A stretch of DNA of 64,000 nucleotides from Methylomonas sp. LL1 (GTDB lineage: Bacteria > Pseudomonadota > Gammaproteobacteria > Methylococcales > Methylomonadaceae). Each line of letters begins with the position of its first letter. The stretch's first letter is position 1. A program made the translations under genes and the position numbers. Shown here piece after piece: positions 1 to 64,000 of this stretch. A model generated the notes under the pieces. The model saw only the letters and a program-made list of their open reading frames with translations. It did not search any database and had not been told where the DNA came from. The stretch is taken from contig NZ_CP064653.1 of the NCBI RefSeq assembly GCF_015711015.1, forward strand, positions 2,232,001 to 2,296,000, written 5' to 3'.

Positions 1-40
1 AAAGCACAACACCGATGATGATAGGGATCGTGGCTGACAT
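1..40 (-). CDS. Start of an unidentified membrane-type protein (partial)
   Basis: An ATG at 40 reads leftward off the window edge, giving a hydrophobic N-terminus (MSATIPIIIGVVL). A perfect AGGAGG ribosome site lies on the minus strand at 49-54, about eight bases before the ATG, which is why I accept the start. The visible part suggests an N-terminal membrane segment. Family cannot be told from 13 residues. Confidence 0.5.
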   Translation of the reverse strand, partial: MSATIPIIIGVVL

Positions 41-322
41 CTGAAAACCTCCTGTTAACCGGTATGGTGCTGGCGATAAAGCCGGCTCTGTCGAACGCGC
101 GGCCGGTATCGATTGGCGGTTAATTCGCCTGATACGTGCGGTTATTGATTATGCAAGTGTAGGCCAAGTTTGAGGCGACGACATGGCTTAGGCTTGATAA
201 ACAAACTCGGATGCGTTGAATTTGCGCCTCGGCTATCTCCTGTATCGACAGACTCCGGTTGTAGAAAACTCGGAGGACTGCCCCGTGAATATATGGGTCA
301 GTGCTTCCAGTTTAATGCTGGC
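41..322. other. Intergenic stretch without a recognised gene
   Basis: Apart from the ribosome site of the partial leftward gene at 49-54, no convincing gene is visible here. A plus-strand open frame from 170 runs antisense through the YdhR-like gene and has no family resemblance. The interval contains the 3' untranslated region of the leftward operon whose last gene ends at 323. Confidence 0.4.
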
Positions 323-634
323 TTATTCCGCAGGGTAAAATGGAGAATGCATACCGATATTGGCAGCTTGGGTGATGTCGCCGTCGAACAGCTTGACCGA
401 CAGATTGCCGTTGACCTGTTTGGTAAAAGGAATCAGCAAGCCGTCGATATAATTTTGCGCGTTCTCGATCGAATCGAATTCGTAAAAACCACCCACGGTT
501 TTATTGTTGACGCCGCTTAACCAGGTTTTCGATTTCAAACCCGGATACTTTTTCATCTCGACATTGATAGGCTGCCAATCGATTTGATCGAAAGGAATAG
601 CGACTTGAAATTCCGCATACAAAAATATTTTCAT
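323..634 (-). CDS. YdhR-like small protein (dimeric alpha/beta barrel)
   Basis: A 103-residue protein resembling the YdhR family (putative mono-oxygenases of the dimeric alpha/beta-barrel superfamily). The family pattern is visible in the centre: a K-T-W-L segment around residues 36-39, then the GGFYEF strand and a helix resembling the YdhR section KVW...GGIYLF. No cofactor-binding motif is expected in this fold. It is the last gene of the leftward operon with the SDR, carbonic anhydrase and DUF938 methyltransferase. YdhR's substrate is not established, so the function is open. Confidence 0.6.
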   Translation of the reverse strand: MKIFLYAEFQVAIPFDQIDWQPINVEMKKYPGLKSKTWLSGVNNKTVGGFYEFDSIENAQNYIDGLLIPFTKQVNGNLSVKLFDGDITQAANIGMHSPFYPAE

Positions 635-677
635 CAGTCAGTCTCGGTAAGTTATTGAGTTATAGCCATTTGAATGC

Positions 678-1412
678 TCAAAATGGCTCTTTGAAGGGTC
701 TTAAATCCAGTTCATGGGTCCAGGCGCTGGGATGTTGCCGATGCAACTGCCAATAGGTTTCGGCGATCGCATCGGGTTGTAACAAACCATCCGCTCCCTT
801 GGCGGCAACGAACCGGGAAAACTGCCGGTGCGCGCGTTCGCCGTCAATCACCCCATCAATGACCGCATGCACCACATGGATGCCTTGCGGCCCAAACTCC
901 CGTGCCATGCCTTGCGCCAATGCCCGCACCCCGGCCTTGGCAGCCGAAAACGAGGTAAATGGCGGTTTGGCTCGCAACGACGCGGTGGCGCCGGTAAAAA
1001 ACAAGCTGCCCTGTTGTTGCGGCAACATGTGCTTGATGGCCTCGCGGCCGAACAGAAAAGCGCCGAGACTGTTTTGCCGCCACAAAGCGGTGAACATCTC
1101 CACGTCGGTTTCCAGCAGCGGCGCGGACAAATTACTGTCGACATTGTAGGCAGCAATTTCCAAAACCTGGCCGTCGGCGGTGGCTGTCTCGAACAAGAGT
1201 TTTACGTCGCTTTCGCTGGTCGCATCAGCGACCACCGGGATTGCCATGCCACCGGCGTCGGCGATGGCGTCCGCTACCAAGGCCAGTTTCGCCGAACTGC
1301 GCCCGGCGATTACCACTTGCAAGCCTTCCGCCGCAAAACGCCGGGCCAACGCCGCGCCCAAGCCCTGTATCGGACCAACCCCCAATACCAGCGCCATTCT
1401 GTTCGTCGTCAT
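678..1412 (-). CDS. SDR-family protein lacking the catalytic tyrosine
   Basis: A 244-residue short-chain dehydrogenase/reductase fold. The nucleotide-binding turn is an atypical G-V-G-P-I-Q-G-L-G at residues 11-19. Where classical SDRs carry YxxxK, this protein has F155-S-A-A-K159, so the proton-donating tyrosine is replaced by phenylalanine while the lysine remains. This is the signature of the SDR_c10 subgroup (cd05373), whose reaction is unknown. It probably binds NAD(P) but may not do standard alcohol/ketone redox chemistry. The start ATG overlaps the stop of the carbonic anhydrase gene by one base (TGATG), indicating translational coupling. Confidence 0.85.
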   Translation of the reverse strand: MTTNRMALVLGVGPIQGLGAALARRFAAEGLQVVIAGRSSAKLALVADAIADAGGMAIPVVADATSESDVKLLFETATADGQVLEIAAYNVDSNLSAPLLETDVEMFTALWRQNSLGAFLFGREAIKHMLPQQQGSLFFTGATASLRAKPPFTSFSAAKAGVRALAQGMAREFGPQGIHVVHAVIDGVIDGERAHRQFSRFVAAKGADGLLQPDAIAETYWQLHRQHPSAWTHELDLRPFKEPF

Positions 1413-1990
1413 CAGCTTGCCCGTCCGGCCTCGGTGGCGGCGGATACTTCAAGCAAGCGTCCGGATTTAACGTCGTAAATAAAGCCGTATACCGGAATAT
1501 CCGCCGGTACCAATGGATGAGATTTGATCCGTAGCACATCTTCCAAAACACTCTCCGCCTGGTCTTTGATGGTCAGCCAGTTGATGTACTTGCCTTCGGA
1601 GCAGCCTGGACCTTCACAGCTATCGTGCCAGCCAGTCGCATCGACGCTGGCGGTTTTCAGGCTCTTGCTCAACAAGTCACTCATGATCTCATTGTTGAAG
1701 GTTTCCATGCCGCAATCGGTGTGATGGATCACGAACCATTCACGGGTGCCCAGCAGTTTGTAGGAAATCACCAGTGAACGAATGGCATCGTCGCTGGCTC
1801 GACCACCGGCATTGCGAATCACATGAGCATCGCCTTCCGACAGGCCGGCATATTTGGCCGGGTCCAGCCGCGCATCCATGCATGTCAGAATCGCAAAACG
1901 GCGGCCCGGCGGCATCGGCAAATCGCCTTTGTCGAAACCGGTGCTGTAGCCCTGGTTAGCGTGTAAAACTTCATTCAGTATTGTGCTCAT
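1412..1990 (-). CDS. Beta-class carbonic anhydrase
   Basis: A 192-residue zinc enzyme interconverting CO2 and bicarbonate in the cytoplasm. The zinc ligands are visible: C37 in CMDARLDP, then H90 and C93 in HHTDCG. The D39/R41 dyad that activates the bound water is also present. The length and the spacing match the small YtiB/Rv1284-like beta class. An AGGA ribosome site precedes the ATG. The gene sits between DUF938 and the SDR, with one-base overlap to the latter. In a methanotroph it may supply bicarbonate from methane-derived CO2 (inference). Confidence 0.93.
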
Positions 1991-2001
1991 GTTTGTTCCT
2001 G

Positions 2002-2655
2002 TTAGCCTCGGCCGAAAACCAAGGAAAAGTTATTGGCCGGCATATCGATGATTTCTTTTAACACCATGCCATGGTTGGCGGCGGCTTGTTTCAGATCGGC
2101 GACGTCTTTTAAACCCCACTCGGGGACTTGGTGCGAGGCCAGGGTTTTATGAAATTCCTCGTTGGATTCGGTGGTGAAACCGCCTTCGACTTTGAACGGG
2201 CCGTAGATCAGCAAAATACCGTCGTCGCCGAGCAAGTGCGAAGCGCATTCCATCATACCGTCGGCAATTGAGATCGGCGCGACTTGAAAAATATTGATAC
2301 AGAAGATGGCGTCGAAACTGCCTTTATCGCCGGGGTTGAACCAGGTATCGGGATCGGTCAAATCCAGATGTACCGGATCGGCGATGTTGTCGTTACCGTG
2401 ATCGGCGGTCAATTGTTTGATGTTATCGAACACTTCCTGATCCTTGTCGGTCGGATGAAAGTGTAAGTGATCGAAATGCGGCGCGAAAAAGTTGATATGC
2501 ATGCCGCTGCCGCTGGCCATTTCCAATACCCGACCCTTGTCTTTGGGTAACTTCTCTTTTAACACGCCCAAGATCGGTTCGCGGTTGCGATTGCCGGCCC
2601 AGGCCACGTATTCGCTCAGCGGGTGCGGGTTCAATGGCGGTTTGTTGTCACTCAT
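2002..2655 (-). CDS. DUF938 SAM-dependent methyltransferase-like protein
   Basis: A 217-residue protein of the DUF938 family (PF06080), a Rossmann methyltransferase-like group. Motif I appears as [11 protein letters not shown] near residues 43-53, and an acidic residue follows in the second strand (HPTDKDQ). The substrate is unknown for the family. It is the first gene of the leftward operon, with a good GAGGAG ribosome site six bases upstream of the ATG. The start of the DUF is typical ([14 protein letters not shown]), so the start is secure. Confidence 0.85.
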
Positions 2656-2716
2656 GTTGATCTCCTCGAAAGATTATTTATAGTTTTATGAAAAACCAGC
2701 TTGATCGGTTTTCCGT

Positions 2717-2738
2717 GAAAGCCGCGCTATCGCGGTTT
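2717..2738. promoter_or_regulatory. GC-rich dyad in divergent promoter region
   Basis: Inverted repeat GAAAgCCGCG-ctat-CGCGGTTTC in the 114-bp gap between the leftward DUF938 gene and the rightward sigma-54 activator gene. There is no T-run, so it is more likely an operator or 5' UTR hairpin than a terminator. No binding protein is assigned. Confidence 0.35.
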
Positions 2739-2769
2739 CTCCAAGGCATACTGCAATCCATGGGCCATC

Positions 2770-4431
2770 ATGCATAAAAAATCTATTTATATAAATATCA
2801 ATAGCTTACAAAATACGCATTGGACCAGCCGTGAATTCATGCTTCAATCAGTGAAAAATAATTTCATTTTAACGATAGCCATGAACACACATGATTTTTC
2901 CCGGATTTCTCCGGTGTTTTTCCTGCAAACCTTCATCCTGGAACTGATGCATGCCTGCGAGCAGGAAGGCGGCGATTATTGCGAATCGTTGATCGAACGC
3001 ATCGCCAAGAGCGCCGGCCTGTATTTCGAACAGACTTATCGCGACGAATATCAACGGCTGGGCGAATTGGACCAGGAGGATTACATTGATTTGATACTGG
3101 CGTTAAAAAACCACATCGGCGGTAATTTTTCATTGGCCTCGGTCGAGGCCGGCACCATTACCGTGGTTAACAACCGCTGCCCTTTCGGCGACGGCGTGAC
3201 TAATTTCCCCGAATTGTGCCGGATGACCTCCAGCGTGTTCGGCGGCATCGCCGCGCGCAATTTCGGTTACGCAAAAGTCGAAATCCGTCAGAGTATCGCC
3301 AGGCAAAACGGTAGTTGTGAAGTTTGCATTCACACCCAGCGCGATAGCGCCATCGACAAGCCGGGTCTGGAGTATCGCCGCGCGGATCAGCCGGAAGACA
3401 AACTGGAAATGGCCGCGCTACATTCGCGCATCGAAGAGCGGATGCGCAACGTCTGGTGGAGCAAACCCAGGCAGCATGCCGCCAAACCGGCACCGGCAAT
3501 CATCGCCAAATCGCCGGCCATGCAAAAAGTCCTGCAGCAAGTCGAAATCATTGCCCCGACGTTGGCAACGGTGCTGATCAATGGCGAAACCGGGGTCGGC
3601 AAGGAATTGATCGCGCGGGCCATACACGCGATGAGCGAACGCGGTCATAAACCATTCGTGGCGATCAATTGCGGGGCAATCCCGGAAAGCCTGATCGAAA
3701 GCGCACTGTTCGGCCACGAAAAAGGCGCGTTCACCGGCGCCATTGAAGTACACCAAGGCTTTTTCGAGCGCGCCGAGGGCGGCACCTTGTTTTTGGACGA
3801 AGTGGACGCCTTGTCACCCGCCGCGCAGACGCGCTTGCTGAGGGTGATCCAGGAAGGCGAGATGGAACGGGTCGGCGGCAAGCACACCTTGAGCGTCGAT
3901 GTCCGCATTGTTTCGGCCAGCAATCGCTCCCTGGAACAACATGTCGAGCAAGGCTTATTCCGCCAGGACTTGTTTTATCGCTTGAATGTAGTGCGACTGT
4001 GGATACCGCCCTTGGCCCAGCGCCCGGAAGACTTGCCGCATCTGGTACAGCTGATTCTAAAGCGGCTGAACGACAAATACGGCAAGAATGTGCAATCGGT
4101 CAGCCGCGAAGTGATGGGGCAAATCCGCGCCTATAGCTGGCCCGGCAATGTACGCGAATTGGAGAATAGCTTGGAACGCTGTGTGTTGTTCTGCAAGGGC
4201 AACGAACTGACCGGGCTGGAATTGGATCAAAAGCCGGTAACCACGACCGGCAACGACTGGCATGCGCACAAACAACGGATTCTGGCCGAAGCGGAACAAG
4301 TCTTTTTAAAGCAAGCAATGCAAACCTATCGCGGCGACGTCAAACAGGTGGCCGCCGTTATGGAGCTAACGCCCAGAGCGGTCTACGGCAAGCTGAAAAA
4401 ATACGGTTTAAGCTCCGGCCAGTTCAAATAG
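2770..4431 (+). CDS. Sigma-54-dependent transcriptional activator with V4R-like sensor
   Basis: A 553-residue bacterial enhancer-binding protein. The N-terminal ~230 residues form a sensor region with a Cys-containing stretch (CPFGDG, LCRM and SCEVC), resembling the V4R/haem-NO-type small-molecule domain. The AAA+ domain follows, with Walker A GETGVGKE near residue 272 and the sigma-54 contact loop GAFTGA near residue 320, then the GNVREL segment and a C-terminal Fis-type HTH. It should activate RpoN promoters in response to an unknown ligand. The start is uncertain: ATGs at 2770, 2839 and 2881 are in frame and none has a clear ribosome site. The one at 2881 (MNTHDFSR) fits domain architecture best. 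Confidence 0.88.
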
Positions 4432-4452
4432 CCAAAATTACCCGGAACAAAA

Positions 4453-4473
4453 TAGCCGCCGGAGAACGGCGGG
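4453..4473 (+). terminator. Possible terminator hairpin after the activator gene
   Basis: A GCCGCC-ggagaa-cGGCGG stem-loop lies about 20 bases after the stop of the sigma-54 activator. It is not followed by a clear T-run, so intrinsic termination is only suggested. Confidence 0.35.
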
Positions 4474-4570
4474 ATTTATCATTCCCCTAAATCGATCATT
4501 TGAGCGGTAATCATGGAATACTGCAAACCGGGTTGGCGAAGCAGCGGTGGGCTCGCTGCTTCGAAGAGGC

Positions 4571-4864
4571 TTACAGCGCGGCCGGCCTACTGTTTTCTCC
4601 GGCACCGGCCGTCTGTCCAAGGCCGTACCAATCCAACTTGCGAGTGGTCAGCATCGCAATGCCCAACAACACAAACATCAGCAGCGAACCCAACACCAGC
4701 GCGTTGTCTTCCGATTCCAACAACACATAAAGACTGGCGAACAATCCGGCCAGCAAGGCGCCGGCGCTGAAGCCGCTATTTGCCAACACATAGATCAGCG
4801 TATCGGCAATGGCTGGTTCGTCCTCGACGATCAGGATGCGCTTGGATGAAATGGGCAAATTCAC
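4571..4864 (-). pseudogene. In-frame deletion scar: start of creB joined to end of creD
   Basis: A 97-codon open frame (GTG start) made of two unrelated pieces. Residues 1 to about 32 are the beginning of a CreB-type response regulator, with the acidic pocket in ILIVEDEPAIADTL. From about residue 33 the sequence is the last membrane segments and tail of CreD (SEDNALVLGSLL, then TTRKLDWY). In other bacteria creB, creC and creD lie in this order, so one deletion removing most of creB, all of creC and most of creD, and preserving the frame, explains it. The phospho-acceptor Asp and the output domain are gone. A small membrane peptide could still be made, but regulatory function is lost. Confidence 0.75.
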
Positions 4865-5167
4865 GGTACTAATACGTCATACAGGCGGCATCAACAAGCC
4901 AGCCACTTTTTCCAGGGGCTGTAAACAATAGTGCGTTTGTTCCGGCGGGATGACTGCGACATGATTTAGGTTGTATTTGTCGATCCATCTCGAAGGAGTC
5001 AAAAATAATCGACCAAGCATAGCCGCTAGCGGGCCGATTTGCAGAAAATATCGGCATAGCCCACCCGGCATAAGCCGTTCCGAGCGCCGTAAAGCGCCAG
5101 CCCCTGGTTTAAAAAAAATCCCTATGGGAGAATGGTCCTTTCTCAACCATGCTGAAAAGGTGGCACC
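4865..5167. other. Intergenic region between cre scar and chemoreceptor
   Basis: About 300 bases with no gene I can support. A minus-strand open frame (4877-5146, 89 codons) ends in a protein-like stretch but has no ribosome site and no recognised family. It could be debris of the same cre deletion. An AAGGTGG ribosome site for the chemoreceptor is at the right-hand end. No sigma-28 promoter consensus was found. Confidence 0.4.
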
Positions 5168-6802
5168 GTGAATTGGTTCATGAATTTAAGCATTCGCTGG
5201 AAACTTCAGTTCAGTTTTTTTGCCGTGACCATGATTACAACGATCTACAACCGGTTGCTGGCATCTTTCGAACTGATAAAGATGGTTGAAATCGCCGAGT
5301 CGGGTCACGCCTCGCCTGAAGTCATCACCCAACTGCGAGCCAATCACAGTGCTTACATCTTCAATTCCTTTTGGGAATCCGGGCTGGAATTCGTATTCCA
5401 GTTTTTTCTAATTGCGTTCATCGCCAATATGTTTGCCCGCCCCATCATCCATCTGTGCTATTCGCTGGAATCGGTGGAAAAGGGAGACCTGACCAAGCAC
5501 ATTGCCAACACGTCCCAGGATGAAGTCGGCGTATTACAGAAAATATTCAACAATGTGCTCAACAAGCTGAATAACATCATGCGGGAAATCGATGCGAGCG
5601 GCAAGAGTATGGGACAGTCGGCCTTCCAGGTTGCTAAAATTTCCAATGAAATCGCCGACGTCAGCAAACGCGAGGAAAACCGTTCCGCGGAAGTGGCTTC
5701 CGCCATGCAGAGCCTGTTTCAGATATCCTCCGACGTACAAAGGCTAGGCATCGAAGCCTCGAACAAGGCTCGGCAGGTCGACAGATTAGCCCAGGACGGG
5801 ATCGAATATGTGCATATGAATATCGGCGCCATGCAGGAGACCGTTCAGGAAGTGAATCGGGCATCCCATGAAATCCAGGAACTGGAAAATTCGGCCAAGC
5901 ACATACACCTGATCATCGACACCATCACCGACATTGCTTCTCAAACCAACCTGCTTGCCCTGAATGCGGCGATCGAAGCCGCCCGCGCCGGCGAACAAGG
6001 CCGAGGTTTCGCGGTCGTGGCGGATGAAGTCAGGAAACTCGCCACCCGCACATCCGGTTCGGCCGATGAGGTCAACCAAATTATTCGACATCTTTCCGAC
6101 GAGGTTCAGCGAGTGACGGACACGATGAGCGTCATTGTAGGAAAGGTGGACGCCAATCAGAAAGCGGCCGAAAAAACCACCGAGGCGATTGAGCAAATCT
6201 CGGGGAACGTGCTGCAAACCGCCCAGGCAAACCAATCCATCGCCGATGCCAGCAATCAGCAATTGGATCAGTTTCGGCAACTGCAAGCCACCATGGAAGG
6301 CTTGTTTGCCACGTTAAAGGAAAATGCGGCAAAAGTGGAAGGAACGGCCGTGATTGGCGAGGATCTGCGCCGGTTGGCCGCAGGGCTAAATAGTTTGATG
6401 GCCGGCTTTACATTTATTCCCGGCGTGACGATCGATCCCGCGCAGGACGAAAAACGCGAATATCCAAGGGCAAACAACGGCCTGTTGGTTAAAATCATCC
6501 AAGGCGGTCAGCAGGTTGAAGCCGTCACCCGCGACTTTTCGCTGATTGGTCTCAGCATCTGGTTGACGAGGTCCTTGAACTCGAATCAAGCTGTCGATAT
6601 CGATCTTTTCCCAACTCATCGAGACATGGATCAATATATCAACCAAAGCCCGGTGCGTATCAAGGCTCGTATCGTCTGGCTACGCCAGGAGGGCAATCGC
6701 TACCTCTGCGGAGTGGAGTTTCTCGACAAAAACGCTTCAGCTCGGCAAAGAATTCAAGATTGCTTCGATTTTTTCAACAAAAACTCGGAATTTCTGCGCT
6801 AA
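5168..6802 (+). CDS. Methyl-accepting chemotaxis protein with C-terminal PilZ domain
   Basis: A 544-residue transducer that should signal through CheA/CheW at the inner membrane. Two membrane segments (about residues 13-30 and 70-88) enclose a short periplasmic loop of roughly 40 residues, too small for a Cache or four-helix sensor. A HAMP-like stretch and a long coiled coil follow, with the highly conserved MCP tip (about 255-293, containing [16 protein letters not shown]). The C-terminus (about 428-535) is a PilZ domain with RxxxR (REYPR) and DxSxxG (DFSLIG), the c-di-GMP contacts. Start is GTG, preceded by AAGGTGG. It may couple c-di-GMP level to taxis. Confidence 0.92.
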
Positions 6803-6911
6803 GGATTGGGTTGCAAATAATTTCCCTGAATTTCTTGTAGGGGCGATTTTAATCGCCCAGGGCGAATGAATTCGCCCCTACAGGACATTCAAATAGCGGG
6901 AACTTATTTTT
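6803..6911. repeat. Dispersed repeat A, full copy with hairpin
   Basis: A 109-bp sequence whose core is a long imperfect hairpin: TGTAGGGGCGA at about 6836-6846 pairs with TCGCCCCTACA at 6872-6882. A smaller nested stem, GGGCGATTTTAATCGCCC, is at 6841-6858. It ends with ACATTCAAATAGCGGGAAC and a T-rich tail. A shorter copy lies at about 19220-19287. No coding capacity. Confidence 0.75.
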
Positions 6912-6979
6912 GGCGGAATCTACAAGGCCGAACAATAACAACGGCGCTGAATATAAGCGGATCCCCCCCCCGGTAAAAA

Positions 6980-8476
6980 TCAGCCACAACAAGCTTCCGC
7001 AATGCTCTTGAGCTTTTCGCGCGCCGACTGGTTGTCGCCGTGAGGCGTTTCAACATACAGCACGATCAAAAGTTCCGGCGCGGCATTGCCCGATAGCCGT
7101 TTTAACAATTGCAGCCATTTGGCGTAATAATGATTGGCCGTGTTGGTGTCGCCAACCCGATACCAGCGCCATACCAGCAAATCCCGTTTATCGCTGCTCA
7201 ACACCGCTTCCTCGACATCCGTTGTACCGCCCGGCCAAGCCACCGGCGTTTTTGTGTTATGAATCATGCGCCAAACTTTATGCTTTTGCCGTACCAGGTA
7301 GTTTTGCGAATTCACCAACTCACCGCCTTGGGATTCATCGCCGAAATTGGCGATATACATCGCTATAGTCGCATTCTGATCGCCGAAGTAATGCCTGGCA
7401 TCCGCCATCACCCCTTTGAACTCGGGTTGCCAGTCCCAATCGGGAGCGCCAATGGATGGCACGTTCGCCGCGCCAATCAAATTAGCGGGAATGGCGGCCT
7501 GGACTACCTGCCGAGCATGCATTTCCATGGCCAGCAAGGGCCATATTGCAATACCCAGCAAAGTGACGGATAAAGCAGCCCAGTAACGTTCATATTGATA
7601 CCCTGCAGTCGAAGCTTCGCTGGTTGGCTGTTTAACCGGCTCCGGTAATGGGTCCTGCCAACGAGAGCCCAGATAAAACAGCAGCAGCATCACTAAACCA
7701 AAAAACACCCAGCCATAGATAATGTGGTCGACGCCTGTCGCCAATTTCATGCTGCTCAAATGCCCTATCATGACGATCATATAAGCGCGCAATCCATTCG
7801 CCAAAATCGGCGTCAGGAAGGATGCCGCGATGAAGATAGCGCGTTTTTTGTAGCTGGTATAATTTAGATAAGCGAAAACGGTACCCAAGGTAAACGACGC
7901 AATCAGATAGCGCAAACCGCTGCATCCTTCGACAACCGACCATTTGCCGGAGGTTAAGGTAAAAAAAGTGCCTTCCCGATAAACGCTAATGCCGGTCAGG
8001 CGCAGCATGGTCACGACAAAGGTTGCCGTATAGTCCATCAGCAAGGGGATGAATTCCTCTCCGAACGGAACCATCAAGAATAAAAACAACAGTGGAAACA
8101 ACATTCGAGAGGCCGTGCGATTGCCCAAAACCGCCCAGAAGCCGCTCACCAAAATCCCCACTACCGCCCATTGCCGAATCACCAAAACCGACACCAAATC
8201 GGCCACCAGCCAGGCAAATCCGCATCCGAAGATAAAAAATAGCGCGATTAGGCTGAAGGACGGGCGTAAATCGCGATAATCCTCGCGCCGCATCCAGATC
8301 AGCCATAAACTGATAGGCCCCACCAAATAACCGTGGGTAAATGTTTCGGACCGTTCCCAAATCGAAACGATGGAGGCCCAGGTTTGATAAAAAGCAACAA
8401 TCGAACCGATGGCAACTAAAACCAAAGCCAGCAACGGCTTTTGCCAATGCCTGGGTAAATTGACAATGTTTAGCAT
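6980..8476 (-). CDS. xrtA: Exosortase A with C-terminal EpsI domain
   Basis: A 498-residue integral membrane cysteine protease/transpeptidase predicted to process PEP-CTERM proteins. About eight N-terminal membrane helices carry the exosortase triad: C185 in EGCSG, R230 in ANGLR, H251 in DHIIYGW. Residues ~300-498 form the periplasmic EpsI-like domain, fused in this subfamily. I place the start at the ATG at 8476, five bases after a perfect AAGGAG. A TTG 18 bases upstream is the longer alternative. It is divergent from the glycosyltransferase operon, which encodes the partner O-ligase at 25678. No PEP-CTERM substrate lies in the window. Confidence 0.92.
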
Positions 8477-8490
8477 TTTTACTCCTTGAA

Positions 8491-8529
8491 ACAATGCAAA
8501 TCATTGTAAACTTGAATCATGCAAATCAT
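8491..8529. promoter_or_regulatory. Repeated TGCAAATCAT motif between divergent genes
   Basis: The 87-bp divergent gap between xrtA and the first glycosyltransferase holds a dyad ACAATG-caaat-CATTGT (8491-8507). Its TGCAAATCAT core (8495-8504) recurs at 8520-8529, 25 bases away. Two copies in a shared promoter region suggest an operator. No regulator is assigned. Confidence 0.4.
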
Positions 8530-8563
8530 GTAATCGCCTTAACAAAAACTCTCTGGATAAACC

Positions 8564-9511
8564 ATGAAAATTAGCGCCGTCATTCCCGCCTATAACAGCG
8601 CAAGATTCATCGCGGACGCCGTAGCCAGCATTAACGCACAAACCACGGCCATCGATGAAATCATCATCATCGATGACGGCTCCACCGACAATACCGAACA
8701 AATCGTAGCCGATTTGCCCGGCAATATTGTTTACGTCAAACAGCCTAATCAAGGCCCATCCGCGGCACGTAACAGGGGCATCGAAATGGCAAAAGGCGAC
8801 TGGATTGCCTTTCTCGACGCCGACGACCAATGGACACCGGATAAAATTGCCAGACAACGACAAACGCTAGAAACCTATCCCTCGTTGCATCTCATCGCCG
8901 GCGACATGGCGGAAATCGACAATCAGGACAAAGTGATCGTCGACTCGGTGTTAGCCAAACATCATCTGCTCGATACGTTTAAAACGATGGCCGGCAAGCC
9001 GATTCCAAACGCACTCTCCCAATTAGTCAAAAAAAACTTCATCCCTACCGGCACCGTTCTGGCCAAACGCGGCACGTTGATGGAGGCGGGATTATTCAAC
9101 CCTGGGATTCGTTTTGGCGAAGACTTGGAATTATGGGCAAAAATTGCCGCCCAACATCCGATTACCTGCTTGCCTGATGTATTGATGCTACGCCGGCAAC
9201 ACGGAGAAAATGCCACGCAAGCCTCGGAGAACATGCTGATCGACTTGACCAAGGTCATGCGTTCCCTGTGCAGGCATACCGGAACACAACTGCAACAACA
9301 AGGCATAGCCCCAAACCGGCTGGTCGCCAACAGCTATTGGACCCTGGGTTACTGGTATTTTGCCGAGGGCGAAAGCAACAAAGCCAGGCAAGCATTCCGC
9401 AATAGCTTGCGGCAACGCTTTAGCCTGCGTTCGGCGCTGTATTTTCTGGTATCACTGTTGCCGCCCCATTCGATCGCTAGACTACGGCGCCTCAAACAAA
9501 AATTCTCCTAA
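8564..9511 (+). CDS. Family 2 glycosyltransferase
   Basis: A 315-residue GT-A fold enzyme. It opens with the GT2 signature ISAVIPAYNSA, has IIDDGSTDNT near residue 40 for nucleotide binding and the metal-binding DADD at about 83-86. It should transfer a sugar from a nucleotide-sugar to a growing glycan on the cytoplasmic membrane face. The C-terminal third is helical and basic. First gene of the rightward glycan operon, divergent from xrtA. The sugar and acceptor cannot be read from sequence. Confidence 0.9.
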   Translation: MKISAVIPAYNSARFIADAVASINAQTTAIDEIIIIDDGSTDNTEQIVADLPGNIVYVKQPNQGPSAARNRGIEMAKGDWIAFLDADDQWTPDKIARQRQTLETYPSLHLIAGDMAEIDNQDKVIVDSVLAKHHLLDTFKTMAGKPIPNALSQLVKKNFIPTGTVLAKRGTLMEAGLFNPGIRFGEDLELWAKIAAQHPITCLPDVLMLRRQHGENATQASENMLIDLTKVMRSLCRHTGTQLQQQGIAPNRLVANSYWTLGYWYFAEGESNKARQAFRNSLRQRFSLRSALYFLVSLLPPHSIARLRRLKQKFS

Positions 9512-9573
9512 AAGCGATTTTATGAGAATATCCGCCTAAACTTGCTGTATCACAAAAGAGCAATATCACGCCG

Positions 9574-10809
9574 ATGACCCGACAAGATCAGCCTAAACAC
9601 ATCCTTTACGTAGAAAACGGCATAGGCTACGGCGGCGCGATTATCTGCCTCCGCCATCTAGTCAGAAATCTGGATCGCGGCAAATACCTCCCGATGGTCG
9701 TCACCGGCCGCACCAGCCCGCAATACCGGGAAATCGCCGAAGAATCACTCTGGAAACACATACCCGACCGGCTTGTCGACATCGTCGGCCTGCAGAGAAG
9801 ATTAGCCAGCCAAACCTGGCCCGACCAACTGCCCGGTTTGCGCTTTCTGAGCGAACAAATACTGGCGCGCATGGACGACTTGTTCAATTTCCTACCTTTT
9901 TTTATCCGGCTGTGGTGGACGGCATGGCGCTTTAAAGCCGACCTGATCCACGCCAACAACGAACCCTTGTGTAACCGCGCCGCCCTGCTGGCAGCAAAAT
10001 GCCTGAAAATTCCAAGCGTTTGCCATGTACGCGGCGACCAAAAAGGCTCGCGTGCAATGCGCTGGGCTTATTCGTTGCCCGACCATTTCATCTCGGTATC
10101 CAACTGGGTGGCCAACAGCATGTGCAACAAACTGGATATTCCGCGCCAAAAAATCAGCGTGGTTTACGACGGCATCGCGCTGGAAAAACTGGATATCAAC
10201 GCGGACGGCGGCTTGTTCAGGGAACAATTCAATATCCCGCAAAATGCATTCGTGGTCGGTTTAGTCGGGCTGTTGATTCCCTGGAAGGGACAGGAATTAT
10301 TTCTCGACGCTGCCAAGATACTGAAAAACCAGATACCCCATCTAAAAATGCCTATCATAGGCGGGACGCCCGATGATTGCATTGAATACGAAGACCACCT
10401 ACGCCGCCGGGTCATTGATGAAAATCTCGAGGACACGATCCTCTTTACCGGCCATATGTCGAACATGGAATTAGTCTATAACGGCGTCAATATCGTGGTT
10501 TCGGCCTCGACCAATCCGGAACCCTTGGGTACGGTAGTCATTGAAGCCATGGCCATGGGACGCCCCTTGATCGCACCGAATCACGGGGGCGGCGCCGAAA
10601 TGATAGATGACAACATAACCGGCCTGCTGTTTGAAACCGGAAACCCCGAAAGCCTGGCCGAATCGATCTTAACCCTATTCCGAAACGGGGCATTGGCCGG
10701 GAAAATCAGTGATAATGCCCGAAACAAGGCATTGCAGATATTTTCCGTTACCCGGCATACCGCAACGATAGAATCGATTTACCAGCAAATCCTGGCGGAT
10801 GCCCAGTAA
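9574..10809 (+). CDS. Family 4 glycosyltransferase (GT-B)
   Basis: A 411-residue retaining GT-B enzyme. The N-terminal Rossmann half has the glycine-rich GYGGA near residue 16. The C-terminal half has the donor-binding loop and the E-x7-E motif in PEPLGTVVIEAMAMG (around 310), followed by GGGAEMI. It probably adds one residue to the polymer exported by the ABC transporter two genes on. The gene is moderately GC-rich like its upstream neighbour and unlike the AT-rich genes after 13.9 kb. Confidence 0.9.
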   Translation: MTRQDQPKHILYVENGIGYGGAIICLRHLVRNLDRGKYLPMVVTGRTSPQYREIAEESLWKHIPDRLVDIVGLQRRLASQTWPDQLPGLRFLSEQILARMDDLFNFLPFFIRLWWTAWRFKADLIHANNEPLCNRAALLAAKCLKIPSVCHVRGDQKGSRAMRWAYSLPDHFISVSNWVANSMCNKLDIPRQKISVVYDGIALEKLDINADGGLFREQFNIPQNAFVVGLVGLLIPWKGQELFLDAAKILKNQIPHLKMPIIGGTPDDCIEYEDHLRRRVIDENLEDTILFTGHMSNMELVYNGVNIVVSASTNPEPLGTVVIEAMAMGRPLIAPNHGGGAEMIDDNITGLLFETGNPESLAESILTLFRNGALAGKISDNARNKALQIFSVTRHTATIESIYQQILADAQ

Positions 10810-10827
10810 AAATAGAATAATAAAAAA

Positions 10828-11637
10828 ATGATCAACCAACTCAAAAAACATTGTTTTTTATTAACTAAAAAAGCCCGTCACAGCATCAATCCCTGTCCCG
10901 TCGAAAAACGCCAATCCCGCTTAATTGCCGGCGCCCAGCGTTCCGGCACCAATCTGGTCATGGACATACTGGAAAATGATTGGGACACCGACGTTTATCA
11001 TGAGCGCGACCCGCGCGCCTTCGATAACTACGTCATGCGCCCGATCGGCGAGATACAGGCCCTGCGCGAAAAATCGCAATCGCCAAAATTCGTGATAAAA
11101 GCTTTATGCGAATCGCAAAATCTCGACGCCATCATGTCCGCATTGGCACCGTCCAAGGCCGCATGGGTGGTTAGGCACTATTCCGACGTAATCAAATCCA
11201 TGCAAATTTCTTTCCCGACAGTATTGAACAGATTGCGCCTGATTGCCAATGACAAGGAAGACGGCCAATGGGTCTCGGATGGCATGTCGGATGACACTTA
11301 TCAATTATTATTAAAGCTGATAGATCAATTGGACACGCCCTCCGCGTGTGCTTTTCAATGGTATTTAAGAAACATATTATTTTTTGAAAAAGGTTTCGAC
11401 CAAAATCCCAATATAAAAATAATATTTTACGAAAATTTGATTTCCAGCCCCGAAACCACGACCCGCGAATTATTCGATTTCTTCGATTTGAAATACGCCC
11501 CTAGCGTACATAATATGATCAATAGTCCATCAAGCCGTAAAAACCATTCCATAAAACTGCTGCCGGAAGTCGAACAATTATGCGACCGGCTATGGCAACG
11601 ATTTTTGGCGGCAGCCCCATCGGCAGCTATATCCTAA
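10828..11637 (+). CDS. Sulfotransferase-family protein
   Basis: A 269-residue protein with the PAPS-binding loop of sulfotransferases, AGAQRSGTN (about residues 32-40), where the 5'-phosphosulfate would sit. The second feature, the 3'-phosphate-binding strand with Arg/Ser, is suggested by WVVRHYSDVIKS (about 112-123). The C-terminal FYENL and FFDL patterns also fit the family. It may sulfate the glycan made by neighbouring enzymes. No signal peptide, so it would act in the cytoplasm. Short of the family's average length, so activity is not certain. Confidence 0.75.
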   Translation: MINQLKKHCFLLTKKARHSINPCPVEKRQSRLIAGAQRSGTNLVMDILENDWDTDVYHERDPRAFDNYVMRPIGEIQALREKSQSPKFVIKALCESQNLDAIMSALAPSKAAWVVRHYSDVIKSMQISFPTVLNRLRLIANDKEDGQWVSDGMSDDTYQLLLKLIDQLDTPSACAFQWYLRNILFFEKGFDQNPNIKIIFYENLISSPETTTRELFDFFDLKYAPSVHNMINSPSSRKNHSIKLLPEVEQLCDRLWQRFLAAAPSAAIS

Positions 11638-11715
11638 ATGCCTCTACACCGTTAAACATAGCTGCTACCCAATCAATCGCAATAAAGCCCACTCAGCATC
11701 CGCCAAAACCTCACT

Positions 11716-12534
11716 ATGCTTAAAGTCAGCAATAACATCTTCGCCTATCGTGAACTTATCGCCGCACTGGCTTGGAAAAACATCGTCATACGCTATAAAC
11801 AAGCCTACCTCGGTATTTTGTGGGCGGTCCTGAAGCCGATCATGTTGATGTTGGTTTTCACATTGGTCAAAGGCTTTGTCGGGATCGAGACCAGCGGCCT
11901 GCCTTATCCGCTGATCACCTTTGCCGCCCTGATTCCATGGGTATTTTTTCAGGAATCGGTTTCCGAAGGCGTCAACAGCGTGACCACCAACGCGGCATTG
12001 ATCAAAAAGATTTATTTCCCACGCGAAGTGTTTCCACTGACGGCGATGGTTACCAAACTGGTGGAACTAACAATCAGCTTTGCCATATTGGCGGGCATGA
12101 TGGTTTACTACCGAGTCATCCCCAGCATCTATGCCTTATGGCTGCCCGCCTTTATCCTCTACACCATGGTCGTGGCACTCACCATCAGTTTTTTCGGCGC
12201 CGCGATGAATGTTTATTACCGCGACATCGGCCAGGCCATACCCATCGCGCTATCGCTATTGATGTACGGCTCGCCGGTAATCTATCCGCTAAGCCTGGTG
12301 CAAAAAAAACTCCTGGTAGAACAAGCCGCCGGCGAATGGTCGGATAGGCTCTACACCCTTTACACGATCAATCCATTGGTCGGCATCATCGACGGTTTTC
12401 AAGCCGTGCTGATCAAGGCGATTCCACCGGATTTTAATGCGCTCTACCCTGGCCTGATCCTGACCCTTTCTATCCTGCCTTTTAGTTACTGGTTCTTTAA
12501 GCGCGCCGAGAGCTGGTTTGCCGATGTAATTTGA
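11716..12534 (+). CDS. wzm: ABC-2 polysaccharide exporter, membrane subunit (Wzm-type)
   Basis: A 272-residue permease with six predicted membrane helices and the ABC-2 polysaccharide/polyol export signature (the amphipathic IRYKQAYLGILWAVLKP start and a terminal YWFFKRAE). With the ATPase 51 bases downstream it forms the exporter that moves a lipid-linked glycan across the inner membrane. This is the ABC-dependent export route. No Wzx flippase or Wzy polymerase is seen nearby. Confidence 0.93.
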   Translation: MLKVSNNIFAYRELIAALAWKNIVIRYKQAYLGILWAVLKPIMLMLVFTLVKGFVGIETSGLPYPLITFAALIPWVFFQESVSEGVNSVTTNAALIKKIYFPREVFPLTAMVTKLVELTISFAILAGMMVYYRVIPSIYALWLPAFILYTMVVALTISFFGAAMNVYYRDIGQAIPIALSLLMYGSPVIYPLSLVQKKLLVEQAAGEWSDRLYTLYTINPLVGIIDGFQAVLIKAIPPDFNALYPGLILTLSILPFSYWFFKRAESWFADVI

Positions 12535-12585
12535 TCTAACCAGCCCAAGAACGCACCCTAAACGACAAGACTAATCACACAGAAT

Positions 12586-13863
12586 ATGGCGATCATTGAA
12601 GTCAATCATCTCACCAAGGAATATCAACTGGGCCACCTGACCAGCTTGAAAAAAACCGCGCTCAACACCTTAAAACGCCTGACCTTCCAACCCACCCAAG
12701 AGCGCGAACAATTCAAAGCATTAGACGATGTCAGCTTTCATATTAAAGAAGGCGAAGTAGTCGGTATCATCGGCCACAATGGCGCCGGCAAAAGCACCCT
12801 GTTGAAGCACTTGGCCTATATCAGCAAACCGACCAAAGGCGAAGTCATCGTCCGCGGCAGCGTCGCCCCGTTGATCGAAGTCGGTGCCGGCGTCAACCCG
12901 GAATTGACCGGACGGGAAAATATTTTTCTGAACGGTGCCATTCTCGGCATTCCTAAAAAAGTTATTCGGCAAAAACTCGATGAAATCATCGAGTTTTCGG
13001 AATTGGAACAGTTTATCGATACGCCGGTAAAACGCTACAGTTCCGGCATGACGGTGAAACTGGGCTTTTCAATAGCCACCAGCATGGATGCGGATATCTT
13101 GATTATTGATGAAGTGCTGGCCGTGGGCGACTTGGCATTTCAACGGAAATGCTTTGATCGGATGGAAGAACTGATCAAAAGACAGAATTCTACGGTACTG
13201 ATTGTCAGCCATAATATTCGACAAATAGAACGACTTTGCAGCAGAGCCATAATGCTCGATCACGGAAAGGTCGCAATGGATGGCGATAAAACAGCGGTAT
13301 GCGAAAACTTTTATCAAACAAGCAATACCAAAATCGCGGAGCAACTCGCCAAAACTCATGCAGATAACAGACACATCCGTAAAACCGGCGAAATTGAATT
13401 AGACACGCTGACATTACATAACCAGGAAGGGCAATTAATTACGGAAATCCCCATGGGAGAACCATTAACAATTCGTTGCACTTTCACCTCCAACTGCGAT
13501 GTTAAAACTCCGGAAATAATATTCGGGTTCCATACAACCGATTTTTTCTATATTGCATCCATGGGCGACGGCCATATTGCTGAGCGCCCGGATATTGTGA
13601 AAGGTCGAAATGTAGTCGAATGCCATATTCCAAGCTTGCCGCTTATGCCCGGAGTTTACGCTCTAAGACTCGGTATACTGAACAGTGTACCGCGTGAATT
13701 ATTCTATGGCGAAATGTTAACCACATTTACAGTTCATGCCGGCAATATTCCCAAATCCAAACTTCCGTCATTAGGTATCGTCTATATTCCAACCCAATGG
13801 AGATTCGATCCGACCCCTAGTGCATCACAAAACGAATTTAATCTTGACGAAACTATCCAATAG
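12586..13863 (+). CDS. wzt: ABC polysaccharide exporter ATPase with Wzt C-terminal domain
   Basis: A 425-residue protein. The ATPase half has Walker A GHNGAGKST (about 63-71), the signature YSSGM (about 150), Walker B DILIIDEVLAVGD and the switch His in VSHN. Residues ~275-425 form a beta-sandwich like the Wzt glycan-recognition domain, which in O-antigen systems reads the capped chain end. It pairs with the permease just upstream. The domain suggests the exported polymer ends in a specific modification, possibly added by the methyltransferase-like or sulfotransferase-like neighbours (inference). Confidence 0.93.
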   Translation: MAIIEVNHLTKEYQLGHLTSLKKTALNTLKRLTFQPTQEREQFKALDDVSFHIKEGEVVGIIGHNGAGKSTLLKHLAYISKPTKGEVIVRGSVAPLIEVGAGVNPELTGRENIFLNGAILGIPKKVIRQKLDEIIEFSELEQFIDTPVKRYSSGMTVKLGFSIATSMDADILIIDEVLAVGDLAFQRKCFDRMEELIKRQNSTVLIVSHNIRQIERLCSRAIMLDHGKVAMDGDKTAVCENFYQTSNTKIAEQLAKTHADNRHIRKTGEIELDTLTLHNQEGQLITEIPMGEPLTIRCTFTSNCDVKTPEIIFGFHTTDFFYIASMGDGHIAERPDIVKGRNVVECHIPSLPLMPGVYALRLGILNSVPRELFYGEMLTTFTVHAGNIPKSKLPSLGIVYIPTQWRFDPTPSASQNEFNLDETIQ

Positions 13864-13872
13864 GCAATATCC

Positions 13873-14655
13873 ATGCTTTTAACAATACTGCTGTTAGTAC
13901 TCTGTATTTTTTTTACACAAATCTTTATTGGTCTAAAGCTACGAGCCAGATTTCAAGATACTGACCGGAGATTTGAAAAAATTGATTTTAGTTTTCTGAA
14001 AAATAGTACCGAAATAAAAAAACTAAAGGAAACTAGCTCAGAGATTCAAAATACACTATGTTTATCACCAATAAACTTCGAATACCCAGTATTTTTTGGC
14101 GGCTGGAGCATCGATAGCTATCTCGGAAAGTTTTTAACACAACATTTATTAGAGCAACGCCCTCAAGTTATTGTAGAACTGGGATCCGGCTCATCAAGTT
14201 TACTCATTGCAAAATGCACACAAAAACTAGGTTATACTCCCGAACATATTGTTATAGATCATGAAAAACGTTACCTAGAATTAACAAGACTACTCGCAAA
14301 ACAAAATGGGGTCGATAGTGGGATAGAGTTTAATGAATGCCCTCTAGGCAAAATTGACCATCACGATGGACCTTGGTACCAAGGCGTTCAAAATGTTGTT
14401 GGTGACCGAAAAATCGATTTATTGATTATTGATGGCCCACCGGAGAGCACTCATCAATTAGCACGATACCCTGCCCTGCCGGTATTACATGAACATTTGA
14501 GCCAAAATTGTGTTGTGATACTAGATGATGCAAACCGCAATGATGAGAAAGCCATAATCAAAAAATGGATGGAGCAATTTCGAGAATTTGAACTGACATT
14601 AATACCCGAAGGACATGGATTGGCAATACTGAACAGACAAAGCAATCAGGCATAA
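13873..14655 (+). CDS. Membrane-anchored class I SAM methyltransferase-like protein
   Basis: A 260-residue protein with an N-terminal membrane segment (residues ~2-22), a short coiled stretch, then a Rossmann methyltransferase-like domain. Motif I is VIVELGSGSSSLLIA (about 94-108), and the LLIIDGPP strand near 180 matches the acidic post-motif strand of O-methyltransferase-3-like proteins. It starts nine bases after wzt, so it is probably co-transcribed. A glycan methyltransferase that caps the chain read by Wzt is attractive but unproven. From here on base composition shifts clearly to AT-rich. Confidence 0.7.
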   Translation: MLLTILLLVLCIFFTQIFIGLKLRARFQDTDRRFEKIDFSFLKNSTEIKKLKETSSEIQNTLCLSPINFEYPVFFGGWSIDSYLGKFLTQHLLEQRPQVIVELGSGSSSLLIAKCTQKLGYTPEHIVIDHEKRYLELTRLLAKQNGVDSGIEFNECPLGKIDHHDGPWYQGVQNVVGDRKIDLLIIDGPPESTHQLARYPALPVLHEHLSQNCVVILDDANRNDEKAIIKKWMEQFREFELTLIPEGHGLAILNRQSNQA

Positions 14656-14754
14656 TTATTTATATTTTGCAATCGGCCTCGCCAAGACCATTACCAACGC
14701 CCAATAATTATAAATTGATCATGTTTTTGAAAAAATTCAAATAAACAATATTAA

Positions 14755-15741
14755 ATGAATTCATTTGTATCAACACCATCACCACGCGTAACTATTTTCA
14801 TACCAGTTTACAATGCAGCAGACTTTATCTACGAAACAATTTCAAGTGCATTAAATCAAACCTATGAAGATTTTGAAGTATTAATAGTGGACGATGGTTC
14901 TACTGATAATTCAGTAAAAATCATAGAGGAATTTGGTGATAATCGGATAAGAGTTGTCAGAAACAACACAAATATGGGCCGACCATACACCAGAAACCTT
15001 GGAATTGAGCTAGCAAAAGGAGAATTTCTTGCTGTACTAGATGCCGACGATATAGCGATGCCAGAAAGAATATCTCGACAAGTTGAATTTCTCGATCAAC
15101 ATCCTGATATTGTTGCCGTAGGAACTTCAGCCTATTACATTGATAATTTTGAAAAAAATGAAATATTATGTGAAGTAATTACAGATAGCGATGATATCAG
15201 CACTAGAATATTTCAAACCAATTGTTTTATTCACTCGAGTGCCATGTTTAGAAAAAATATATTAGTTGACATCGGCGGGTATAATTTAGAATATCCGCAA
15301 GCCCAAGATTATGAACTTTTTTTACGTCTTTGTGAACATTACAAACTAACCAATATTAATAAGCCTCTTGTAAAATATAGAATCCATTCAAACCAAGTAT
15401 CACAAACAAAACTTGCATCACAACGCCGATTAGCTAATATAGCAAGATTAAACACATATAGACGCCAATTTTTGAATGGCAATCTCCCCACCGGAGCTAT
15501 CGAACCTCGTGTTAGTTTCTTTGATAAGTTATTTGCCAAAAATGGCACATTAGGCTCTGACTTTTTATTTTGGATTAAGCTCTATCGTCAATTGAGACAA
15601 CATAAAAGCGCTGACAGCTTAATTTTTCCAGCTTTATTAGCAGCTCCTCTTAGCGCTGAAATATACAAAGAAATATACTTTTGTATATTACGGTCATCAC
15701 TAGCCAATAAAATACGCTGGTATTTAAAACGCCTAAATTAA
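14755..15741 (+). CDS. Family 2 glycosyltransferase (AT-rich)
   Basis: A 328-residue GT-A enzyme with VTIFIPVYNAADF at the N-terminus, LIVDDGSTDNS at about residue 40 and the DADD metal site at about 98. The C-terminal half carries the QDYELFLR element common to GT2 enzymes of capsule loci. The DNA is much more AT-rich than the flanking core genes (about one third G+C in the 60-bp block I counted at 15361-15420), a sign of recent acquisition. Acceptor unknown. Confidence 0.9.
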   Translation: MNSFVSTPSPRVTIFIPVYNAADFIYETISSALNQTYEDFEVLIVDDGSTDNSVKIIEEFGDNRIRVVRNNTNMGRPYTRNLGIELAKGEFLAVLDADDIAMPERISRQVEFLDQHPDIVAVGTSAYYIDNFEKNEILCEVITDSDDISTRIFQTNCFIHSSAMFRKNILVDIGGYNLEYPQAQDYELFLRLCEHYKLTNINKPLVKYRIHSNQVSQTKLASQRRLANIARLNTYRRQFLNGNLPTGAIEPRVSFFDKLFAKNGTLGSDFLFWIKLYRQLRQHKSADSLIFPALLAAPLSAEIYKEIYFCILRSSLANKIRWYLKRLN

Positions 15742-15899
15742 AAACCTCAATTTTCCCTAAATAATGAACGAAAAACAATACCACAACAACACACAAAATT
15801 TGCTTTTATAATAGACATCATTTAACTCAAGAAGTATTGCACAGAAACAGTAATTCAACTACCCAACAGTTTTAGCATAACAAACATCATGACTTAAGC

Positions 15900-17084
15900 A
15901 TGAATAAACTAAATATATTATTCATTTCACATGCTAGCGGTAGTGGAGGGGCTGAACAATGTTTATTTGACCTCATAGCACACATAAACGATGAAAAGAT
16001 TAAGGTTTACGTCAACACACCCTATCGCGATCATTTAACTGCAGAACTGGACAAAATTAATATACCTTATTTTGTTTCGTTTACAGATCAATGGATTGCC
16101 CCAATTGATAAGTGGGGGATTAAGCACTTTTTCAACTTCATAGTAGGATTACGTAGCCGAATTTGGTCTATTCAATCAAAGATCAAAGAGCATAATATCG
16201 ACTTAGTCTATACGAACTCGCTTACCTGCATAGACGGCGCAATAGCAGCATGGCGCATGGAAGTGCCTCATATCTGGCACATCCATGAAAACCTTATCGG
16301 AAACCACAGTATTAAGTCCTATCTACCGACACAATTGACTTATAAAATTGCCAATTTTTTTTGTAAAAACTTTATCGCACCATCCAATGCTCTTGCTCAT
16401 ATACTTACAAATCCCACCATTAAAGTTCACACAATTTTCAATGGAATTGATTTAAAAAAATTCAAATATAAGACCAATGATCGCATTAAAACTGAGCTTG
16501 GTTTATCCACATCGACTCACATTGTTGGCCAAATTGGTTCAATAATACCCATCAAAGGAGTAATTACGTTCATAGACTCCGCCGAAAAAGTGCTGGCTAC
16601 AACATTGAATAAAGACTTAGCATTTGTTTTAGTTGGCTCCGGTTCTAAAGAGTACACAGCAGTCATACAAAATAAAGTTGCCAAATCTCCATTTCGCCAG
16701 CATTTTCATCTGCTAGGGCAACGACAAGATATTCCACAGATTATCAATGAATTAAATATTGTAATTCTTGCATCTAATTCTGAAGGACTGCCACGTGTAG
16801 TCATAGAAGCCATGGCCGCCGGTAAACCCGTTGTTGCCACTCGGTGCGGAGGACCAGAAGAAATTATTGTTGATGGCGAAACAGGATTTCTCGTCCCGGT
16901 TAAGGATGCTCAAGCAATAGCGAACAAGGTTACATACTTACTTGAACACCCCAATCAAGCCCAAGCAATGGGAGAAAAAGGCCGTTTACGCGCGCAAAAA
17001 CTGTTTAGCATGGATCAGTATATACAAAACATTGAAAAGGTAATCATTGAAACTGTTTCACAAACACACCCAAACAGTCAATAA
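15900..17084 (+). CDS. Family 4 glycosyltransferase (AT-rich)
   Basis: A 394-residue GT-B enzyme. The N-terminal HASGSGGAEQCL loop, the central IFNGIDLKKF and the E-x7-E element in SEGLPRVVIEAMAAGKPVV followed by GGPEEII are diagnostic for GT4. The C-terminal tail is amphipathic as usual. It belongs to the same AT-rich block as the GT2 upstream, with a 158-bp gap that holds no gene. Confidence 0.92.
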   Translation: MNKLNILFISHASGSGGAEQCLFDLIAHINDEKIKVYVNTPYRDHLTAELDKINIPYFVSFTDQWIAPIDKWGIKHFFNFIVGLRSRIWSIQSKIKEHNIDLVYTNSLTCIDGAIAAWRMEVPHIWHIHENLIGNHSIKSYLPTQLTYKIANFFCKNFIAPSNALAHILTNPTIKVHTIFNGIDLKKFKYKTNDRIKTELGLSTSTHIVGQIGSIIPIKGVITFIDSAEKVLATTLNKDLAFVLVGSGSKEYTAVIQNKVAKSPFRQHFHLLGQRQDIPQIINELNIVILASNSEGLPRVVIEAMAAGKPVVATRCGGPEEIIVDGETGFLVPVKDAQAIANKVTYLLEHPNQAQAMGEKGRLRAQKLFSMDQYIQNIEKVIIETVSQTHPNSQ

Positions 17085-17150
17085 CAAAACTCTTAATTGA
17101 TCGATTAAAAACCCATTAAAACTTTTATCTTACCCAATACCATATCCATT

Positions 17151-18179
17151 ATGCCAAATATTAGCATCTGCATCCCGACCTATAACGGCGGACAATATTT
17201 GGAAGAAACATTAACCAGTGTATTAAATCAAACCTACAGTGATTTTGAAGTCATCATTATCGACGACCAGTCTACCGACAATACGCTTGAAATAGCTAAA
17301 ACGTATTCGGATAAGGATAACCGAATATGTTTTTATCAAAATGATAAAAACTTAGGCTTGGTTGAAAACTGGAACAAATGCGTGGAGTTGGCTAGGGGAA
17401 ACTGGATAAAATTCGTATTCCAGGACGACTTATTGGCTCCGGACTGCCTGACCCAACTTGCCACGGCAGGTGAAGAAAGTAATTGCCCTATCGTATTTTG
17501 TAAGCGCGAACTGATTTACACGGACGATTGTGATCCGGAAATTTTAAAATTCCTACAAACCCTACCTTCATGGGAAAGCGTATTTGGCGAAACCGGATAT
17601 ATCGCGCCTGACGACGTCTCGACCACCGCCACCCATTATATGGCTCTCAATCTTTTTGGCGAACCAACCTCGGTATTGCTGCGTAAGGATTGCTTCGAGC
17701 GTTTCGGATTTTTCAATCCGGATTTAAAACAGCGCTGCGATTATGAGTATTGGATACGTGTCGGCCATCATACCGGTATTGCCTTAGTCCATGACCCACT
17801 AGCCTTTTTTCGACTCCATCCCGATTCGACTACTTCGAGCAATAAACGCAATAAAAAAGAGATAACGGAAATGGGCGACAAACTTTTACTTTTACACGAG
17901 TATGCCAATTCAAAACTTTATGCCGGGTTTCGCCGGTTTGCATTAAATCAAAATCCGCCATTTAAAGTTGATATTGAACTAAATAAATATATGGATTGGA
18001 TGTTTATGTCGCTATATACCAAGGACCATCAAGGCCAGGCTAATTTTCAAGAAGTCCTGTCTCAAATTATTGAAAATCTATCCAACTATCCTAGACTGGT
18101 TAAACAAATACGTCATAAAAAACGTTTTTTCCCTTATCTAAGATGGCTTGAACAAAATTTGACCTGGCGTTTGAAATGA
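17151..18179 (+). CDS. Family 2 glycosyltransferase
   Basis: A 342-residue GT-A enzyme with ISICIPTYNGGQYLEET at the start, IIDDQSTDNT at about 38 and a metal-site variant QDD (rather than DADD) in VFQDDLLAPDC. The CDYEYWIR segment marks the acceptor side. Its stop overlaps the next GT start by four bases (ATGA), so the two are translationally coupled and probably add consecutive sugars. Confidence 0.9.
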   Translation: MPNISICIPTYNGGQYLEETLTSVLNQTYSDFEVIIIDDQSTDNTLEIAKTYSDKDNRICFYQNDKNLGLVENWNKCVELARGNWIKFVFQDDLLAPDCLTQLATAGEESNCPIVFCKRELIYTDDCDPEILKFLQTLPSWESVFGETGYIAPDDVSTTATHYMALNLFGEPTSVLLRKDCFERFGFFNPDLKQRCDYEYWIRVGHHTGIALVHDPLAFFRLHPDSTTSSNKRNKKEITEMGDKLLLLHEYANSKLYAGFRRFALNQNPPFKVDIELNKYMDWMFMSLYTKDHQGQANFQEVLSQIIENLSNYPRLVKQIRHKKRFFPYLRWLEQNLTWRLK

Positions 18180-19207
18180 AAAACGAACTTTCACAACTCA
18201 AAACCACTACTTCTAGTGTCGACATTATCATATTAAACTGGAATGGCGCCGATGATACGATTGACTGTATTGGCTCTATCGAAAAATCGCAATACCGTAA
18301 TTTTCGTATCATCGTTGTGGATAACGGTTCCAGCGATGGTTCAGTCGAACGCATAAAAAACAGTTTTTCAAATATTATCCTGATAGAAACCGGCCAAAAC
18401 CTAGGCTATGCCGAAGGCAATAATGTCGGCCTACGTTATGCGCTGGAAGGTAATCCGGATTATATTTTGGTGCTAAATAATGACACGATTGTCCAACAAA
18501 ATATGATCGGATCGTTGGTTGAAACCGCTGCTAAATATCCGGATAGCGTGCTAGGCCCGCTTACCTACTACCATGATCAACCTAAGGCAATATGGTGGGC
18601 CGGCACCATCTGGTTAGCCGACCAATTAAGTTTTACCCATAGAGGCGAAGGCCAGATCGATCACGGCGATAACTTTACTATGATTTCGGAATGCGACTAT
18701 GTGGTCGGCTCGGCCCTGTTTGCTTCAAGTAGGATTTTCCAGCAAATTGGCTTATTCGACGCCCGCTTTTTCCTGACTTTTGAAGAAACCGATTGGTGTT
18801 ACCGCGCAAAGAAGTTTGGATATCGTTGCTATTGTGTACCACAAGCCCAATTATGGCATAAGGTGTCTTCTACCATGGGTTCCGGATCGCCGTTACAGCA
18901 CTATTTTTACATGAGAAATGCGCTGTTATGGGCCGAGCGCTATTTAGATAAAATGTCTTATCTCAAACTTTTAAAAAAATCGGCTAGCTATGCTTTATCG
19001 TTATCCATCCATGCCAGCCCAAACCTTACGGGAAAAATAAAAAATGTTTATTGGGCAGCTAAAGGCCTCATCAATAGAATAACCGGACACTCGGCTCATC
19101 CGATTTCAAGAGCCAATTATCTGGGGCTGCGCGATTATATACTACGCCATTTCGGGGATTGTCCGGATGAAGTCAGGAATTTAGCCAAACCCAAACAGGA
19201 AGGCTAA
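18176..19207 (+). CDS. Family 2 glycosyltransferase (rhamnosyltransferase-like)
   Basis: A 343-residue GT2 of the WbbL/rhamnosyltransferase-like subgroup. It has VDIIILNWNGADDT at the N-terminus, VVDNGSSDGS, the metal site as NNDT in LVLNNDTIV and the FEETDW element (about residue 202) typical of that group. ATGA overlap with the upstream GT. Last gene before a 274-bp gap that contains a truncated copy of repeat A, so this may be the end of a transcription unit. Confidence 0.9.
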   Translation: MKNELSQLKTTTSSVDIIILNWNGADDTIDCIGSIEKSQYRNFRIIVVDNGSSDGSVERIKNSFSNIILIETGQNLGYAEGNNVGLRYALEGNPDYILVLNNDTIVQQNMIGSLVETAAKYPDSVLGPLTYYHDQPKAIWWAGTIWLADQLSFTHRGEGQIDHGDNFTMISECDYVVGSALFASSRIFQQIGLFDARFFLTFEETDWCYRAKKFGYRCYCVPQAQLWHKVSSTMGSGSPLQHYFYMRNALLWAERYLDKMSYLKLLKKSASYALSLSIHASPNLTGKIKNVYWAAKGLINRITGHSAHPISRANYLGLRDYILRHFGDCPDEVRNLAKPKQEG

Positions 19208-19219
19208 TTTTTAATATAT

Positions 19220-19287
19220 GGATTTGGTTGGAAATAACTCCCTGAATTCGCCCCTACAGGACATTCGAATAGCGGGAACTTATTTTT
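19220..19287. repeat. Dispersed repeat A, shortened copy
   Basis: Matches both ends of the copy at 6803-6911, from GGATTTGGTTGGAAATAA through AATTCGCCCCTACAGGAC to AGCGGGAACTTATTTTTT. The left arm of the hairpin is missing. The missing 40 bases in the full copy are bounded by two GAATT pentamers (6828-6832, 6868-6872), and only one remains here, as expected from slippage or recombination between them. The rest of the gap (19288-19481) holds no gene. Confidence 0.75.
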
Positions 19288-19481
19288 TGTTTTTTATTTA
19301 TTCAGTATCGATTGACTTGAATGAGATATGGGATCGAGTTTACACGCCCTTGTACATACGCCGAGAGAGACTGCGGAATATATCCGACCTACCATGAAGC
19401 TTGCTAAATAATTACCTGTACTCAACCAATCAATGACTGACGCAAGAAAATCATCCCGCTGATTTTCGAGGATTTTTTAAG

Positions 19482-20081
19482 ATGCCAAAAAGATATTCCG
19501 CTTATTTTTCATTAATTTGTTTATTGCTAGTTCACCCGGCTTCATTTGCGGACTTTCCGCAAACAAAGCTCCATTTCACCATGCTGCCGCCATACTGCTT
19601 AGCTCAAATGCGACCCCATTGGGCTCCGCCGGGTGATCCCAACAAGTGGTCAAAAAAGCTGGGCTCCGGTTTCGCGCACTTACACCATTATTGCGCGGCG
19701 CTTCATTCCTTGAGATTGGCGCAAGAAATCGCTGGGATCAATAAAAAACAAAAAGAAACCCGCTTAAGCAAACTTCGGGAAGTGATGACCAACATTCAAT
19801 ACATGGAAGATAAGGCGGAACCCTCTTTTGTTTTGTTTTCACATATCTATACCACAAAGGCCGAGGCACTTTTCGAACTTGGCCATCCTAACGATGCCGT
19901 AGACTCCTTGAATATGGCCATTGAACGAAATAAAAGATTTCCCAAGCCCTATAGGCTTTTAGCGGATTATTATATTAAGCAAGGAAAGCAGAATGAGGCG
20001 CGCGATATATTGCAGGAAGGGCTAAAACACTCCCCCGACTCCAAAATATTAATGAAGAAACTACAAAAGATTGGTAAATAA
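19482..20081 (+). CDS. Secreted TPR-repeat protein of the exosortase locus
   Basis: A 199-residue protein with a Sec signal peptide (hydrophobic core about 8-20, cleavage near ASFA-D). A family-specific segment follows with LPPYCLAQMRPHWAPPGDPNKW and LHHYCAAL, carrying conserved-looking cysteines, and then at least two TPR units between about 125 and 199. Proteins of this kind are common in PEP-CTERM/exosortase A genomes, where they may support glycan or EPS assembly in the periplasm. The exact role is unknown. A GAGGA ribosome site lies upstream. Confidence 0.7.
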   Translation: MPKRYSAYFSLICLLLVHPASFADFPQTKLHFTMLPPYCLAQMRPHWAPPGDPNKWSKKLGSGFAHLHHYCAALHSLRLAQEIAGINKKQKETRLSKLREVMTNIQYMEDKAEPSFVLFSHIYTTKAEALFELGHPNDAVDSLNMAIERNKRFPKPYRLLADYYIKQGKQNEARDILQEGLKHSPDSKILMKKLQKIGK

Positions 20082-20100
20082 ATTTTCGGCCCAAGAAATC

Positions 20101-20170
20101 AACCGTTCGCCGAGCGGTAACTAAGCCAAATATTCGCTTCGACGCTGCTCAGCGAACGAGAGAATATTGC
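20101..20170. repeat. Palindrome-rich intergenic sequence, possible dispersed repeat
   Basis: The gap between the TPR gene and the deacetylase holds CCG-ttcgccgag-CGG and an outer stem AATATTC/GAATATT (about 20129-20166). The stem encloses CGCTTCGACGCTGCTCAGCGAACG, a pattern often seen in dispersed bacterial hairpin repeats. No second copy was found in this window, so repeat status is an inference. Confidence 0.35.
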
Positions 20171-20230
20171 ATTGGCTATGAATAAAATATTTTCAAAATC
20201 GCCTTATATATACACCAACAATTAAAAATC

Positions 20231-21037
20231 ATGCTAATCGATCCATTGTCCAGGCGTTTCATGCTTAATATCGGTCAAAACGGCCTAATTGTTTTGATGT
20301 ATCATGCTATTGAAGATAATAATATTAAGCCGACCTGGCCTTATGCGGTTTCCTTGCAACAGTTCAAAAATCAGCTTGACCTGTTAAACGATCAAAACTG
20401 GACAACCATTGGCTCCGACAGCTTAAGCTCCGGAATTACCAACCTACCCGACAAAGCAGTTTTAATTACCTTCGATGACGGCTACGCCAACAATTTCATA
20501 GCCTTTCAAGAATTAGCCAAACGGAACATGAAAGCCAGTTGGTTTGTGGCCACTCGAGATATAGGCCAAATGTCCTCATGGATTGATGACAATACCCCAT
20601 CCTACCCGTTACTGGCTGCATCGCAACTATCTGAAATGCATGCCGCCGGCATGGAAATCGGCTCCCACACCCATTCTCACAGCCGGCTCACCCAACTCGG
20701 CGCCGAGCAAATCGATCGGGAACTCCGTGAATCGAAAACGGCTATCGAAACATTATTGAATACCCCGGTGATCAGCCTGGCCTATCCTTACGGTCAATAT
20801 AATGCTTCAGTGGTTAGCGCCGCACGATCGGCGGGCTATCGGATTGCCTTTACCACTCATTCCGGCTTTGGATTGGTTAACGACGATTTGATGCAGGTTA
20901 GGCGCATTTCAATTATGGCTGGCGATTCATTATCCATATTCGCTCGCAAGCTGGCTTTTGCCGATAACGATGTGAGTTGGCCCCACTTAGGCGCTTATGT
21001 GTATGAGCGCTTAAAAGATCGGATGAAAACCTTATGA
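20231..21037 (+). CDS. Polysaccharide deacetylase (NodB-type)
   Basis: A 268-residue carbohydrate esterase family 4 protein. The metal-dependent site is visible: TFDDGYANN (Asp pair, about 78-86) and the His pair in GSHTHSHSRL (about 143-152). YPYGQYN matches motif 4. It would remove N-acetyl groups from an aminosugar-containing glycan. No signal peptide is apparent, which is common for exosortase-A-associated deacetylases (XrtA-associated family). The stop overlaps the next glycosyltransferase start (ATGA). Confidence 0.88.
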   Translation: MLIDPLSRRFMLNIGQNGLIVLMYHAIEDNNIKPTWPYAVSLQQFKNQLDLLNDQNWTTIGSDSLSSGITNLPDKAVLITFDDGYANNFIAFQELAKRNMKASWFVATRDIGQMSSWIDDNTPSYPLLAASQLSEMHAAGMEIGSHTHSHSRLTQLGAEQIDRELRESKTAIETLLNTPVISLAYPYGQYNASVVSAARSAGYRIAFTTHSGFGLVNDDLMQVRRISIMAGDSLSIFARKLAFADNDVSWPHLGAYVYERLKDRMKTL

Positions 21038-21966
21038 GCAACGCCTACCCTTTGATTTCGGTAATCATGCCCTGCTTTAATGCTGAACGCCATCTTTTAC
21101 AGGGCATTGAGAGCGTGTTCGATCAGACTTATCCCTGTTTGGAATTGATCGTTATAAACGACGGCTCAACGGATAGCAGTTTACAAATTCTCCAGTCCAT
21201 AAACGATCCCAGGCTGAGTGTTTTAGATCAAGCAAATCAAGGTGTTTGTAAAAGCCGTAACCGGGGGATATTGGCCGCGAAAGGTGATTTGATCGCGTTT
21301 CTGGACGCCGACGATACCTGGCATCCGGATTGTCTGTCTATGCTCTACCAAGGCTTAATAAGTGACCCATCCGCCCTGTTGGCCTATTGTGGCTGGCAAA
21401 ACGTTGGCCTGCCCGGAGCAGCGGGAAAACCTTACATACCGCCCGATTATGAAAACGAGCACAAATTAACCTCTCTATTCGAACATTGTTGTTGGCCGAT
21501 TCATGCATGCCTCACCCGCAAAAATGCAATCATCGACGCGGGAATGTTCGATGAAAGCTTGATCACTTCGGAGGATTTTTTGTTATGGCTAAAAATCGGC
21601 TCCCAACACAAAATCATTCGGGTTCCCGAGGTACTAGCCTTTTATCATTTCCATGGCGGACCACAAGCGACTCAAAATAAAGAACAGGCTGCGTTAAATC
21701 ATTGGTATGCGCAGCAAAACTTTCTTCAACGTCATCCTGAAATAATATCTATACTAGGCCGACAGCATCTCAGGCACCTGATGCATGGCGAGTTATTGCA
21801 TCGTGGTTTTGAGTGCTATTGGAAACGTGACCTTAAAGCCGCTCGAGCTATTTTTAGAACGGTTATGCGGCAAGGTTATGGCTCCATCAAGGATTGGTTT
21901 TATATGCTACCGGCTTTATTGCCTTTTGCTATCCATCGTTCGTTAATACAACTGCTTAGCCGATGA
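21034..21966 (+). CDS. Family 2 glycosyltransferase
   Basis: A 310-residue GT-A enzyme with ISVIMPCFNAERHL, VINDGSTDSS and the DADDTWHPD metal site. Both ends overlap neighbours by four bases, so it is translationally coupled to the deacetylase upstream and the GT2 downstream. The sugar is not predictable. Confidence 0.9.
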   Translation: MSNAYPLISVIMPCFNAERHLLQGIESVFDQTYPCLELIVINDGSTDSSLQILQSINDPRLSVLDQANQGVCKSRNRGILAAKGDLIAFLDADDTWHPDCLSMLYQGLISDPSALLAYCGWQNVGLPGAAGKPYIPPDYENEHKLTSLFEHCCWPIHACLTRKNAIIDAGMFDESLITSEDFLLWLKIGSQHKIIRVPEVLAFYHFHGGPQATQNKEQAALNHWYAQQNFLQRHPEIISILGRQHLRHLMHGELLHRGFECYWKRDLKAARAIFRTVMRQGYGSIKDWFYMLPALLPFAIHRSLIQLLSR

Positions 21967-22901
21967 CTCATAAAATTAAAATCACGTTTGCTTTTTGCAC
22001 CTACAACCGGGCGGCTCGTTTAGAAAAATTAATCACGGCAATGCGTGCTCAAACTTGCTCTTTTCCGTTTGAAATTCTAGCGATTAATAACAATAGTCAA
22101 GATAACACGCTTGAAGAACTCCAACGACTGGCAATTCAATCCGGCGCACCATTGCGATTCGTGACCGAGACCGTTCAAGGCATCGTTGCCGCCAGGAACA
22201 GAGCGATCGATGAAGCTATGGGCTCCGATATTTTGATTTTTATCGATGACGATGAAATTCCTTTGCCCGGATTACTGGAAGGCGCCTGCCAATCTATCCT
22301 GCACGATGGCGCGGATTGTGTCGGAGGCCGTGTCATTGTCGACTTTTCCGACCAAAAAAGACCCGACTGGTTGAGCGATGACTTATTAGGCTTTTTAGCC
22401 GAAGTAAACCATGGTGATCAAGATTTTTGGATTAAGGATGAAAAAACCCCAATCTGGACGGCTAATGTCGCTTACAACATGGACATCTTTACAAATAACC
22501 CCGAGATCAGATTCGATAAGCGCTACGATAGAATAGGCAATGTTATAGGCGGCGGCTCGGACCTAATGTTGTTCAAGTCGTTAGTCAATAAAGGTTTTAA
22601 ACTGCGTTACTGTTCAAACATGGCTGTTTTGCACTCAGTCGAGCCATGGCGATTGCATAGACGCTACTTCCTTAAGTTGCATTTTTTATCGGGTTACCGC
22701 ACGGCTTTTTACGAAACGCTAGAATATAAACAAGGCATATTCGGTATTCCTTTTTATTTATTCATTCAAACCTTTAAACAATTCTACCTAAGCTTGACGC
22801 TGTTGCTTAAAAGCAAACCCTATATGCGTCAAACCATGAACTTTACCCATGCCTTAGGCCTGATGTATGGCTGTTTCTCCAGATGGAAATCCGCCCATTA
22901 A
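21963..22901 (+). CDS. Family 2 glycosyltransferase
   Basis: A 312-residue GT-A enzyme. It begins IKITFAFCTYNRAARL, has NNNSQDNT in place of the DDGS motif and a DDDEIP metal site near residue 96, the pattern of GT2 enzymes that extend capsule-like glycans. A basic, hydrophobic C-terminus suggests membrane association. ATGA overlap with the upstream gene. Confidence 0.88.
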   Translation: MTHKIKITFAFCTYNRAARLEKLITAMRAQTCSFPFEILAINNNSQDNTLEELQRLAIQSGAPLRFVTETVQGIVAARNRAIDEAMGSDILIFIDDDEIPLPGLLEGACQSILHDGADCVGGRVIVDFSDQKRPDWLSDDLLGFLAEVNHGDQDFWIKDEKTPIWTANVAYNMDIFTNNPEIRFDKRYDRIGNVIGGGSDLMLFKSLVNKGFKLRYCSNMAVLHSVEPWRLHRRYFLKLHFLSGYRTAFYETLEYKQGIFGIPFYLFIQTFKQFYLSLTLLLKSKPYMRQTMNFTHALGLMYGCFSRWKSAH

Positions 22902-22916
22902 ATCGGAGAAACATGA

Positions 22917-23831
22917 ATGGATTATTGTTTTTTTACGCCATCCTATATTGGCGACATTGAGCGAGTATATTTATTAAGGGAATCCATCCGTCACTTTGTT
23001 AAAGAATCATTACCCCACTATTTGATCGTTCCCAAACAGGATTATCAAACATTCAGAGATAAATTCAGTTTGGATAAGAATGTCATAATCCTCAAACAAA
23101 ACGATTATGTTGCCGATTATTTTTACTCAACATTCTTATACCGCTTGCTGAATAGAATAGCACCTCAGCAGTCATGGCGCTTACATACCCAATCGGGAAG
23201 ACCCGGCTGGATTATTCAGCAAATCGTCAAATTGAGCCTTCCCGATATTATCGACGAGGATGCCGCTTTTATCATCGATTCCGATGTATTTTTTATCAGG
23301 CCCTTCTCAATCCATGAGATAGTCAGTCAATCGCCCGATGAAAGAATTTTGATGCGCCGCCAATCAACGGATCAGAGACTAATACACGAAAAACACATAC
23401 AGAGATCCAAAGAAATACTCGGATTGGAAACAGGTACGGCTGAATTTAATTATATGTCGTGGCCGGCTATATTCTATAAAGATTGGGTTAAAAACCTTCA
23501 ATCATATTTAGAGAAAAAGAATGACTGCCATTGGCAATATACGCTGTTTGAAGCAAATACTATTTCAGAATATAGTATTTACGGAGTATACATTGATGAA
23601 ATTGCTAAATTTAAGAACTGCAAGATAATTGCAACCCCTCTGCATCAAGGTATCTGGTCTTATGAGGATTTTATTGACTTCATCAATCGGAAAACCAGCT
23701 ATGGTGCCGACAAGGTTTGTATTGTCATACAATCAAATCTAGATATTTCCGTTGAACAGTATAAGAAACATTTTTATTCATTTTTAAACAAGTCAGGCTC
23801 AGAAGAACCATGCAACCTAGAATCTCAGTAA
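22917..23831 (+). CDS. DUF6492-like putative glycosyltransferase
   Basis: A 304-residue protein with features of the DUF6492 family: CFFTPSYIGDIERVYLLRESI at the start and DEDAAFIIDSDVFFIRPF (about 118-135). The latter has a DxD-like DSD element, suggesting a nucleotide-sugar enzyme, although family activity is not known. Its 3' end overlaps the next GT2 start by 22 bases. AT-rich. Confidence 0.7.
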   Translation: MDYCFFTPSYIGDIERVYLLRESIRHFVKESLPHYLIVPKQDYQTFRDKFSLDKNVIILKQNDYVADYFYSTFLYRLLNRIAPQQSWRLHTQSGRPGWIIQQIVKLSLPDIIDEDAAFIIDSDVFFIRPFSIHEIVSQSPDERILMRRQSTDQRLIHEKHIQRSKEILGLETGTAEFNYMSWPAIFYKDWVKNLQSYLEKKNDCHWQYTLFEANTISEYSIYGVYIDEIAKFKNCKIIATPLHQGIWSYEDFIDFINRKTSYGADKVCIVIQSNLDISVEQYKKHFYSFLNKSGSEEPCNLESQ

Positions 23832-24796
23832 TAGCAACGGTGCGGAATGAGGCGGACTCGATTGCTGTGTTCGTTGAGTCGTTATTAACTCAATCCAAAC
23901 CAGCCGATGAAATCATTATCGTCGATGGCGACAGTCATGACGGAACGAACGAGATATTACAAGAATACGAACATAAAGGAAAAGTCAAACTCATCACAAA
24001 AAGCTGTAATATCGCGGAGGGAAGGAATATTGCTATCCGAAATACCACGAGCGACATCATTGCCGTCACGGATGCGGGATGCCGGCCGGATACCGATTGG
24101 CTTTTCAAAATTACTAAGCCATTATTAGACGACCTTCAAATCCATGCCGTATCGGGTAAGATAATTCCTGAAACTGAAACATACGTCGAATATTATTGCG
24201 GCTTACTCTCTTTACCGGACCACACAACCGACGAACAAGCGAATTTATTTTATGGGCGCTGTAGCGCATTCAGACGCCTGTTATGGGAAAAAGTCAATGG
24301 TTATCCTGAATGGCTTTATACCGCCGAAGATTCTTTATTTGCCCTAGCGGCGCGAAAACAGGGTTTTAATGTCGCCCACGCTGAAGATGCAATCATATTT
24401 TGGAAGCCGCGTGACAGCCTAAAGAAAATTGCAAAAATGTTTTTTTTATATGGAAAAGGAAACGGCCGTATCAACTGGGGCAGCATTAATGGAACTCTGT
24501 ATTGGCTAAGAAATCACGCCTGTTTAATAGCGAGCATCATATTAAGTTTGTTTTATCCAATTTTTTGGTTAGCATCCATCGCAATAGGCTTCTATCTATA
24601 CCAACAAATTGCAAAACCATCACTGACAAAAGTCCGAAAAATCGATCATGGCTGGCGTAGGGAATTGTATGTTCCGCTGATTACATACCTAAGAAATTTA
24701 TCGACAAATCTCGGTTTTTTATATGGTTATTTCGAATACAAGAAAAACCCCGTCTTTAAAAACAAACTTGATAACTATCTAAATTTAGAGAACTAA
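23810..24796 (+). CDS. Family 2 glycosyltransferase with C-terminal membrane segments
   Basis: A 328-residue GT2. ISVIATVRNEADSI and IIVDGDSHDGT at the N-terminus, TDAGCRPD at about 92 as the metal site and AEDSLFALAARKQG as the acceptor motif are visible. Two hydrophobic helices follow near residues 240-270, suggesting direct membrane anchoring. Its stop shares one base with the start of the sulfotransferase gene (TAATG), so the two are translationally coupled. Confidence 0.88.
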   Translation: MQPRISVIATVRNEADSIAVFVESLLTQSKPADEIIIVDGDSHDGTNEILQEYEHKGKVKLITKSCNIAEGRNIAIRNTTSDIIAVTDAGCRPDTDWLFKITKPLLDDLQIHAVSGKIIPETETYVEYYCGLLSLPDHTTDEQANLFYGRCSAFRRLLWEKVNGYPEWLYTAEDSLFALAARKQGFNVAHAEDAIIFWKPRDSLKKIAKMFFLYGKGNGRINWGSINGTLYWLRNHACLIASIILSLFYPIFWLASIAIGFYLYQQIAKPSLTKVRKIDHGWRRELYVPLITYLRNLSTNLGFLYGYFEYKKNPVFKNKLDNYLNLEN

Positions 24797-25659
24797 TGCA
24801 TATGATAGAACAATGCATAAAAAACACTATTGGCTACTTTCTCTCGAAACATTGTATTGATAATCCTATATTTATCGTCGGTTCGGGAAGATCGGGGACC
24901 AGCGTTCTATTGCAGGCTTTAGGCAAGCATGACAAGATAATTGCATTTCCAGGTGAAGCCCCTTTTTTGACGACAATCGGCGGGAGCGGTAGTTTACTGA
25001 GTAGCGAAAATCAACAATATTATCTTTCTTCGCTAAAAATAAGCGTAAATTATTTTTACAACTCTCTCGCCAAGTTTGGTATCGAAAGCTCGGGAGGGGA
25101 AAATTACGCTCTAAAAGAATTTGCCAAGTCTATCTTAAGAACAAAAAAAATCACCCTAAAAAAACATTGGTGCGCAAAAACATTTCCCCCTGAATCAGTA
25201 GCACACGGGCTTGCGAAAGTATATCCCAACGCCAAATTTATTTATATTGTTCGCAACGGCATCGAAGTTGTTCACAGCATGACAAAATTTCATGGCTTCA
25301 AACAAAATGATTTTTCTAAACAGTGCCATATTTGGAGTGATTCAGTTGAAAAATATCACTATCTACATCAATGGCCCAATGCGCTATGTCTTCGCCACGA
25401 ACAATTAGTCCACGACCCCAAAACATTCTTTAATGGAATTTTTGATTTCCTTGACTTACAACTTAATCCAGACTGTATCGATTTCGTTTCGACAAATCTT
25501 ATTCACCCTCTCGACGAACCTGACCAAAAACAGCAGGATGCAATTACCCAACTAAAACAGCGACAAAGCCCTTTTTCAAATTGGCCGGAAGAGCAAAAAA
25601 AAATATTCGAGTCAATCTGTTCCAACTCAATGCAACTGATGAATTATCCAATAGAGTAA
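24796..25659 (+). CDS. Sulfotransferase-family protein
   Basis: A 287-residue sulfotransferase. The PAPS loop is IVGSGRSGTSVLLQAL (about 27-42) and the second site is FIYIVRNGIEVVHSM (about 149-163), with the Arg and Ser that bind the 3'-phosphate. This is a clearer match than the shorter protein at 10828. It would sulfate a glycan or glycoprotein precursor, in line with the adjacent sulfatase-fold protein and O-ligase. AT-rich. Confidence 0.85.
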   Translation: MHMIEQCIKNTIGYFLSKHCIDNPIFIVGSGRSGTSVLLQALGKHDKIIAFPGEAPFLTTIGGSGSLLSSENQQYYLSSLKISVNYFYNSLAKFGIESSGGENYALKEFAKSILRTKKITLKKHWCAKTFPPESVAHGLAKVYPNAKFIYIVRNGIEVVHSMTKFHGFKQNDFSKQCHIWSDSVEKYHYLHQWPNALCLRHEQLVHDPKTFFNGIFDFLDLQLNPDCIDFVSTNLIHPLDEPDQKQQDAITQLKQRQSPFSNWPEEQKKIFESICSNSMQLMNYPIE

Positions 25660-25677
25660 AGAAAACCATACATCTTC

Positions 25678-26940
25678 ATGCGTGACATAACTGTTTTACT
25701 CTTTTTAATATTTCTTATTGTAATTTCTATAAGAAAAGCCTGGTTGGGTGTCTTAGCGCTATCTATTTTTGGCTACATGAACCCACATTCTTATGCATGG
25801 GGTTTTGTTCGTAGCCTGCCGGTTTATTACACTCTTTTTCTTGTCGTTTGCTTTTCATATTTAAAAACAAAAGACAAACAACCGATATTTTTCGACTGGC
25901 GGGTAAAGTCATTCTTATTTCTATGGTTTTATTTTTGCATAACTACCGTATTCGCCTGGGTTCAATTTGCCGCCATCCCAAAGTTGATTGAAGTTACTAA
26001 AATATATATACCATTCTTTTTTACATTGGCTCTAATTAATACCAAGGAAAAACTTTATTACCTGATCATTACTATTGCCTGCTCAATTGGCATAATTGCA
26101 TTCAAAGGCGGACTATTTGCACTTGCTACCGGATTCAGTTATCGGGTTTGGGGTCCAAGCGGTACTCAATATTTTGGCAATAACGAGTTTGCCTTGATGA
26201 CAATTATTGCCATCCCTTTACTGATACTTTTCCGCAACGAAACCCAAAACAATTCAATTAAGCTTTTTTTATTAGTGGCCATTCCGGTTTGCGTTGCTTC
26301 AGCTATTTCATCCTGGTCTCGGGGCGCGCTATTAGCGCTTATTGGCAGCAGCACTTATCTGATATGGCATAGCAAACGTAAATTTTTACTCGCCCCCGCC
26401 GTTGTCGGTGGTGTGATTTTTTCCTTGCCTTATCTTCCCGAGAAATGGTTTAACCGTATGCAAACCATCGAAACATACGAAGAGGATAAATCCGCGCTCG
26501 GCCGACTGGAAGTGTGGCGAGATGGTTGGAATTATGCGCTTGATCATCCGTTCGTCGGTGCCGGATTTGAAGGTTGGCGCATGGTATCCATGCGCGATTG
26601 GCATAGCGCATATGTCGAAATATTCTCGGAACATGGTTTTATCGCTTTCGGCATTTGGCTTTCAATGATTTTAGGCAGCTTACTCAGTCTTACACGCTTA
26701 CAAAGCATGACAAGAAACTATCCCGAGCTTAAATGGGTTAATACCTATTCTATATCCCTCAAAGCCTCGCTTATTGCCTATATGATAGGCGCGGCATTTC
26801 TTGGCGTTTCTTATTGGGATTTGCTTTATCACTTAATCTTTATTGCCGCCTTGACTAAAAAATTCGCGCTGGAAGAACTCGATATTTTGTTGAAAAACCA
26901 ATTCGATTCCCGGAACAAGCATCTTAGGCACTTGTATTAA
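25678..26940 (+). CDS. Exosortase-A-associated O-glycosylation ligase
   Basis: A 420-residue polytopic membrane protein of the O-antigen ligase/Wzy superfamily, most like the exosortase-system type 1 ligase (TIGR03097). Supporting features are the GYMNPHSYAWGF segment (about 36-47), a long periplasmic loop with an Arg-rich region (SSWSRGALLAL) and the conserved W-x-D-G-W-x-Y-A-L motif (about 279-288). It is thought to transfer a glycan to PEP-CTERM proteins after exosortase action. Together with xrtA at 6980 it argues that this locus makes a glycan for protein decoration or the linked EPS. Confidence 0.9.
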   Translation: MRDITVLLFLIFLIVISIRKAWLGVLALSIFGYMNPHSYAWGFVRSLPVYYTLFLVVCFSYLKTKDKQPIFFDWRVKSFLFLWFYFCITTVFAWVQFAAIPKLIEVTKIYIPFFFTLALINTKEKLYYLIITIACSIGIIAFKGGLFALATGFSYRVWGPSGTQYFGNNEFALMTIIAIPLLILFRNETQNNSIKLFLLVAIPVCVASAISSWSRGALLALIGSSTYLIWHSKRKFLLAPAVVGGVIFSLPYLPEKWFNRMQTIETYEEDKSALGRLEVWRDGWNYALDHPFVGAGFEGWRMVSMRDWHSAYVEIFSEHGFIAFGIWLSMILGSLLSLTRLQSMTRNYPELKWVNTYSISLKASLIAYMIGAAFLGVSYWDLLYHLIFIAALTKKFALEELDILLKNQFDSRNKHLRHLY

Positions 26941-26942
26941 AC

Positions 26943-29012
26943 ATGGCCGACATTTTTTATTTCTTGATATTTACCCCGTTGGTAATTTCATGTTTACTGA
27001 CTCTGGCATTAGCAACAATCGCACTGAGCAGTTACAGCCGGACGGGACCAAAGATCAAACATGCTATTGAAAATAATTTCCGCTTATACGCGATTTTGGC
27101 TTTTCTTCGACTTTCGGCTTGGTCCTTAATCATATTTTTTTTTCTTGCGCTACCCGGCCCCATTGTTTTATTTGCCGCGGCAAAATTTGCACATTCTGAA
27201 CCATTGACGCTATCGAACAGCATTTTCGCTTCATTAACCGCTATTGCCCTATCATCTGCCTATGCGGCATCTGATCACCTTTTATATATTCCTGCTTCTT
27301 TACAACTTTCTTGCCAATTTCGTTTTTCCAGACTATTACCATTATGGCGCAGGCTAACACCTAACCGTCTGTTATTATTCAAATCCTTGCTCATAGCCAT
27401 CACTCTGCCATCATCAATAGTCTCGGCTTATTATTCTTATTTGGGAAATAATAATTTATTGACTTATTATTTTATAGTATTTACCGGCCTTTATACGTTT
27501 GTGATCACCTGGAACAAGTATCGGAGCGACAGGCTTCCCGTTACCCAATCAGGTTCAAATAAATTCAATATTGTCATGATCGGCGTTGATACTCTTCGGA
27601 TTGATAAGATTGGAGAATATGCTTACCATAGAAAATTAACACCCAATATTGACAAACTCTGCACTCGGGGTGTTCTGTTCGAAAACTGTATTACTCCCTT
27701 GGCCCGCACCGCGCCAAGCTTGACGTCCTTTCTTGCATCTTTATGGCCACACAATCACCAAATCAGGGACAATTACCCTGATTCCGCTCAGACAGAGTTA
27801 CCACAAGATAACTTAATACGAATTTTGAACAAGCAGGGTTACTTGACTGCCGCTATTTCCGACTGGGCCGGAGCTGATTTTAAAAAAATCAATTTTGGCT
27901 TTAAACATATGTCTGTACCCGAAGACCAGTGGAATTTAAAACTTTTACTCAGACAGGGACCGGCCTATTTGCGGCTTTTTTTATCCCTATTTACCCACAA
28001 TCGTTTCGGCAAACACTTTTTACCCGAATTATATTATCTGGCCGGCGTTCCCTTGACCAGTCACCTTGGCCTAGAGTGCCGCGACACCATTACCCGTTTG
28101 ACTGAAAATGACCAACCCTTCCTGATCAACCTTTTCACATCATCCACCCACGTACCTTTCGGCTCCGAATACCCTTACTATAACTTGTTCACACCCAAGG
28201 ATTATGCTGGCGATTCACGCTTTATCATGGGCGACCTCAGCACCGCGGAGCGTATTGTCGAGAGCCAGGAGTCCGGCCTGGAAACGCATGATCTCAGTCA
28301 GATTATTAATTTATACGATAGCTGCGTAAAAGAATTCGACGACGAAGTCGGTAAGATTATCGACCATATCGAAAAATGTGGTTTGAGGGATAACACTTAC
28401 ATCGTGCTATACAGTGATCATGGTACGGATTTTTTCGAAACCGAGTGCTGGGGGCAAGGTAATACCCTGATTGGCAGCGACCCCAGTAGCCGGATACCGC
28501 TGATTATTTGTGGCCCCGGCCTACCGGAAAACGTCAAATTCAGCCATGTCTGCCGTTCGATCGACTTTATGCCAACCATGCTGGATATATTGGGCATGGA
28601 GATACCGAAAAATATCGATGGCGTGAGTTTGCTGCCTTATTTGAAGGATAATTCAAACCCTAATTTGTACGCTTATCAAGAAACCGGTGTATGGATGGGA
28701 AAAATACCGGGTCTACATCCGGATCAGATTACTTACCCGGACATTATCGAATTGCTGACTATTCCGGATATCGAGTCCGGCACCTTGGTCATAGACGAAA
28801 AATATTACCCAACGGTGATTGAAGCCAAGAACCGTTCCATCCAGAATGACCGTTGGAAACTACTCTACATTCCGACTTACCACGGCCCGGTTTATCAATT
28901 ATACGATCTGAAAAATGATCCTTATCGCGATGTGATTGACCTGTACCCGGATATTGTTGCCGAACTCAGACCTAAACTGGACGAATGGATATTCAGTCCA
29001 ACCATTCAATGA
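26943..29012 (+). CDS. Membrane sulfatase-fold protein (alkaline phosphatase superfamily), Thr nucleophile
   Basis: A 689-residue protein. About five membrane helices (1-200) precede a sulfatase/phosphotransferase fold. The metal-binding Asp is in MIGVDTLR (about 212-219) and the distal Asp-His is in LYSDHGTDF (about 482-490). The usual sulfatase C/S-x-P-S-R is replaced by T-A-P-S-L, so no formylglycine can form. A Thr nucleophile is typical of phosphoglycerol and phosphoethanolamine transferases with this layout. It may add or move a phospho-substituent on the glycan rather than cleave sulfate. Its end overlaps the convergent YcgN gene. Confidence 0.8.
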   Translation: MADIFYFLIFTPLVISCLLTLALATIALSSYSRTGPKIKHAIENNFRLYAILAFLRLSAWSLIIFFFLALPGPIVLFAAAKFAHSEPLTLSNSIFASLTAIALSSAYAASDHLLYIPASLQLSCQFRFSRLLPLWRRLTPNRLLLFKSLLIAITLPSSIVSAYYSYLGNNNLLTYYFIVFTGLYTFVITWNKYRSDRLPVTQSGSNKFNIVMIGVDTLRIDKIGEYAYHRKLTPNIDKLCTRGVLFENCITPLARTAPSLTSFLASLWPHNHQIRDNYPDSAQTELPQDNLIRILNKQGYLTAAISDWAGADFKKINFGFKHMSVPEDQWNLKLLLRQGPAYLRLFLSLFTHNRFGKHFLPELYYLAGVPLTSHLGLECRDTITRLTENDQPFLINLFTSSTHVPFGSEYPYYNLFTPKDYAGDSRFIMGDLSTAERIVESQESGLETHDLSQIINLYDSCVKEFDDEVGKIIDHIEKCGLRDNTYIVLYSDHGTDFFETECWGQGNTLIGSDPSSRIPLIICGPGLPENVKFSHVCRSIDFMPTMLDILGMEIPKNIDGVSLLPYLKDNSNPNLYAYQETGVWMGKIPGLHPDQITYPDIIELLTIPDIESGTLVIDEKYYPTVIEAKNRSIQNDRWKLLYIPTYHGPVYQLYDLKNDPYRDVIDLYPDIVAELRPKLDEWIFSPTIQ

Positions 29013-29421
29013 TGTGATCTTCCAGATCGTCCACCTGCGATTCCTTGATCGCATAACTACTGATAGCAACGCCCGCATCTTTCACTGACTCAATAGTGCC
29101 GGAGTTCAGCGGATGCCAGTCGGGTAACGGCTTGCCATCGGTCAGCAAGCGATAGGCACAGGTAGCGGGCAGCCACTTATATTCGGCGAAATCATGCTGT
29201 TTTAAATCGATACATTCCGGCACCAGGGTGCAACGTTCGTTGTAGCGATTGCAGCGACAGGAATCCAGGTCGATCAGGTCGCAGACCACGCTGGTAAAGG
29301 CAATTTCGCCGCTATCTTCGTCTTCCAGCTTGATTAAACAGCATTTGCCGCAACCATCGCATAAGGATTCCCACTCGTCGGTGGTCATTTGCGCCAGGGT
29401 TTTTGTTTCCCAGAATTTCAT
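28993..29421 (-). CDS. UPF0260/YcgN family Cys-rich protein
   Basis: A 142-residue member of the YcgN family (zinc/iron-chelating YkgJ-like). The cysteine pattern starts with LCDGCGKCC (about 20-28) and continues with LDSCRCNRYNERC and a later C at about residue 107. It binds a metal or cluster; its cellular role is unknown. It ends inside the convergent sulfatase-fold gene (20-bp overlap) and lies just downstream of ftsX, possibly in the same transcript. Confidence 0.88.
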   Translation of the reverse strand: MKFWETKTLAQMTTDEWESLCDGCGKCCLIKLEDEDSGEIAFTSVVCDLIDLDSCRCNRYNERCTLVPECIDLKQHDFAEYKWLPATCAYRLLTDGKPLPDWHPLNSGTIESVKDAGVAISSYAIKESQVDDLEDHIIEWLD

Positions 29422-29422
29422 A

Positions 29423-30391
29423 TTACTGCGGTTTGATCTGACGTAATTGATAATGCAGCACTGCCCACGATCCCAGCACGGCCAGAGCCGAAGCTATCAT
29501 CAACAGCAGAATAAACTCAGAAAAACTCAAAAACAGCAACTCGAAGGAACTGTTATACAAGGATGAAAGCTTTTCCACCGGCGATTCCAGGATCAACAAC
29601 ATGATGGTGATGATCAGCCAGGCGGAAAACCCGGCGATAAATCCCAGCCAAAATCCTGTGTACAAGAACGGCCGCTGAATGAATGCGTGGGTAGCACCGA
29701 CCAGTTTGGATATGAATACTTCATCTTGGCGATTTTGCAGTTCCAAGCGGATGGTATTGCCGGTGATGAAGGTTACCGCAAAACCGAGCAACACACTCAC
29801 CAACATCACCCCGCGACTGGCAATCAACACGATGGTTTGCAAGCGTTCCACCCACTGCATATCGACCTGCACAAACTCCACTTGCGGCAGTTGTTTAAAT
29901 TCGGCCATCAAACTGTCCAGCGCTTCCCGGCTATCCAGTACATTTTTCGGCAGCACCTGGATCACATTGGGTAAGGGATTGTTATCCAACGAGTTCAAGG
30001 CATCGCCGAAACCGCTATTGGCTTTGAATTCATCCATCGCCTGATTCTTGCTGATGAATTTTACCGATTCGATATTAGCGTTTTGAGTTAACTGCTCGGC
30101 CAATTTTTGCCCGGCCGATTCGGCCACATGCTCTTTTAAAAACAGCGACATCTGATTGCTGGCTTCCAGATTACCGGTCAACTGCTGAATGTTGGCCACG
30201 ATAATATAAAAACAACCGGCCAGCGAAATGGCGATCGACAGTACTAAAATCGTCATGGTCGAGGTAAACGGCGTGCGGGTCAATCGTCCCAGGCTGGAAA
30301 ACAAGCCATGGGCATGATTAATCAGATAGGCCTGGAATATTTCCAGCAATCGTTGTCCGGTATGTTTGCGGCGTGTCTGTTTCATGCTCAA
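29423..30391 (-). CDS. ftsX: Cell-division protein FtsX
   Basis: A 322-residue inner-membrane protein with a cytoplasmic N-terminus, one helix at about 47-69, a periplasmic domain (about 70-190) and three further helices. Partner of FtsE, together controlling septal peptidoglycan amidases via EnvC. The FtsX/MacB periplasmic loop and the C-terminal G-x-W motif are present. Four-base overlap with ftsE upstream. Confidence 0.95.
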   Translation of the reverse strand: MSMKQTRRKHTGQRLLEIFQAYLINHAHGLFSSLGRLTRTPFTSTMTILVLSIAISLAGCFYIIVANIQQLTGNLEASNQMSLFLKEHVAESAGQKLAEQLTQNANIESVKFISKNQAMDEFKANSGFGDALNSLDNNPLPNVIQVLPKNVLDSREALDSLMAEFKQLPQVEFVQVDMQWVERLQTIVLIASRGVMLVSVLLGFAVTFITGNTIRLELQNRQDEVFISKLVGATHAFIQRPFLYTGFWLGFIAGFSAWLIITIMLLILESPVEKLSSLYNSSFELLFLSFSEFILLLMIASALAVLGSWAVLHYQLRQIKPQ

Positions 30392-31044
30392 CTCGCTACC
30401 AAGCGGCCTTTATCGAGCGACAATACCCGATGCCCAAGCCGGTTGATCAATTCAATGTCATGGGTGGCGATCAACACCGTCACCCCCACCTGCATGAATT
30501 GCTCAAACATCGACATCACCTCGGCCGACAAATCGGGATCCAGATTACCGGTGGGCTCGTCGGCTAATATCAGTTTCGGCTTATTGACGATGGCTCTGGC
30601 GATGCCTACCCGTTGCTGCTCGCCGCCCGATAGTGCCAACGGGTGTTTTCTTTCCTTGCCCAGCAAGCTGACTTTATCCAAAGCCGCCCGCACCCGGCGC
30701 GCGACCTCCTGATGCGAATATCCCGCCACAACTAAAGGCAAGGCCACATTGTCGAACACGGTTCTATCGTTCAGCAGTTTGTAATCCTGGAAAATCAATC
30801 CCAAATTACGCCTTAAGTAAGGAATTCTGCGATCACCGATACGAGTGATATCCTTACCATCCAACAACACGTTACCGCGCGTGCATTGCTCCATCATGGC
30901 GATTAATTTGAGCAAGGTACTTTTGCCCGCCCCGGACCGACCGGTCAAAAACGCCATTTCGCCACGATTCAGATGAAAACTGACGTCGATCAGTGCGTCG
31001 CCAGCATCGGGATAACGTTTGCATACGTGTTCGAATCTGAGCAT
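30388..31044 (-). CDS. ftsE: Cell-division ATP-binding protein FtsE
   Basis: A 218-residue ABC ATPase. Walker A GRSGAGKST (about 36-44), signature LSGGEQQR (about 137-144), Walker B LILADEPTGNLD and the switch His in IATHD are all seen. Length is standard. It overlaps ftsX by four bases. In most gammaproteobacteria ftsY is directly upstream. Here an Rpn-type gene intervenes and ftsY is fused to ctaA. Confidence 0.96.
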   Translation of the reverse strand: MLRFEHVCKRYPDAGDALIDVSFHLNRGEMAFLTGRSGAGKSTLLKLIAMMEQCTRGNVLLDGKDITRIGDRRIPYLRRNLGLIFQDYKLLNDRTVFDNVALPLVVAGYSHQEVARRVRAALDKVSLLGKERKHPLALSGGEQQRVGIARAIVNKPKLILADEPTGNLDPDLSAEVMSMFEQFMQVGVTVLIATHDIELINRLGHRVLSLDKGRLVAS

Positions 31045-31089
31045 GACTTTATGAACTTGTAATAGACACTCGAATTTTTTCCGGCCAAA

Positions 31090-31908
31090 TTATGAAATCA
31101 ATTTTTCTATTTCAGCCGGTTCCAATTCGGTAATTTGGGCGACCTGTTCAATCGGCATGTTCAGCGATAACAGGCGTTTTGCGACTAGATAAGCCTTGCG
31201 CTTTTCGCCTTTTTCCATTCCTTTTTCCATGCCTTTTTCCATGCCTTTCTTTTCGCCCATTACAAAACTGGGTAATTTTTCTATTTCTACGTGTAACATT
31301 TCAAACTCCTGCTGTATATCGATATCAATATTCCGGTTACTCGCCAGAATTTCCAGCATGCTGATGTATTCTCTAAGTTGTTTGGCATCATGTTGTGTCA
31401 GTCGGATCAATTTAGTCAATAATCCGTGAATCACCTGCCTTGCGGGTTGACCTTGAAAATCGCACAAGATAGCCATCACTATAGCATCCGGCGTATCCTG
31501 GGCCATGAAGACTTTATAATCTATATCGTGCATATCGACCACGACATAATGGTAATCCAATTGTCGGGTTTGAATACCGTCAGGCATGGTTAAGCGTTCA
31601 CGGCCGATATACAGCAGGTATTGAAAAACCTCTTCGCCCGGATAATTCAACCGAATATCGGTCAAATATCTCAACATTCTATCCGGCATATCGCTTCTGT
31701 TTCGATTTTGGATTTCGATATGCAGGATAAAGCAACATCCCTTTATGTCGCTGACTTTAGCGGTCAGGTCTGCGCGCCTATCCTCGACGCGCTGCTGCTC
31801 GGTTTCTATCAACTCGACCTTGTCCAGCTCCAATTTGAATACGTAAGTCGCAACATCGATTAAAATCCGTTTAAAAACTTGCTTGGAAATGATGTCTTTG
31901 TGGCCCAC
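31090..31908 (-). CDS. Rpn/PD-(D/E)XK nuclease-family protein
   Basis: A 272-residue protein of the Rpn recombination-promoting nuclease / PD-(D/E)XK transposase-like family. The catalytic pattern is seen as RRADLTAKV...CFILHIEIQNR: the Asp is in RRAD and the E-x-Q pair in HIEIQN. The C-terminal third has repeated K-G-M-E units and a helical region with E-rich tail. Such genes are mobile and often sit in accessory places. Here the gene interrupts the ftsY-ftsE junction in the same direction, so it may be read with the operon. Proteins of this family promote RecA-independent recombination in E. coli. Confidence 0.82.
   Translation of the reverse strand: MGHKDIISKQVFKRILIDVATYVFKLELDKVELIETEQQRVEDRRADLTAKVSDIKGCCFILHIEIQNRNRSDMPDRMLRYLTDIRLNYPGEEVFQYLLYIGRERLTMPDGIQTRQLDYHYVVVDMHDIDYKVFMAQDTPDAIVMAILCDFQGQPARQVIHGLLTKLIRLTQHDAKQLREYISMLEILASNRNIDIDIQQEFEMLHVEIEKLPSFVMGEKKGMEKGMEKGMEKGEKRKAYLVAKRLLSLNMPIEQVAQITELEPAEIEKLIS
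31209..31256. repeat. 12-bp in-frame tandem repeat in the Rpn gene
   Basis: Four consecutive 12-bp units, of which the second and third are identical (CTTTTTCCATGC), the first differs by one or two bases and the fourth is diverged. On the coding strand they encode K-G-M-E units. Because 12 is a multiple of three, copy-number change would lengthen or shorten the linker without a frameshift. Confidence 0.7.
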
Positions 31909-31934
31909 GCAGGTATCTATCCGGCGGCTCTAAC

Positions 31935-33902
31935 TTAGTCTTTCACAAACAACGCATCAACAAAGGCTTTTGCGTCAAAATCCTGTAAATCCTCTATGGC
32001 TTCACCCACTCCGATAAAACGGATCGGGATATGCAATTGATTAGCCAACGCAAAAATCACCCCACCCTTCGCGGTACCATCCAGCTTTGTTAAGGCAAGC
32101 CCGGTCAAATCGACAGCCTCGTTAAACAGACGTGCCTGCGACAAGGCATTCTGGCCGGTGCCGGCATCCAACACCAACAACACCTCATGCGGCGCCGTCT
32201 GATCCAGTTTTGCCATGATGCGTTTGATTTTTTTCAACTCGTCCATCAAGTTGGACTTGGTATGCAAACGCCCGGCCGTATCGGCAATCAACACATCCAC
32301 GCCCTTGGCTTGAGCCGATTGCAACGCATCATAAATCACCGAGGCCGAATCGGCGCCGGTATGTTGCGCCACCACCTGCACATTATTACGCTCACCCCAG
32401 GTCTGCAATTGTTCCACTGCCGCGGCACGGAAGGTATCACCCGCCGCCAGCATCACGCTATGGCCTTGGGCTTGTAAACGATGGGCCAACTTACCGATGG
32501 ACGTGGTTTTGCCGGCACCATTGACGCCCACCACCAGTATCACATACGGCCCGTCCTGCTTGCTGATTCGTAACGGTTGGCTGCATGGTAGCAACATATC
32601 GAACAAGTTTTGCTTCAAGGCGTCGGTCAATGCATCGACATCTTTCAACTGATCTTTTTCCAGATTTTCTCTCAGATGCTGAATGATCTGCGTTGTGGTG
32701 TCGATGCCGATATCGGCCATGATTAAATTGGCTTCCACATCGTCCAACAACTCGCGGGTGACCCTGTCTTCTCCCATGGTCAAACTGCTTAAAACGCCGC
32801 CTATGCTGCCACGGGTTTTTTTCAGCTGAGACTTCAGCCTCAGATACAGTGATTCCGGTTCCGCCGGAATGACGACCTCAAGTCTTTCGGCCGGAATTTC
32901 ACCCAGTGCTTCCGCTTCGGCCTGCTCTTCACCGGGCAAGGCATATTTGCTGAAGAAATAGATTCCCAGCAATGGCAGCATCAATAGGGCGGCAACCGCG
33001 TTGTGCGCGACCGCCAGCACCAACGGTATGCCGTGCTTGACGCTGAAAATCCCCAACACGATCTGCACTAATAGCAACATGCTCAACAGCACCCCGCTAC
33101 GCCTTACCGACTTGGGATTCTGTTCCGACGTGGCTGACAGCATCAGCAGCGATAATACGATAAAGGTGATCAACGCCCCTATCCTGTGCAAGGCATGTAT
33201 CGCCACTTTCCCGGAGGCGGACAATGACCCGCCATCCTTGGCCATAATATTAAAAGCGTCGGCGAAACCGGTTTCCGGAAACCATTCTCCCTGGCAACGC
33301 GGAAAATCTGTGCAAGCCAGCGCCGCATAGTTGCTGCTGACCCAACCGCCCAAACCGATTTGCATGATCAGCAGCAACATGCCAAACAATGCAAACAGAG
33401 CCGGACCGGATTTTGCCGATCGAATGCCGACATCCCGATTGCTGCTCAAATAAGTCCAGGCGATCGCCCAAAACGTGATAAATCCCAGCAATAAATGCGC
33501 GGTCACCACCACCGGCATGACTTTCAAATGCACCGTCCACATGCCCAAGGCCGCTTGTGACGCGAGCAAAACCAGTAAAACGGCTACCCAGCTCAACATG
33601 GCCGAACACTGCTGCCTCAAACGCCAGGCCAACGGCACCAACGCCAATATCAAAATACCCAGCGTTGCCGCCAGATAACGGTGGCTCATTTCCTTCCAAG
33701 CTTTGCCGGTGTCCAATGGGCTATCCGGAAAAGCCGCTTGAGCATCGGTCTTGAACTGAACACTATCGCTGACCATGGCCTTGCCGTAACAACCAGGCCA
33801 ATCCGGACAGCCGAGTCCGGCATCGGACAGCCTGACATAGGCGCCCATTACAATCACAAGCAACGCCAACAACGCGCAGACTAAAGTCAATTTTCTAAAC
33901 AT
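31935..33902 (-). CDS. Fusion: heme A synthase (CtaA/COX15) joined to FtsY GTPase
   Basis: One uninterrupted 655-codon frame. Residues 1-320 are heme A synthase: eight helices, the four haem-ligand His at H74, H136, H239 and H300, and the Cys pairs GCPDWPGC and CTDFPRC of the external loops. After a short acidic linker (323-350, EEQAEAEALGE) comes the FtsY NG domain: P-loop GVNGAGKTT (459-467), DTAGR (541-545), TKLDG (605-609), GVGE (631-634). The C-terminus is cytosolic as FtsY requires. No ribosome site plus in-frame start was found at the junction, so a separate FtsY seems unlikely. The usual acidic A-domain is reduced to the linker. FtsY is normally essential (SRP receptor). Confidence 0.9.
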   Translation of the reverse strand: MFRKLTLVCALLALLVIVMGAYVRLSDAGLGCPDWPGCYGKAMVSDSVQFKTDAQAAFPDSPLDTGKAWKEMSHRYLAATLGILILALVPLAWRLRQQCSAMLSWVAVLLVLLASQAALGMWTVHLKVMPVVVTAHLLLGFITFWAIAWTYLSSNRDVGIRSAKSGPALFALFGMLLLIMQIGLGGWVSSNYAALACTDFPRCQGEWFPETGFADAFNIMAKDGGSLSASGKVAIHALHRIGALITFIVLSLLMLSATSEQNPKSVRRSGVLLSMLLLVQIVLGIFSVKHGIPLVLAVAHNAVAALLMLPLLGIYFFSKYALPGEEQAEAEALGEIPAERLEVVIPAEPESLYLRLKSQLKKTRGSIGGVLSSLTMGEDRVTRELLDDVEANLIMADIGIDTTTQIIQHLRENLEKDQLKDVDALTDALKQNLFDMLLPCSQPLRISKQDGPYVILVVGVNGAGKTTSIGKLAHRLQAQGHSVMLAAGDTFRAAAVEQLQTWGERNNVQVVAQHTGADSASVIYDALQSAQAKGVDVLIADTAGRLHTKSNLMDELKKIKRIMAKLDQTAPHEVLLVLDAGTGQNALSQARLFNEAVDLTGLALTKLDGTAKGGVIFALANQLHIPIRFIGVGEAIEDLQDFDAKAFVDALFVKD

Positions 33903-33906
33903 GTGT

Positions 33907-34497
33907 CTAACCGATTTGAGAGATTCGTAATAACTTGCTTAAGTCGTTTCTGACGTTATAAGGATCGTAGCCGGGTGCATATTTCATCATCAGATTTCCC
34001 AATGGATCCATCACCAACAGACCACCTTCCTCGGTATTGCTAACTATTTTAGCCAGGGTTTCCCGTAATTTTAGCGATGGCACGGTTTTCAACAGACGGG
34101 CATCGTCTTGCCATTGCTTGGGCAAGGGCTGGTCGGCTTGATTGAATATCACGGCCAAGCGACGAATGCGGGCAATATCCTTGCCCATCATCAAGCTAAT
34201 TTGCTGGGTTTTATACAAGCCATCCTGACAAGCTTGCGCGCACTGCGCTTTCGGCATCAGATTGATTAAAATCCAATGGCCTTTTAGCTCATTGATGTTT
34301 TCCGCGGAAAAACTATCGTGGCCGCTAAAATCGGTTAGTTCCGTGGTTAATGGCGGCGTAATCAGATCGCCTTTATTGGTGCCTAATTTAATTTTGCCGG
34401 GGTTATCGGCCAGATACCAGGCAATGCCAAACGGGATTATCGACATCGCAAAAACCACCAAAATGGTGATGCGATTTTTTTTATGCTGTGTGTTCAC
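33907..34497 (-). CDS. SCO-like cytochrome oxidase assembly protein
   Basis: A 196-residue protein with one N-terminal membrane anchor (about 11-27) and a periplasmic thioredoxin-like domain. The region QCAQACQDG (about 98-106) gives a CxxxC pair like SCO1, and HSFSAENINE is absent of other metal motifs. It matches the small uncharacterised protein that lies between SURF1 and ctaA in many gammaproteobacterial cox operons. Probably helps copper or disulfide handling in CuA assembly (inference). Overlaps the SURF1 gene by 17 bases. Confidence 0.72.
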   Translation of the reverse strand: MNTQHKKNRITILVVFAMSIIPFGIAWYLADNPGKIKLGTNKGDLITPPLTTELTDFSGHDSFSAENINELKGHWILINLMPKAQCAQACQDGLYKTQQISLMMGKDIARIRRLAVIFNQADQPLPKQWQDDARLLKTVPSLKLRETLAKIVSNTEEGGLLVMDPLGNLMMKYAPGYDPYNVRNDLSKLLRISQIG

Positions 34498-35227
34498 TCG
34501 ATTTTTTAATGCTGATCCAAATAAACAGCGCGGTTAATGTCAGCGCCAAACCGAACCATTGTACTGCATAGGCCAGATGTTTTTCAGGTGGGATTGGGGT
34601 ATTGATTTTCCATTCCCGTTTGTAACCCTGTTCCGCCGCGGGCTCCAGCTCGATTTGAAAGCTCGCCAGTTCGTAGCCCAGTTTTTGCGACAACACTTTA
34701 CTATCTATCACTTGCACCACCGACGGCCAGTTGTCGGTTGGAATTTCAGCACCCTTGAGTTTGATTCCGACCGATGGAAAATGATTGATACGGCCAACGA
34801 CTTGAGCTTGTTTGGTTTGAATCTCAACATTAGGTAATTGATTTCTATTGTTACCCAGCGCCAGCCAGCCGCGATTGATCAACACCGCCCGGCCCGGCCC
34901 ATCTGGAAAAAAAGGCGTTAATACAAAATAGCCGTTCTTGCCGTCGATTATCTGATTATCCAGCAGAAATTGATGCGCGTTGTCGTAACGACCTGTCAGC
35001 GTGGCTTTTTGATAACGCACCGAGTCAACGTCTGTAATGGACTGCCGATTCAAATCGACACTACCCGCATCCAACGCCAGTTGTTGCTGCATTAACAACT
35101 GCTTTTTTTGTTCCGACCGATCCAGTTGCCAAAAACCCAAGCTGCATAACAAAGCCATTAGCAACACATACAGACTCAAGCCGAGCAGGGAAAACTGAAA
35201 TTGCCGGTTGAACAGTTTAATGGTCAT
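34481..35227 (-). CDS. SURF1 family oxidase assembly protein
   Basis: A SURF1/Shy1 protein of 248 residues from my preferred ATG at 35227 (MTIKLFNRQF). A TTG 60 bases further upstream is the longer alternative. It has two membrane helices at the ends, with the family FWQLDRSEQKK near the first and a C-terminal YAVQWFGLALT helix, and a periplasmic domain between. It helps haem A insertion into subunit I. Same direction as the rest of the cox cluster and head-to-head with the DUF2909 gene. Confidence 0.9.
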   Translation of the reverse strand: MTIKLFNRQFQFSLLGLSLYVLLMALLCSLGFWQLDRSEQKKQLLMQQQLALDAGSVDLNRQSITDVDSVRYQKATLTGRYDNAHQFLLDNQIIDGKNGYFVLTPFFPDGPGRAVLINRGWLALGNNRNQLPNVEIQTKQAQVVGRINHFPSVGIKLKGAEIPTDNWPSVVQVIDSKVLSQKLGYELASFQIELEPAAEQGYKREWKINTPIPPEKHLAYAVQWFGLALTLTALFIWISIKKSSEHTA

Positions 35228-35312
35228 ATTGCTTATGATACGGGTTAAAGTGATTGGCAAGACGCCTTGAATCATCCAGAATGACAACTCCAGTTTCTTT
35301 TATATAGTTACC

Positions 35313-35582
35313 ATGACCATAAAAATTGTTGCCGTTGTTATTTTTATCGCCATTATCGCAAGCTTGGGCTCGGCTTTATTTCATCTGGTTAAAAGCAGCG
35401 ATCCGGAACAATCGCGTAAGACCGCAAAAGCACTGACTTATCGGATAGGCTTATCCTTGCTGCTGTTCATTTTATTATTCGTGGCTTTTGCGACCGGGTT
35501 GTTTAAACCCGAAGGCATCGGTTCCAGAATTCAACAAGCGCATTCGGCAAAAGGCGAACAAGCCTCCCCAAACCCTCGGTAA
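35313..35582 (+). CDS. DUF2909 twin-membrane-helix protein
   Basis: An 89-residue protein with two hydrophobic helices (about 2-22 and 46-64) and a polar loop with DPEQSRKTAKAL between. It matches the DUF2909 family, which is found in the cox gene block of gammaproteobacteria. A role in oxidase assembly is suspected only from that linkage. It is the only rightward gene in the block, with its own strong terminator just after. Confidence 0.85.
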   Translation: MTIKIVAVVIFIAIIASLGSALFHLVKSSDPEQSRKTAKALTYRIGLSLLLFILLFVAFATGLFKPEGIGSRIQQAHSAKGEQASPNPR

Positions 35583-35591
35583 CTTTTACAC

Positions 35592-35628
35592 AAAAAAAAA
35601 GCGCGAACCCATGGGAACGCGCTTTTTT
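35592..35628. terminator. Bidirectional terminator between DUF2909 and coxC
   Basis: An A9 run, a GCGCG...CGCGC stem around the loop aacccatgggaa and a T6 run. It can stop transcription from both sides, serving the rightward DUF2909 gene and the leftward coxC (which ends at 35642... on the other strand it lies before the SURF1 gene). Confidence 0.7.
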
Positions 35629-35641
35629 AGGGTAACAGCAA

Positions 35642-36517
35642 TTACATGATGTAGACGAAAATAAACAAGCCTAACCAGACCACGTCGACAAAATGCCAAT
35701 ACCAAGCCGCCGCTTCGAAGGCGAAGTGATTTTCCGGCGTAAAGTGACCTTTCCAACTTCTGAACAACACCACCGACAGAATGATGGCGCCCACGCAGAC
35801 GTGAAAACCATGGAAGCCGGTCAACATGAAGAAGGTCGAACCGTAGATACCTGAACCCAGGGTCAGGCCCATCTCATGGTAGGCTTCGTAATATTCGGTT
35901 GCTTGGAAAGCCACGAACAAAAAGCCCAAACCGACCGTCGCCAACAAGCCCTTGATCAATTGGTCGCGATTTTTTGCCAACAGCCCGTGATGCGCCCAGG
36001 TACAAGTTACACCACTGGACAGCAGCAGCAAGGTATTGAGGAATGGCAAACCGAATGCGCCCATGGGCTCGAACTCGCCACCGACATTACCTGGACCATT
36101 GGTCGGCCATACCGCCTGAAACGCCGGCCACAATACATCGTGGGTTGAACGGCCTGGGCCACTCAACATGCCGCTTTCGCCCAGATGCGGTATCGATATA
36201 TTTCGCGCATACCACAGCGCGCCGAAAAACACACCGAAGAACATCACTTCGGAAAAGATGAACCACATCATGCCCATGCGGTAGGAAATACCCACGCCGT
36301 GGTTATACATGCCGGATTCACTTTCGGTCGATTGCAAGGCAAACCAAAAACCCAGCATCACCAGGAATGTGACGAAACCGGTCAGCATCATGCCCGAACC
36401 GATCGATGAACCATTTAAATAGTTTGCAAATCCAGCCAGCATAAACATCAAGCCGGCGGTAGCCATCACCGGCCAGACCGCCTTATGCGGGATGTAATAA
36501 GCGTCGTTTGTAGACAT
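35642..36517 (-). CDS. coxC: Cytochrome c oxidase subunit III
   Basis: A 291-residue subunit III with seven predicted helices. Family marks include WPVMATAGL near the start, FHGFHVCVGA, HFAFEAAAWYWHFVDVVWL and the C-terminal helix. Supports the subunit I/II core of the aa3-type oxidase in the cytoplasmic membrane. It lies 14 bases after ctaG's stop codon in the same direction. Confidence 0.96.
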   Translation of the reverse strand: MSTNDAYYIPHKAVWPVMATAGLMFMLAGFANYLNGSSIGSGMMLTGFVTFLVMLGFWFALQSTESESGMYNHGVGISYRMGMMWFIFSEVMFFGVFFGALWYARNISIPHLGESGMLSGPGRSTHDVLWPAFQAVWPTNGPGNVGGEFEPMGAFGLPFLNTLLLLSSGVTCTWAHHGLLAKNRDQLIKGLLATVGLGFLFVAFQATEYYEAYHEMGLTLGSGIYGSTFFMLTGFHGFHVCVGAIILSVVLFRSWKGHFTPENHFAFEAAAWYWHFVDVVWLGLFIFVYIM

Positions 36518-36531
36518 AACCTTCCCCTTTA

Positions 36532-37074
36532 TTAGTTTTCAGTGTTGTTAGTTTTATCAAAAAAAGTATACGACAATGTAATGGTTTTATAACGTTCCGG
36601 CAGTTTCGGATTGACCACGAACCGAACCGGCATGGTCTTTTCTTCATGAGCCTCGAACGTTTGCAGTTCGAAACAAAAACACTGTATTTTTTTAAAAAAT
36701 TCTTCGGCAAGTCCGGGCGAAATACTCGGAATGGCTTGGGCTTTCAGTTGTGTCGCCAGATTGTTTTTGGCATAAAAATTCACCGTGTAATATTGACCAG
36801 GGTGAACCTTCATACTGCGTGTTTCCACTCGAAAATCCAGCGGAGTTGATTCGTTAATCGAAGTCACAAACTCAACCGTAACCTCTCTACTTTCATCAAC
36901 TACAAACTTGGATTCCGCCTCCGCCGATTCCTGCAACTTTACGTTTTGTCCGGTGATATCGCATAACACATCGTATAGAGGCACTAGTGCATAACCAAAA
37001 CCGAACATCAGCAGGGCCACTATCACCAGTTTTTTAACCAATTTCGTGTTCTTCCGTTGCAACTCCTCGCTCAT
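36532..37074 (-). CDS. ctaG: Cytochrome c oxidase assembly protein CtaG/Cox11
   Basis: A 180-residue copper chaperone that inserts CuB into subunit I. One N-terminal helix (about 15-32) anchors a periplasmic Ig-like domain. The copper-binding pair is in IQCFCFE (C-F-C, about 132-134). The ATG overlaps the stop of the 32-residue upstream gene by four bases (ATGA). Confidence 0.95.
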   Translation of the reverse strand: MSEELQRKNTKLVKKLVIVALLMFGFGYALVPLYDVLCDITGQNVKLQESAEAESKFVVDESREVTVEFVTSINESTPLDFRVETRSMKVHPGQYYTVNFYAKNNLATQLKAQAIPSISPGLAEEFFKKIQCFCFELQTFEAHEEKTMPVRFVVNPKLPERYKTITLSYTFFDKTNNTEN

Positions 37075-37169
37075 TGCGAAATCGCCTTCATCACGGCAAA
37101 TACATATATCGTTAATGCCACCGCTATCAACAGCACGGCGGTCAGGATATTTTTTTTCTTGGTATCCAT
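37071..37169 (-). CDS. 32-residue membrane protein between coxA and ctaG
   Basis: A short ORF (MDTKKKNILTAVLLIAVALT then YVFAVMKAISQ), with a Lys-rich N-terminus and one membrane helix. It overlaps ctaG by four bases, which makes translation credible although the ribosome site upstream is weak. Very small oxidase assembly proteins occupy this place in other gammaproteobacterial cox operons. It is probably one of them. Confidence 0.7.
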   Translation of the reverse strand: MDTKKKNILTAVLLIAVALTIYVFAVMKAISQ

Positions 37170-37179
37170 TTTTTCAGGA

Positions 37180-37204
37180 ACCCCCAACTTTTAAGGATGG
37201 GGGT
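37180..37204. other. Intercistronic hairpin after coxA
   Basis: An ACCCCC/GGGGGT stem around a 13-nt loop lies between coxA's stop (37227) and the small protein gene. No T-run follows on the minus strand, so it may act as an mRNA-stabilising or attenuating hairpin that lowers ctaG/coxC expression relative to coxA. Inference only. Confidence 0.35.
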
Positions 37205-37226
37205 GCAGCCTCATTATTATCCAACC

Positions 37227-38843
37227 TTAAAAATGCTCGGTCGGAATGCTTGCAGGTGGGGTAGCAAAAGTATGGTATGGAGCCGGAGAAGGCACGGTCC
37301 ATTCCAGACTGTGTTTGCTGGCATCTTCCCATACTTCGTCGGTTACTTTCTCGCCGGTACCGCCTCTAATGGTATCGATAACGATATAGACGAACAGCAA
37401 TTGGCTGAAACCGTAAATGAACGCACCAATACTGGAGACCATGTTCCAATCGGCGAACTGGATGGCATAATCCGGAATACGGCGCGGCATACCGGCCAGT
37501 CCCAGAAAATGTTGCGGGAAGAACAAAATGTTGACCGAAACCGCCGACAACCAAAAATGCAGTCTACCGATTTTTTCGTTGTACATATTACCGGTCCATT
37601 TCGGCAACCAGTAATAACCCGCAGCCATCAGAATGAATACCGAAGCAGGTACCAAGGTGTAATGGAAGTGTGCAACGATGAAGTAGGTATCGTGATATTG
37701 AAAGTCAACCGGAGCCACCGACATCATCAAACCGGTGAAACCGCCCATGGTAAACAGCACCACGAAAGCAATCGAAAACAACATCGGTGTTTCAAAAGTC
37801 ATCGAACCTTTCCACATGGTCGCGGTCCAGTTGAACACTTTCACGCCGGTCGGAATCGCGATCAGCATGGTGGCATACATGAAGTACAACTCGCCGGCAA
37901 TCGGCAAGCCGACGGTAAACATGTGGTGGGCCCAAACGATGAACGACAGGAAGGCAATCGCGCCAGTCGCATACACCATGGAGGCGTAACCGAACAAGGG
38001 TTTACGGGCAAACACCGGAATAATGGTTGAAGCCACGCCGAAAGTCGGCAGAATCATGACATACACTTCAGGGTGACCGAAGAACCAGAAAATATGCTGA
38101 TACAGCACTGGGTCGCCGCCGCCGGCCGCGTCGAAAAAGCTGGTTCCGAAGAAACGGTCGGTCAACAACATGGTCACCGCACCGGCAAATACCGGCATGA
38201 TCGCGATCAACAGAAATGCAGTAATCAACCAGGTCCAGACGAACAACGGCATTTTCATCAAGGTCATGGCGGGGGCGCGCATGTTGAAAATCGTCGCAAT
38301 GATATTGATCGCGCCCATGATGGATGAAATACCCAGCAAATGCACCGCAAAAATAGCGAAGGGCAGGGCTTTCCCGGTTTGCAGGACCAACGGCGGATAC
38401 AGCGTCCAACCGGAAGCTGGTGCACCGCCTTCCATAAACAGAGTGCTGGCGATCAGTAGCACGCCGGCTACCAACATCCAGAAACTCATATTATTCATCC
38501 GCGGCAAGGCCATGTCGGGAGCGCCGATCATCATCGGAATCATCCAGTTGGCCAAGCCGACGAATGCCGGCATCACCGCCCCGAACACCATCACCAGCGC
38601 ATGCATGGTGGTCATCGAGTTAAAGAAGTTAGGATCGACAAATTGCAAACCCGGCTCGAACAATTCGGAACGAATGATCAAGGCCATGGCGCCACCGACA
38701 AAAAACATCGCCAGTGCGAACACCAGATACATGGTACCGATGTCTTTATGGTTAGTGGTAATGATCCATCTTAAAACACCCTTTTCAGGGCCGTGATCGT
38801 GATGATCGTGGTGATCATCATGTTCAGCTACGACAGCAGTCAT
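37227..38843 (-). CDS. coxA: Cytochrome c oxidase subunit I
   Basis: A 538-residue haem-copper oxidase subunit with twelve helices. The low-spin haem His is in [13 protein letters not shown], the CuB/Tyr-His crosslink in [14 protein letters not shown], further CuB His pair in WAHHMFT and the haem a3/a His pair in [11 protein letters not shown]. The N-terminus is unusual, six His within about 14 residues ([12 protein letters not shown]), a likely metal-binding tail. A GAGGT ribosome site is present. Subunits II (upstream) and III flank it. Confidence 0.97.
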
Positions 38844-38896
38844 ACGTTATACCTCAACAAAAATTAGAAAATGAGTTGGACAAGAAAGCTAAACTT

Positions 38897-40027
38897 TTAC
38901 TCATCGTCGTCCCATTTAGGCGTGATTTTATTAGGCTGAATTTCATCACCCACTTTGTTACCTAATTCCGGTGCGTTTCTAATATAAGTAATCAGTTCCG
39001 CCAATTCATTGTCAGGCAGTTTACGGAAAGCCGGCATTTTGCTGGTTCCGGCCTGGATGAATCCAATCAATTGATCCATGTTGCCGGTCACTTTGGCGCT
39101 ATTTCTCAGAGCGGGGAACCAACCGGAAATGCCATTACCGTCAATTTGATGACAAGCCACGCAGTTTTTCAAATAAACCGACTCACCTTTGGCCATTAAA
39201 GAATTGTAAGTCTGGTCAGCCAAATCAGCTGGCTGATTTTGTTTTTCGAGAGTTGCTTTGACCCAGGCGTCGTATTGATCCTGTTCCATCGCGATGACCA
39301 CCACCGGCATGAAGCCGTGATCCCGTCCGCACAACTCGGTACATTGGCCACGATAAGTACCAGGCTTGTCAACATAAGTCCAAGCTTCGTTGACGAAACC
39401 AGGATTGGCGTCTTTTTTCCAGCCCAGATCAGGCACCCACCAGGAATGGATTACATCGCCGGAAGTAAACAGGAAGCGGATTTTCTTTTTGACCGGAACG
39501 ACCAACGGCTTGTCGACATTCAACAAATAATTGGGAACCGAACGCGGGTCCATGCTGCTAACCCGGTGAACTTTTTCGCTGGCTTCGTCAAGATGGCTTT
39601 CAAAGTGAACACCGTTATCCAGGTACTCATAATCCCAGTACCATTGCTTACCGGTGACCTTGATGCTCATTTCGGACTCTTGCACCTTGTCCAGATCAAT
39701 CACGGCTTTAGTCGCTGGAATTGCCATTGCCACCAAAATCAAGGTAGGAATGATAGTCCAGATGATCTCGACAGTGGTATTTTCGTGAAACTGCTCGGCT
39801 TTATGACCTTTGGATTTACGGTGATGGTAAATCGAATAAAACATGGTGCCGAATACACCAATACCAATGAACACGCAAATCCAAAGAATGAGCATATGTA
39901 GATCATAAACTTCATTACTAAGTTGCGTCACCCCTTTCACGAGGTTAAGTGTGTAGTCCGCCTGCGCGGTTCCGAGGCCCAGGGCCATCAGAACCAAACA
40001 CGCGAGCAGTTGCTTTGTTTTCTTCAC
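38897..40027 (-). CDS. coxB: Cytochrome c oxidase subunit II with fused cytochrome c (caa3-type)
   Basis: A 376-residue subunit II. Signal peptide (cleavage near residue 23), two helices, then the CuA domain with H194, C229, E231, C233, H237 and M240. A C-terminal cytochrome c domain has CVACH (289-293) and the axial Met in TSKMPAF. This makes the complex a caa3-type oxidase that can take electrons from a tethered haem c. First gene of the leftward cox operon. Confidence 0.97.
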   Translation of the reverse strand: MKKTKQLLACLVLMALGLGTAQADYTLNLVKGVTQLSNEVYDLHMLILWICVFIGIGVFGTMFYSIYHHRKSKGHKAEQFHENTTVEIIWTIIPTLILVAMAIPATKAVIDLDKVQESEMSIKVTGKQWYWDYEYLDNGVHFESHLDEASEKVHRVSSMDPRSVPNYLLNVDKPLVVPVKKKIRFLFTSGDVIHSWWVPDLGWKKDANPGFVNEAWTYVDKPGTYRGQCTELCGRDHGFMPVVVIAMEQDQYDAWVKATLEKQNQPADLADQTYNSLMAKGESVYLKNCVACHQIDGNGISGWFPALRNSAKVTGNMDQLIGFIQAGTSKMPAFRKLPDNELAELITYIRNAPELGNKVGDEIQPNKITPKWDDDE

Positions 40028-40088
40028 GGAGCAGCCTCCTCGATTGTAGTTATAAACTTGTATGCGTATATCTTATTGTAATTTTGCG

Positions 40089-40106
40089 GTCTGCAATCGA
40101 GCAGAC
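40089..40106. promoter_or_regulatory. Operator-like dyad upstream of coxB
   Basis: Perfect inverted repeat GTCTGC-aatcga-GCAGAC, 62 to 79 bases upstream of the coxB start, in the cox promoter region. Could bind a dimeric regulator. Confidence 0.45.
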
Positions 40107-40135
40107 GACTATTCCATTTACCGAAAATTATCACA

Positions 40136-40151
40136 AATTAACCGGTTAATT
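40136..40151. promoter_or_regulatory. Perfect 16-bp palindrome upstream of coxB
   Basis: AATTAACCGGTTAATT reads identically on both strands, 109-124 bases upstream of coxB and near the convergent hemerythrin terminator. Typical geometry for an operator. No regulator can be named from sequence. Confidence 0.45.
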
Positions 40152-40208
40152 TTAACCCATGACTCTTCGCTAAACCAGAAGAGCTTTTCCCGATCTACTA
40201 ATTAACAT

Positions 40209-40246
40209 AAAAAAGGCCCGCGAATATGCCTATTCGCAGGCCTTTG
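40209..40246 (-). terminator. Terminator after bacteriohemerythrin
   Basis: A strong stem AAAGGCCTGCGAATA/TATTCGCGGGCCTTT followed, on the minus strand, by a T run. It lies just after the stop of the leftward hemerythrin gene and so separates it from the cox operon promoter. Confidence 0.75.
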
Positions 40247-40269
40247 TTTCCGATTATAAAACTATTTAT

Positions 40270-40665
40270 TTACTTCAATGCTTCGGAATATGCCATATCA
40301 AAGGTTGGAATATGACTATCCAGCCAACTTTTCACCATTTGACCCACTTCATCAGTCACTTCTGCTTGACCCGCATGGAACTTTTTTTGCAAATCAGCGC
40401 AGATACCAATCAACGCTTCATGCTCTGCTTTATGGCGATCATAACCGCCAAAGCCTTTTGCGACCATTTCCTTTTCTTCGTGAGCAAAATGATCCACCAC
40501 ATAAGCGATCAATGCATCCAGCGATGCGCCAATGGTAGTACGAGGCGCACCGCCGGTGGCATCGTCATATAATTTGTTTAACAGGCCAAACAGGGTTTGA
40601 TGTTCCTGGTCGGCAAAACCTACATTGGTTCCATATTGCGCAGCAGTCCAAGTGATTAACGCCAT
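40270..40665 (-). CDS. Bacteriohemerythrin (oxygen-binding di-iron protein)
   Basis: A 131-residue four-helix di-iron protein from the ATG at 40665, preceded by CGGAGG. A longer frame from 40710 lacks such a site. Ligands are seen in DQEHQTLF, DHFAHEEKE (H-x3-H-E), HKAEHE and DSHIPTFD. The start MALITWTAAQYGTNVGF and the length match the Methylococcus bacteriohemerythrin, which is thought to bring oxygen to particulate methane monooxygenase. Its place next to the cox operon fits a role in oxygen supply. Own terminator at 40209. Confidence 0.95.
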   Translation of the reverse strand: MALITWTAAQYGTNVGFADQEHQTLFGLLNKLYDDATGGAPRTTIGASLDALIAYVVDHFAHEEKEMVAKGFGGYDRHKAEHEALIGICADLQKKFHAGQAEVTDEVGQMVKSWLDSHIPTFDMAYSEALK

Positions 40666-40754
40666 AGCATACCTCCGAGTTATTTTTTTAGGAGGCTGCA
40701 TTGTCATCATAACGACGCCGTTAATTATTGATCTAAATCAAACAATTTTCAGAT

Positions 40755-41414
40755 TCAGAGACTGACACGGGTTGCCAGAAAATCAAAATCAGGTTGTTCC
40801 AAATACGGCAATATACCCAGCAACGGCGCCCGGATATGGCCTTGCAAAAATACTACGTTCGCTTGAAGTTCCAACAGATACCGATCGATCCCAACCGCCA
40901 CCCAGCCGGCACACACCAGTCCCGAAGCCACGATGGCTTGATAAGTTAACCGGGCATGATTGATACAGCCTAAGCGCATGCCGACCACCAAAACCACCGG
41001 CAGCCGCAAGGCCATCGCCAATCCGGCGTTGTCCAGTTGTCGGCTCAACGGCGACAGCCAGCCTCCGGCGCCTTCCACCAACACACTATCACTAACGGCA
41101 TGCAGACTTCGATAGGCTTGCAGGATAACTTCAATTTCAACCTCGACATCACCACAGGCGATATGCGGCGAAACCGGCAATTCAAAAGCATACGGATTGA
41201 CTGTCCGATAATCCATCGCGAGCGAGGCATGGCGTTGCAGCAATAAAGCATCCTGATTTTTCCAGCCATCCTGTTGCCATTCACAACCCGCGGCCACCGG
41301 TTTCATGCCGGTTACCGTCCGGCCTTGTTTCTGCAATGCGCGCATCAACGCCAGACTGGCCCAGGTTTTGCCGACATCGGTATCGGTGCCGGTAATGAAA
41401 AACCCTTCCGACAT
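40755..41414 (-). CDS. bioD: Dethiobiotin synthetase
   Basis: A 219-residue P-loop ATPase that makes dethiobiotin from DAPA, CO2 and ATP. Starts with GFFITGTDTDVGKTW, containing the Walker A and the family TDTxVGKT. A GAGGW patch and the KPVAAGC segment fit. Last gene of the bio operon and one base from the bioC stop. Confidence 0.95.
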   Translation of the reverse strand: MSEGFFITGTDTDVGKTWASLALMRALQKQGRTVTGMKPVAAGCEWQQDGWKNQDALLLQRHASLAMDYRTVNPYAFELPVSPHIACGDVEVEIEVILQAYRSLHAVSDSVLVEGAGGWLSPLSRQLDNAGLAMALRLPVVLVVGMRLGCINHARLTYQAIVASGLVCAGWVAVGIDRYLLELQANVVFLQGHIRAPLLGILPYLEQPDFDFLATRVSL

Positions 41415-41416
41415 GT

Positions 41417-42208
41417 TCAGCTCCGAGCTCGCACAAATATAATCTCGTAACTGGCGATGATGTCTCGACCCGTCATTTGTTCTTGATACTGGCTGACCAT
41501 TTTTTGCAACTGGGCTCTAGTGGTCAACTTGGGATTTCTACCGCGATTGACGTTGTGCGCGCCTATGCCTTTCAATTCCCGCATCAGCGCCCGCACGCTC
41601 GGATAAGCCGGTTGATAAAGCCGCCTTTCCAACCGAATATCGCTAAACCCCGCCGCCCGCAGAAAATGCTCCAGGTCATCGGCGGCATGGAAAGTATTGA
41701 CATGGACAAAATCATCGACCATTGCCCACGCCGCCTTCAATTCCCGCAAGGTTTCGGGGCCGAAGATAGCAAAAACCAGCTGGCTATCGGCTTGTAACAC
41801 CCGCTTAAAACCAGCGAATGCGGCCGGCAAATCCCGTGCCCACTGCAAGGCCAGATTGGAATAAATGCCCGCGATGCCATGCTTAACAAACGGCAGGTTT
41901 TCGGCATCGGCGCACAGATAGCTAGCCGGCATATCCGGGTATTTCCGGCGACTGGCCAGCAACATCGGCAACGCAATATCCACGGCAATCAATTGCCGAC
42001 CGCCGATAATGGACGCCACCTGATGCGTCAAAAACCCGGTTCCACAGCCTAAATCGACCAACGCCCCTTGCCGCCGTTCCAACGGAAACCGGCGCAGCAA
42101 TTCCAGCCCCACCCGTCGCTGCAGATCGGCCAAACCGTCGTAACTGTCTGCCGCGGCGGCGAACGAACGCCTGACCTTGGCTTTATCCAGATTCAATTCG
42201 CTGCTCAT
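41417..42208 (-). CDS. bioC: Malonyl-ACP O-methyltransferase
   Basis: A 263-residue SAM methyltransferase that methylates malonyl-ACP to start pimelate synthesis. Motif I is ALVDLGCGTGFLT (about 47-59). The ATG at 42208 overlaps the bioH stop by four bases. Upstream in-frame codons (to 42466) are the reverse-frame shadow of bioH and are excluded. Confidence 0.93.
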   Translation of the reverse strand: MSSELNLDKAKVRRSFAAAADSYDGLADLQRRVGLELLRRFPLERRQGALVDLGCGTGFLTHQVASIIGGRQLIAVDIALPMLLASRRKYPDMPASYLCADAENLPFVKHGIAGIYSNLALQWARDLPAAFAGFKRVLQADSQLVFAIFGPETLRELKAAWAMVDDFVHVNTFHAADDLEHFLRAAGFSDIRLERRLYQPAYPSVRALMRELKGIGAHNVNRGRNPKLTTRAQLQKMVSQYQEQMTGRDIIASYEIIFVRARS

Positions 42209-42966
42209 ACCATCGGGCCGATGACCGAGATCAGTTGTTCCGCATGGGATAAAAACGGCGCATGCCCGGCCGACTCCAGCAGATGCAGATCGATGCCGGG
42301 ATTCAGTCGCCGCAACAATAGCCCGCTGGCCGGCGGTATAAGCATGTCCTTGTCGCCCACAATCATGCTGACCGGCAGACGATTGCTCAACATAAACTCG
42401 CGCATATCGCTTGTTTTCAAAATCCGCAGACCGGCCAGTAACACTTCCGAACGCGGTGGCGGACATTCTTGCATCGCCAACTTCAATGTCTGCAGCAACT
42501 GTTTGCCATGCGACAAGCCGTTGACTTGCAATGCCAAAAATCGAACCAGAGTCTGCTGCACATCACCCTTCAGTAATTCGGCAAAACCGTCCAGAACATC
42601 CGCCTTAACTCCCGGCCAATCCTGTTTATCGACAAAATGCGGATTGCCGGCCAACACAATCAGACGTTTGACCCGTTCCGGATAGCGATCGGCCATATCC
42701 ATTGCCACCGTCGCTCCCAACGACCAACCCAACAAAGTAAATTTCGGCACAGGAATGGCTTTCAGCAAGGCGTCGCTGACTTGGCGCAAGGTATACGGGG
42801 CAATCGCCTCGCTACGGCCATGCCCCGGCAAATCGACACAAATCACCTGACAATGCCCCGCCAGCCGCCGGGCGAACTCACGCCAGACGCCGCTATGCAT
42901 GGCCCAGCCATGTATCATCACTAGAACCGGACCCTGTCCATAAGTTTCGGTATGAATTTGGGTCAC
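42205..42966 (-). CDS. bioH: Pimeloyl-ACP methyl ester carboxylesterase
   Basis: A 253-residue alpha/beta hydrolase. Starts with [20 protein letters not shown]. Nucleophile in GWSLGA, Asp and His follow toward the C-terminus ([10 protein letters not shown]). It cleaves the methyl ester to release pimeloyl-ACP after BioC/Fab elongation. Overlaps bioF by four bases and bioC by four. Confidence 0.94.
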
Positions 42967-44123
42967 GCCATCACCTTGCCCAGCGCATCCAGTAAGGCAT
43001 CGACTTGCTCAATTTCATGCTCGGCCGACAGCGTCACCCGCAAACGGGCGGTTCCAGCCGGAACCGTCGGCGGCCGAATCGCCGACAACCAAAAGCCTTG
43101 CTCCAATAATGCCGAACTGATGGCTAGCGCTGTTTGGCTGTCACCGATCAATATGGGCTGGATAGCCGTGAAGCTATTCATCAATTCCAAACCTTGCTGA
43201 CTAGCTCCGGCCCTGAAACGGTCAATCAGGCTGTGCAATTTATCGCGGCGCCAGCTTTCGGTTTGCAATAGGCGCAAACTGACCCGCGTCGCTTCAGCAA
43301 GCGCCGCCGGCATGGCGGTGGTAAAAACGTAGCTTCGGGCTTTCTGGATCAACAGTTCTATCAAGTCGTCGGAACCGGCCACAAAAGCGCCAAAGGTGCC
43401 GAAAGCCTTGCCCAAGGTACCCATCAGAATCGGCACATCGTGTTGGCTCAAGCCGAAATGTTCGACTACGCCAGCGCCAGATTTTCCAAGCACGCCAAAG
43501 CCATGCGCATCGTCTATCATCAATCCGGCCTGATGCTGTTTAGCCAAATCAGCCAACCTCGGCAAATCGGCCAAATCACCGTCCATGCTGAACACGCCAT
43601 CGCTGACGATCAAGGTCTTAGCGCTACATTCGGCTAGTCTGGCTTGCAAATCCAGGCTATCGCCATGCCGGTAGCGCTTAAACTGGGCCCGTGACAACAA
43701 ACCGCCATCGAGCAACGAGGCATGATTCAAGCGATCTTCCAGCACCGAATCGCGCCGTCCGATTAACGCCGAAATCACGCCCAGGTTAGCCATGTAACCG
43801 GTGGAAAACAGCAAGGCCCGTTCCCGTCCGGTAAACTCAGCCAATTCTTCTTCCAAGGCATGATGAGCATTGCTGTGACCGCAGATCAAATGCGCGGAAC
43901 CACTACCGACGCCATACCGATCGGCGGCCTGTTGAAACGCCGCCACCACGCCGGGGTGGTTGGCCAAACCCAGATAATCATTGCTGCAAAAATTGACAAC
44001 CCGCCGGCCGTCGACTTGCAACAACACAGCTTGCGCCCCCTCGACGACGCGGCGGCTCCGATATAGGTTTTGTTGCTTGAGCTGTTGCAGTTGGCCGGAA
44101 AAATCGTAAAAGCCGTTACTCAT
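42963..44123 (-). CDS. bioF: 8-amino-7-oxononanoate synthase
   Basis: A 386-residue PLP enzyme that condenses pimeloyl-ACP with L-alanine. The ATG at 44123 (MSNGFYDF) directly follows bioB's stop (one shared base). Marks: [19 protein letters not shown] and MGTLGKAFG, with PLP-Lys in the last. The extension to 44255 is out-of-frame bioB and not used. Confidence 0.95.
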
Positions 44124-45112
44124 CAGGCGTAGCTGGAACCGCCCATCCGCACCCCCAAGCGATCGAACAATTGCCGATCGTGGTTGGTCATCGGATTGTC
44201 GGTGGTCAGTAGCTTGTCGCCGTAGAAAATCGAATTGGCGCCGGCCAGGAAGCACAAGGCCTGCATCTCGTCGCTCATATCCTTGCGGCCGGCCGACAGG
44301 CGCACCCGCGATTGCGGCATCAATATCCGGGCCACGGCAATGGTGCGGACAAATTGCAAAGGGTCCAACGACTCGACACCGTGCAACGGCGTACCCTCGA
44401 CTTGTACCAACATATTAATAGGCACGCTTTCCGGATGCTTGGGCATATTGGCCAGTTGCAACAGCAACTTGGCCCTATCGGTTTCAGACTCGCCCATACC
44501 GACGATGCCGCCACAGCAGACATTGATGCCGGCCTCGCGCACTCGCTCCAGAGTATCCAATCGGTCTTGGTAAGTCCGAGTGGTGATGATTTCCGAATAA
44601 TAATCCTCGGAGGTATCCAGATTATGGTTGTAATAATCCAGGCCACCGTCTTTCAGAGCCAGAGTCTGTGTGTCGGTCAACATCCCCAAAGTCACGCAGG
44701 TTTCCATGCCCAGCGCCTTGACGCCTTGCACCATTTCCACCACGCGTTCGATGTCCCTATCCTTCGGACTACGCCAGGCCGCGCCCATGCAAAAGCGGGA
44801 CGCACCCTGCTGTTTGGCTTGCTGGGCGGCTTTTAAGACCGCATCCACCGGCATCAAGGCCTCTGGATTCAAATCCGAATCGTAACGGGCGCTCTGCGGG
44901 CAATAGCCGCAATCTTCCGAACAAGAACCGGTCTTGATGCTCAATAAACTGCTGACTTGTATTTCATTGGGATCGAAATAGACCCGATGCACGGTTTGAG
45001 CCTTGAACAGCAAATCGTTGAACGGCAACGCAAACAACGCTTCAATTTCGGCCAAGCGCCAATCATGGCGTAGCGATGCATCGACCTTAATCGATTCCGG
45101 GGTGACTGACAT
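44123..45112 (-). CDS. bioB: Biotin synthase
   Basis: A 329-residue radical SAM enzyme. The iron-sulfur ligands are in [10 protein letters not shown] (CxxxCxxC). Auxiliary-cluster ligands and [23 protein letters not shown] are conserved. Start at ATG 45112 with GGAG nine bases upstream, [10 protein letters not shown]. First gene of the leftward bio operon, divergent from comF. Confidence 0.96.
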
Positions 45113-45184
45113 TCTGGTAATCTCCAAACAATCGCAGACAAAACGGCAAATTCTACCGCTTATCAACCTTTCAAAAAATATTAA

Positions 45185-45883
45185 GTGAACAACTGGCTGA
45201 ATATTATACAGAACAAATTGCTACCGCCATGCTGTATCTTGTGTGGACAGGCGGGATTTGCCGGTCTGGACTTATGTAAAGCCTGTTTTGACGATTTGCC
45301 TAGAAACCTTGATTGTTGCTACCGTTGCGGCCAACCTTTTGACATGGCGATCAGCGCGCCGCAGTTGTGCGGCCGTTGCCTAAGGAAAAGCCCCAGCTTC
45401 GATGAAACCCACGCGCCTTTTTTGTATGACGACAGCCTGCGCTATCTGATAACCCAACTTAAATTTCATCGGCACTATAAACATGCCCGCCTGCTGGGCA
45501 CGCTGCTGGCCCGTTATCTGGCCGAAACCGCCGAACTGCCCGAATGCATCATCCCGGTACCGCTGCATCGCAACCGTTACCGGCAGCGCGGTTTCAATCA
45601 AGCCATAGAAATCGCTCGCCATCTGTCCAGCCAATTATCGATCCCGCTACTTTTAAATGCTTGCATCCGCGACCGGGATACCGCCCATCAAACCGAGTTA
45701 CCGGCCAAACAACGCCTAAAAAACATGCGGCGAGCATTTTCGGCGGCCAAGCCCTTAGCGTATCAACACGTTGCCATTGTCGACGATGTAATGACCACCG
45801 GTGCCACTATCGGCGCATTGGCGATCGAACTGAAAAGACAAGGCGTTAACCGGGTGGATGTTTGGGTTTGCGCCAGGGCTTGA
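45185..45883 (+). CDS. comF: ComF family protein
   Basis: A 232-residue phosphoribosyltransferase-like protein. N-terminal zinc-finger-like Cys pairs ([24 protein letters not shown]) precede a PRT domain with [14 protein letters not shown]. Starts with GTG. ComF is needed for single-strand DNA handling in natural competence in Gram-negatives. Divergent from bioB as in many gammaproteobacteria. Confidence 0.92.
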
Positions 45884-45913
45884 AACAGCGCTTATCAACT
45901 CAACAGCTCACGC

Positions 45914-45946
45914 AAAAAAAAGCCCCCGATTTATACAATCGGAGGC
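45914..45946 (-). terminator. Terminator for the small leftward gene
   Basis: Hairpin GCCTCCGATT-gtat-AATCGGGGGC, with T8 following on the minus strand. It serves the small membrane gene ending at 46000. Confidence 0.65.
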
Positions 45947-45999
45947 CGCGGAGTGTAGGTACTACGAGGTAAACAACGAGGGTGTTACAGAAAAATCAA

Positions 46000-46161
46000 T
46001 TACGAGCGCAACGCGTTATCCAAATTCAGGTTGCTGGAAAGCGAAGCCGCGCCGAATAACAAGGTGGAAATCATAAATTCACCCGACATGAAGCCGAACA
46101 CGCCGATAGTAAAGAACAGGCCGGTCGCGATATCTCTATACAGGTTGTTTGATGTGTTCAT
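46000..46161 (-). CDS. Small two-helix membrane protein
   Basis: A 53-residue protein from ATG 46161 (MNTSNNLYRDIATGLFF), with two membrane segments (about 11-27 and 28-41) and a polar tail. A 75-codon version from 46227 is possible. Not recognised. A T8-hairpin terminator follows at 45914-45946, supporting that the gene is transcribed. Role unknown. Confidence 0.55.
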   Translation of the reverse strand: MNTSNNLYRDIATGLFFTIGVFGFMSGEFMISTLLFGAASLSSNLNLDNALRS

Positions 46162-46338
46162 TTCTGCGTCCAAGACTGAATTCAGTCGATTAGTTAGTGA
46201 AGACGACTTAACTATAAACCGTTTCAATTAATTTACAATACCAACATAAATGCATTAACTGTTTCATAATAAGAAATAAATAACTTTTCATCTCCCCGTC
46301 CTTGGCAAGCAGCGCTGCCAGCATTCGATTTCCATACA

Positions 46339-46361
46339 CTTGAACAACGCTGCTGTTCAAG
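46339..46361. promoter_or_regulatory. Dyad upstream of the dioxygenase gene
   Basis: CTTGAACA-acgctgc-TGTTCAAG, a perfect 8-bp inverted repeat, 42 bases before the extradiol dioxygenase start. Possible operator or leader hairpin. Confidence 0.4.
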
Positions 46362-46402
46362 CGTAAGCTGCTGTAGTCAAACTAGCTTGCAAGGATACTG
46401 CA

Positions 46403-47218
46403 ATGACATCGGCTTTAGATGATCGGCTGAGTCCGGTGTTGTTTATTCCGCATGGCGGCGGCCCTTTACCGCTGCTCGGCGACACCGGACATCGGAATCT
46501 GATCCGCTTTCTGCAAGGCATCACTTCCGACTTAGGCAAACCCTCGGCAATATGCGTGATCAGCGCCCATTGGGAAGAGCCTGTCGCCACCATTACCAGC
46601 GGCGAATCGCCTTGGTTGATTTACGACTATTACGGTTTTCCCGATCAGGCTTACGCTATTCAATATCCGGTGCAAGGCTTACCTAAACTTGCGACGAGAA
46701 TTTTTGATCTACTGAAGTGCAACGGCATCGAAGCGCGCCTGGACGATCGCAGAGGCTTTGATCATGGCCTATTCGTGCCGTTAAAGATCATGTTCCGCAA
46801 CGCCCAAATTCCTTGCGTGCAGTTATCACTGGTCCACGGCTTGGATCCCGAAACACATATCAAGATCGGCAAAGCGATTTCGGCGCTTCGCAAGGACAAC
46901 ATATTGTTCCTCGGCTCCGGATTTTCGTTTCATAACTTGAACGCATTTGTTACCCCCAACAATCATGCCTCCGATGCTAAAAATCAGTCATTTGAAAATT
47001 GGCTTATTGATAGCTGTACCAATCCGAAACTGTCGCCGCATGAACGAGAAACGCGACTGATCCGCTGGAAAGAGGCTCCTAATGCCGGCTATTGCCATCC
47101 CAGAGAGGAACATCTCTTGCCATTACATGTTTGCTTCGGACTGTCGAATGCCGCGCCCGCCCGACTAGTGTTTGATGGCGAAGTCCTGGAAAAAAAGACC
47201 AGCGCCTTTCTGTGGTAA
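46403..47218 (+). CDS. Class III extradiol dioxygenase (4,5-DOPA dioxygenase/LigB-like)
   Basis: A 271-residue enzyme of the LigB superfamily (YgiD/DODA-like). Metal and catalytic His are seen in VLFIPHGGGP (about 12-21), ISAHWEEP (about 53-60), GFDHGLFVP (about 118-126) and at HNLNAF. Marks match 4,5-DOPA or related aromatic extradiol dioxygenases. The true substrate is not known. Solitary gene. Confidence 0.85.
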   Translation: MTSALDDRLSPVLFIPHGGGPLPLLGDTGHRNLIRFLQGITSDLGKPSAICVISAHWEEPVATITSGESPWLIYDYYGFPDQAYAIQYPVQGLPKLATRIFDLLKCNGIEARLDDRRGFDHGLFVPLKIMFRNAQIPCVQLSLVHGLDPETHIKIGKAISALRKDNILFLGSGFSFHNLNAFVTPNNHASDAKNQSFENWLIDSCTNPKLSPHERETRLIRWKEAPNAGYCHPREEHLLPLHVCFGLSNAAPARLVFDGEVLEKKTSAFLW

Positions 47219-47281
47219 GGTTTCGAAAACCGGTGAACTCGCGGAAATAAAATCGGTAGCCCCCATTTTTTCGCTCACGAT

Positions 47282-48853
47282 TCACGACGCTTTGCCGCGG
47301 AATTTTTGGGCGGCAGCCGTGACCAACAACCCGAGCAAACCCAACCATAAAAGCCCCGGCATCAAGCCGATATGCCGCTGATAAAAAGTCGCTTGAGGCT
47401 GTGTTTGATAAGCGACACGATAAGCCCCCGCCCAACTGGTATCCATGGGCGATAGGGCCAAGACCTCGCCGTTCGCCAACGACACGGTCGAAATTCCGGT
47501 ATTGGTGACCCGCAGCACCGGTCGTCTGAATTCTATGCCTCTCGCCAAAGTCATATATAGATGTTGATAAGGCTCCTGCCAGTTGCCGTACCACGAATCA
47601 TTGGTCACATTGACGATGAATTGCGCGCCCAGATCGGCCAGCCCCTTGGAAAACTCGGGGAACAAACTCTCGTAACAAACTTGCGGCCCCATGGCGTAAC
47701 CATTGAATTTCAACAACATGGTCGGACCTGGGCCTCGCCCGAAATGGCTCACCATCGGCAACATGGCTCTAAGCCAAGGAAAGGTTTCTTCACCCGGAAT
47801 ATATTCGCCCAAGGCCAGCAGAATGGTCTTGCTGTAATGCGGTTCGGTGACGATTCCCTGTTTGTCGATCGCAAACAGGGAGTTTGTAATCAATCCCGAG
47901 TCCTGATCCTTGGCATACGAACCCGTAATCAAGGCGACTTGATGTGTCCGCAAAAAATCTTGCAAGGATTGGGCGAGAACTGATTGGTTGTATGCTCCCC
48001 CCAGCATTGCGGGAAAAGCCGTTTCCGACCACATGACAAAATCGACTGTCGGATTTTTGACCAGGCCTTCGGCGGTGATCTGAAGATATTTTCTTAAAAT
48101 TTCAAATTGAAAACCTTTACCGTGCTCCATGGCCTGCTTTTCCATGTTGCCGATATTCGCCTGTACCAGCAAGGCGGAAAAGGAGGCGTCCGGCTCCGGC
48201 AAACGGCTTTTTAGCCAAACACCGCCAGCATTAAGTCCTAAAAAAACCATCAAAATCGCTACGAAACCTAGTTTACCGATAGTTCGAGCGCGCGCTTGCC
48301 ACGCCGCCAAAACCAGCAGATTGGCCAGTATGGTCAACATGCTCAAGCCGGTAAAACCGATGATTTCGGCCCATTGGTAAATCGGCAGGCCGGCGCCATA
48401 CCAGCTATAACCGAAATTCCATTTGAACAACATCGGCACGTAGAGTTCGGTTAGCGCCGTGAATACGGCCATCAGTGCAAACGCAGCCCAACCATTTAAA
48501 GCACAAAGCTTGCGGCTCCAGAACCAGAGCATTCCAGCGACAGGCACGAACAAATGCCCAAACAAGGCAAACAACATCATACCGATGCCGGACACGAACC
48601 AATTCACCTTGGCGAATTCATGCAAGGTGAAAGTCACCCAGTTGAATCCGATCAAGGTATAGATAAAGCTGGTCAGCACCCCGCTCAGTAAAACAGCGCT
48701 CAGTTTTTGCTGTTGCCGCCAAAACAACCACAACGGTACAAAACAAAACAACGAAGCCCAGGGCGGAAAAGGAATATAACTGGTGCCTATGAAAATACCG
48801 GACAATACCGGCAACCACCATTGAGAGTTTCTAGCCGGCCAAAGCTTATGCAT
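47282..48853 (-). CDS. lnt: Apolipoprotein N-acyltransferase
   Basis: A 523-residue membrane nitrilase-type enzyme that adds the third acyl chain to lipoproteins. About seven N-terminal helices, then the carbon-nitrogen hydrolase domain with Glu in WSETAFP, Lys in the ITGSYAKDQ region and Cys in GPQVCYESLFPEF. Length is standard. Monocistronic here. Confidence 0.94.
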   Translation of the reverse strand: MHKLWPARNSQWWLPVLSGIFIGTSYIPFPPWASLFCFVPLWLFWRQQQKLSAVLLSGVLTSFIYTLIGFNWVTFTLHEFAKVNWFVSGIGMMLFALFGHLFVPVAGMLWFWSRKLCALNGWAAFALMAVFTALTELYVPMLFKWNFGYSWYGAGLPIYQWAEIIGFTGLSMLTILANLLVLAAWQARARTIGKLGFVAILMVFLGLNAGGVWLKSRLPEPDASFSALLVQANIGNMEKQAMEHGKGFQFEILRKYLQITAEGLVKNPTVDFVMWSETAFPAMLGGAYNQSVLAQSLQDFLRTHQVALITGSYAKDQDSGLITNSLFAIDKQGIVTEPHYSKTILLALGEYIPGEETFPWLRAMLPMVSHFGRGPGPTMLLKFNGYAMGPQVCYESLFPEFSKGLADLGAQFIVNVTNDSWYGNWQEPYQHLYMTLARGIEFRRPVLRVTNTGISTVSLANGEVLALSPMDTSWAGAYRVAYQTQPQATFYQRHIGLMPGLLWLGLLGLLVTAAAQKFRGKAS

Positions 48854-48985
48854 ACTGATTCATCTTGTCCTAGGATTGAAAAGCCGGCATTGTACCTAAT
48901 GGTGCCATCGAACGATCTTAAAACCCTCTTTGATAGCCCATGGTCCAACCAGATTATCAGCGCGATTTGAGCACGCTGAAAAAAG

Positions 48986-51337
48986 CTAACCAGGCTCTGA
49001 ATCCCAACAAGGGTAATCGGTATAACCGAGGGTGGGGTCTTGTAACCCATAGCCATAAAAAGTATCGCTATGAAAGGGATTCAAAGGCAGATTAAGTTGC
49101 AGCCGGCGCACTAAATCGGGGTTGGCAATAAAGTCCTTCCCAAAAGAAACCGCATCCGCCTCTTCCGCCGCGATGACTTGCCGGGCCGTGTCTCGATCGA
49201 ATGCTTCATTGGCAATCAAAACTCCGCCGAAACGTTTTTTTAAGAGTGGGCTGATGCGATCATCGCCCAGTGATTCGCGAGTAAAAATAAAGGCAATGCC
49301 ACGTTGACCTAATTGTTCCGCCACATAAGCAAAAGTATGCACTGGATTCGAATCGCCCATGGAATGCGCGTCGCCCCTGGGTGCCAGATGTACCCCGACT
49401 CGCCCCGCGCCCCATACCGAAATGACGGCATCAGTGACTTCCAGCAGCAGTCGAGCGCGATTTTCTATCGAGCCGCCATAGCTATCGTTACGATGGTTGG
49501 TACTGTCTTGCAAGAATTGGTCGAGCAAGTAACCGTTGGCGCCATGGATTTCCACGCCATCAAAACCGGCCCGTTTGGCATTTTCCGCCCCCTTGCGGTA
49601 GGCCTCGATGATGCCGGGAATTTCATCCAACTCCAAAGCGCGTGGCGTCACAAATTCTCGCTGGGGACGCAACAAGCTAACAAACCCCTCGGGCGCAATA
49701 GCGCTGGGAGCGACAGGCAGTTCGCCGTTGAGATATTCGGGATGAGAAACCCTGCCGACATGCCATAACTGTAGAAAAATACGCCCGCAGGCCTCATGAA
49801 CAGCCTGGGTAATTTTGGTCCAGCCCTCGACTTGCTGGTCCGACCAAATGCCCGGCGTGTCAGGATAGCCGACACCGTGGGGGCAAACACTGGTCGCTTC
49901 GGTTAAGATCAATCCGGCACAGGCTCTTTGAGCGTAGTATTCCGCCATCAGGGCATTGGGCACTCTTCCCGCACTCGCGCGGCAACGTGTCAACGGCGCC
50001 ATTACGATACGGTTAGGTAGATTAATGTCGCCGACCTTGATGGGGTCAAACAGAATATTCACGGTGTTCTCCTTTGTTAAAGCGGTTTGAAATTGCCGCG
50101 CCAGCAACTCGATTGCTCGACCAACGCCATTATTTGCTTGCATTTGAGAGCCAATGCGTTGGGCTTGGCTACTATAGCAAGGTTCGGACACTATGCCGTC
50201 TATAGCCCGCGCCAATGCCTCGGCCGCCACTGTTTTTGCCGGCAGCGGTTTGCCCGCCACTCCCAATGCCTGAAGCTGCCTAGCCCAAAACAATTGCTCA
50301 TCCATAAAGGGAATCACCACCGACGGACAACCCGAGCGGATAGCGGCATGCGTGGTTCCGGCGCCGCCATGATGCACGACCGCGACGCAACGCGCGAATA
50401 CCGGCTGATGGGGATGTTTGCCGATAAAGTAGACATTGTCTTGCCGGCAATCCGCCGGATAGCGGTTTGAACTGGTTTGGATGATGGCCCGGCGGCCGGA
50501 CAGCTCAACCGCCCGCAAAAACAAATCCATGCTCCATTCCGGTACGGCCTGTTGTAAGCTGCCAAAGGTCATATACACGGGCGGCGGACCGTCTTCCAGA
50601 AATGCCAGCAAGGCATCCGGCCATGTCCAGTGCCGGACATCTTCAGTCAAATTCAAAAAACCGCAACTTCGATGAAACGGCCGCCAATGCTCGCTACCAC
50701 GGCAAAACACCGGATCGACCGCGACCAGATTCAATTGTTGCGAAGTCAGCAACTCGCTGAGCATATTGACCGGCGGCGTTTGACCAGCTTCTCGCCATAA
50801 ACGCGTCAACGGTCGCCTCAATGCCCAGTTGAATACCGCATCCAGCAGTTTCCAGCTTAGCGGATTGATAAATTTTCCAAGGTCGGGAAAACCGAAGGGA
50901 GGCAACAGTGGATTGGGAATCGCGGCATGACAGAACGTCACGCTGTAAAACGGTTTATTTGCCAGCAGCGCGGCTAATTTCAACGGATACAGAAAATGGT
51001 GGCCTATCACGCAATCGTTTTCCGCCACCAAAGTTTGAGCGGCTTGATAGATCGATTGCTCGCTGGGAAAGAATGCCTCATCCAATAAAGCCCTCAACCA
51101 CTGCAAGGGATGCATGCGAAATGAACGCTCGGCGAAATCCTGCATATCGAAGTCGATATGTTCCGGGACTTGCCGATAAGCAATCCGCATTTGCCCGCAC
51201 AGCGTTTGATAGCTTTGATTGTCGATGCTGCTGACCACCAAGGTGACCTGATGCCCGGCTTTTTGCAAACCATCGGCCAATGCCAGCAAGGGCCGAACAT
51301 CGCCATTGGATCCCCAGGTTTGGATGCCGATTTTCAT
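48986..51337 (-). CDS. In-frame fusion: UGT-type glycosyltransferase joined to Old Yellow Enzyme
   Basis: A 783-codon frame from ATG 51337 (MKIGIQTWGSNGDVRP); a TTG 15 bases upstream is possible. Residues 1 to about 420 are a GT1/MGT-type sterol/lipid glucosyltransferase-like enzyme with the diagnostic VHHGGAGTTHAAI (about 320). Residues 426-783 are an NADH:flavin oxidoreductase of the OYE/NemA family: IVMAPLTRCRA, LWHVGRVSHP and GVEIHGANGYLLDQF with the substrate-binding His-x2-Asn. No stop separates them, but a perfect AAGGAG and a GTG lie right at the joint (50060-50074), so OYE may also be made alone (358 residues). Confidence 0.85.
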   Translation of the reverse strand: MKIGIQTWGSNGDVRPLLALADGLQKAGHQVTLVVSSIDNQSYQTLCGQMRIAYRQVPEHIDFDMQDFAERSFRMHPLQWLRALLDEAFFPSEQSIYQAAQTLVAENDCVIGHHFLYPLKLAALLANKPFYSVTFCHAAIPNPLLPPFGFPDLGKFINPLSWKLLDAVFNWALRRPLTRLWREAGQTPPVNMLSELLTSQQLNLVAVDPVFCRGSEHWRPFHRSCGFLNLTEDVRHWTWPDALLAFLEDGPPPVYMTFGSLQQAVPEWSMDLFLRAVELSGRRAIIQTSSNRYPADCRQDNVYFIGKHPHQPVFARCVAVVHHGGAGTTHAAIRSGCPSVVIPFMDEQLFWARQLQALGVAGKPLPAKTVAAEALARAIDGIVSEPCYSSQAQRIGSQMQANNGVGRAIELLARQFQTALTKENTVNILFDPIKVGDINLPNRIVMAPLTRCRASAGRVPNALMAEYYAQRACAGLILTEATSVCPHGVGYPDTPGIWSDQQVEGWTKITQAVHEACGRIFLQLWHVGRVSHPEYLNGELPVAPSAIAPEGFVSLLRPQREFVTPRALELDEIPGIIEAYRKGAENAKRAGFDGVEIHGANGYLLDQFLQDSTNHRNDSYGGSIENRARLLLEVTDAVISVWGAGRVGVHLAPRGDAHSMGDSNPVHTFAYVAEQLGQRGIAFIFTRESLGDDRISPLLKKRFGGVLIANEAFDRDTARQVIAAEEADAVSFGKDFIANPDLVRRLQLNLPLNPFHSDTFYGYGLQDPTLGYTDYPCWDSEPG
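50060..50074 (-). promoter_or_regulatory. Internal ribosome site and GTG start for the OYE half
   Basis: AAGGAG at 50069-50074 precedes a GTG (50062-50060) by six bases; the following codons (NILFDPIKVGD) are the usual beginning of OYE proteins. This strongly suggests independent initiation of the oxidoreductase inside the longer open frame. Confidence 0.7.
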
Positions 51338-51352
51338 GGCGCTTAAAGGCAA

Positions 51353-51904
51353 TTAATGCTTAATTGGGCCGCTCTGGTTATAAATCGCTTCAAACAGCTG
51401 AATCACGACAAAAATCATCGTTTTACTGATTCGCACTGCTTCAATCGATGGCCGGTATTCCGCAACGTATTGGTCGATCGACAGGTTCATAAAGTTCACT
51501 AATCCTGTTTGCGCATTACTATCGATCATACGTCCGGCAAAACGATCCTGTAATTGATTACGGATTTTCGAATCCATTGGCTGATCAGTCATAAATGACT
51601 GTAACTCCGCCCCCAATAAACCCGCGAACTTTTCTATCCAATCCACCCCCATGCTTTGCTGAGTGGGTAAAGCGCCGAAAGCATTCTGAAAAACACATAG
51701 AACATCAAAACACAAGTCCATGAATAGGTAAGCCATATTTTGATCTTTCTCGGCGATCATTGATGGAAAGATACCCAAAATGGTATGCGCCAATGCCGGC
51801 TGGTTGTTCTGAAACTGCTCAAGCATTGCTCTGCCTGCATTTTCGTCCTGGCTTTTGGCATATTGCAGAGCCGAATAGAGTTGTTGGTCGGTTAGTTCTT
51901 GCAT
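51353..51904 (-). CDS. Hypothetical helical protein
   Basis: A 183-residue protein, all-helical by appearance, with Gln/Asp-rich N-terminus (DQQLYSALQYAKSQDEN) and two amphipathic helices, the last hydrophobic (TMIFVVIQLFEAIY). No family recognised. Ends 15 bases before the GT-OYE start and follows the GNAT gene by two bases, so it is probably translated from the same transcript. Confidence 0.6.
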   Translation of the reverse strand: MQELTDQQLYSALQYAKSQDENAGRAMLEQFQNNQPALAHTILGIFPSMIAEKDQNMAYLFMDLCFDVLCVFQNAFGALPTQQSMGVDWIEKFAGLLGAELQSFMTDQPMDSKIRNQLQDRFAGRMIDSNAQTGLVNFMNLSIDQYVAEYRPSIEAVRISKTMIFVVIQLFEAIYNQSGPIKH

Positions 51905-51906
51905 GG

Positions 51907-52410
51907 TTAATCGTTGTTATTGAAATTGTTTTTTTCACGGTCATGACTAAGTACGACGCGCATGATGGTAACTAAATGTCCGCGATACTCTTCTTGTTTA
52001 AAAATCCGCCAGCCCAGTTTTTGATAGAATGACACTCGATCCGGCGTAAAAAGATAAAGGGCATCAATACCGGCGTATTTGGCTTGTTGCATGACATGCT
52101 TAACCAGGCGGCCGCCTATCCCTCGATTGCGGAATTCCGGCGCCACGAACACACTAGCCAACCAAGGCGTCAGCTCGGGTCGGGTGTCCATATCATTCTC
52201 GATGATGGCGGCCGAACCCATGAGTATCCCCTGTTTTGCGATGAAAGTGCTGGGCACCAGATCATCGCTTAAGTAAGACTGCATATATTCGATGCGGTGA
52301 TCGATGCTTCGGCCTGGATTCAGTGCTAACCACTCGTGATGATGCCAGGCTGCTAATTGCGGAATGTGGTGCGACTGGTCCCTGAGATTTAGGATTTGGA
52401 TTAAAGACAC
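51907..52410 (-). CDS. GNAT-family N-acetyltransferase
   Basis: A 167-residue GNAT protein. The acetyl-CoA loop is seen as FVAPEFRNRGIGGRLVKHV (about 89-107; R/Q-x2-G-x-G/A). The substrate is unknown. Start of the transcript that includes the hypothetical gene and the GT-OYE fusion. Confidence 0.88.
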   Translation of the reverse strand: MSLIQILNLRDQSHHIPQLAAWHHHEWLALNPGRSIDHRIEYMQSYLSDDLVPSTFIAKQGILMGSAAIIENDMDTRPELTPWLASVFVAPEFRNRGIGGRLVKHVMQQAKYAGIDALYLFTPDRVSFYQKLGWRIFKQEEYRGHLVTIMRVVLSHDREKNNFNNND

Positions 52411-52517
52411 AATTCAGCTCTGTATTTCATGGAGTTAATCAGATTGAGCAGCAAACCTTATGAATTTCGATTTGGGATCATGCCTCTGGCAACATGATCG
52501 AAGGTAACGAACGGCAT

Positions 52518-53153
52518 CTACCAAAACTTCCACCACGAACGTGATCGCCTAAAGCGTGCCAAAGGGATGCTTTCGGGTTCCAACAGATTTGGATTGATCA
52601 TCCCTTCGAGTTGATAGCCAAACAACTCACACAAAGCGGCCTCGCCCAATTCGAGAGGATGAAATGGAAATGGATAGTCGTCCTCCGGATCGCATGCGGG
52701 ATGTCGGCCGGACCAGTAGGGTTCTTCGAATGCTAGTCTTGGGCCTATGTTCTCCAAAACTCCGCTGTCCGGCGAAAGGCTAACAGATCTTTCGAGTGTG
52801 CCATTAACCCATATTGCGTAAGCAAACCAATCAACAACGCTATGCATCGCGTGAAGATAAACGGTTTTATCCAATGAAACGTCGAGAAACCTGGTATCTA
52901 ATTTGGAGGGATAGTCGATTCCGAATTCCTTTGCGGCAATAATGTTCAGTCCCGGAAAGCAACCAACGAGAAGTTCATTGTCTGGTGGACAGGTAAGGGA
53001 CAGGTCGCCATCCTCAAGCATGACGAGTTTCTCGGAAGGGAACAGCTTTCTCGCAAGCGCGAAACTGGCTTGCCTATCCATTTGAGGATTCGATTTCAAT
53101 ATTTCGCGCGCGTTTCCATCAACGCACGCAAGCATCCAGGTTTTTGCGCCCAT
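52518..53153 (-). CDS. DUF6928 family protein
   Basis: A 211-residue protein that matches the DUF6928 pattern: MGAKTWMLACVDGNARE at the start, LTCPPDNELLVGCFPG (about 54-69) and AAKEFGIDYPS. Family members are mostly seen in actinobacteria, which hints at transfer. No function is known. The C-terminus (RSRSWWKFW) is basic and aromatic. Confidence 0.75.
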   Translation of the reverse strand: MGAKTWMLACVDGNAREILKSNPQMDRQASFALARKLFPSEKLVMLEDGDLSLTCPPDNELLVGCFPGLNIIAAKEFGIDYPSKLDTRFLDVSLDKTVYLHAMHSVVDWFAYAIWVNGTLERSVSLSPDSGVLENIGPRLAFEEPYWSGRHPACDPEDDYPFPFHPLELGEAALCELFGYQLEGMINPNLLEPESIPLARFRRSRSWWKFW

Positions 53154-53321
53154 TTATCCCTCCCAGTAATTCCAAATTGCATCTAACGTTCGGCATAGTC
53201 GGAATCATTGACATCCAGACCGCTTGCGGCTGCAATCAACCCATCCGCGATCAACGGAAAAAATGCGGTACAAAAACAACAGCTCATTGATGGCGACAGC
53301 TTTACATTATTGAGCGCCAGG

Positions 53322-53813
53322 TCATGCGAACTTTTTGCTAAGCAGGGGATACAAATCATATACATCATCCTCGGCCCACTCTTCGCCGGAAGGTTCACTG
53401 GGGAAGGAAACCTCTCGCTTAGGAACGCTGCCTACCGCCGCCGCTACACCATCCGTCACGGCATATTGAAACCCCTCGTAAAACCAACTGTCTTCGTCGA
53501 AGTCTTCTTCGGCCAAGCTGTCAGGATCGGCAAGCGCGCTTTCAAACGCTCGGCGGCCGCGAGATATCAAGGCAGAGCAAAAATCGGAGAACGAATCATC
53601 GCCACAACCGCCGTGGATCACATAGGCAGCGCCCCACAAACGCCAATCATAGGCCCGCGCCATCATCAGGTCGAAGAGGCGCGCAAATCCAATGGCATCA
53701 TCCCTTGACAGCTTCGAGATTATGGTTTTGATGACTTCGCATTTGTGGTCCATATCACCGCTCGACTGTTCATGGGCGCGCTGCACAATTTCCCAAAATT
53801 TAATTTCATCCAC
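53322..53813 (-). CDS. DUF4240 domain protein
   Basis: A 163-residue DUF4240 protein. Marks: the start MDEIKFWEIVQRAHEQS, LMMARAYDWRLWGAAYVI and DSWFYEGFQYAV. Function unknown. DUF4240 genes are often near polymorphic-toxin/immunity or mobile loci. Here it is paired with the DUF6928 gene, separated by a 168-bp gap without a gene. Confidence 0.75.
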   Translation of the reverse strand: MDEIKFWEIVQRAHEQSSGDMDHKCEVIKTIISKLSRDDAIGFARLFDLMMARAYDWRLWGAAYVIHGGCGDDSFSDFCSALISRGRRAFESALADPDSLAEEDFDEDSWFYEGFQYAVTDGVAAAVGSVPKREVSFPSEPSGEEWAEDDVYDLYPLLSKKFA

Positions 53814-53949
53814 AACACTCTCCTATTGCTCATAACATTTGAGGCGAGAAGCATGATGGGGCGGCTCTCGGCCTGAAACTCACCGAGGGCCTCCCGGCCT
53901 TTTAGGCGTTGAATCTACTTTTCGACGCTAAACAACTCTAAGGTACGTT

Positions 53950-54408
53950 TCAAAACGGAATATCGTCATCAAAGTCATCATAGCTGGCCGGTGCTGGTTG
54001 CGAGCTGGTAGCCGGACCGGATGGCCGATTGTCGTAGCTGCTGGCGGGAGGCGCGTTGTCGGAATAATTGGCGGTGCCGCCGCTGCGACTGTCCAGCATG
54101 TTCATCTGTTCACCAATAATCCCGGTACGGTATACATCGACCCCGTCCTTTTGGTATTTGTCGGTTTTAATCCGTCCTTCGACATAGACCTGGCTGCCTT
54201 TTTTCAAATATTCGCCGCATACCTTGGCAACCGGACCAAAGAACGTCACCCGATGCCATTCGGTTTCTTCCTTGCGCTCACCGGAATTACGGTCTTTCCA
54301 GCGCCGACTGGTGGCGAGATTTAGCGTTGCGATGGGGTCTCCGCTCGGCATGTAGCGAATTTCCGGATCGGCGCCCAGACGGCCGATCAGCATGACTTTG
54401 TTCAACAT
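53950..54408 (-). CDS. ssb: Single-stranded DNA-binding protein
   Basis: A 152-residue SSB with an OB fold (about 1-105; [49 protein letters not shown]), a disordered Gly/Pro/Ser linker and the acidic DDDIPF tail that recruits partners. It lies next to the YajR-type transporter gene and uvrA, a common gammaproteobacterial arrangement. Confidence 0.97.
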
Positions 54409-54444
54409 AGTTGTCTCCGTATAAAAAATTTCAACGGCATTGGC

Positions 54445-55830
54445 TTACTGCCACTGCCTTAAAAAAATATTCAATTGGTCTTTGTTCAGTTGCTGGCTGT
54501 CGACCTTCAAATAAGCGGTATTTTCCTCGAAATGCAATCGCACTTCCTCGACACCGTTGATGGTCAGCAATTGCCTGGAAAACTCAGCACCGCGTTCCGG
54601 TTTGATGGCTTGCAGCGATAGCAGCAGATTGGCCAGATAACGCGGCGGAGACATGAACAACGCAATCAACGCCCAACTGGCGGCCACGATCGCCGAAAAC
54701 ACGAACACCGAAGCCGGACCAAATTCGGCATACAGCCAGCCGCCGCTGGCGCCGCCGATAAAGGCGCCGATGAATTGGGCACTGGAATAAATCCCCATCG
54801 CCGTGCCTTTCAAATCGCCTGGCGCGGTCTTGGAAATCAGCGACGGCAAGGTCGCCTCCAGCAAATTGAAGCCACAGAAGAACACCCACAAGCAAACGAT
54901 CAAACCGATCAACTGCCCGTGCAACAGCACAAAACCCAGATTAGCAAGAATCAGCGAGACGATGGCACCGACAAAGACTTTTTTCATCTTCCGCTTTTTC
55001 TCGGCAATAATCACGAACGGAATAATCGCCGCCATCGACGTCACCAACACCGGCAAATAGACCTGCCAGTGGCTGCCACCGCCCAAGCCGGCGTCGCGCA
55101 TCAGTAGCGGCACCACCACGAAGCTGGCCATCAAAATTAGATGCAATGCAAAAATACCATAATTCAAGCGCAGCAGATCGGGGTTCTTGATCACCGAACC
55201 CAGCTCCGACGGGATATATTCGGCATCGCGGTGTATAGTGATTTTTTGCGGGTTTGGCACGACGAACAGGATCACCAATACCGCCAGCGCGGCCAGGATC
55301 GCAATCAGCCAGAAAATACCGCTGATGCCGAAATGATGCGCAATCACCGGCCCTATCGTCATCGCCACCCCAAACGAAACCCCGATGCTGGCGCCTATGG
55401 TCGCCATGGCTTTGGTGCGATTGACCTCCTGGGTCAAATCCGCCAGCAAGGCCATCACCGCCGCCGAAACCGCGCCGCACCCCTGCAAGGCGCGTCCAAC
55501 CAGCACGCCGTAAATATCGGTCGCCAGCGCCGCCACTACGCTACCCAGCAAAAACAGCAGCAAACCAATGACGATGATAGCCTTGCGGCTAAAACGGTCG
55601 GACAGCAAACCAAACGGTATTTGTAAAACCGCCTGAGTCAGCCCATAAATACCCATGGTCAAACCGACCAGTTTGGGCGTGGAGCCCGGCATTTGTTCGG
55701 TGAACAAAGACAACACCGGTAACAACATGAACAATCCCAGCATCCTGAGCGAATAGATACTAGCCAGCGAAACCGTCGCCCGCTTTTCCATGCTCGTCAT
55801 TGCGCCCGAAACATCCTGAACCTGTGTCAA
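54445..55830 (-). CDS. YajR-type MFS transporter with C-terminal YAM domain
   Basis: A 461-residue major facilitator with twelve helices, the MFS loop GLLSDRFSRK after helix 2 and a C-terminal ferredoxin-like YAM domain (about 395-461). Start is probably TTG at 55830, preceded by a strong GGGGAG six bases upstream; ATGs at 55800 and 55791 have poorer sites. Substrate unknown. Next to ssb, and divergent from uvrA past two accessory genes. Confidence 0.9.
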   Translation of the reverse strand: MTQVQDVSGAMTSMEKRATVSLASIYSLRMLGLFMLLPVLSLFTEQMPGSTPKLVGLTMGIYGLTQAVLQIPFGLLSDRFSRKAIIVIGLLLFLLGSVVAALATDIYGVLVGRALQGCGAVSAAVMALLADLTQEVNRTKAMATIGASIGVSFGVAMTIGPVIAHHFGISGIFWLIAILAALAVLVILFVVPNPQKITIHRDAEYIPSELGSVIKNPDLLRLNYGIFALHLILMASFVVVPLLMRDAGLGGGSHWQVYLPVLVTSMAAIIPFVIIAEKKRKMKKVFVGAIVSLILANLGFVLLHGQLIGLIVCLWVFFCGFNLLEATLPSLISKTAPGDLKGTAMGIYSSAQFIGAFIGGASGGWLYAEFGPASVFVFSAIVAASWALIALFMSPPRYLANLLLSLQAIKPERGAEFSRQLLTINGVEEVRLHFEENTAYLKVDSQQLNKDQLNIFLRQWQ

Positions 55831-55982
55831 ACCCCAACTCCCCTTTGCCTTGAATCGTTAAAGGTGGCTATAGTACCAGTTTATTGGCATCGCGCTCCAG
55901 CGTGGGAGTGCCACTCAAGCAGTATTTGCCAACGATTTTCGCATGTTAGAATGCTGCTAATTCCACCCATAGGAAACCAAAT

Positions 55983-56324
55983 ATGACCGCAATCATGTTC
56001 GATACCCATGAATTTATTAAAGAACTTAAAGGGGCGGGATTTAGCGAAGAACAAGCTGAAATCATCACCAAACTGCAAAAATCCGCTATTGCCGCAACCT
56101 TGGAGCAAGCAAAACATGATTATGATTTAGACGATCTGGCAACTAAACGCGATTTGAAGGAATTGGAATCCGGCCTGAAGCGGGACATCAAGGAACTTGA
56201 ATTGAAGCAAGACGCCAAACTGGCCGAAACCAAAAGCGAATTGATCCGCTGGATAGTCAGCGTGGGCTTGTTACAGACCGCCTTGATTTCGGCGTTGTTG
56301 CTTAAATTGAGTGCGTTGGGCTAA
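55983..56324 (+). CDS. DUF1640 coiled-coil membrane protein
   Basis: A 113-residue protein of the DUF1640 (CCDC90-like) family. A helical N-terminal part with FDTHEFIKELKGAGFSEEQAEII, a coiled coil (about 45-85) with LATKRDLKELESGLKRDI and a C-terminal membrane helix (about 90-110). Known across bacteria, role unclear. Inserted between the usually neighbouring MFS and uvrA genes. Confidence 0.8.
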   Translation: MTAIMFDTHEFIKELKGAGFSEEQAEIITKLQKSAIAATLEQAKHDYDLDDLATKRDLKELESGLKRDIKELELKQDAKLAETKSELIRWIVSVGLLQTALISALLLKLSALG

Positions 56325-56335
56325 GGCTAATAAAT

Positions 56336-56367
56336 AGGATGTGCTGAACGCAGTGAGGCGCATCGGT
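56336..56367. repeat. Sequence typical of dispersed palindromic elements
   Basis: AGGATGTGCTGAACGCAGTGAGGCGCATCGG resembles a widely dispersed bacterial intergenic repeat (GGATGTGC...GCGCATC ends). Only one copy in the window, so this is a recognition-based guess. Confidence 0.3.
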
Positions 56368-56430
56368 CGCGATTAATTCTCGCTTTGCATAGGCAGCCTA
56401 GAGGGTACCCACCTTATTGAGTTGGAAGCC

Positions 56431-56928
56431 ATGAGTAAAATCTTATCCTTGCTTAAAGCTAATATGGGCATAGTAATCCTATTTACTATTGCAACCCTTT
56501 TATGTAGTCAGCGACTCACGGCCTACATCATCATTCCAATTGCCATTCCCGCGCTGCTATACCAAAGCATCCAAATTCTGCGTTACTGGCATTCCCCCCA
56601 GCAACGCGCTATACGCCTGACTGCGATTGTCATTATTATTACGTCGCTAAGCAGCGTACTCGTTTTCCACATCTATCGACACTACAGCGTTCGGACCAAG
56701 AGCGAGCAAATCGCAAAAACTATCGAAATGTTTTACCTTAATAATAACCGATACCCCGATAAGCTTGAAGAAATGGGGATTGATCCCAAAGAAGTGCTCG
56801 ATTGTTGCGGATTGTATTTTCATGTCTATAACGACTCACCGGCTCTGACATACGATGTAACCTACATACCCATGGATTGGTGGAACTACAGCTTTACGAC
56901 CCATGAATGGATCTATATAGCTCCTTGA
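56431..56928 (+). CDS. Hypothetical membrane protein with periplasmic tail
   Basis: A 165-residue protein from ATG 56431 after GGAAG; a TTG nine bases upstream also works. Three hydrophobic segments in the first 90 residues, then a soluble domain with NNNRYPDKLEEMG, a pattern seen in pilin-like or type II secretion G-like proteins, and CC at about residue 127. No family assigned with confidence. Confidence 0.5.
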   Translation: MSKILSLLKANMGIVILFTIATLLCSQRLTAYIIIPIAIPALLYQSIQILRYWHSPQQRAIRLTAIVIIITSLSSVLVFHIYRHYSVRTKSEQIAKTIEMFYLNNNRYPDKLEEMGIDPKEVLDCCGLYFHVYNDSPALTYDVTYIPMDWWNYSFTTHEWIYIAP

Positions 56929-57039
56929 GCATCCCTTTACTGACCAAGCCAATGAGCTTCGATACCAAATCCCCCTTTGCCCAACCCCCACCATTCCCCG
57001 TATAGTATCGAGCTGTTCTAATTCCAGGAATTCACAGCA

Positions 57040-59856
57040 GTGGACACCATTAGTATTCGCGGCGCCCGCACCCATAATCTCAAAAACATCGATCTTGACC
57101 TGCCGCGCGACAAACTGATCGTCATCACCGGCCTGTCCGGCTCCGGTAAATCTTCGTTGGCCTTCGACACCATTTACGCCGAGGGTCAGCGCCGCTACGT
57201 CGAATCGTTGTCGGCCTACGCTCGGCAATTCTTGTCGATGATGGAAAAACCCGATGTCGATCATATCGAAGGCCTGTCGCCGGCGATCTCGATCGAGCAA
57301 AAATCCACCTCGCACAACCCGCGTTCCACCGTAGGCACCATCACCGAGATTTACGATTACCTGCGTCTTCTGTACGCCAGGGTCGGCATTCCGCGCTGCC
57401 CGCAACACGGCGTGTCCTTGCAGGCCCAGACCGTCAGCCAGATGGTCGACCAGGTATTGGCGCAGCCGGAAGGCGAGCGCTGGATGTTGCTGGCGCCGGT
57501 GGTCAACGACCGCAAGGGCGAACATGTGTTGTTGCTGGAAGACCTGAAGGCGCAAGGCTTTTTGCGCGCCCGCATCGACGGCGAAGTCTACGAGTTGGAC
57601 GAGCCCCCTGCTCTAGACCTTAAGAAAAAACACACCATCGAAGTCATCGTCGACCGCTTCAAGATTCGCGACGACATTGCGCTAAGATTGGCCGAATCGT
57701 TCGAAACCGCATTGCGTCTCTCCGAAGGCTTGGCGATAGCGGCATCAATGGAAAAAAATCAGCAGCTGCTGTTTTCGGAACGCTACGCTTGTCCGCATTG
57801 CGGCTATAGCCTCAGCGAGCTGGAACCGCGCATCTTCTCGTTCAACAACCCCAAGGGTGCCTGCCCCAGCTGCGACGGCCTGGGCGTGCGCCAGCATTTC
57901 GACCCGCAACTGGTGGTGCATAACCCCGAGATCAGCCTGGCCGGCGGCGCGGTCCGCGGCTGGGACCGGCGCAACGCTTATTACTACCAACTCATCTGCG
58001 CGCTGGCCGAACATTATGGTTTCGATCCCGAGGCTCCGTTCTCCAAGATTTCCAAGGAAGTGCAAGCGGTTATTTTGTACGGCAGCGGTGACGAGAGCAT
58101 CCGCTTCCAATTCCAGATGGGCAGTGCAAAGCCCAAAACCAGCCACCATCCATTCGAGGGCATCATCCCCAACATGGAGCGCCGCTACCACGAAAGCGAT
58201 TCGCAGCTGGTACGCGACGAACTTTCCAAATATCTGGCTCAGCAAACCTGCGCGGCCTGCGACGGCGCCCGGCTGAATCTCGGCGCCCGCAATGTGTTCG
58301 TCGAGGACCAGCCCTTGCATCACGTCACCCGCCTGCCAATCAAACAGACGCTGGGCTTTTTTCAGCAACTGAATATTCCCGGCCATCGGGGCGAAATCGC
58401 CGCCAAGATCAACAAAGAGATTCAGGAGCGGCTGGAGTTTTTGGTCAACGTCGGCTTGGATTATCTGACTCTGGACCGCAGCGCCGACACCCTGTCCGGC
58501 GGCGAAGCCCAGCGCATCCGCCTGGCCAGCCAGATCGGCGCCGGCCTGGTCGGCGTGATGTACGTGCTGGACGAACCCTCCATCGGCCTACATCAACGCG
58601 ACAACGAACGCTTGCTGAGCACTCTATTTAGATTGCGCGACTTGGGCAACACGGTGATCGTGGTCGAACATGACGAAGACGCGATCCGCGCCGCCGACCA
58701 TGTCGTCGACATCGGCCCCGGCGCCGGCGTGCATGGCGGCCGGATTGTGGCACAGGGAACGCCGGAGCAGATTCTAGCTAATCAGGACTCGCTGACCGGT
58801 CAATACTTGTCAGGCGTGTTGAACATCGATATACCCAAACGCACCACGCCGCGCGATCCGGCCAAACAAGTCACCATCCGCAACGCCCACGGCAACAACC
58901 TGCAAAACGTCGACGTTAGTTTCCCGATCGGTTTGATGACCTGCGTCACCGGTGTATCGGGCTCCGGCAAATCCACGCTGATCAACGATACCCTGTACAG
59001 CCATGCCGCCCGTTTGATCAACGGCGCCAGTTGCATCCCGGCGCCCTGCGACGCTATCGAAGGCCTGGACCAATTCGACAAGGTGGTCGACATCGACCAA
59101 AGCCCGATCGGCCGCACCCCGCGCTCCAATCCGGCCACCTATACCGGCATCTTCACGCCGGTGCGGGAATTGTTCGCCGCCACGCCGGAGTCGCGTTCGC
59201 GCGGCTACACGCCGGGCCGTTTCAGTTTTAACGTCAAGGGCGGCCGCTGCGAAGCCTGCGCCGGCGACGGCGTGATCAAGGTGGAAATGCACTTTCTGGC
59301 CGACATCTTCGTGCCCTGCGACATCTGCCACGGCAAGCGCTACAACCGCGAAACCCTGGAAGTCCGCTACAAAGGCAAGACCATCCACGAAGTGCTGGAA
59401 ATGACCGTGGAAGACGCCGCCCAATTTTTCTCGGCGGTGCCAAGCCTGGCCCGCAAGCTGCACACGCTAATCGACGTAGGATTAAGCTACATCACGCTGG
59501 GCCAAAATGCCGTCACGCTGTCCGGCGGCGAGGCCCAACGGGTCAAATTGGCGAAAGAGTTATCCAAACGCGACACCGGCACCACGCTGTATATCCTGGA
59601 CGAACCCACCACCGGTCTGCACTTCCATGACATCAAGCAACTGCTGACCGTGCTGCACACCCTGCGCGACCACGGCAACACCGTGATCATCATCGAACAC
59701 AATCTGGACGTGATCAAAACCGCCGACTGGATAGTCGATATGGGGCCGGAAGGCGGCAGCGGCGGCGGCATGCTGGTCGCGGAAGGCACGCCCAAGCAGA
59801 TCGCCAAGCATAAGCAGTCGCATACCGGGGTTTATTTGAAACGATTTTTTGAGTGA
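57040..59856 (+). CDS. uvrA: Excinuclease ABC subunit A
   Basis: A 938-residue UvrA with GTG start ([14 protein letters not shown]), AGGA upstream. Two ATPase modules: Walker [10 protein letters not shown] (about 31-39) and GVSGSGKST (about 640), signatures LSGGEAQR in each half, and two zinc modules: CPHCGYS...CPSC and CEACAGDG...CDIC. Recognises DNA lesions with UvrB. No CTGT-N8-ACAG LexA box in the 110 bases upstream. Confidence 0.98.
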
Positions 59857-59871
59857 GTCAGCCTGCATTAC

Positions 59872-59974
59872 TGGTTACCAAGCTCCTGCTTGGTAACCGA
59901 GCCTTGAAAGCTCCAGCTTTCTTTAATTAGCCGGGAAGCAATAGCTTCCAAGACTGGGTATCCAAGCTGGAGCT
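59872..59974. repeat. Four-hairpin repeat B, left copy
   Basis: Contains in order GGTTACCAAGCTCC/TGCTTGGTAACC (59873-59898), GAAAGCTCCAGCTTTC (59906-59921), GGAAGCAATAGCTTCC (59934-59949) and the start of a fourth stem GGTATCCAAGCTGGAGCTT, which breaks off at about 59974, where toxin-gene sequence begins. Lies 15 bases after the uvrA stop. A second, complete copy is at 60774-60886 in the same orientation. Confidence 0.85.
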
Positions 59975-60034
59975 TTCGTAGGCACCCATGCCCAATACGA
60001 CCAAATCGATGTGGAGACCGTCAATGACTATTAA
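59975..60034 (+). pseudogene. higB: 3' remnant of higB toxin gene
   Basis: In frame from the repeat edge, this reads AFVGTHAQYDQIDVETVNDY and stop, which is the typical C-terminus of the COG4680 HigB mRNA interferase (FVGTHAEYD...). The upstream ~80 codons are missing, replaced by the hairpin repeat. The stop overlaps the higA start (ATG at 60024), the arrangement expected of an intact higBA. No toxin can be produced. Confidence 0.8.
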
Positions 60035-60377
60035 ACCCATCCGTAACGATGAAGAACTAAAAACGGCGTTTCAACGGCTGGAAGCCATTTTCCAAGCCGC
60101 GGCAAACACGCCGGAGGCCGACGAAATGGAAGTATGGGTGACCTTGATCGAAGCCTACGAAAACAAACACTACGCCATCGCTCCGCCCGACCCGATCGAG
60201 GCCATCAAATTTCGCATGGAGCAGCAAAACCTCAGCGCCAAAGACCTGGAAAGCTATATCGGCAGCAGAGGCCGAGTATCGGAAGTTCTCAACCGCAAAC
60301 GCCCGCTGAGTTTAAGAATGATCAAACGTTTGCATGACGGTTTGGCAATACCTTACGAAAGCTTGTTGGCCGGTTAA
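60024..60377 (+). CDS. higA: HigA-type antitoxin
   Basis: A 117-residue antitoxin of the HigA/COG5499 type. N-terminal part (about 1-55) with ELKTAFQRLEAIFQA, then an HTH_XRE domain: IEAIKFRMEQQNLSAKDLESYIGSRGRVSEVLNRKRPLSL (roughly 60-100). ATG at 60024 is chosen over one at 59988, because GTGGAG lies eight bases upstream and it matches the family. Its toxin gene is reduced to a stub, so it is an orphan that may still repress a promoter, if one survives. Confidence 0.87.
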   Translation: MTIKPIRNDEELKTAFQRLEAIFQAAANTPEADEMEVWVTLIEAYENKHYAIAPPDPIEAIKFRMEQQNLSAKDLESYIGSRGRVSEVLNRKRPLSLRMIKRLHDGLAIPYESLLAG

Positions 60378-60472
60378 ACGAGCCACGCGACTGGCCAATT
60401 ATCCCCCACCCTGCCCGACTGTTATAAAATCAAGCAATCGATCCTTTCCCAACCTTCAATTCGGGTGCCAGC

Positions 60473-60700
60473 ATGATGACTTTAAATATCGACGACGACA
60501 CGGCGGACATGCTCAATCAATTGTCCCAGCGCCAACATATCAGCCAGTCCCAATTGCTAAAAAATTTGCTGACCGAATACCTCGAAGACATGGCCGATGC
60601 CGCCGCAGCCGACGCCGCATTACTGGAGCTGGCAAACGGCAAGAACGGCGTGATCAGCATGGCGGAATGGGAGCAACAGCTCAATGCCCTGGAGCATTAA
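60473..60700 (+). CDS. relB: RelB/DinJ-type antitoxin
   Basis: A 75-residue antitoxin; N-terminal ribbon-helix-helix-like stretch (LNIDDDTADMLNQLSQRQHISQSQLL) and acidic C-terminus with the toxin-binding region. Two ATGs (60473 and 60476). Its toxin gene starts at 60684 (17-bp overlap) but is cut off by the hairpin repeat, so this is an orphan antitoxin too. Confidence 0.8.
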   Translation: MMTLNIDDDTADMLNQLSQRQHISQSQLLKNLLTEYLEDMADAAAADAALLELANGKNGVISMAEWEQQLNALEH

Positions 60701-60809
60701 GCTTAAAGCCGGTGCAGCCAAAGCCATCAACAAGCTGGATAAACCCGTTCGGGAGAGAATCAGAAACTTTTCCTGGTTACCAAGCTCCTGTTTGGTAACC
60801 GAGCCTTGA
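60684..60809 (+). pseudogene. relE: 5' remnant of relE toxin gene
   Basis: Begins MPWSIKLKAGAAKAINKLDKPV, the usual RelE N-terminus (helix alpha1 and 2), overlaps relB's end in the normal TA way, then runs at about codon 30 into the hairpin repeat (TTTTCCTGGTTACC) and stops at TGA 60809 after 41 residues. RelE toxins need about 85-95 residues, including C-terminal catalytic ones, so it is inactive. Confidence 0.8.
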
Positions 60810-60886
60810 AAGCTCTAGCTTTCTTTAATTTGGCCGGGAAGCAATAGCTTCCGAGATTTGGTATCCAAGCTGGAGCTTGGATACCA
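60774..60886. repeat. Four-hairpin repeat B, right copy (complete)
   Basis: Same layout as the copy at 59872. Stems: GGTTACCAAGCTCC/TGTTTGGTAACC (60775-60800), GAAAGCTCTAGCTTTC, GGAAGCAATAGCTTCC and the full fourth stem TGGTATCCAAGC/TGGAGCTTGGATACCA (60859-60886). A few differences from the left copy (c to t changes, an added G after AATTT). It interrupts relE at about 60774. Confidence 0.85.
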
Positions 60887-61168
60887 GTATAAATTCCAAA
60901 GCAACTACTGACATTTAGCTTAATTCCTCGGCAGCAGTCGACCCCAAGCCGTCACACTCCAAAAAATCCAAATGTCAGCCTACCAACATATAACGGACCT
61001 ACGAATTCGAGCTATATTACTATCATGAAAAACCTGATTGAGATTAATATAGACTCACGAACTAAAAACATACTCGTTGACAATATCGGCTTACTGGCAG
61101 CTTACCTAGGGACATGTTCAGTTGTAATGGTTTAAACTACAGTTATTGATTATCTAAAGAGAGAAATA
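60887..61168. other. Intergenic region with small doubtful ORF
   Basis: Holds an inverted pair CTGACATTT / AAATGTCAG about 60 bases apart and a 36-codon ORF at 61025-61135 (MKNLIEINIDSRTKN...) without a good ribosome site or family. The ribosome site of the lipoprotein gene at 61169 is at its end. Confidence 0.35.
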
Positions 61169-61534
61169 ATGGGGCACCCAGTAAAGCTGGTTTTTTTAAT
61201 AATGCTCATTTTTTCCGTTTCAAGTTGCGGAATTTATTATCGAGATGAGGAAACCGGCGCTGAACATATATGGGGAATCGGTCATTTGGCTACAAAAGTT
61301 TCGGCGCCTGAGGACGGTAAGCAAGCAGTCATCAGCAAAGCGACCTTGGCGGGTATGGCGTTCGGCATAGAAGATGGTGCGGTAGGCACGAGTATCGGTT
61401 GGAATCAAAGAGAGAGAATCTCGATTTACGATGAAAATGCTGCGATCGCTATCCAACGACCTGAAGACGACAATTTATTTATGTTTAAATTTAGTTCCCG
61501 ACCTTCCACACAGGAATTCCAAAAAAATAATTAA
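61169..61534 (+). CDS. Small lipoprotein, function unknown
   Basis: A 121-residue protein with a lipoprotein signal peptide; the lipobox is VSSC at residues 17-20. An AAAGAGAG site precedes the ATG. The rest has no motif that I recognise (GIYYRDEETGAEHIWGIGHL, EDGAVGTSIGW). Followed 21 bases later by a second lipoprotein gene, so probably an operon. Confidence 0.65.
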   Translation: MGHPVKLVFLIMLIFSVSSCGIYYRDEETGAEHIWGIGHLATKVSAPEDGKQAVISKATLAGMAFGIEDGAVGTSIGWNQRERISIYDENAAIAIQRPEDDNLFMFKFSSRPSTQEFQKNN

Positions 61535-61555
61535 AGATCCCAGGAGGAGATAGGC

Positions 61556-62704
61556 ATGAAATTCGCCGTTACACCTAATTTATCGCTTGTTGTTTTCTGC
61601 GCAGCCCTGTCAGGTTGTGCAGGGGATCGAGTTCTATTCGTAACAAAGACAAATGTGGGACTTGATGTTGATACAAAGCCGCCAACTGCGGAAGTAACAG
61701 TAGCCAGACGAGAACTTGCTATTTTGCCAATATTTCCGATAAATTCATCTGAAAAAGCACCTGAAAATAAGGATCAAGGTGAAATTATCGATAAAAACAA
61801 GGAGAAACAAGCCGAAAGTGACGGTAATCAAAATAGCGAAGAAGTCGCACTACCATTGCTTGGAGCGTTTGGTCTACGAGGAAACTTTTTAGACCCAAGA
61901 ATAACTGCTCACTTTGCAGGAGGTGATGCAGCAGTTTATTTAGCTCAGGAATCAAATAAACCTGTTGAATCTTCAATATGCATGCAAAGTAAGCCAGGTG
62001 ACACACGTGGTTGGCTTTTAAAAACATTACATTTTTTTACAGGGAAAGGGCCTGAGGAGTACCAAACTGAACCCCGCCCATTTTATTTTGCAACTGATAC
62101 TTCATATGGGCTCAAAGTGGCCTGGAGCGGCACATCAGGACCCTATCCAGATTCATTAAAATTGGGTTATAACCGTAAAGAGTTTGCATCACCCCCAATT
62201 TTTGTCAATGAAGGTTGCGCGAATGGAAAGAACGGCTGGAATATCAAAATGCCTTCTTTTTATGCTTCGATTGATAACAAAAGTGGAATAGATGACGCAG
62301 CGAATCAAGCAGATCAGTCGAATATTTGGAAAAGCGCTACCAACCATGTCCAATTCTTTGCCACAGGTCAGGCAGCATCTGAATTTGCGAAAAGAACCTC
62401 TGTTCGTCAAGTGGCTTTTGAAAACATAGCGCCAGATGCAGCAATAAGTGAAGCAGGAAGCTTAAACCGCGACTTGATTGGCGAAATTGTAAAAACGTTT
62501 GATATGGATACGGCGGATAAAGATGCCATCTTGGCTAAAGCCGTCGAATTGGAGCTTGTCCCAAAAGAAACTATAACGATAGATTTCAAAACTAAGCTTA
62601 TGGCAAATGCCACGGGAATCAATTATTCGGTAGCGACAAGACTTAATCAACTAAGAATTATTGCGGTCAACTTTAAAAAAGTCAGTGCTGGCTCGAGAAC
62701 ATAA
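61556..62704 (+). CDS. Lipoprotein, function unknown
   Basis: A 382-residue protein with lipobox LSGC (about 18-21) and a good AGGAGG upstream. A Lys/Glu/Asn-rich low-complexity part (about 60-95) links the N-terminal piece (FVTKTNVGLDVDTKPPTAEVTVARRELA) to a larger domain. No family recognised. It may act at the outer membrane with the small lipoprotein upstream. Confidence 0.6.
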   Translation: MKFAVTPNLSLVVFCAALSGCAGDRVLFVTKTNVGLDVDTKPPTAEVTVARRELAILPIFPINSSEKAPENKDQGEIIDKNKEKQAESDGNQNSEEVALPLLGAFGLRGNFLDPRITAHFAGGDAAVYLAQESNKPVESSICMQSKPGDTRGWLLKTLHFFTGKGPEEYQTEPRPFYFATDTSYGLKVAWSGTSGPYPDSLKLGYNRKEFASPPIFVNEGCANGKNGWNIKMPSFYASIDNKSGIDDAANQADQSNIWKSATNHVQFFATGQAASEFAKRTSVRQVAFENIAPDAAISEAGSLNRDLIGEIVKTFDMDTADKDAILAKAVELELVPKETITIDFKTKLMANATGINYSVATRLNQLRIIAVNFKKVSAGSRT

Positions 62705-62996
62705 AAAATGAAATTAATTTTTGATGAAGCCGCACTAACCCAGACACATTTTGTGAACTACCACCAGCTAAAAGCCGGTTGCATCAAGTTTCGGATTGAA
62801 GATGGATTTAGTGACTCATCTGAGCGGCTACTACACCCGAATATCATCGTCCGCCTTGTCTAGTTTGTTAAAGTGTGTAGAAATTATTCCAGTGATAGGC
62901 GTCCTGGTGAACTTATAACCATTATATAACAATGCCTTGATCAATTAACTGAAAAAAACTGGACAACCATTTTGCTCAAAAGTTGGAAAATTTTCG
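62705..62996. other. Intergenic region with a 51-codon ORF
   Basis: An ORF at 62708-62863 (MKLIFDEAALTQTHF...) starts three bases after the lipoprotein stop, no clear ribosome site, and does not match a family that I know. The rest shows no gene. A short A/T-rich leader precedes the next gene. Confidence 0.3.
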
Positions 62997-63968
62997 ATGC
63001 CTATTAACACTCCACTAAAAGCACTCGACAGGCATGCATGGGACCAAAGGGTAATGGCTTTAACACTTGCTTTCGCGCTAGTTTTAATTGTCGGCGGCTG
63101 TAGCCATGGATCGAGTCATCACGAGGCACCTGAAGCTTATAAGCTCGATAATATTTTGTCTGAGTCGATTGTCAGTGCTAAAGAGAACATCGCGCATGAT
63201 GTTTATTTTTTCCCAGGCCCTTCGAAGCAGGCGCCGCCGATATTGCTGTTGCACGAGCTACCGGGGTTATCGCCCAATACGCTGCATTTCGCTGAAACTC
63301 TTTCCAAGGATTTTAATGTCTATGTTCCCCTGTTGTTTGGCTCGCCCAACCAGGAGAATACCTTCTTCGGCACTTTGGCCTATTTATTTAACGGCGACTG
63401 GTATGAGCGAGCGAACCTGCAAGGTAGTCGCCCCATTACCAGATGGGCTTCGGCGGCGCTTGATCGGGTAAGCACCCATCATCCAGGGCAACCGGTAGGT
63501 GTCATTGGCATGTGCCTGACCGGGGCCATGCCCTTATCTTTACTTGATCATAAGGAAATCAAAGCGATTGTGTTGGCGCAGCCTACTTTGCCGATTTTCG
63601 GGGAAGATGATGATCTTGGAATATCGGCGCAAGAATGGGAAATAGCAAAACGACGCGCGATCGCCGGCGATATTCATATTTATGGCGTGCGCTTTGAGAA
63701 AGACACGATTGCGAAACGGGCTAAGCATTGTCGATTGAAAAGGGAACTTGGAGACAAGACTTTCCTGGACCGTGAAATTACAGCTCTGGAATATTGCCAT
63801 AAAGACGCGGAGGGAAATTATACCGATTGTTCTAAATCGCACTCGACTTTGACCTATGGCTGGTCATCCAGTTTCCCGTCCAATCATCCTATGAATGTCC
63901 GCCGTTCCGAAGTGAGAGATTTTTTCAAAACTTGGCTAATCCAGGCCAAGGAAGAGAAAGGTCAATAA
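62997..63968 (+). CDS. Dienelactone hydrolase-family lipoprotein
   Basis: A 323-residue alpha/beta hydrolase with an N-terminal hydrophobic stretch and lipobox VGGC (about 32-35). ILLLHELPGLSPNT marks the oxyanion part. The nucleophile is Cys as in dienelactone hydrolases: GVIGMCLTG. Asp/His would follow toward the C-terminus (SFPSNHPMN). The true substrate is unknown. The start may alternatively be at 63054, which gives a shorter signal peptide without the basic N-terminus. Confidence 0.75.
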   Translation: MPINTPLKALDRHAWDQRVMALTLAFALVLIVGGCSHGSSHHEAPEAYKLDNILSESIVSAKENIAHDVYFFPGPSKQAPPILLLHELPGLSPNTLHFAETLSKDFNVYVPLLFGSPNQENTFFGTLAYLFNGDWYERANLQGSRPITRWASAALDRVSTHHPGQPVGVIGMCLTGAMPLSLLDHKEIKAIVLAQPTLPIFGEDDDLGISAQEWEIAKRRAIAGDIHIYGVRFEKDTIAKRAKHCRLKRELGDKTFLDREITALEYCHKDAEGNYTDCSKSHSTLTYGWSSSFPSNHPMNVRRSEVRDFFKTWLIQAKEEKGQ

Positions 63969-64000
63969 CTGCATAAAAGCAGTTCTTTTCTGGCTACTCC

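Follow-up and report, generated by a model that had tools for sequence, protein, structure and literature searches.

Identity of the reading frame

The stretch of Methylomonas sp. LL1 DNA analysed here (64,000 nucleotides; "the window") carries on its minus strand an open reading frame (ORF) of 97 codons with a GTG start (4571-4864), which an earlier note, made from the letters alone, had read as opening like the response regulator CreB and ending like the inner-membrane protein CreD. How did such a frame arise, and is it the remnant of lost genes or a gene in its own right? We compared it with 37 Methylomonas genomes, the window's own and 36 others, and homology searches confirmed its double identity: the first ~31 codons are CreB and the last ~66 are CreD. 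In a profile search, residues 30-80 matched positions 378-428 of the 428-position Pfam CreD profile (PF06123; E 2.5e-14), covering these positions rather than a full-length CreD and stopping at the profile's last position, its exact C-terminus. The match of residues 10-38 to positions 1-29 of Response_reg was weak (E 0.21) because the fragment is too short, and residues 2-35 were 79% identical to CreB of genome G016 (E 4.6e-11); residues 28-95 were 76% identical to CreD of G017. No Pfam match to the output domain Trans_reg_C was found in the ORF, which holds ~31 N-terminal residues of CreB and not the whole protein, whereas CreB of G017 matches both domains, receiver and Trans_reg_C.

The DNA gave the same picture. 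The creB 5' remnant (4777-4864, minus strand) lies in blastn alignments with 84% identity to G016 over 95 nt and 78% identity to G017 over 135 nt (window 4771-4904), the latter extending beyond the creB start codon into the upstream gene. For the creD 3' remnant (4571-4770, minus strand), identity to creD of G017 is 87% over 4619-4776; what remains corresponds to the variable C-terminal tail. The 5' end of one gene is thus followed by the 3' end of another, in the order and on the strand seen in relatives. Mean hydropathy exceeds 1.6 in two segments of the ORF, at residues about 30-50 and 52-75. If made, the product would join the receiver's first strand and helix, without the phospho-acceptor site, to CreD's final two hydrophobic segments, and from its sequence we would expect it to be incapable of signalling.

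Cre genes in the genus and in the window's genome

The earlier note proposed comparison with relatives that keep creBCD. All three genes were present in 16 of the 36 other genomes, and none of the 36 carried the fusion ORF. CreD was matched in 17 of the 37 genomes, over nearly the whole profile in those 16 and as the remnant only in the window's genome. CreB matches were confined to the same 16, as was CreC at 83-100% identity, in two pieces in G052 (where it spans two contigs) and in G042 (G042:C1:1633522-1634192, L125). The other 20 genomes yielded no creB, creC or creD at the thresholds used, save weak response-regulator matches in G045 and G015 and weak kinase matches, at only 35-38% in the CreC search, in G013 and G047. 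The three genes are therefore kept or lost together in the genus (all three in 16/36, none detectable in 20), though creD is mostly unlinked. We also observed that creD of G023 reads in two frames with stops (G023:C3:611614-612920, L026); this gene and the divided creC of G042 may represent further Cre decay, or sequencing errors.

The window's genome contained no creB, creC or creD besides the remnant. It has no CreC ortholog: the best kinase was 31% identical, over the catalytic part only, and the sensor part of CreC had no match. A glutathionylspermidine (GSP) synthase was likewise not found in this genome. As the missing parts are absent elsewhere in the genome, the proposed loss of the CreBC system stands.

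Arrangement of the ancestral operon

In 15 of the 16 cre-bearing genomes, G016 being the exception, creB and creC follow three other genes in the order A-gspS-DUF350-creB-creC (gspS, PF03738; DUF350, PF03994; gene A, no Pfam match). Upstream of the operon in 10 of the 16 are two divergent genes, which by resemblance we take to be cynS and a formate/nitrite-type transporter gene. The window's genome has 82-83% DNA identity at the rpoB locus and is about equidistant from the 14 others compared; rpoB gave no match in G052 or G016.

The position of creD varies. It begins 768 bp after creC in G052 only (1/16) and 9.4 kb after it in G017 (1/16), lies at least 80 kb away on the same contig in 8/16 and is on another contig in 6/16; the creBC stretches of 14 genomes do not contain it. 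In the part of PMC4689548 available to us, creB, creC and creD are described together in E. coli, P. aeruginosa, Aeromonas and S. maltophilia. G052, with creD near creBC, resembles those clusters, unlike most members of the genus examined, in which creD lies apart from creBC and the latter pair stands behind A-gspS-DUF350. The earlier statement that the genes normally flank creC is thus true of the other bacteria in that account but of few Methylomonas, with creD adjacent in 1/16. The scar itself may be taken as evidence that creBC and creD were linked in this lineage, and the 768-bp spacing in G052 means that the linkage needed for a direct join exists in the genus. We also considered the arrangement of G017 as the direct ancestor. 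Its creC-creD interval holds a cassette that appears, by resemblance, to comprise an ABC transporter, a porin and AraC. We did not adopt this candidate: a single weak match of 106 nt was all that the window's genome showed of the cassette, the gene that follows it in G017 (orf7346) has its counterpart elsewhere (C2:2554554), and the linked form of G052 explains the scar more simply.

The junction between creB and creD

The two gene ends meet at a 6-nt match, GCGGCT (junction J1; 4771-4776, minus strand), which occurs in the same codon phase in creB of G017 and G052 and in creD of G016. The scar reads AATAGCGGCTTCAGC across J1, and the counterparts are AATAGCGGCTATG (creB of G052), AACAGCGGCTAT (creB of G017) and AAACGCGGCTTCAGC (creD of G016); creD of G017 reads GCGGTT, not GCGGCT, at this site, and the microhomology is deduced from relatives' sequences, not from the true ancestor. 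An overlap of at least 6 nt at a random creB/creD junction has a probability of 0.0021. A short direct repeat at the breakpoint had been anticipated near 4765-4770; it is present, at 4771-4776 instead. Because GCGGCT sits in the same phase in both genes, the reading frame was kept, which upholds the idea that a deletion joined creB to creD in frame. The loss at J1 would amount to about 4.0 kb on the G052 map and 12.6 kb on the G017 map.

Classical work on deletions was reportedly done by Albertini et al. in 1982. For spontaneous deletions with microhomology in Salmonella, the available part of PMC3411829 classes same-orientation junctions of up to 5 kb as deletions and deduces a cut-off of at least 8 bp for true deletion junctions. 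J1 resembles these in being a same-orientation junction with a short direct match; it differs from that set in its length (6 nt against at least 8 bp), in having been found in an assembled genome and in being in frame. Our literature search found no paper joining Methylomonas and CreBC, and a search for in-frame chimeric genes formed by deletion found nothing related.

Upstream remnants and a second junction

The scar extends upstream of the ORF to about 5054 and is larger than first described. Directly upstream of the creB start lies the 3' end of the DUF350 gene (4868-4891, minus strand), its last ~8 codons ending in DAACMTY and the stop. Beyond it is the 5' end of gene A, the first gene of the ancestral operon (4900-4962, minus strand; MSQSSRRNKRTIVYSPWKKWL), covering its first ~21 codons, for which G052 reads MPPSSSQKLTLVYSPWKQLL. 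Local alignment of this remnant scored 34 against G052, a value reached by 0/200 shuffles (maximum 24), and 29 against G017 (shuffle maximum 25). The two meet at a second junction, J2, between about codon 21 of gene A and the DUF350 gene, which can be placed only to a zone (4891-4904, minus strand); sequence like GGCTTGTTG occurs in both genes there, and this sharing is suggestive only. From the end positions in G017 and G052, the loss at J2 comprises gene A, the GSP-synthase-like gene and DUF350, about 2.7 kb.

Further upstream, a conserved promoter-like element (5009-5054, minus strand; core TAGCGGCTATGCTT) is 83% identical to the sequence upstream of gene A in G017, and similar cores occur across the genus alignment and in G016. 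It is probably the operon promoter and is still present 145 nt upstream of the ORF; a sigma-70 consensus scan returned 0 sites and did not call the element. The gene A and DUF350 remnants are mutually out of frame, and the old translational context has been lost. All remnants are colinear with the operon order, on the window's minus strand. Given the remnants of A and DUF350, one contiguous deletion of creBCD cannot account for the entire scar. The earlier note's account of one event therefore fails: J2, upstream, took gene A, the GSP-synthase-like gene and DUF350.

These junctions also bear on whether the assembly has mistakenly joined distant loci, which we regard as extremely unlikely. The fusion is seen in one genome only, as a misjoin would be, but the assembly has 2 contigs and is 100% complete, and yet the rest of creB, creC, creD, gspS and DUF350 is nowhere in it; a pair of colinear junctions, one of which (J1) has a short repeat, is what deletions rather than a misjoin would leave.

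A partial deletion in a relative and the order of events

G016, the exception to the operon order, offers an analogue of an intermediate. From its promoter core, its DUF350 tail and an inspection of the joint by eye, we read the locus as follows: after the core comes the beginning of gene A, which is joined within its start-codon region (AATGCCGCC) to the DUF350 tail; creB and creC are intact after the joint, and creB, creC and creD are all full length. As in the scar, A, gspS and DUF350 have been deleted upstream of creB while the promoter core and DUF350 tail were kept. The breakpoint in G016, by contrast, is at the gene A start codon, whereas the window keeps gene A to codon ~21, so the two deletions are independent. 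Aligned over its whole length with the sequence upstream of creB in G016, the region upstream in the scar scored 51 and was not significant as a whole (shuffle maximum 52-53 in 300); the DUF350 tail scored 37 (shuffle maximum 34 in 300). The converse state is seen in G051 (G051:C1:2336000-2348000, L163), which retains intact copies of A, the GSP-synthase-like gene and DUF350 but lacks creB, creC and creD, the three-gene module standing alone in one member of the genus. Since G016 has creBC without the first three genes and G051 the first three without cre, the halves of the operon are separable. By analogy with G016, loss of the first half with promoter and creBC kept is a plausible first step.

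The locus is thus very probably a non-functional deletion scar of an operon promoter-A-gspS-DUF350-creB-creC, with creD downstream, that suffered at least two internal deletions. Its parts, their order, the junctions and the absence of the full genes are observed directly. The first deletion, of about 2.7 kb, would have run from the 5' end of A to the 3' end of DUF350, removing three genes and bringing the promoter next to creB. The second, between the GCGGCT copies in creB and creD, would have taken out the whole of creC together with the greater part of creB and of creD; the join fell in phase, so that an ORF stayed open. The sequence of these steps, slippage or short-repeat recombination as their cause, and the lack of function are what the arrangement suggests. 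One complex event, such as replication template switching, might instead have produced both junctions together; J1 and J2 are no more than about 130 nt apart, and short matches allow each of them to be aligned. We consider this unlikely, as G016 shows the upstream deletion happening alone and divergence looks greater in the gene A remnant than in those of creB and creD, though the start of A is variable in all genomes.

Age of the scar and selection on the remnant

We compared substitutions over 75 aligned codons (24 creB, 51 creD), with G017 and G016 as the only references. At sites where these two agree, the scar differed 14 times: 6 changes in the creB part, all at third positions, and 8 in the creD part, 4 at first and 4 at third positions. 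Thirteen of the 14 were synonymous (13/14), and the 97 codons contain no stop or frameshift. Neutrality along the whole branch would predict about 40 nonsynonymous changes from the synonymous rate. With equal mutation rates assumed and repeated hits uncorrected, the probability of at most 1 nonsynonymous change is 0.095 for a neutral share of 10% of the branch and 0.036 for a share of 13%; the bound is conservative because repeated hits are uncorrected. This pattern points either to a recent creB-creD deletion, with under ~12% of the branch elapsed since, or to constraint on the fused ORF; of the two, we favour a recent deletion. The earlier note held that the scar dates the loss of the two-component system; it provides no more than a bound on that date, conditional on neutrality of the remnant.

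Constraint would be expected if the deletion had made a new small membrane protein: the C-terminal hairpin of CreD, expressed with the promoter of the former operon and the start of creB, and maintained by purifying selection once its two-component system was gone. The 13/14 synonymous substitutions in 97 open codons, the two segments of mean hydropathy above 1.6 and the promoter-like element 145 nt upstream would all suit such a protein. A recent deletion gives the same pattern, however, creB and creD having been under selection beforehand; the ORF is found in no other genome, the upstream remnants are out of frame with the old translational context gone, and the sigma-70 scan gave 0 sites. 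We judge this origin very unlikely, and the retained ORF is most likely without function.

As a record of gene loss the scar is clear, if ordinary in kind; the conclusion is well supported, and the history is richer than first seen. The promoter-like element, the gene ends and the two deletion junctions are all preserved in it. With relatives that display the full operon, each half alone (G051 and G016) and the linked creBCD form, it is a readable case of stepwise operon loss.

Genomic surroundings

Neither of the window's flanking blocks matches the flanks of the relatives' cre loci, which means that the two deletions were not the only rearrangement here. On one side, window 321-4432, a block that includes a sigma-54 activator with a MetOD1 domain, is for the most part colinear, at 83-88% DNA identity, with G024:C70:36237-40028; the G024 block has a different right-hand neighbour, and the scar sits at this synteny break. 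On the other, next to the scar, the plus strand encodes a chemotaxis-type protein with MCPsignal and a C-terminal PilZ domain by Pfam (5168-6802). A palindromic stretch, TAGGGGCGATTTTAATCGCCC...GAATTCGCCCC, at 6799-6890 also occurs upstream of creB in G016 (L126, about 5775-5850) and on other G016 contigs, and has the appearance of a repeat dispersed through the genus.
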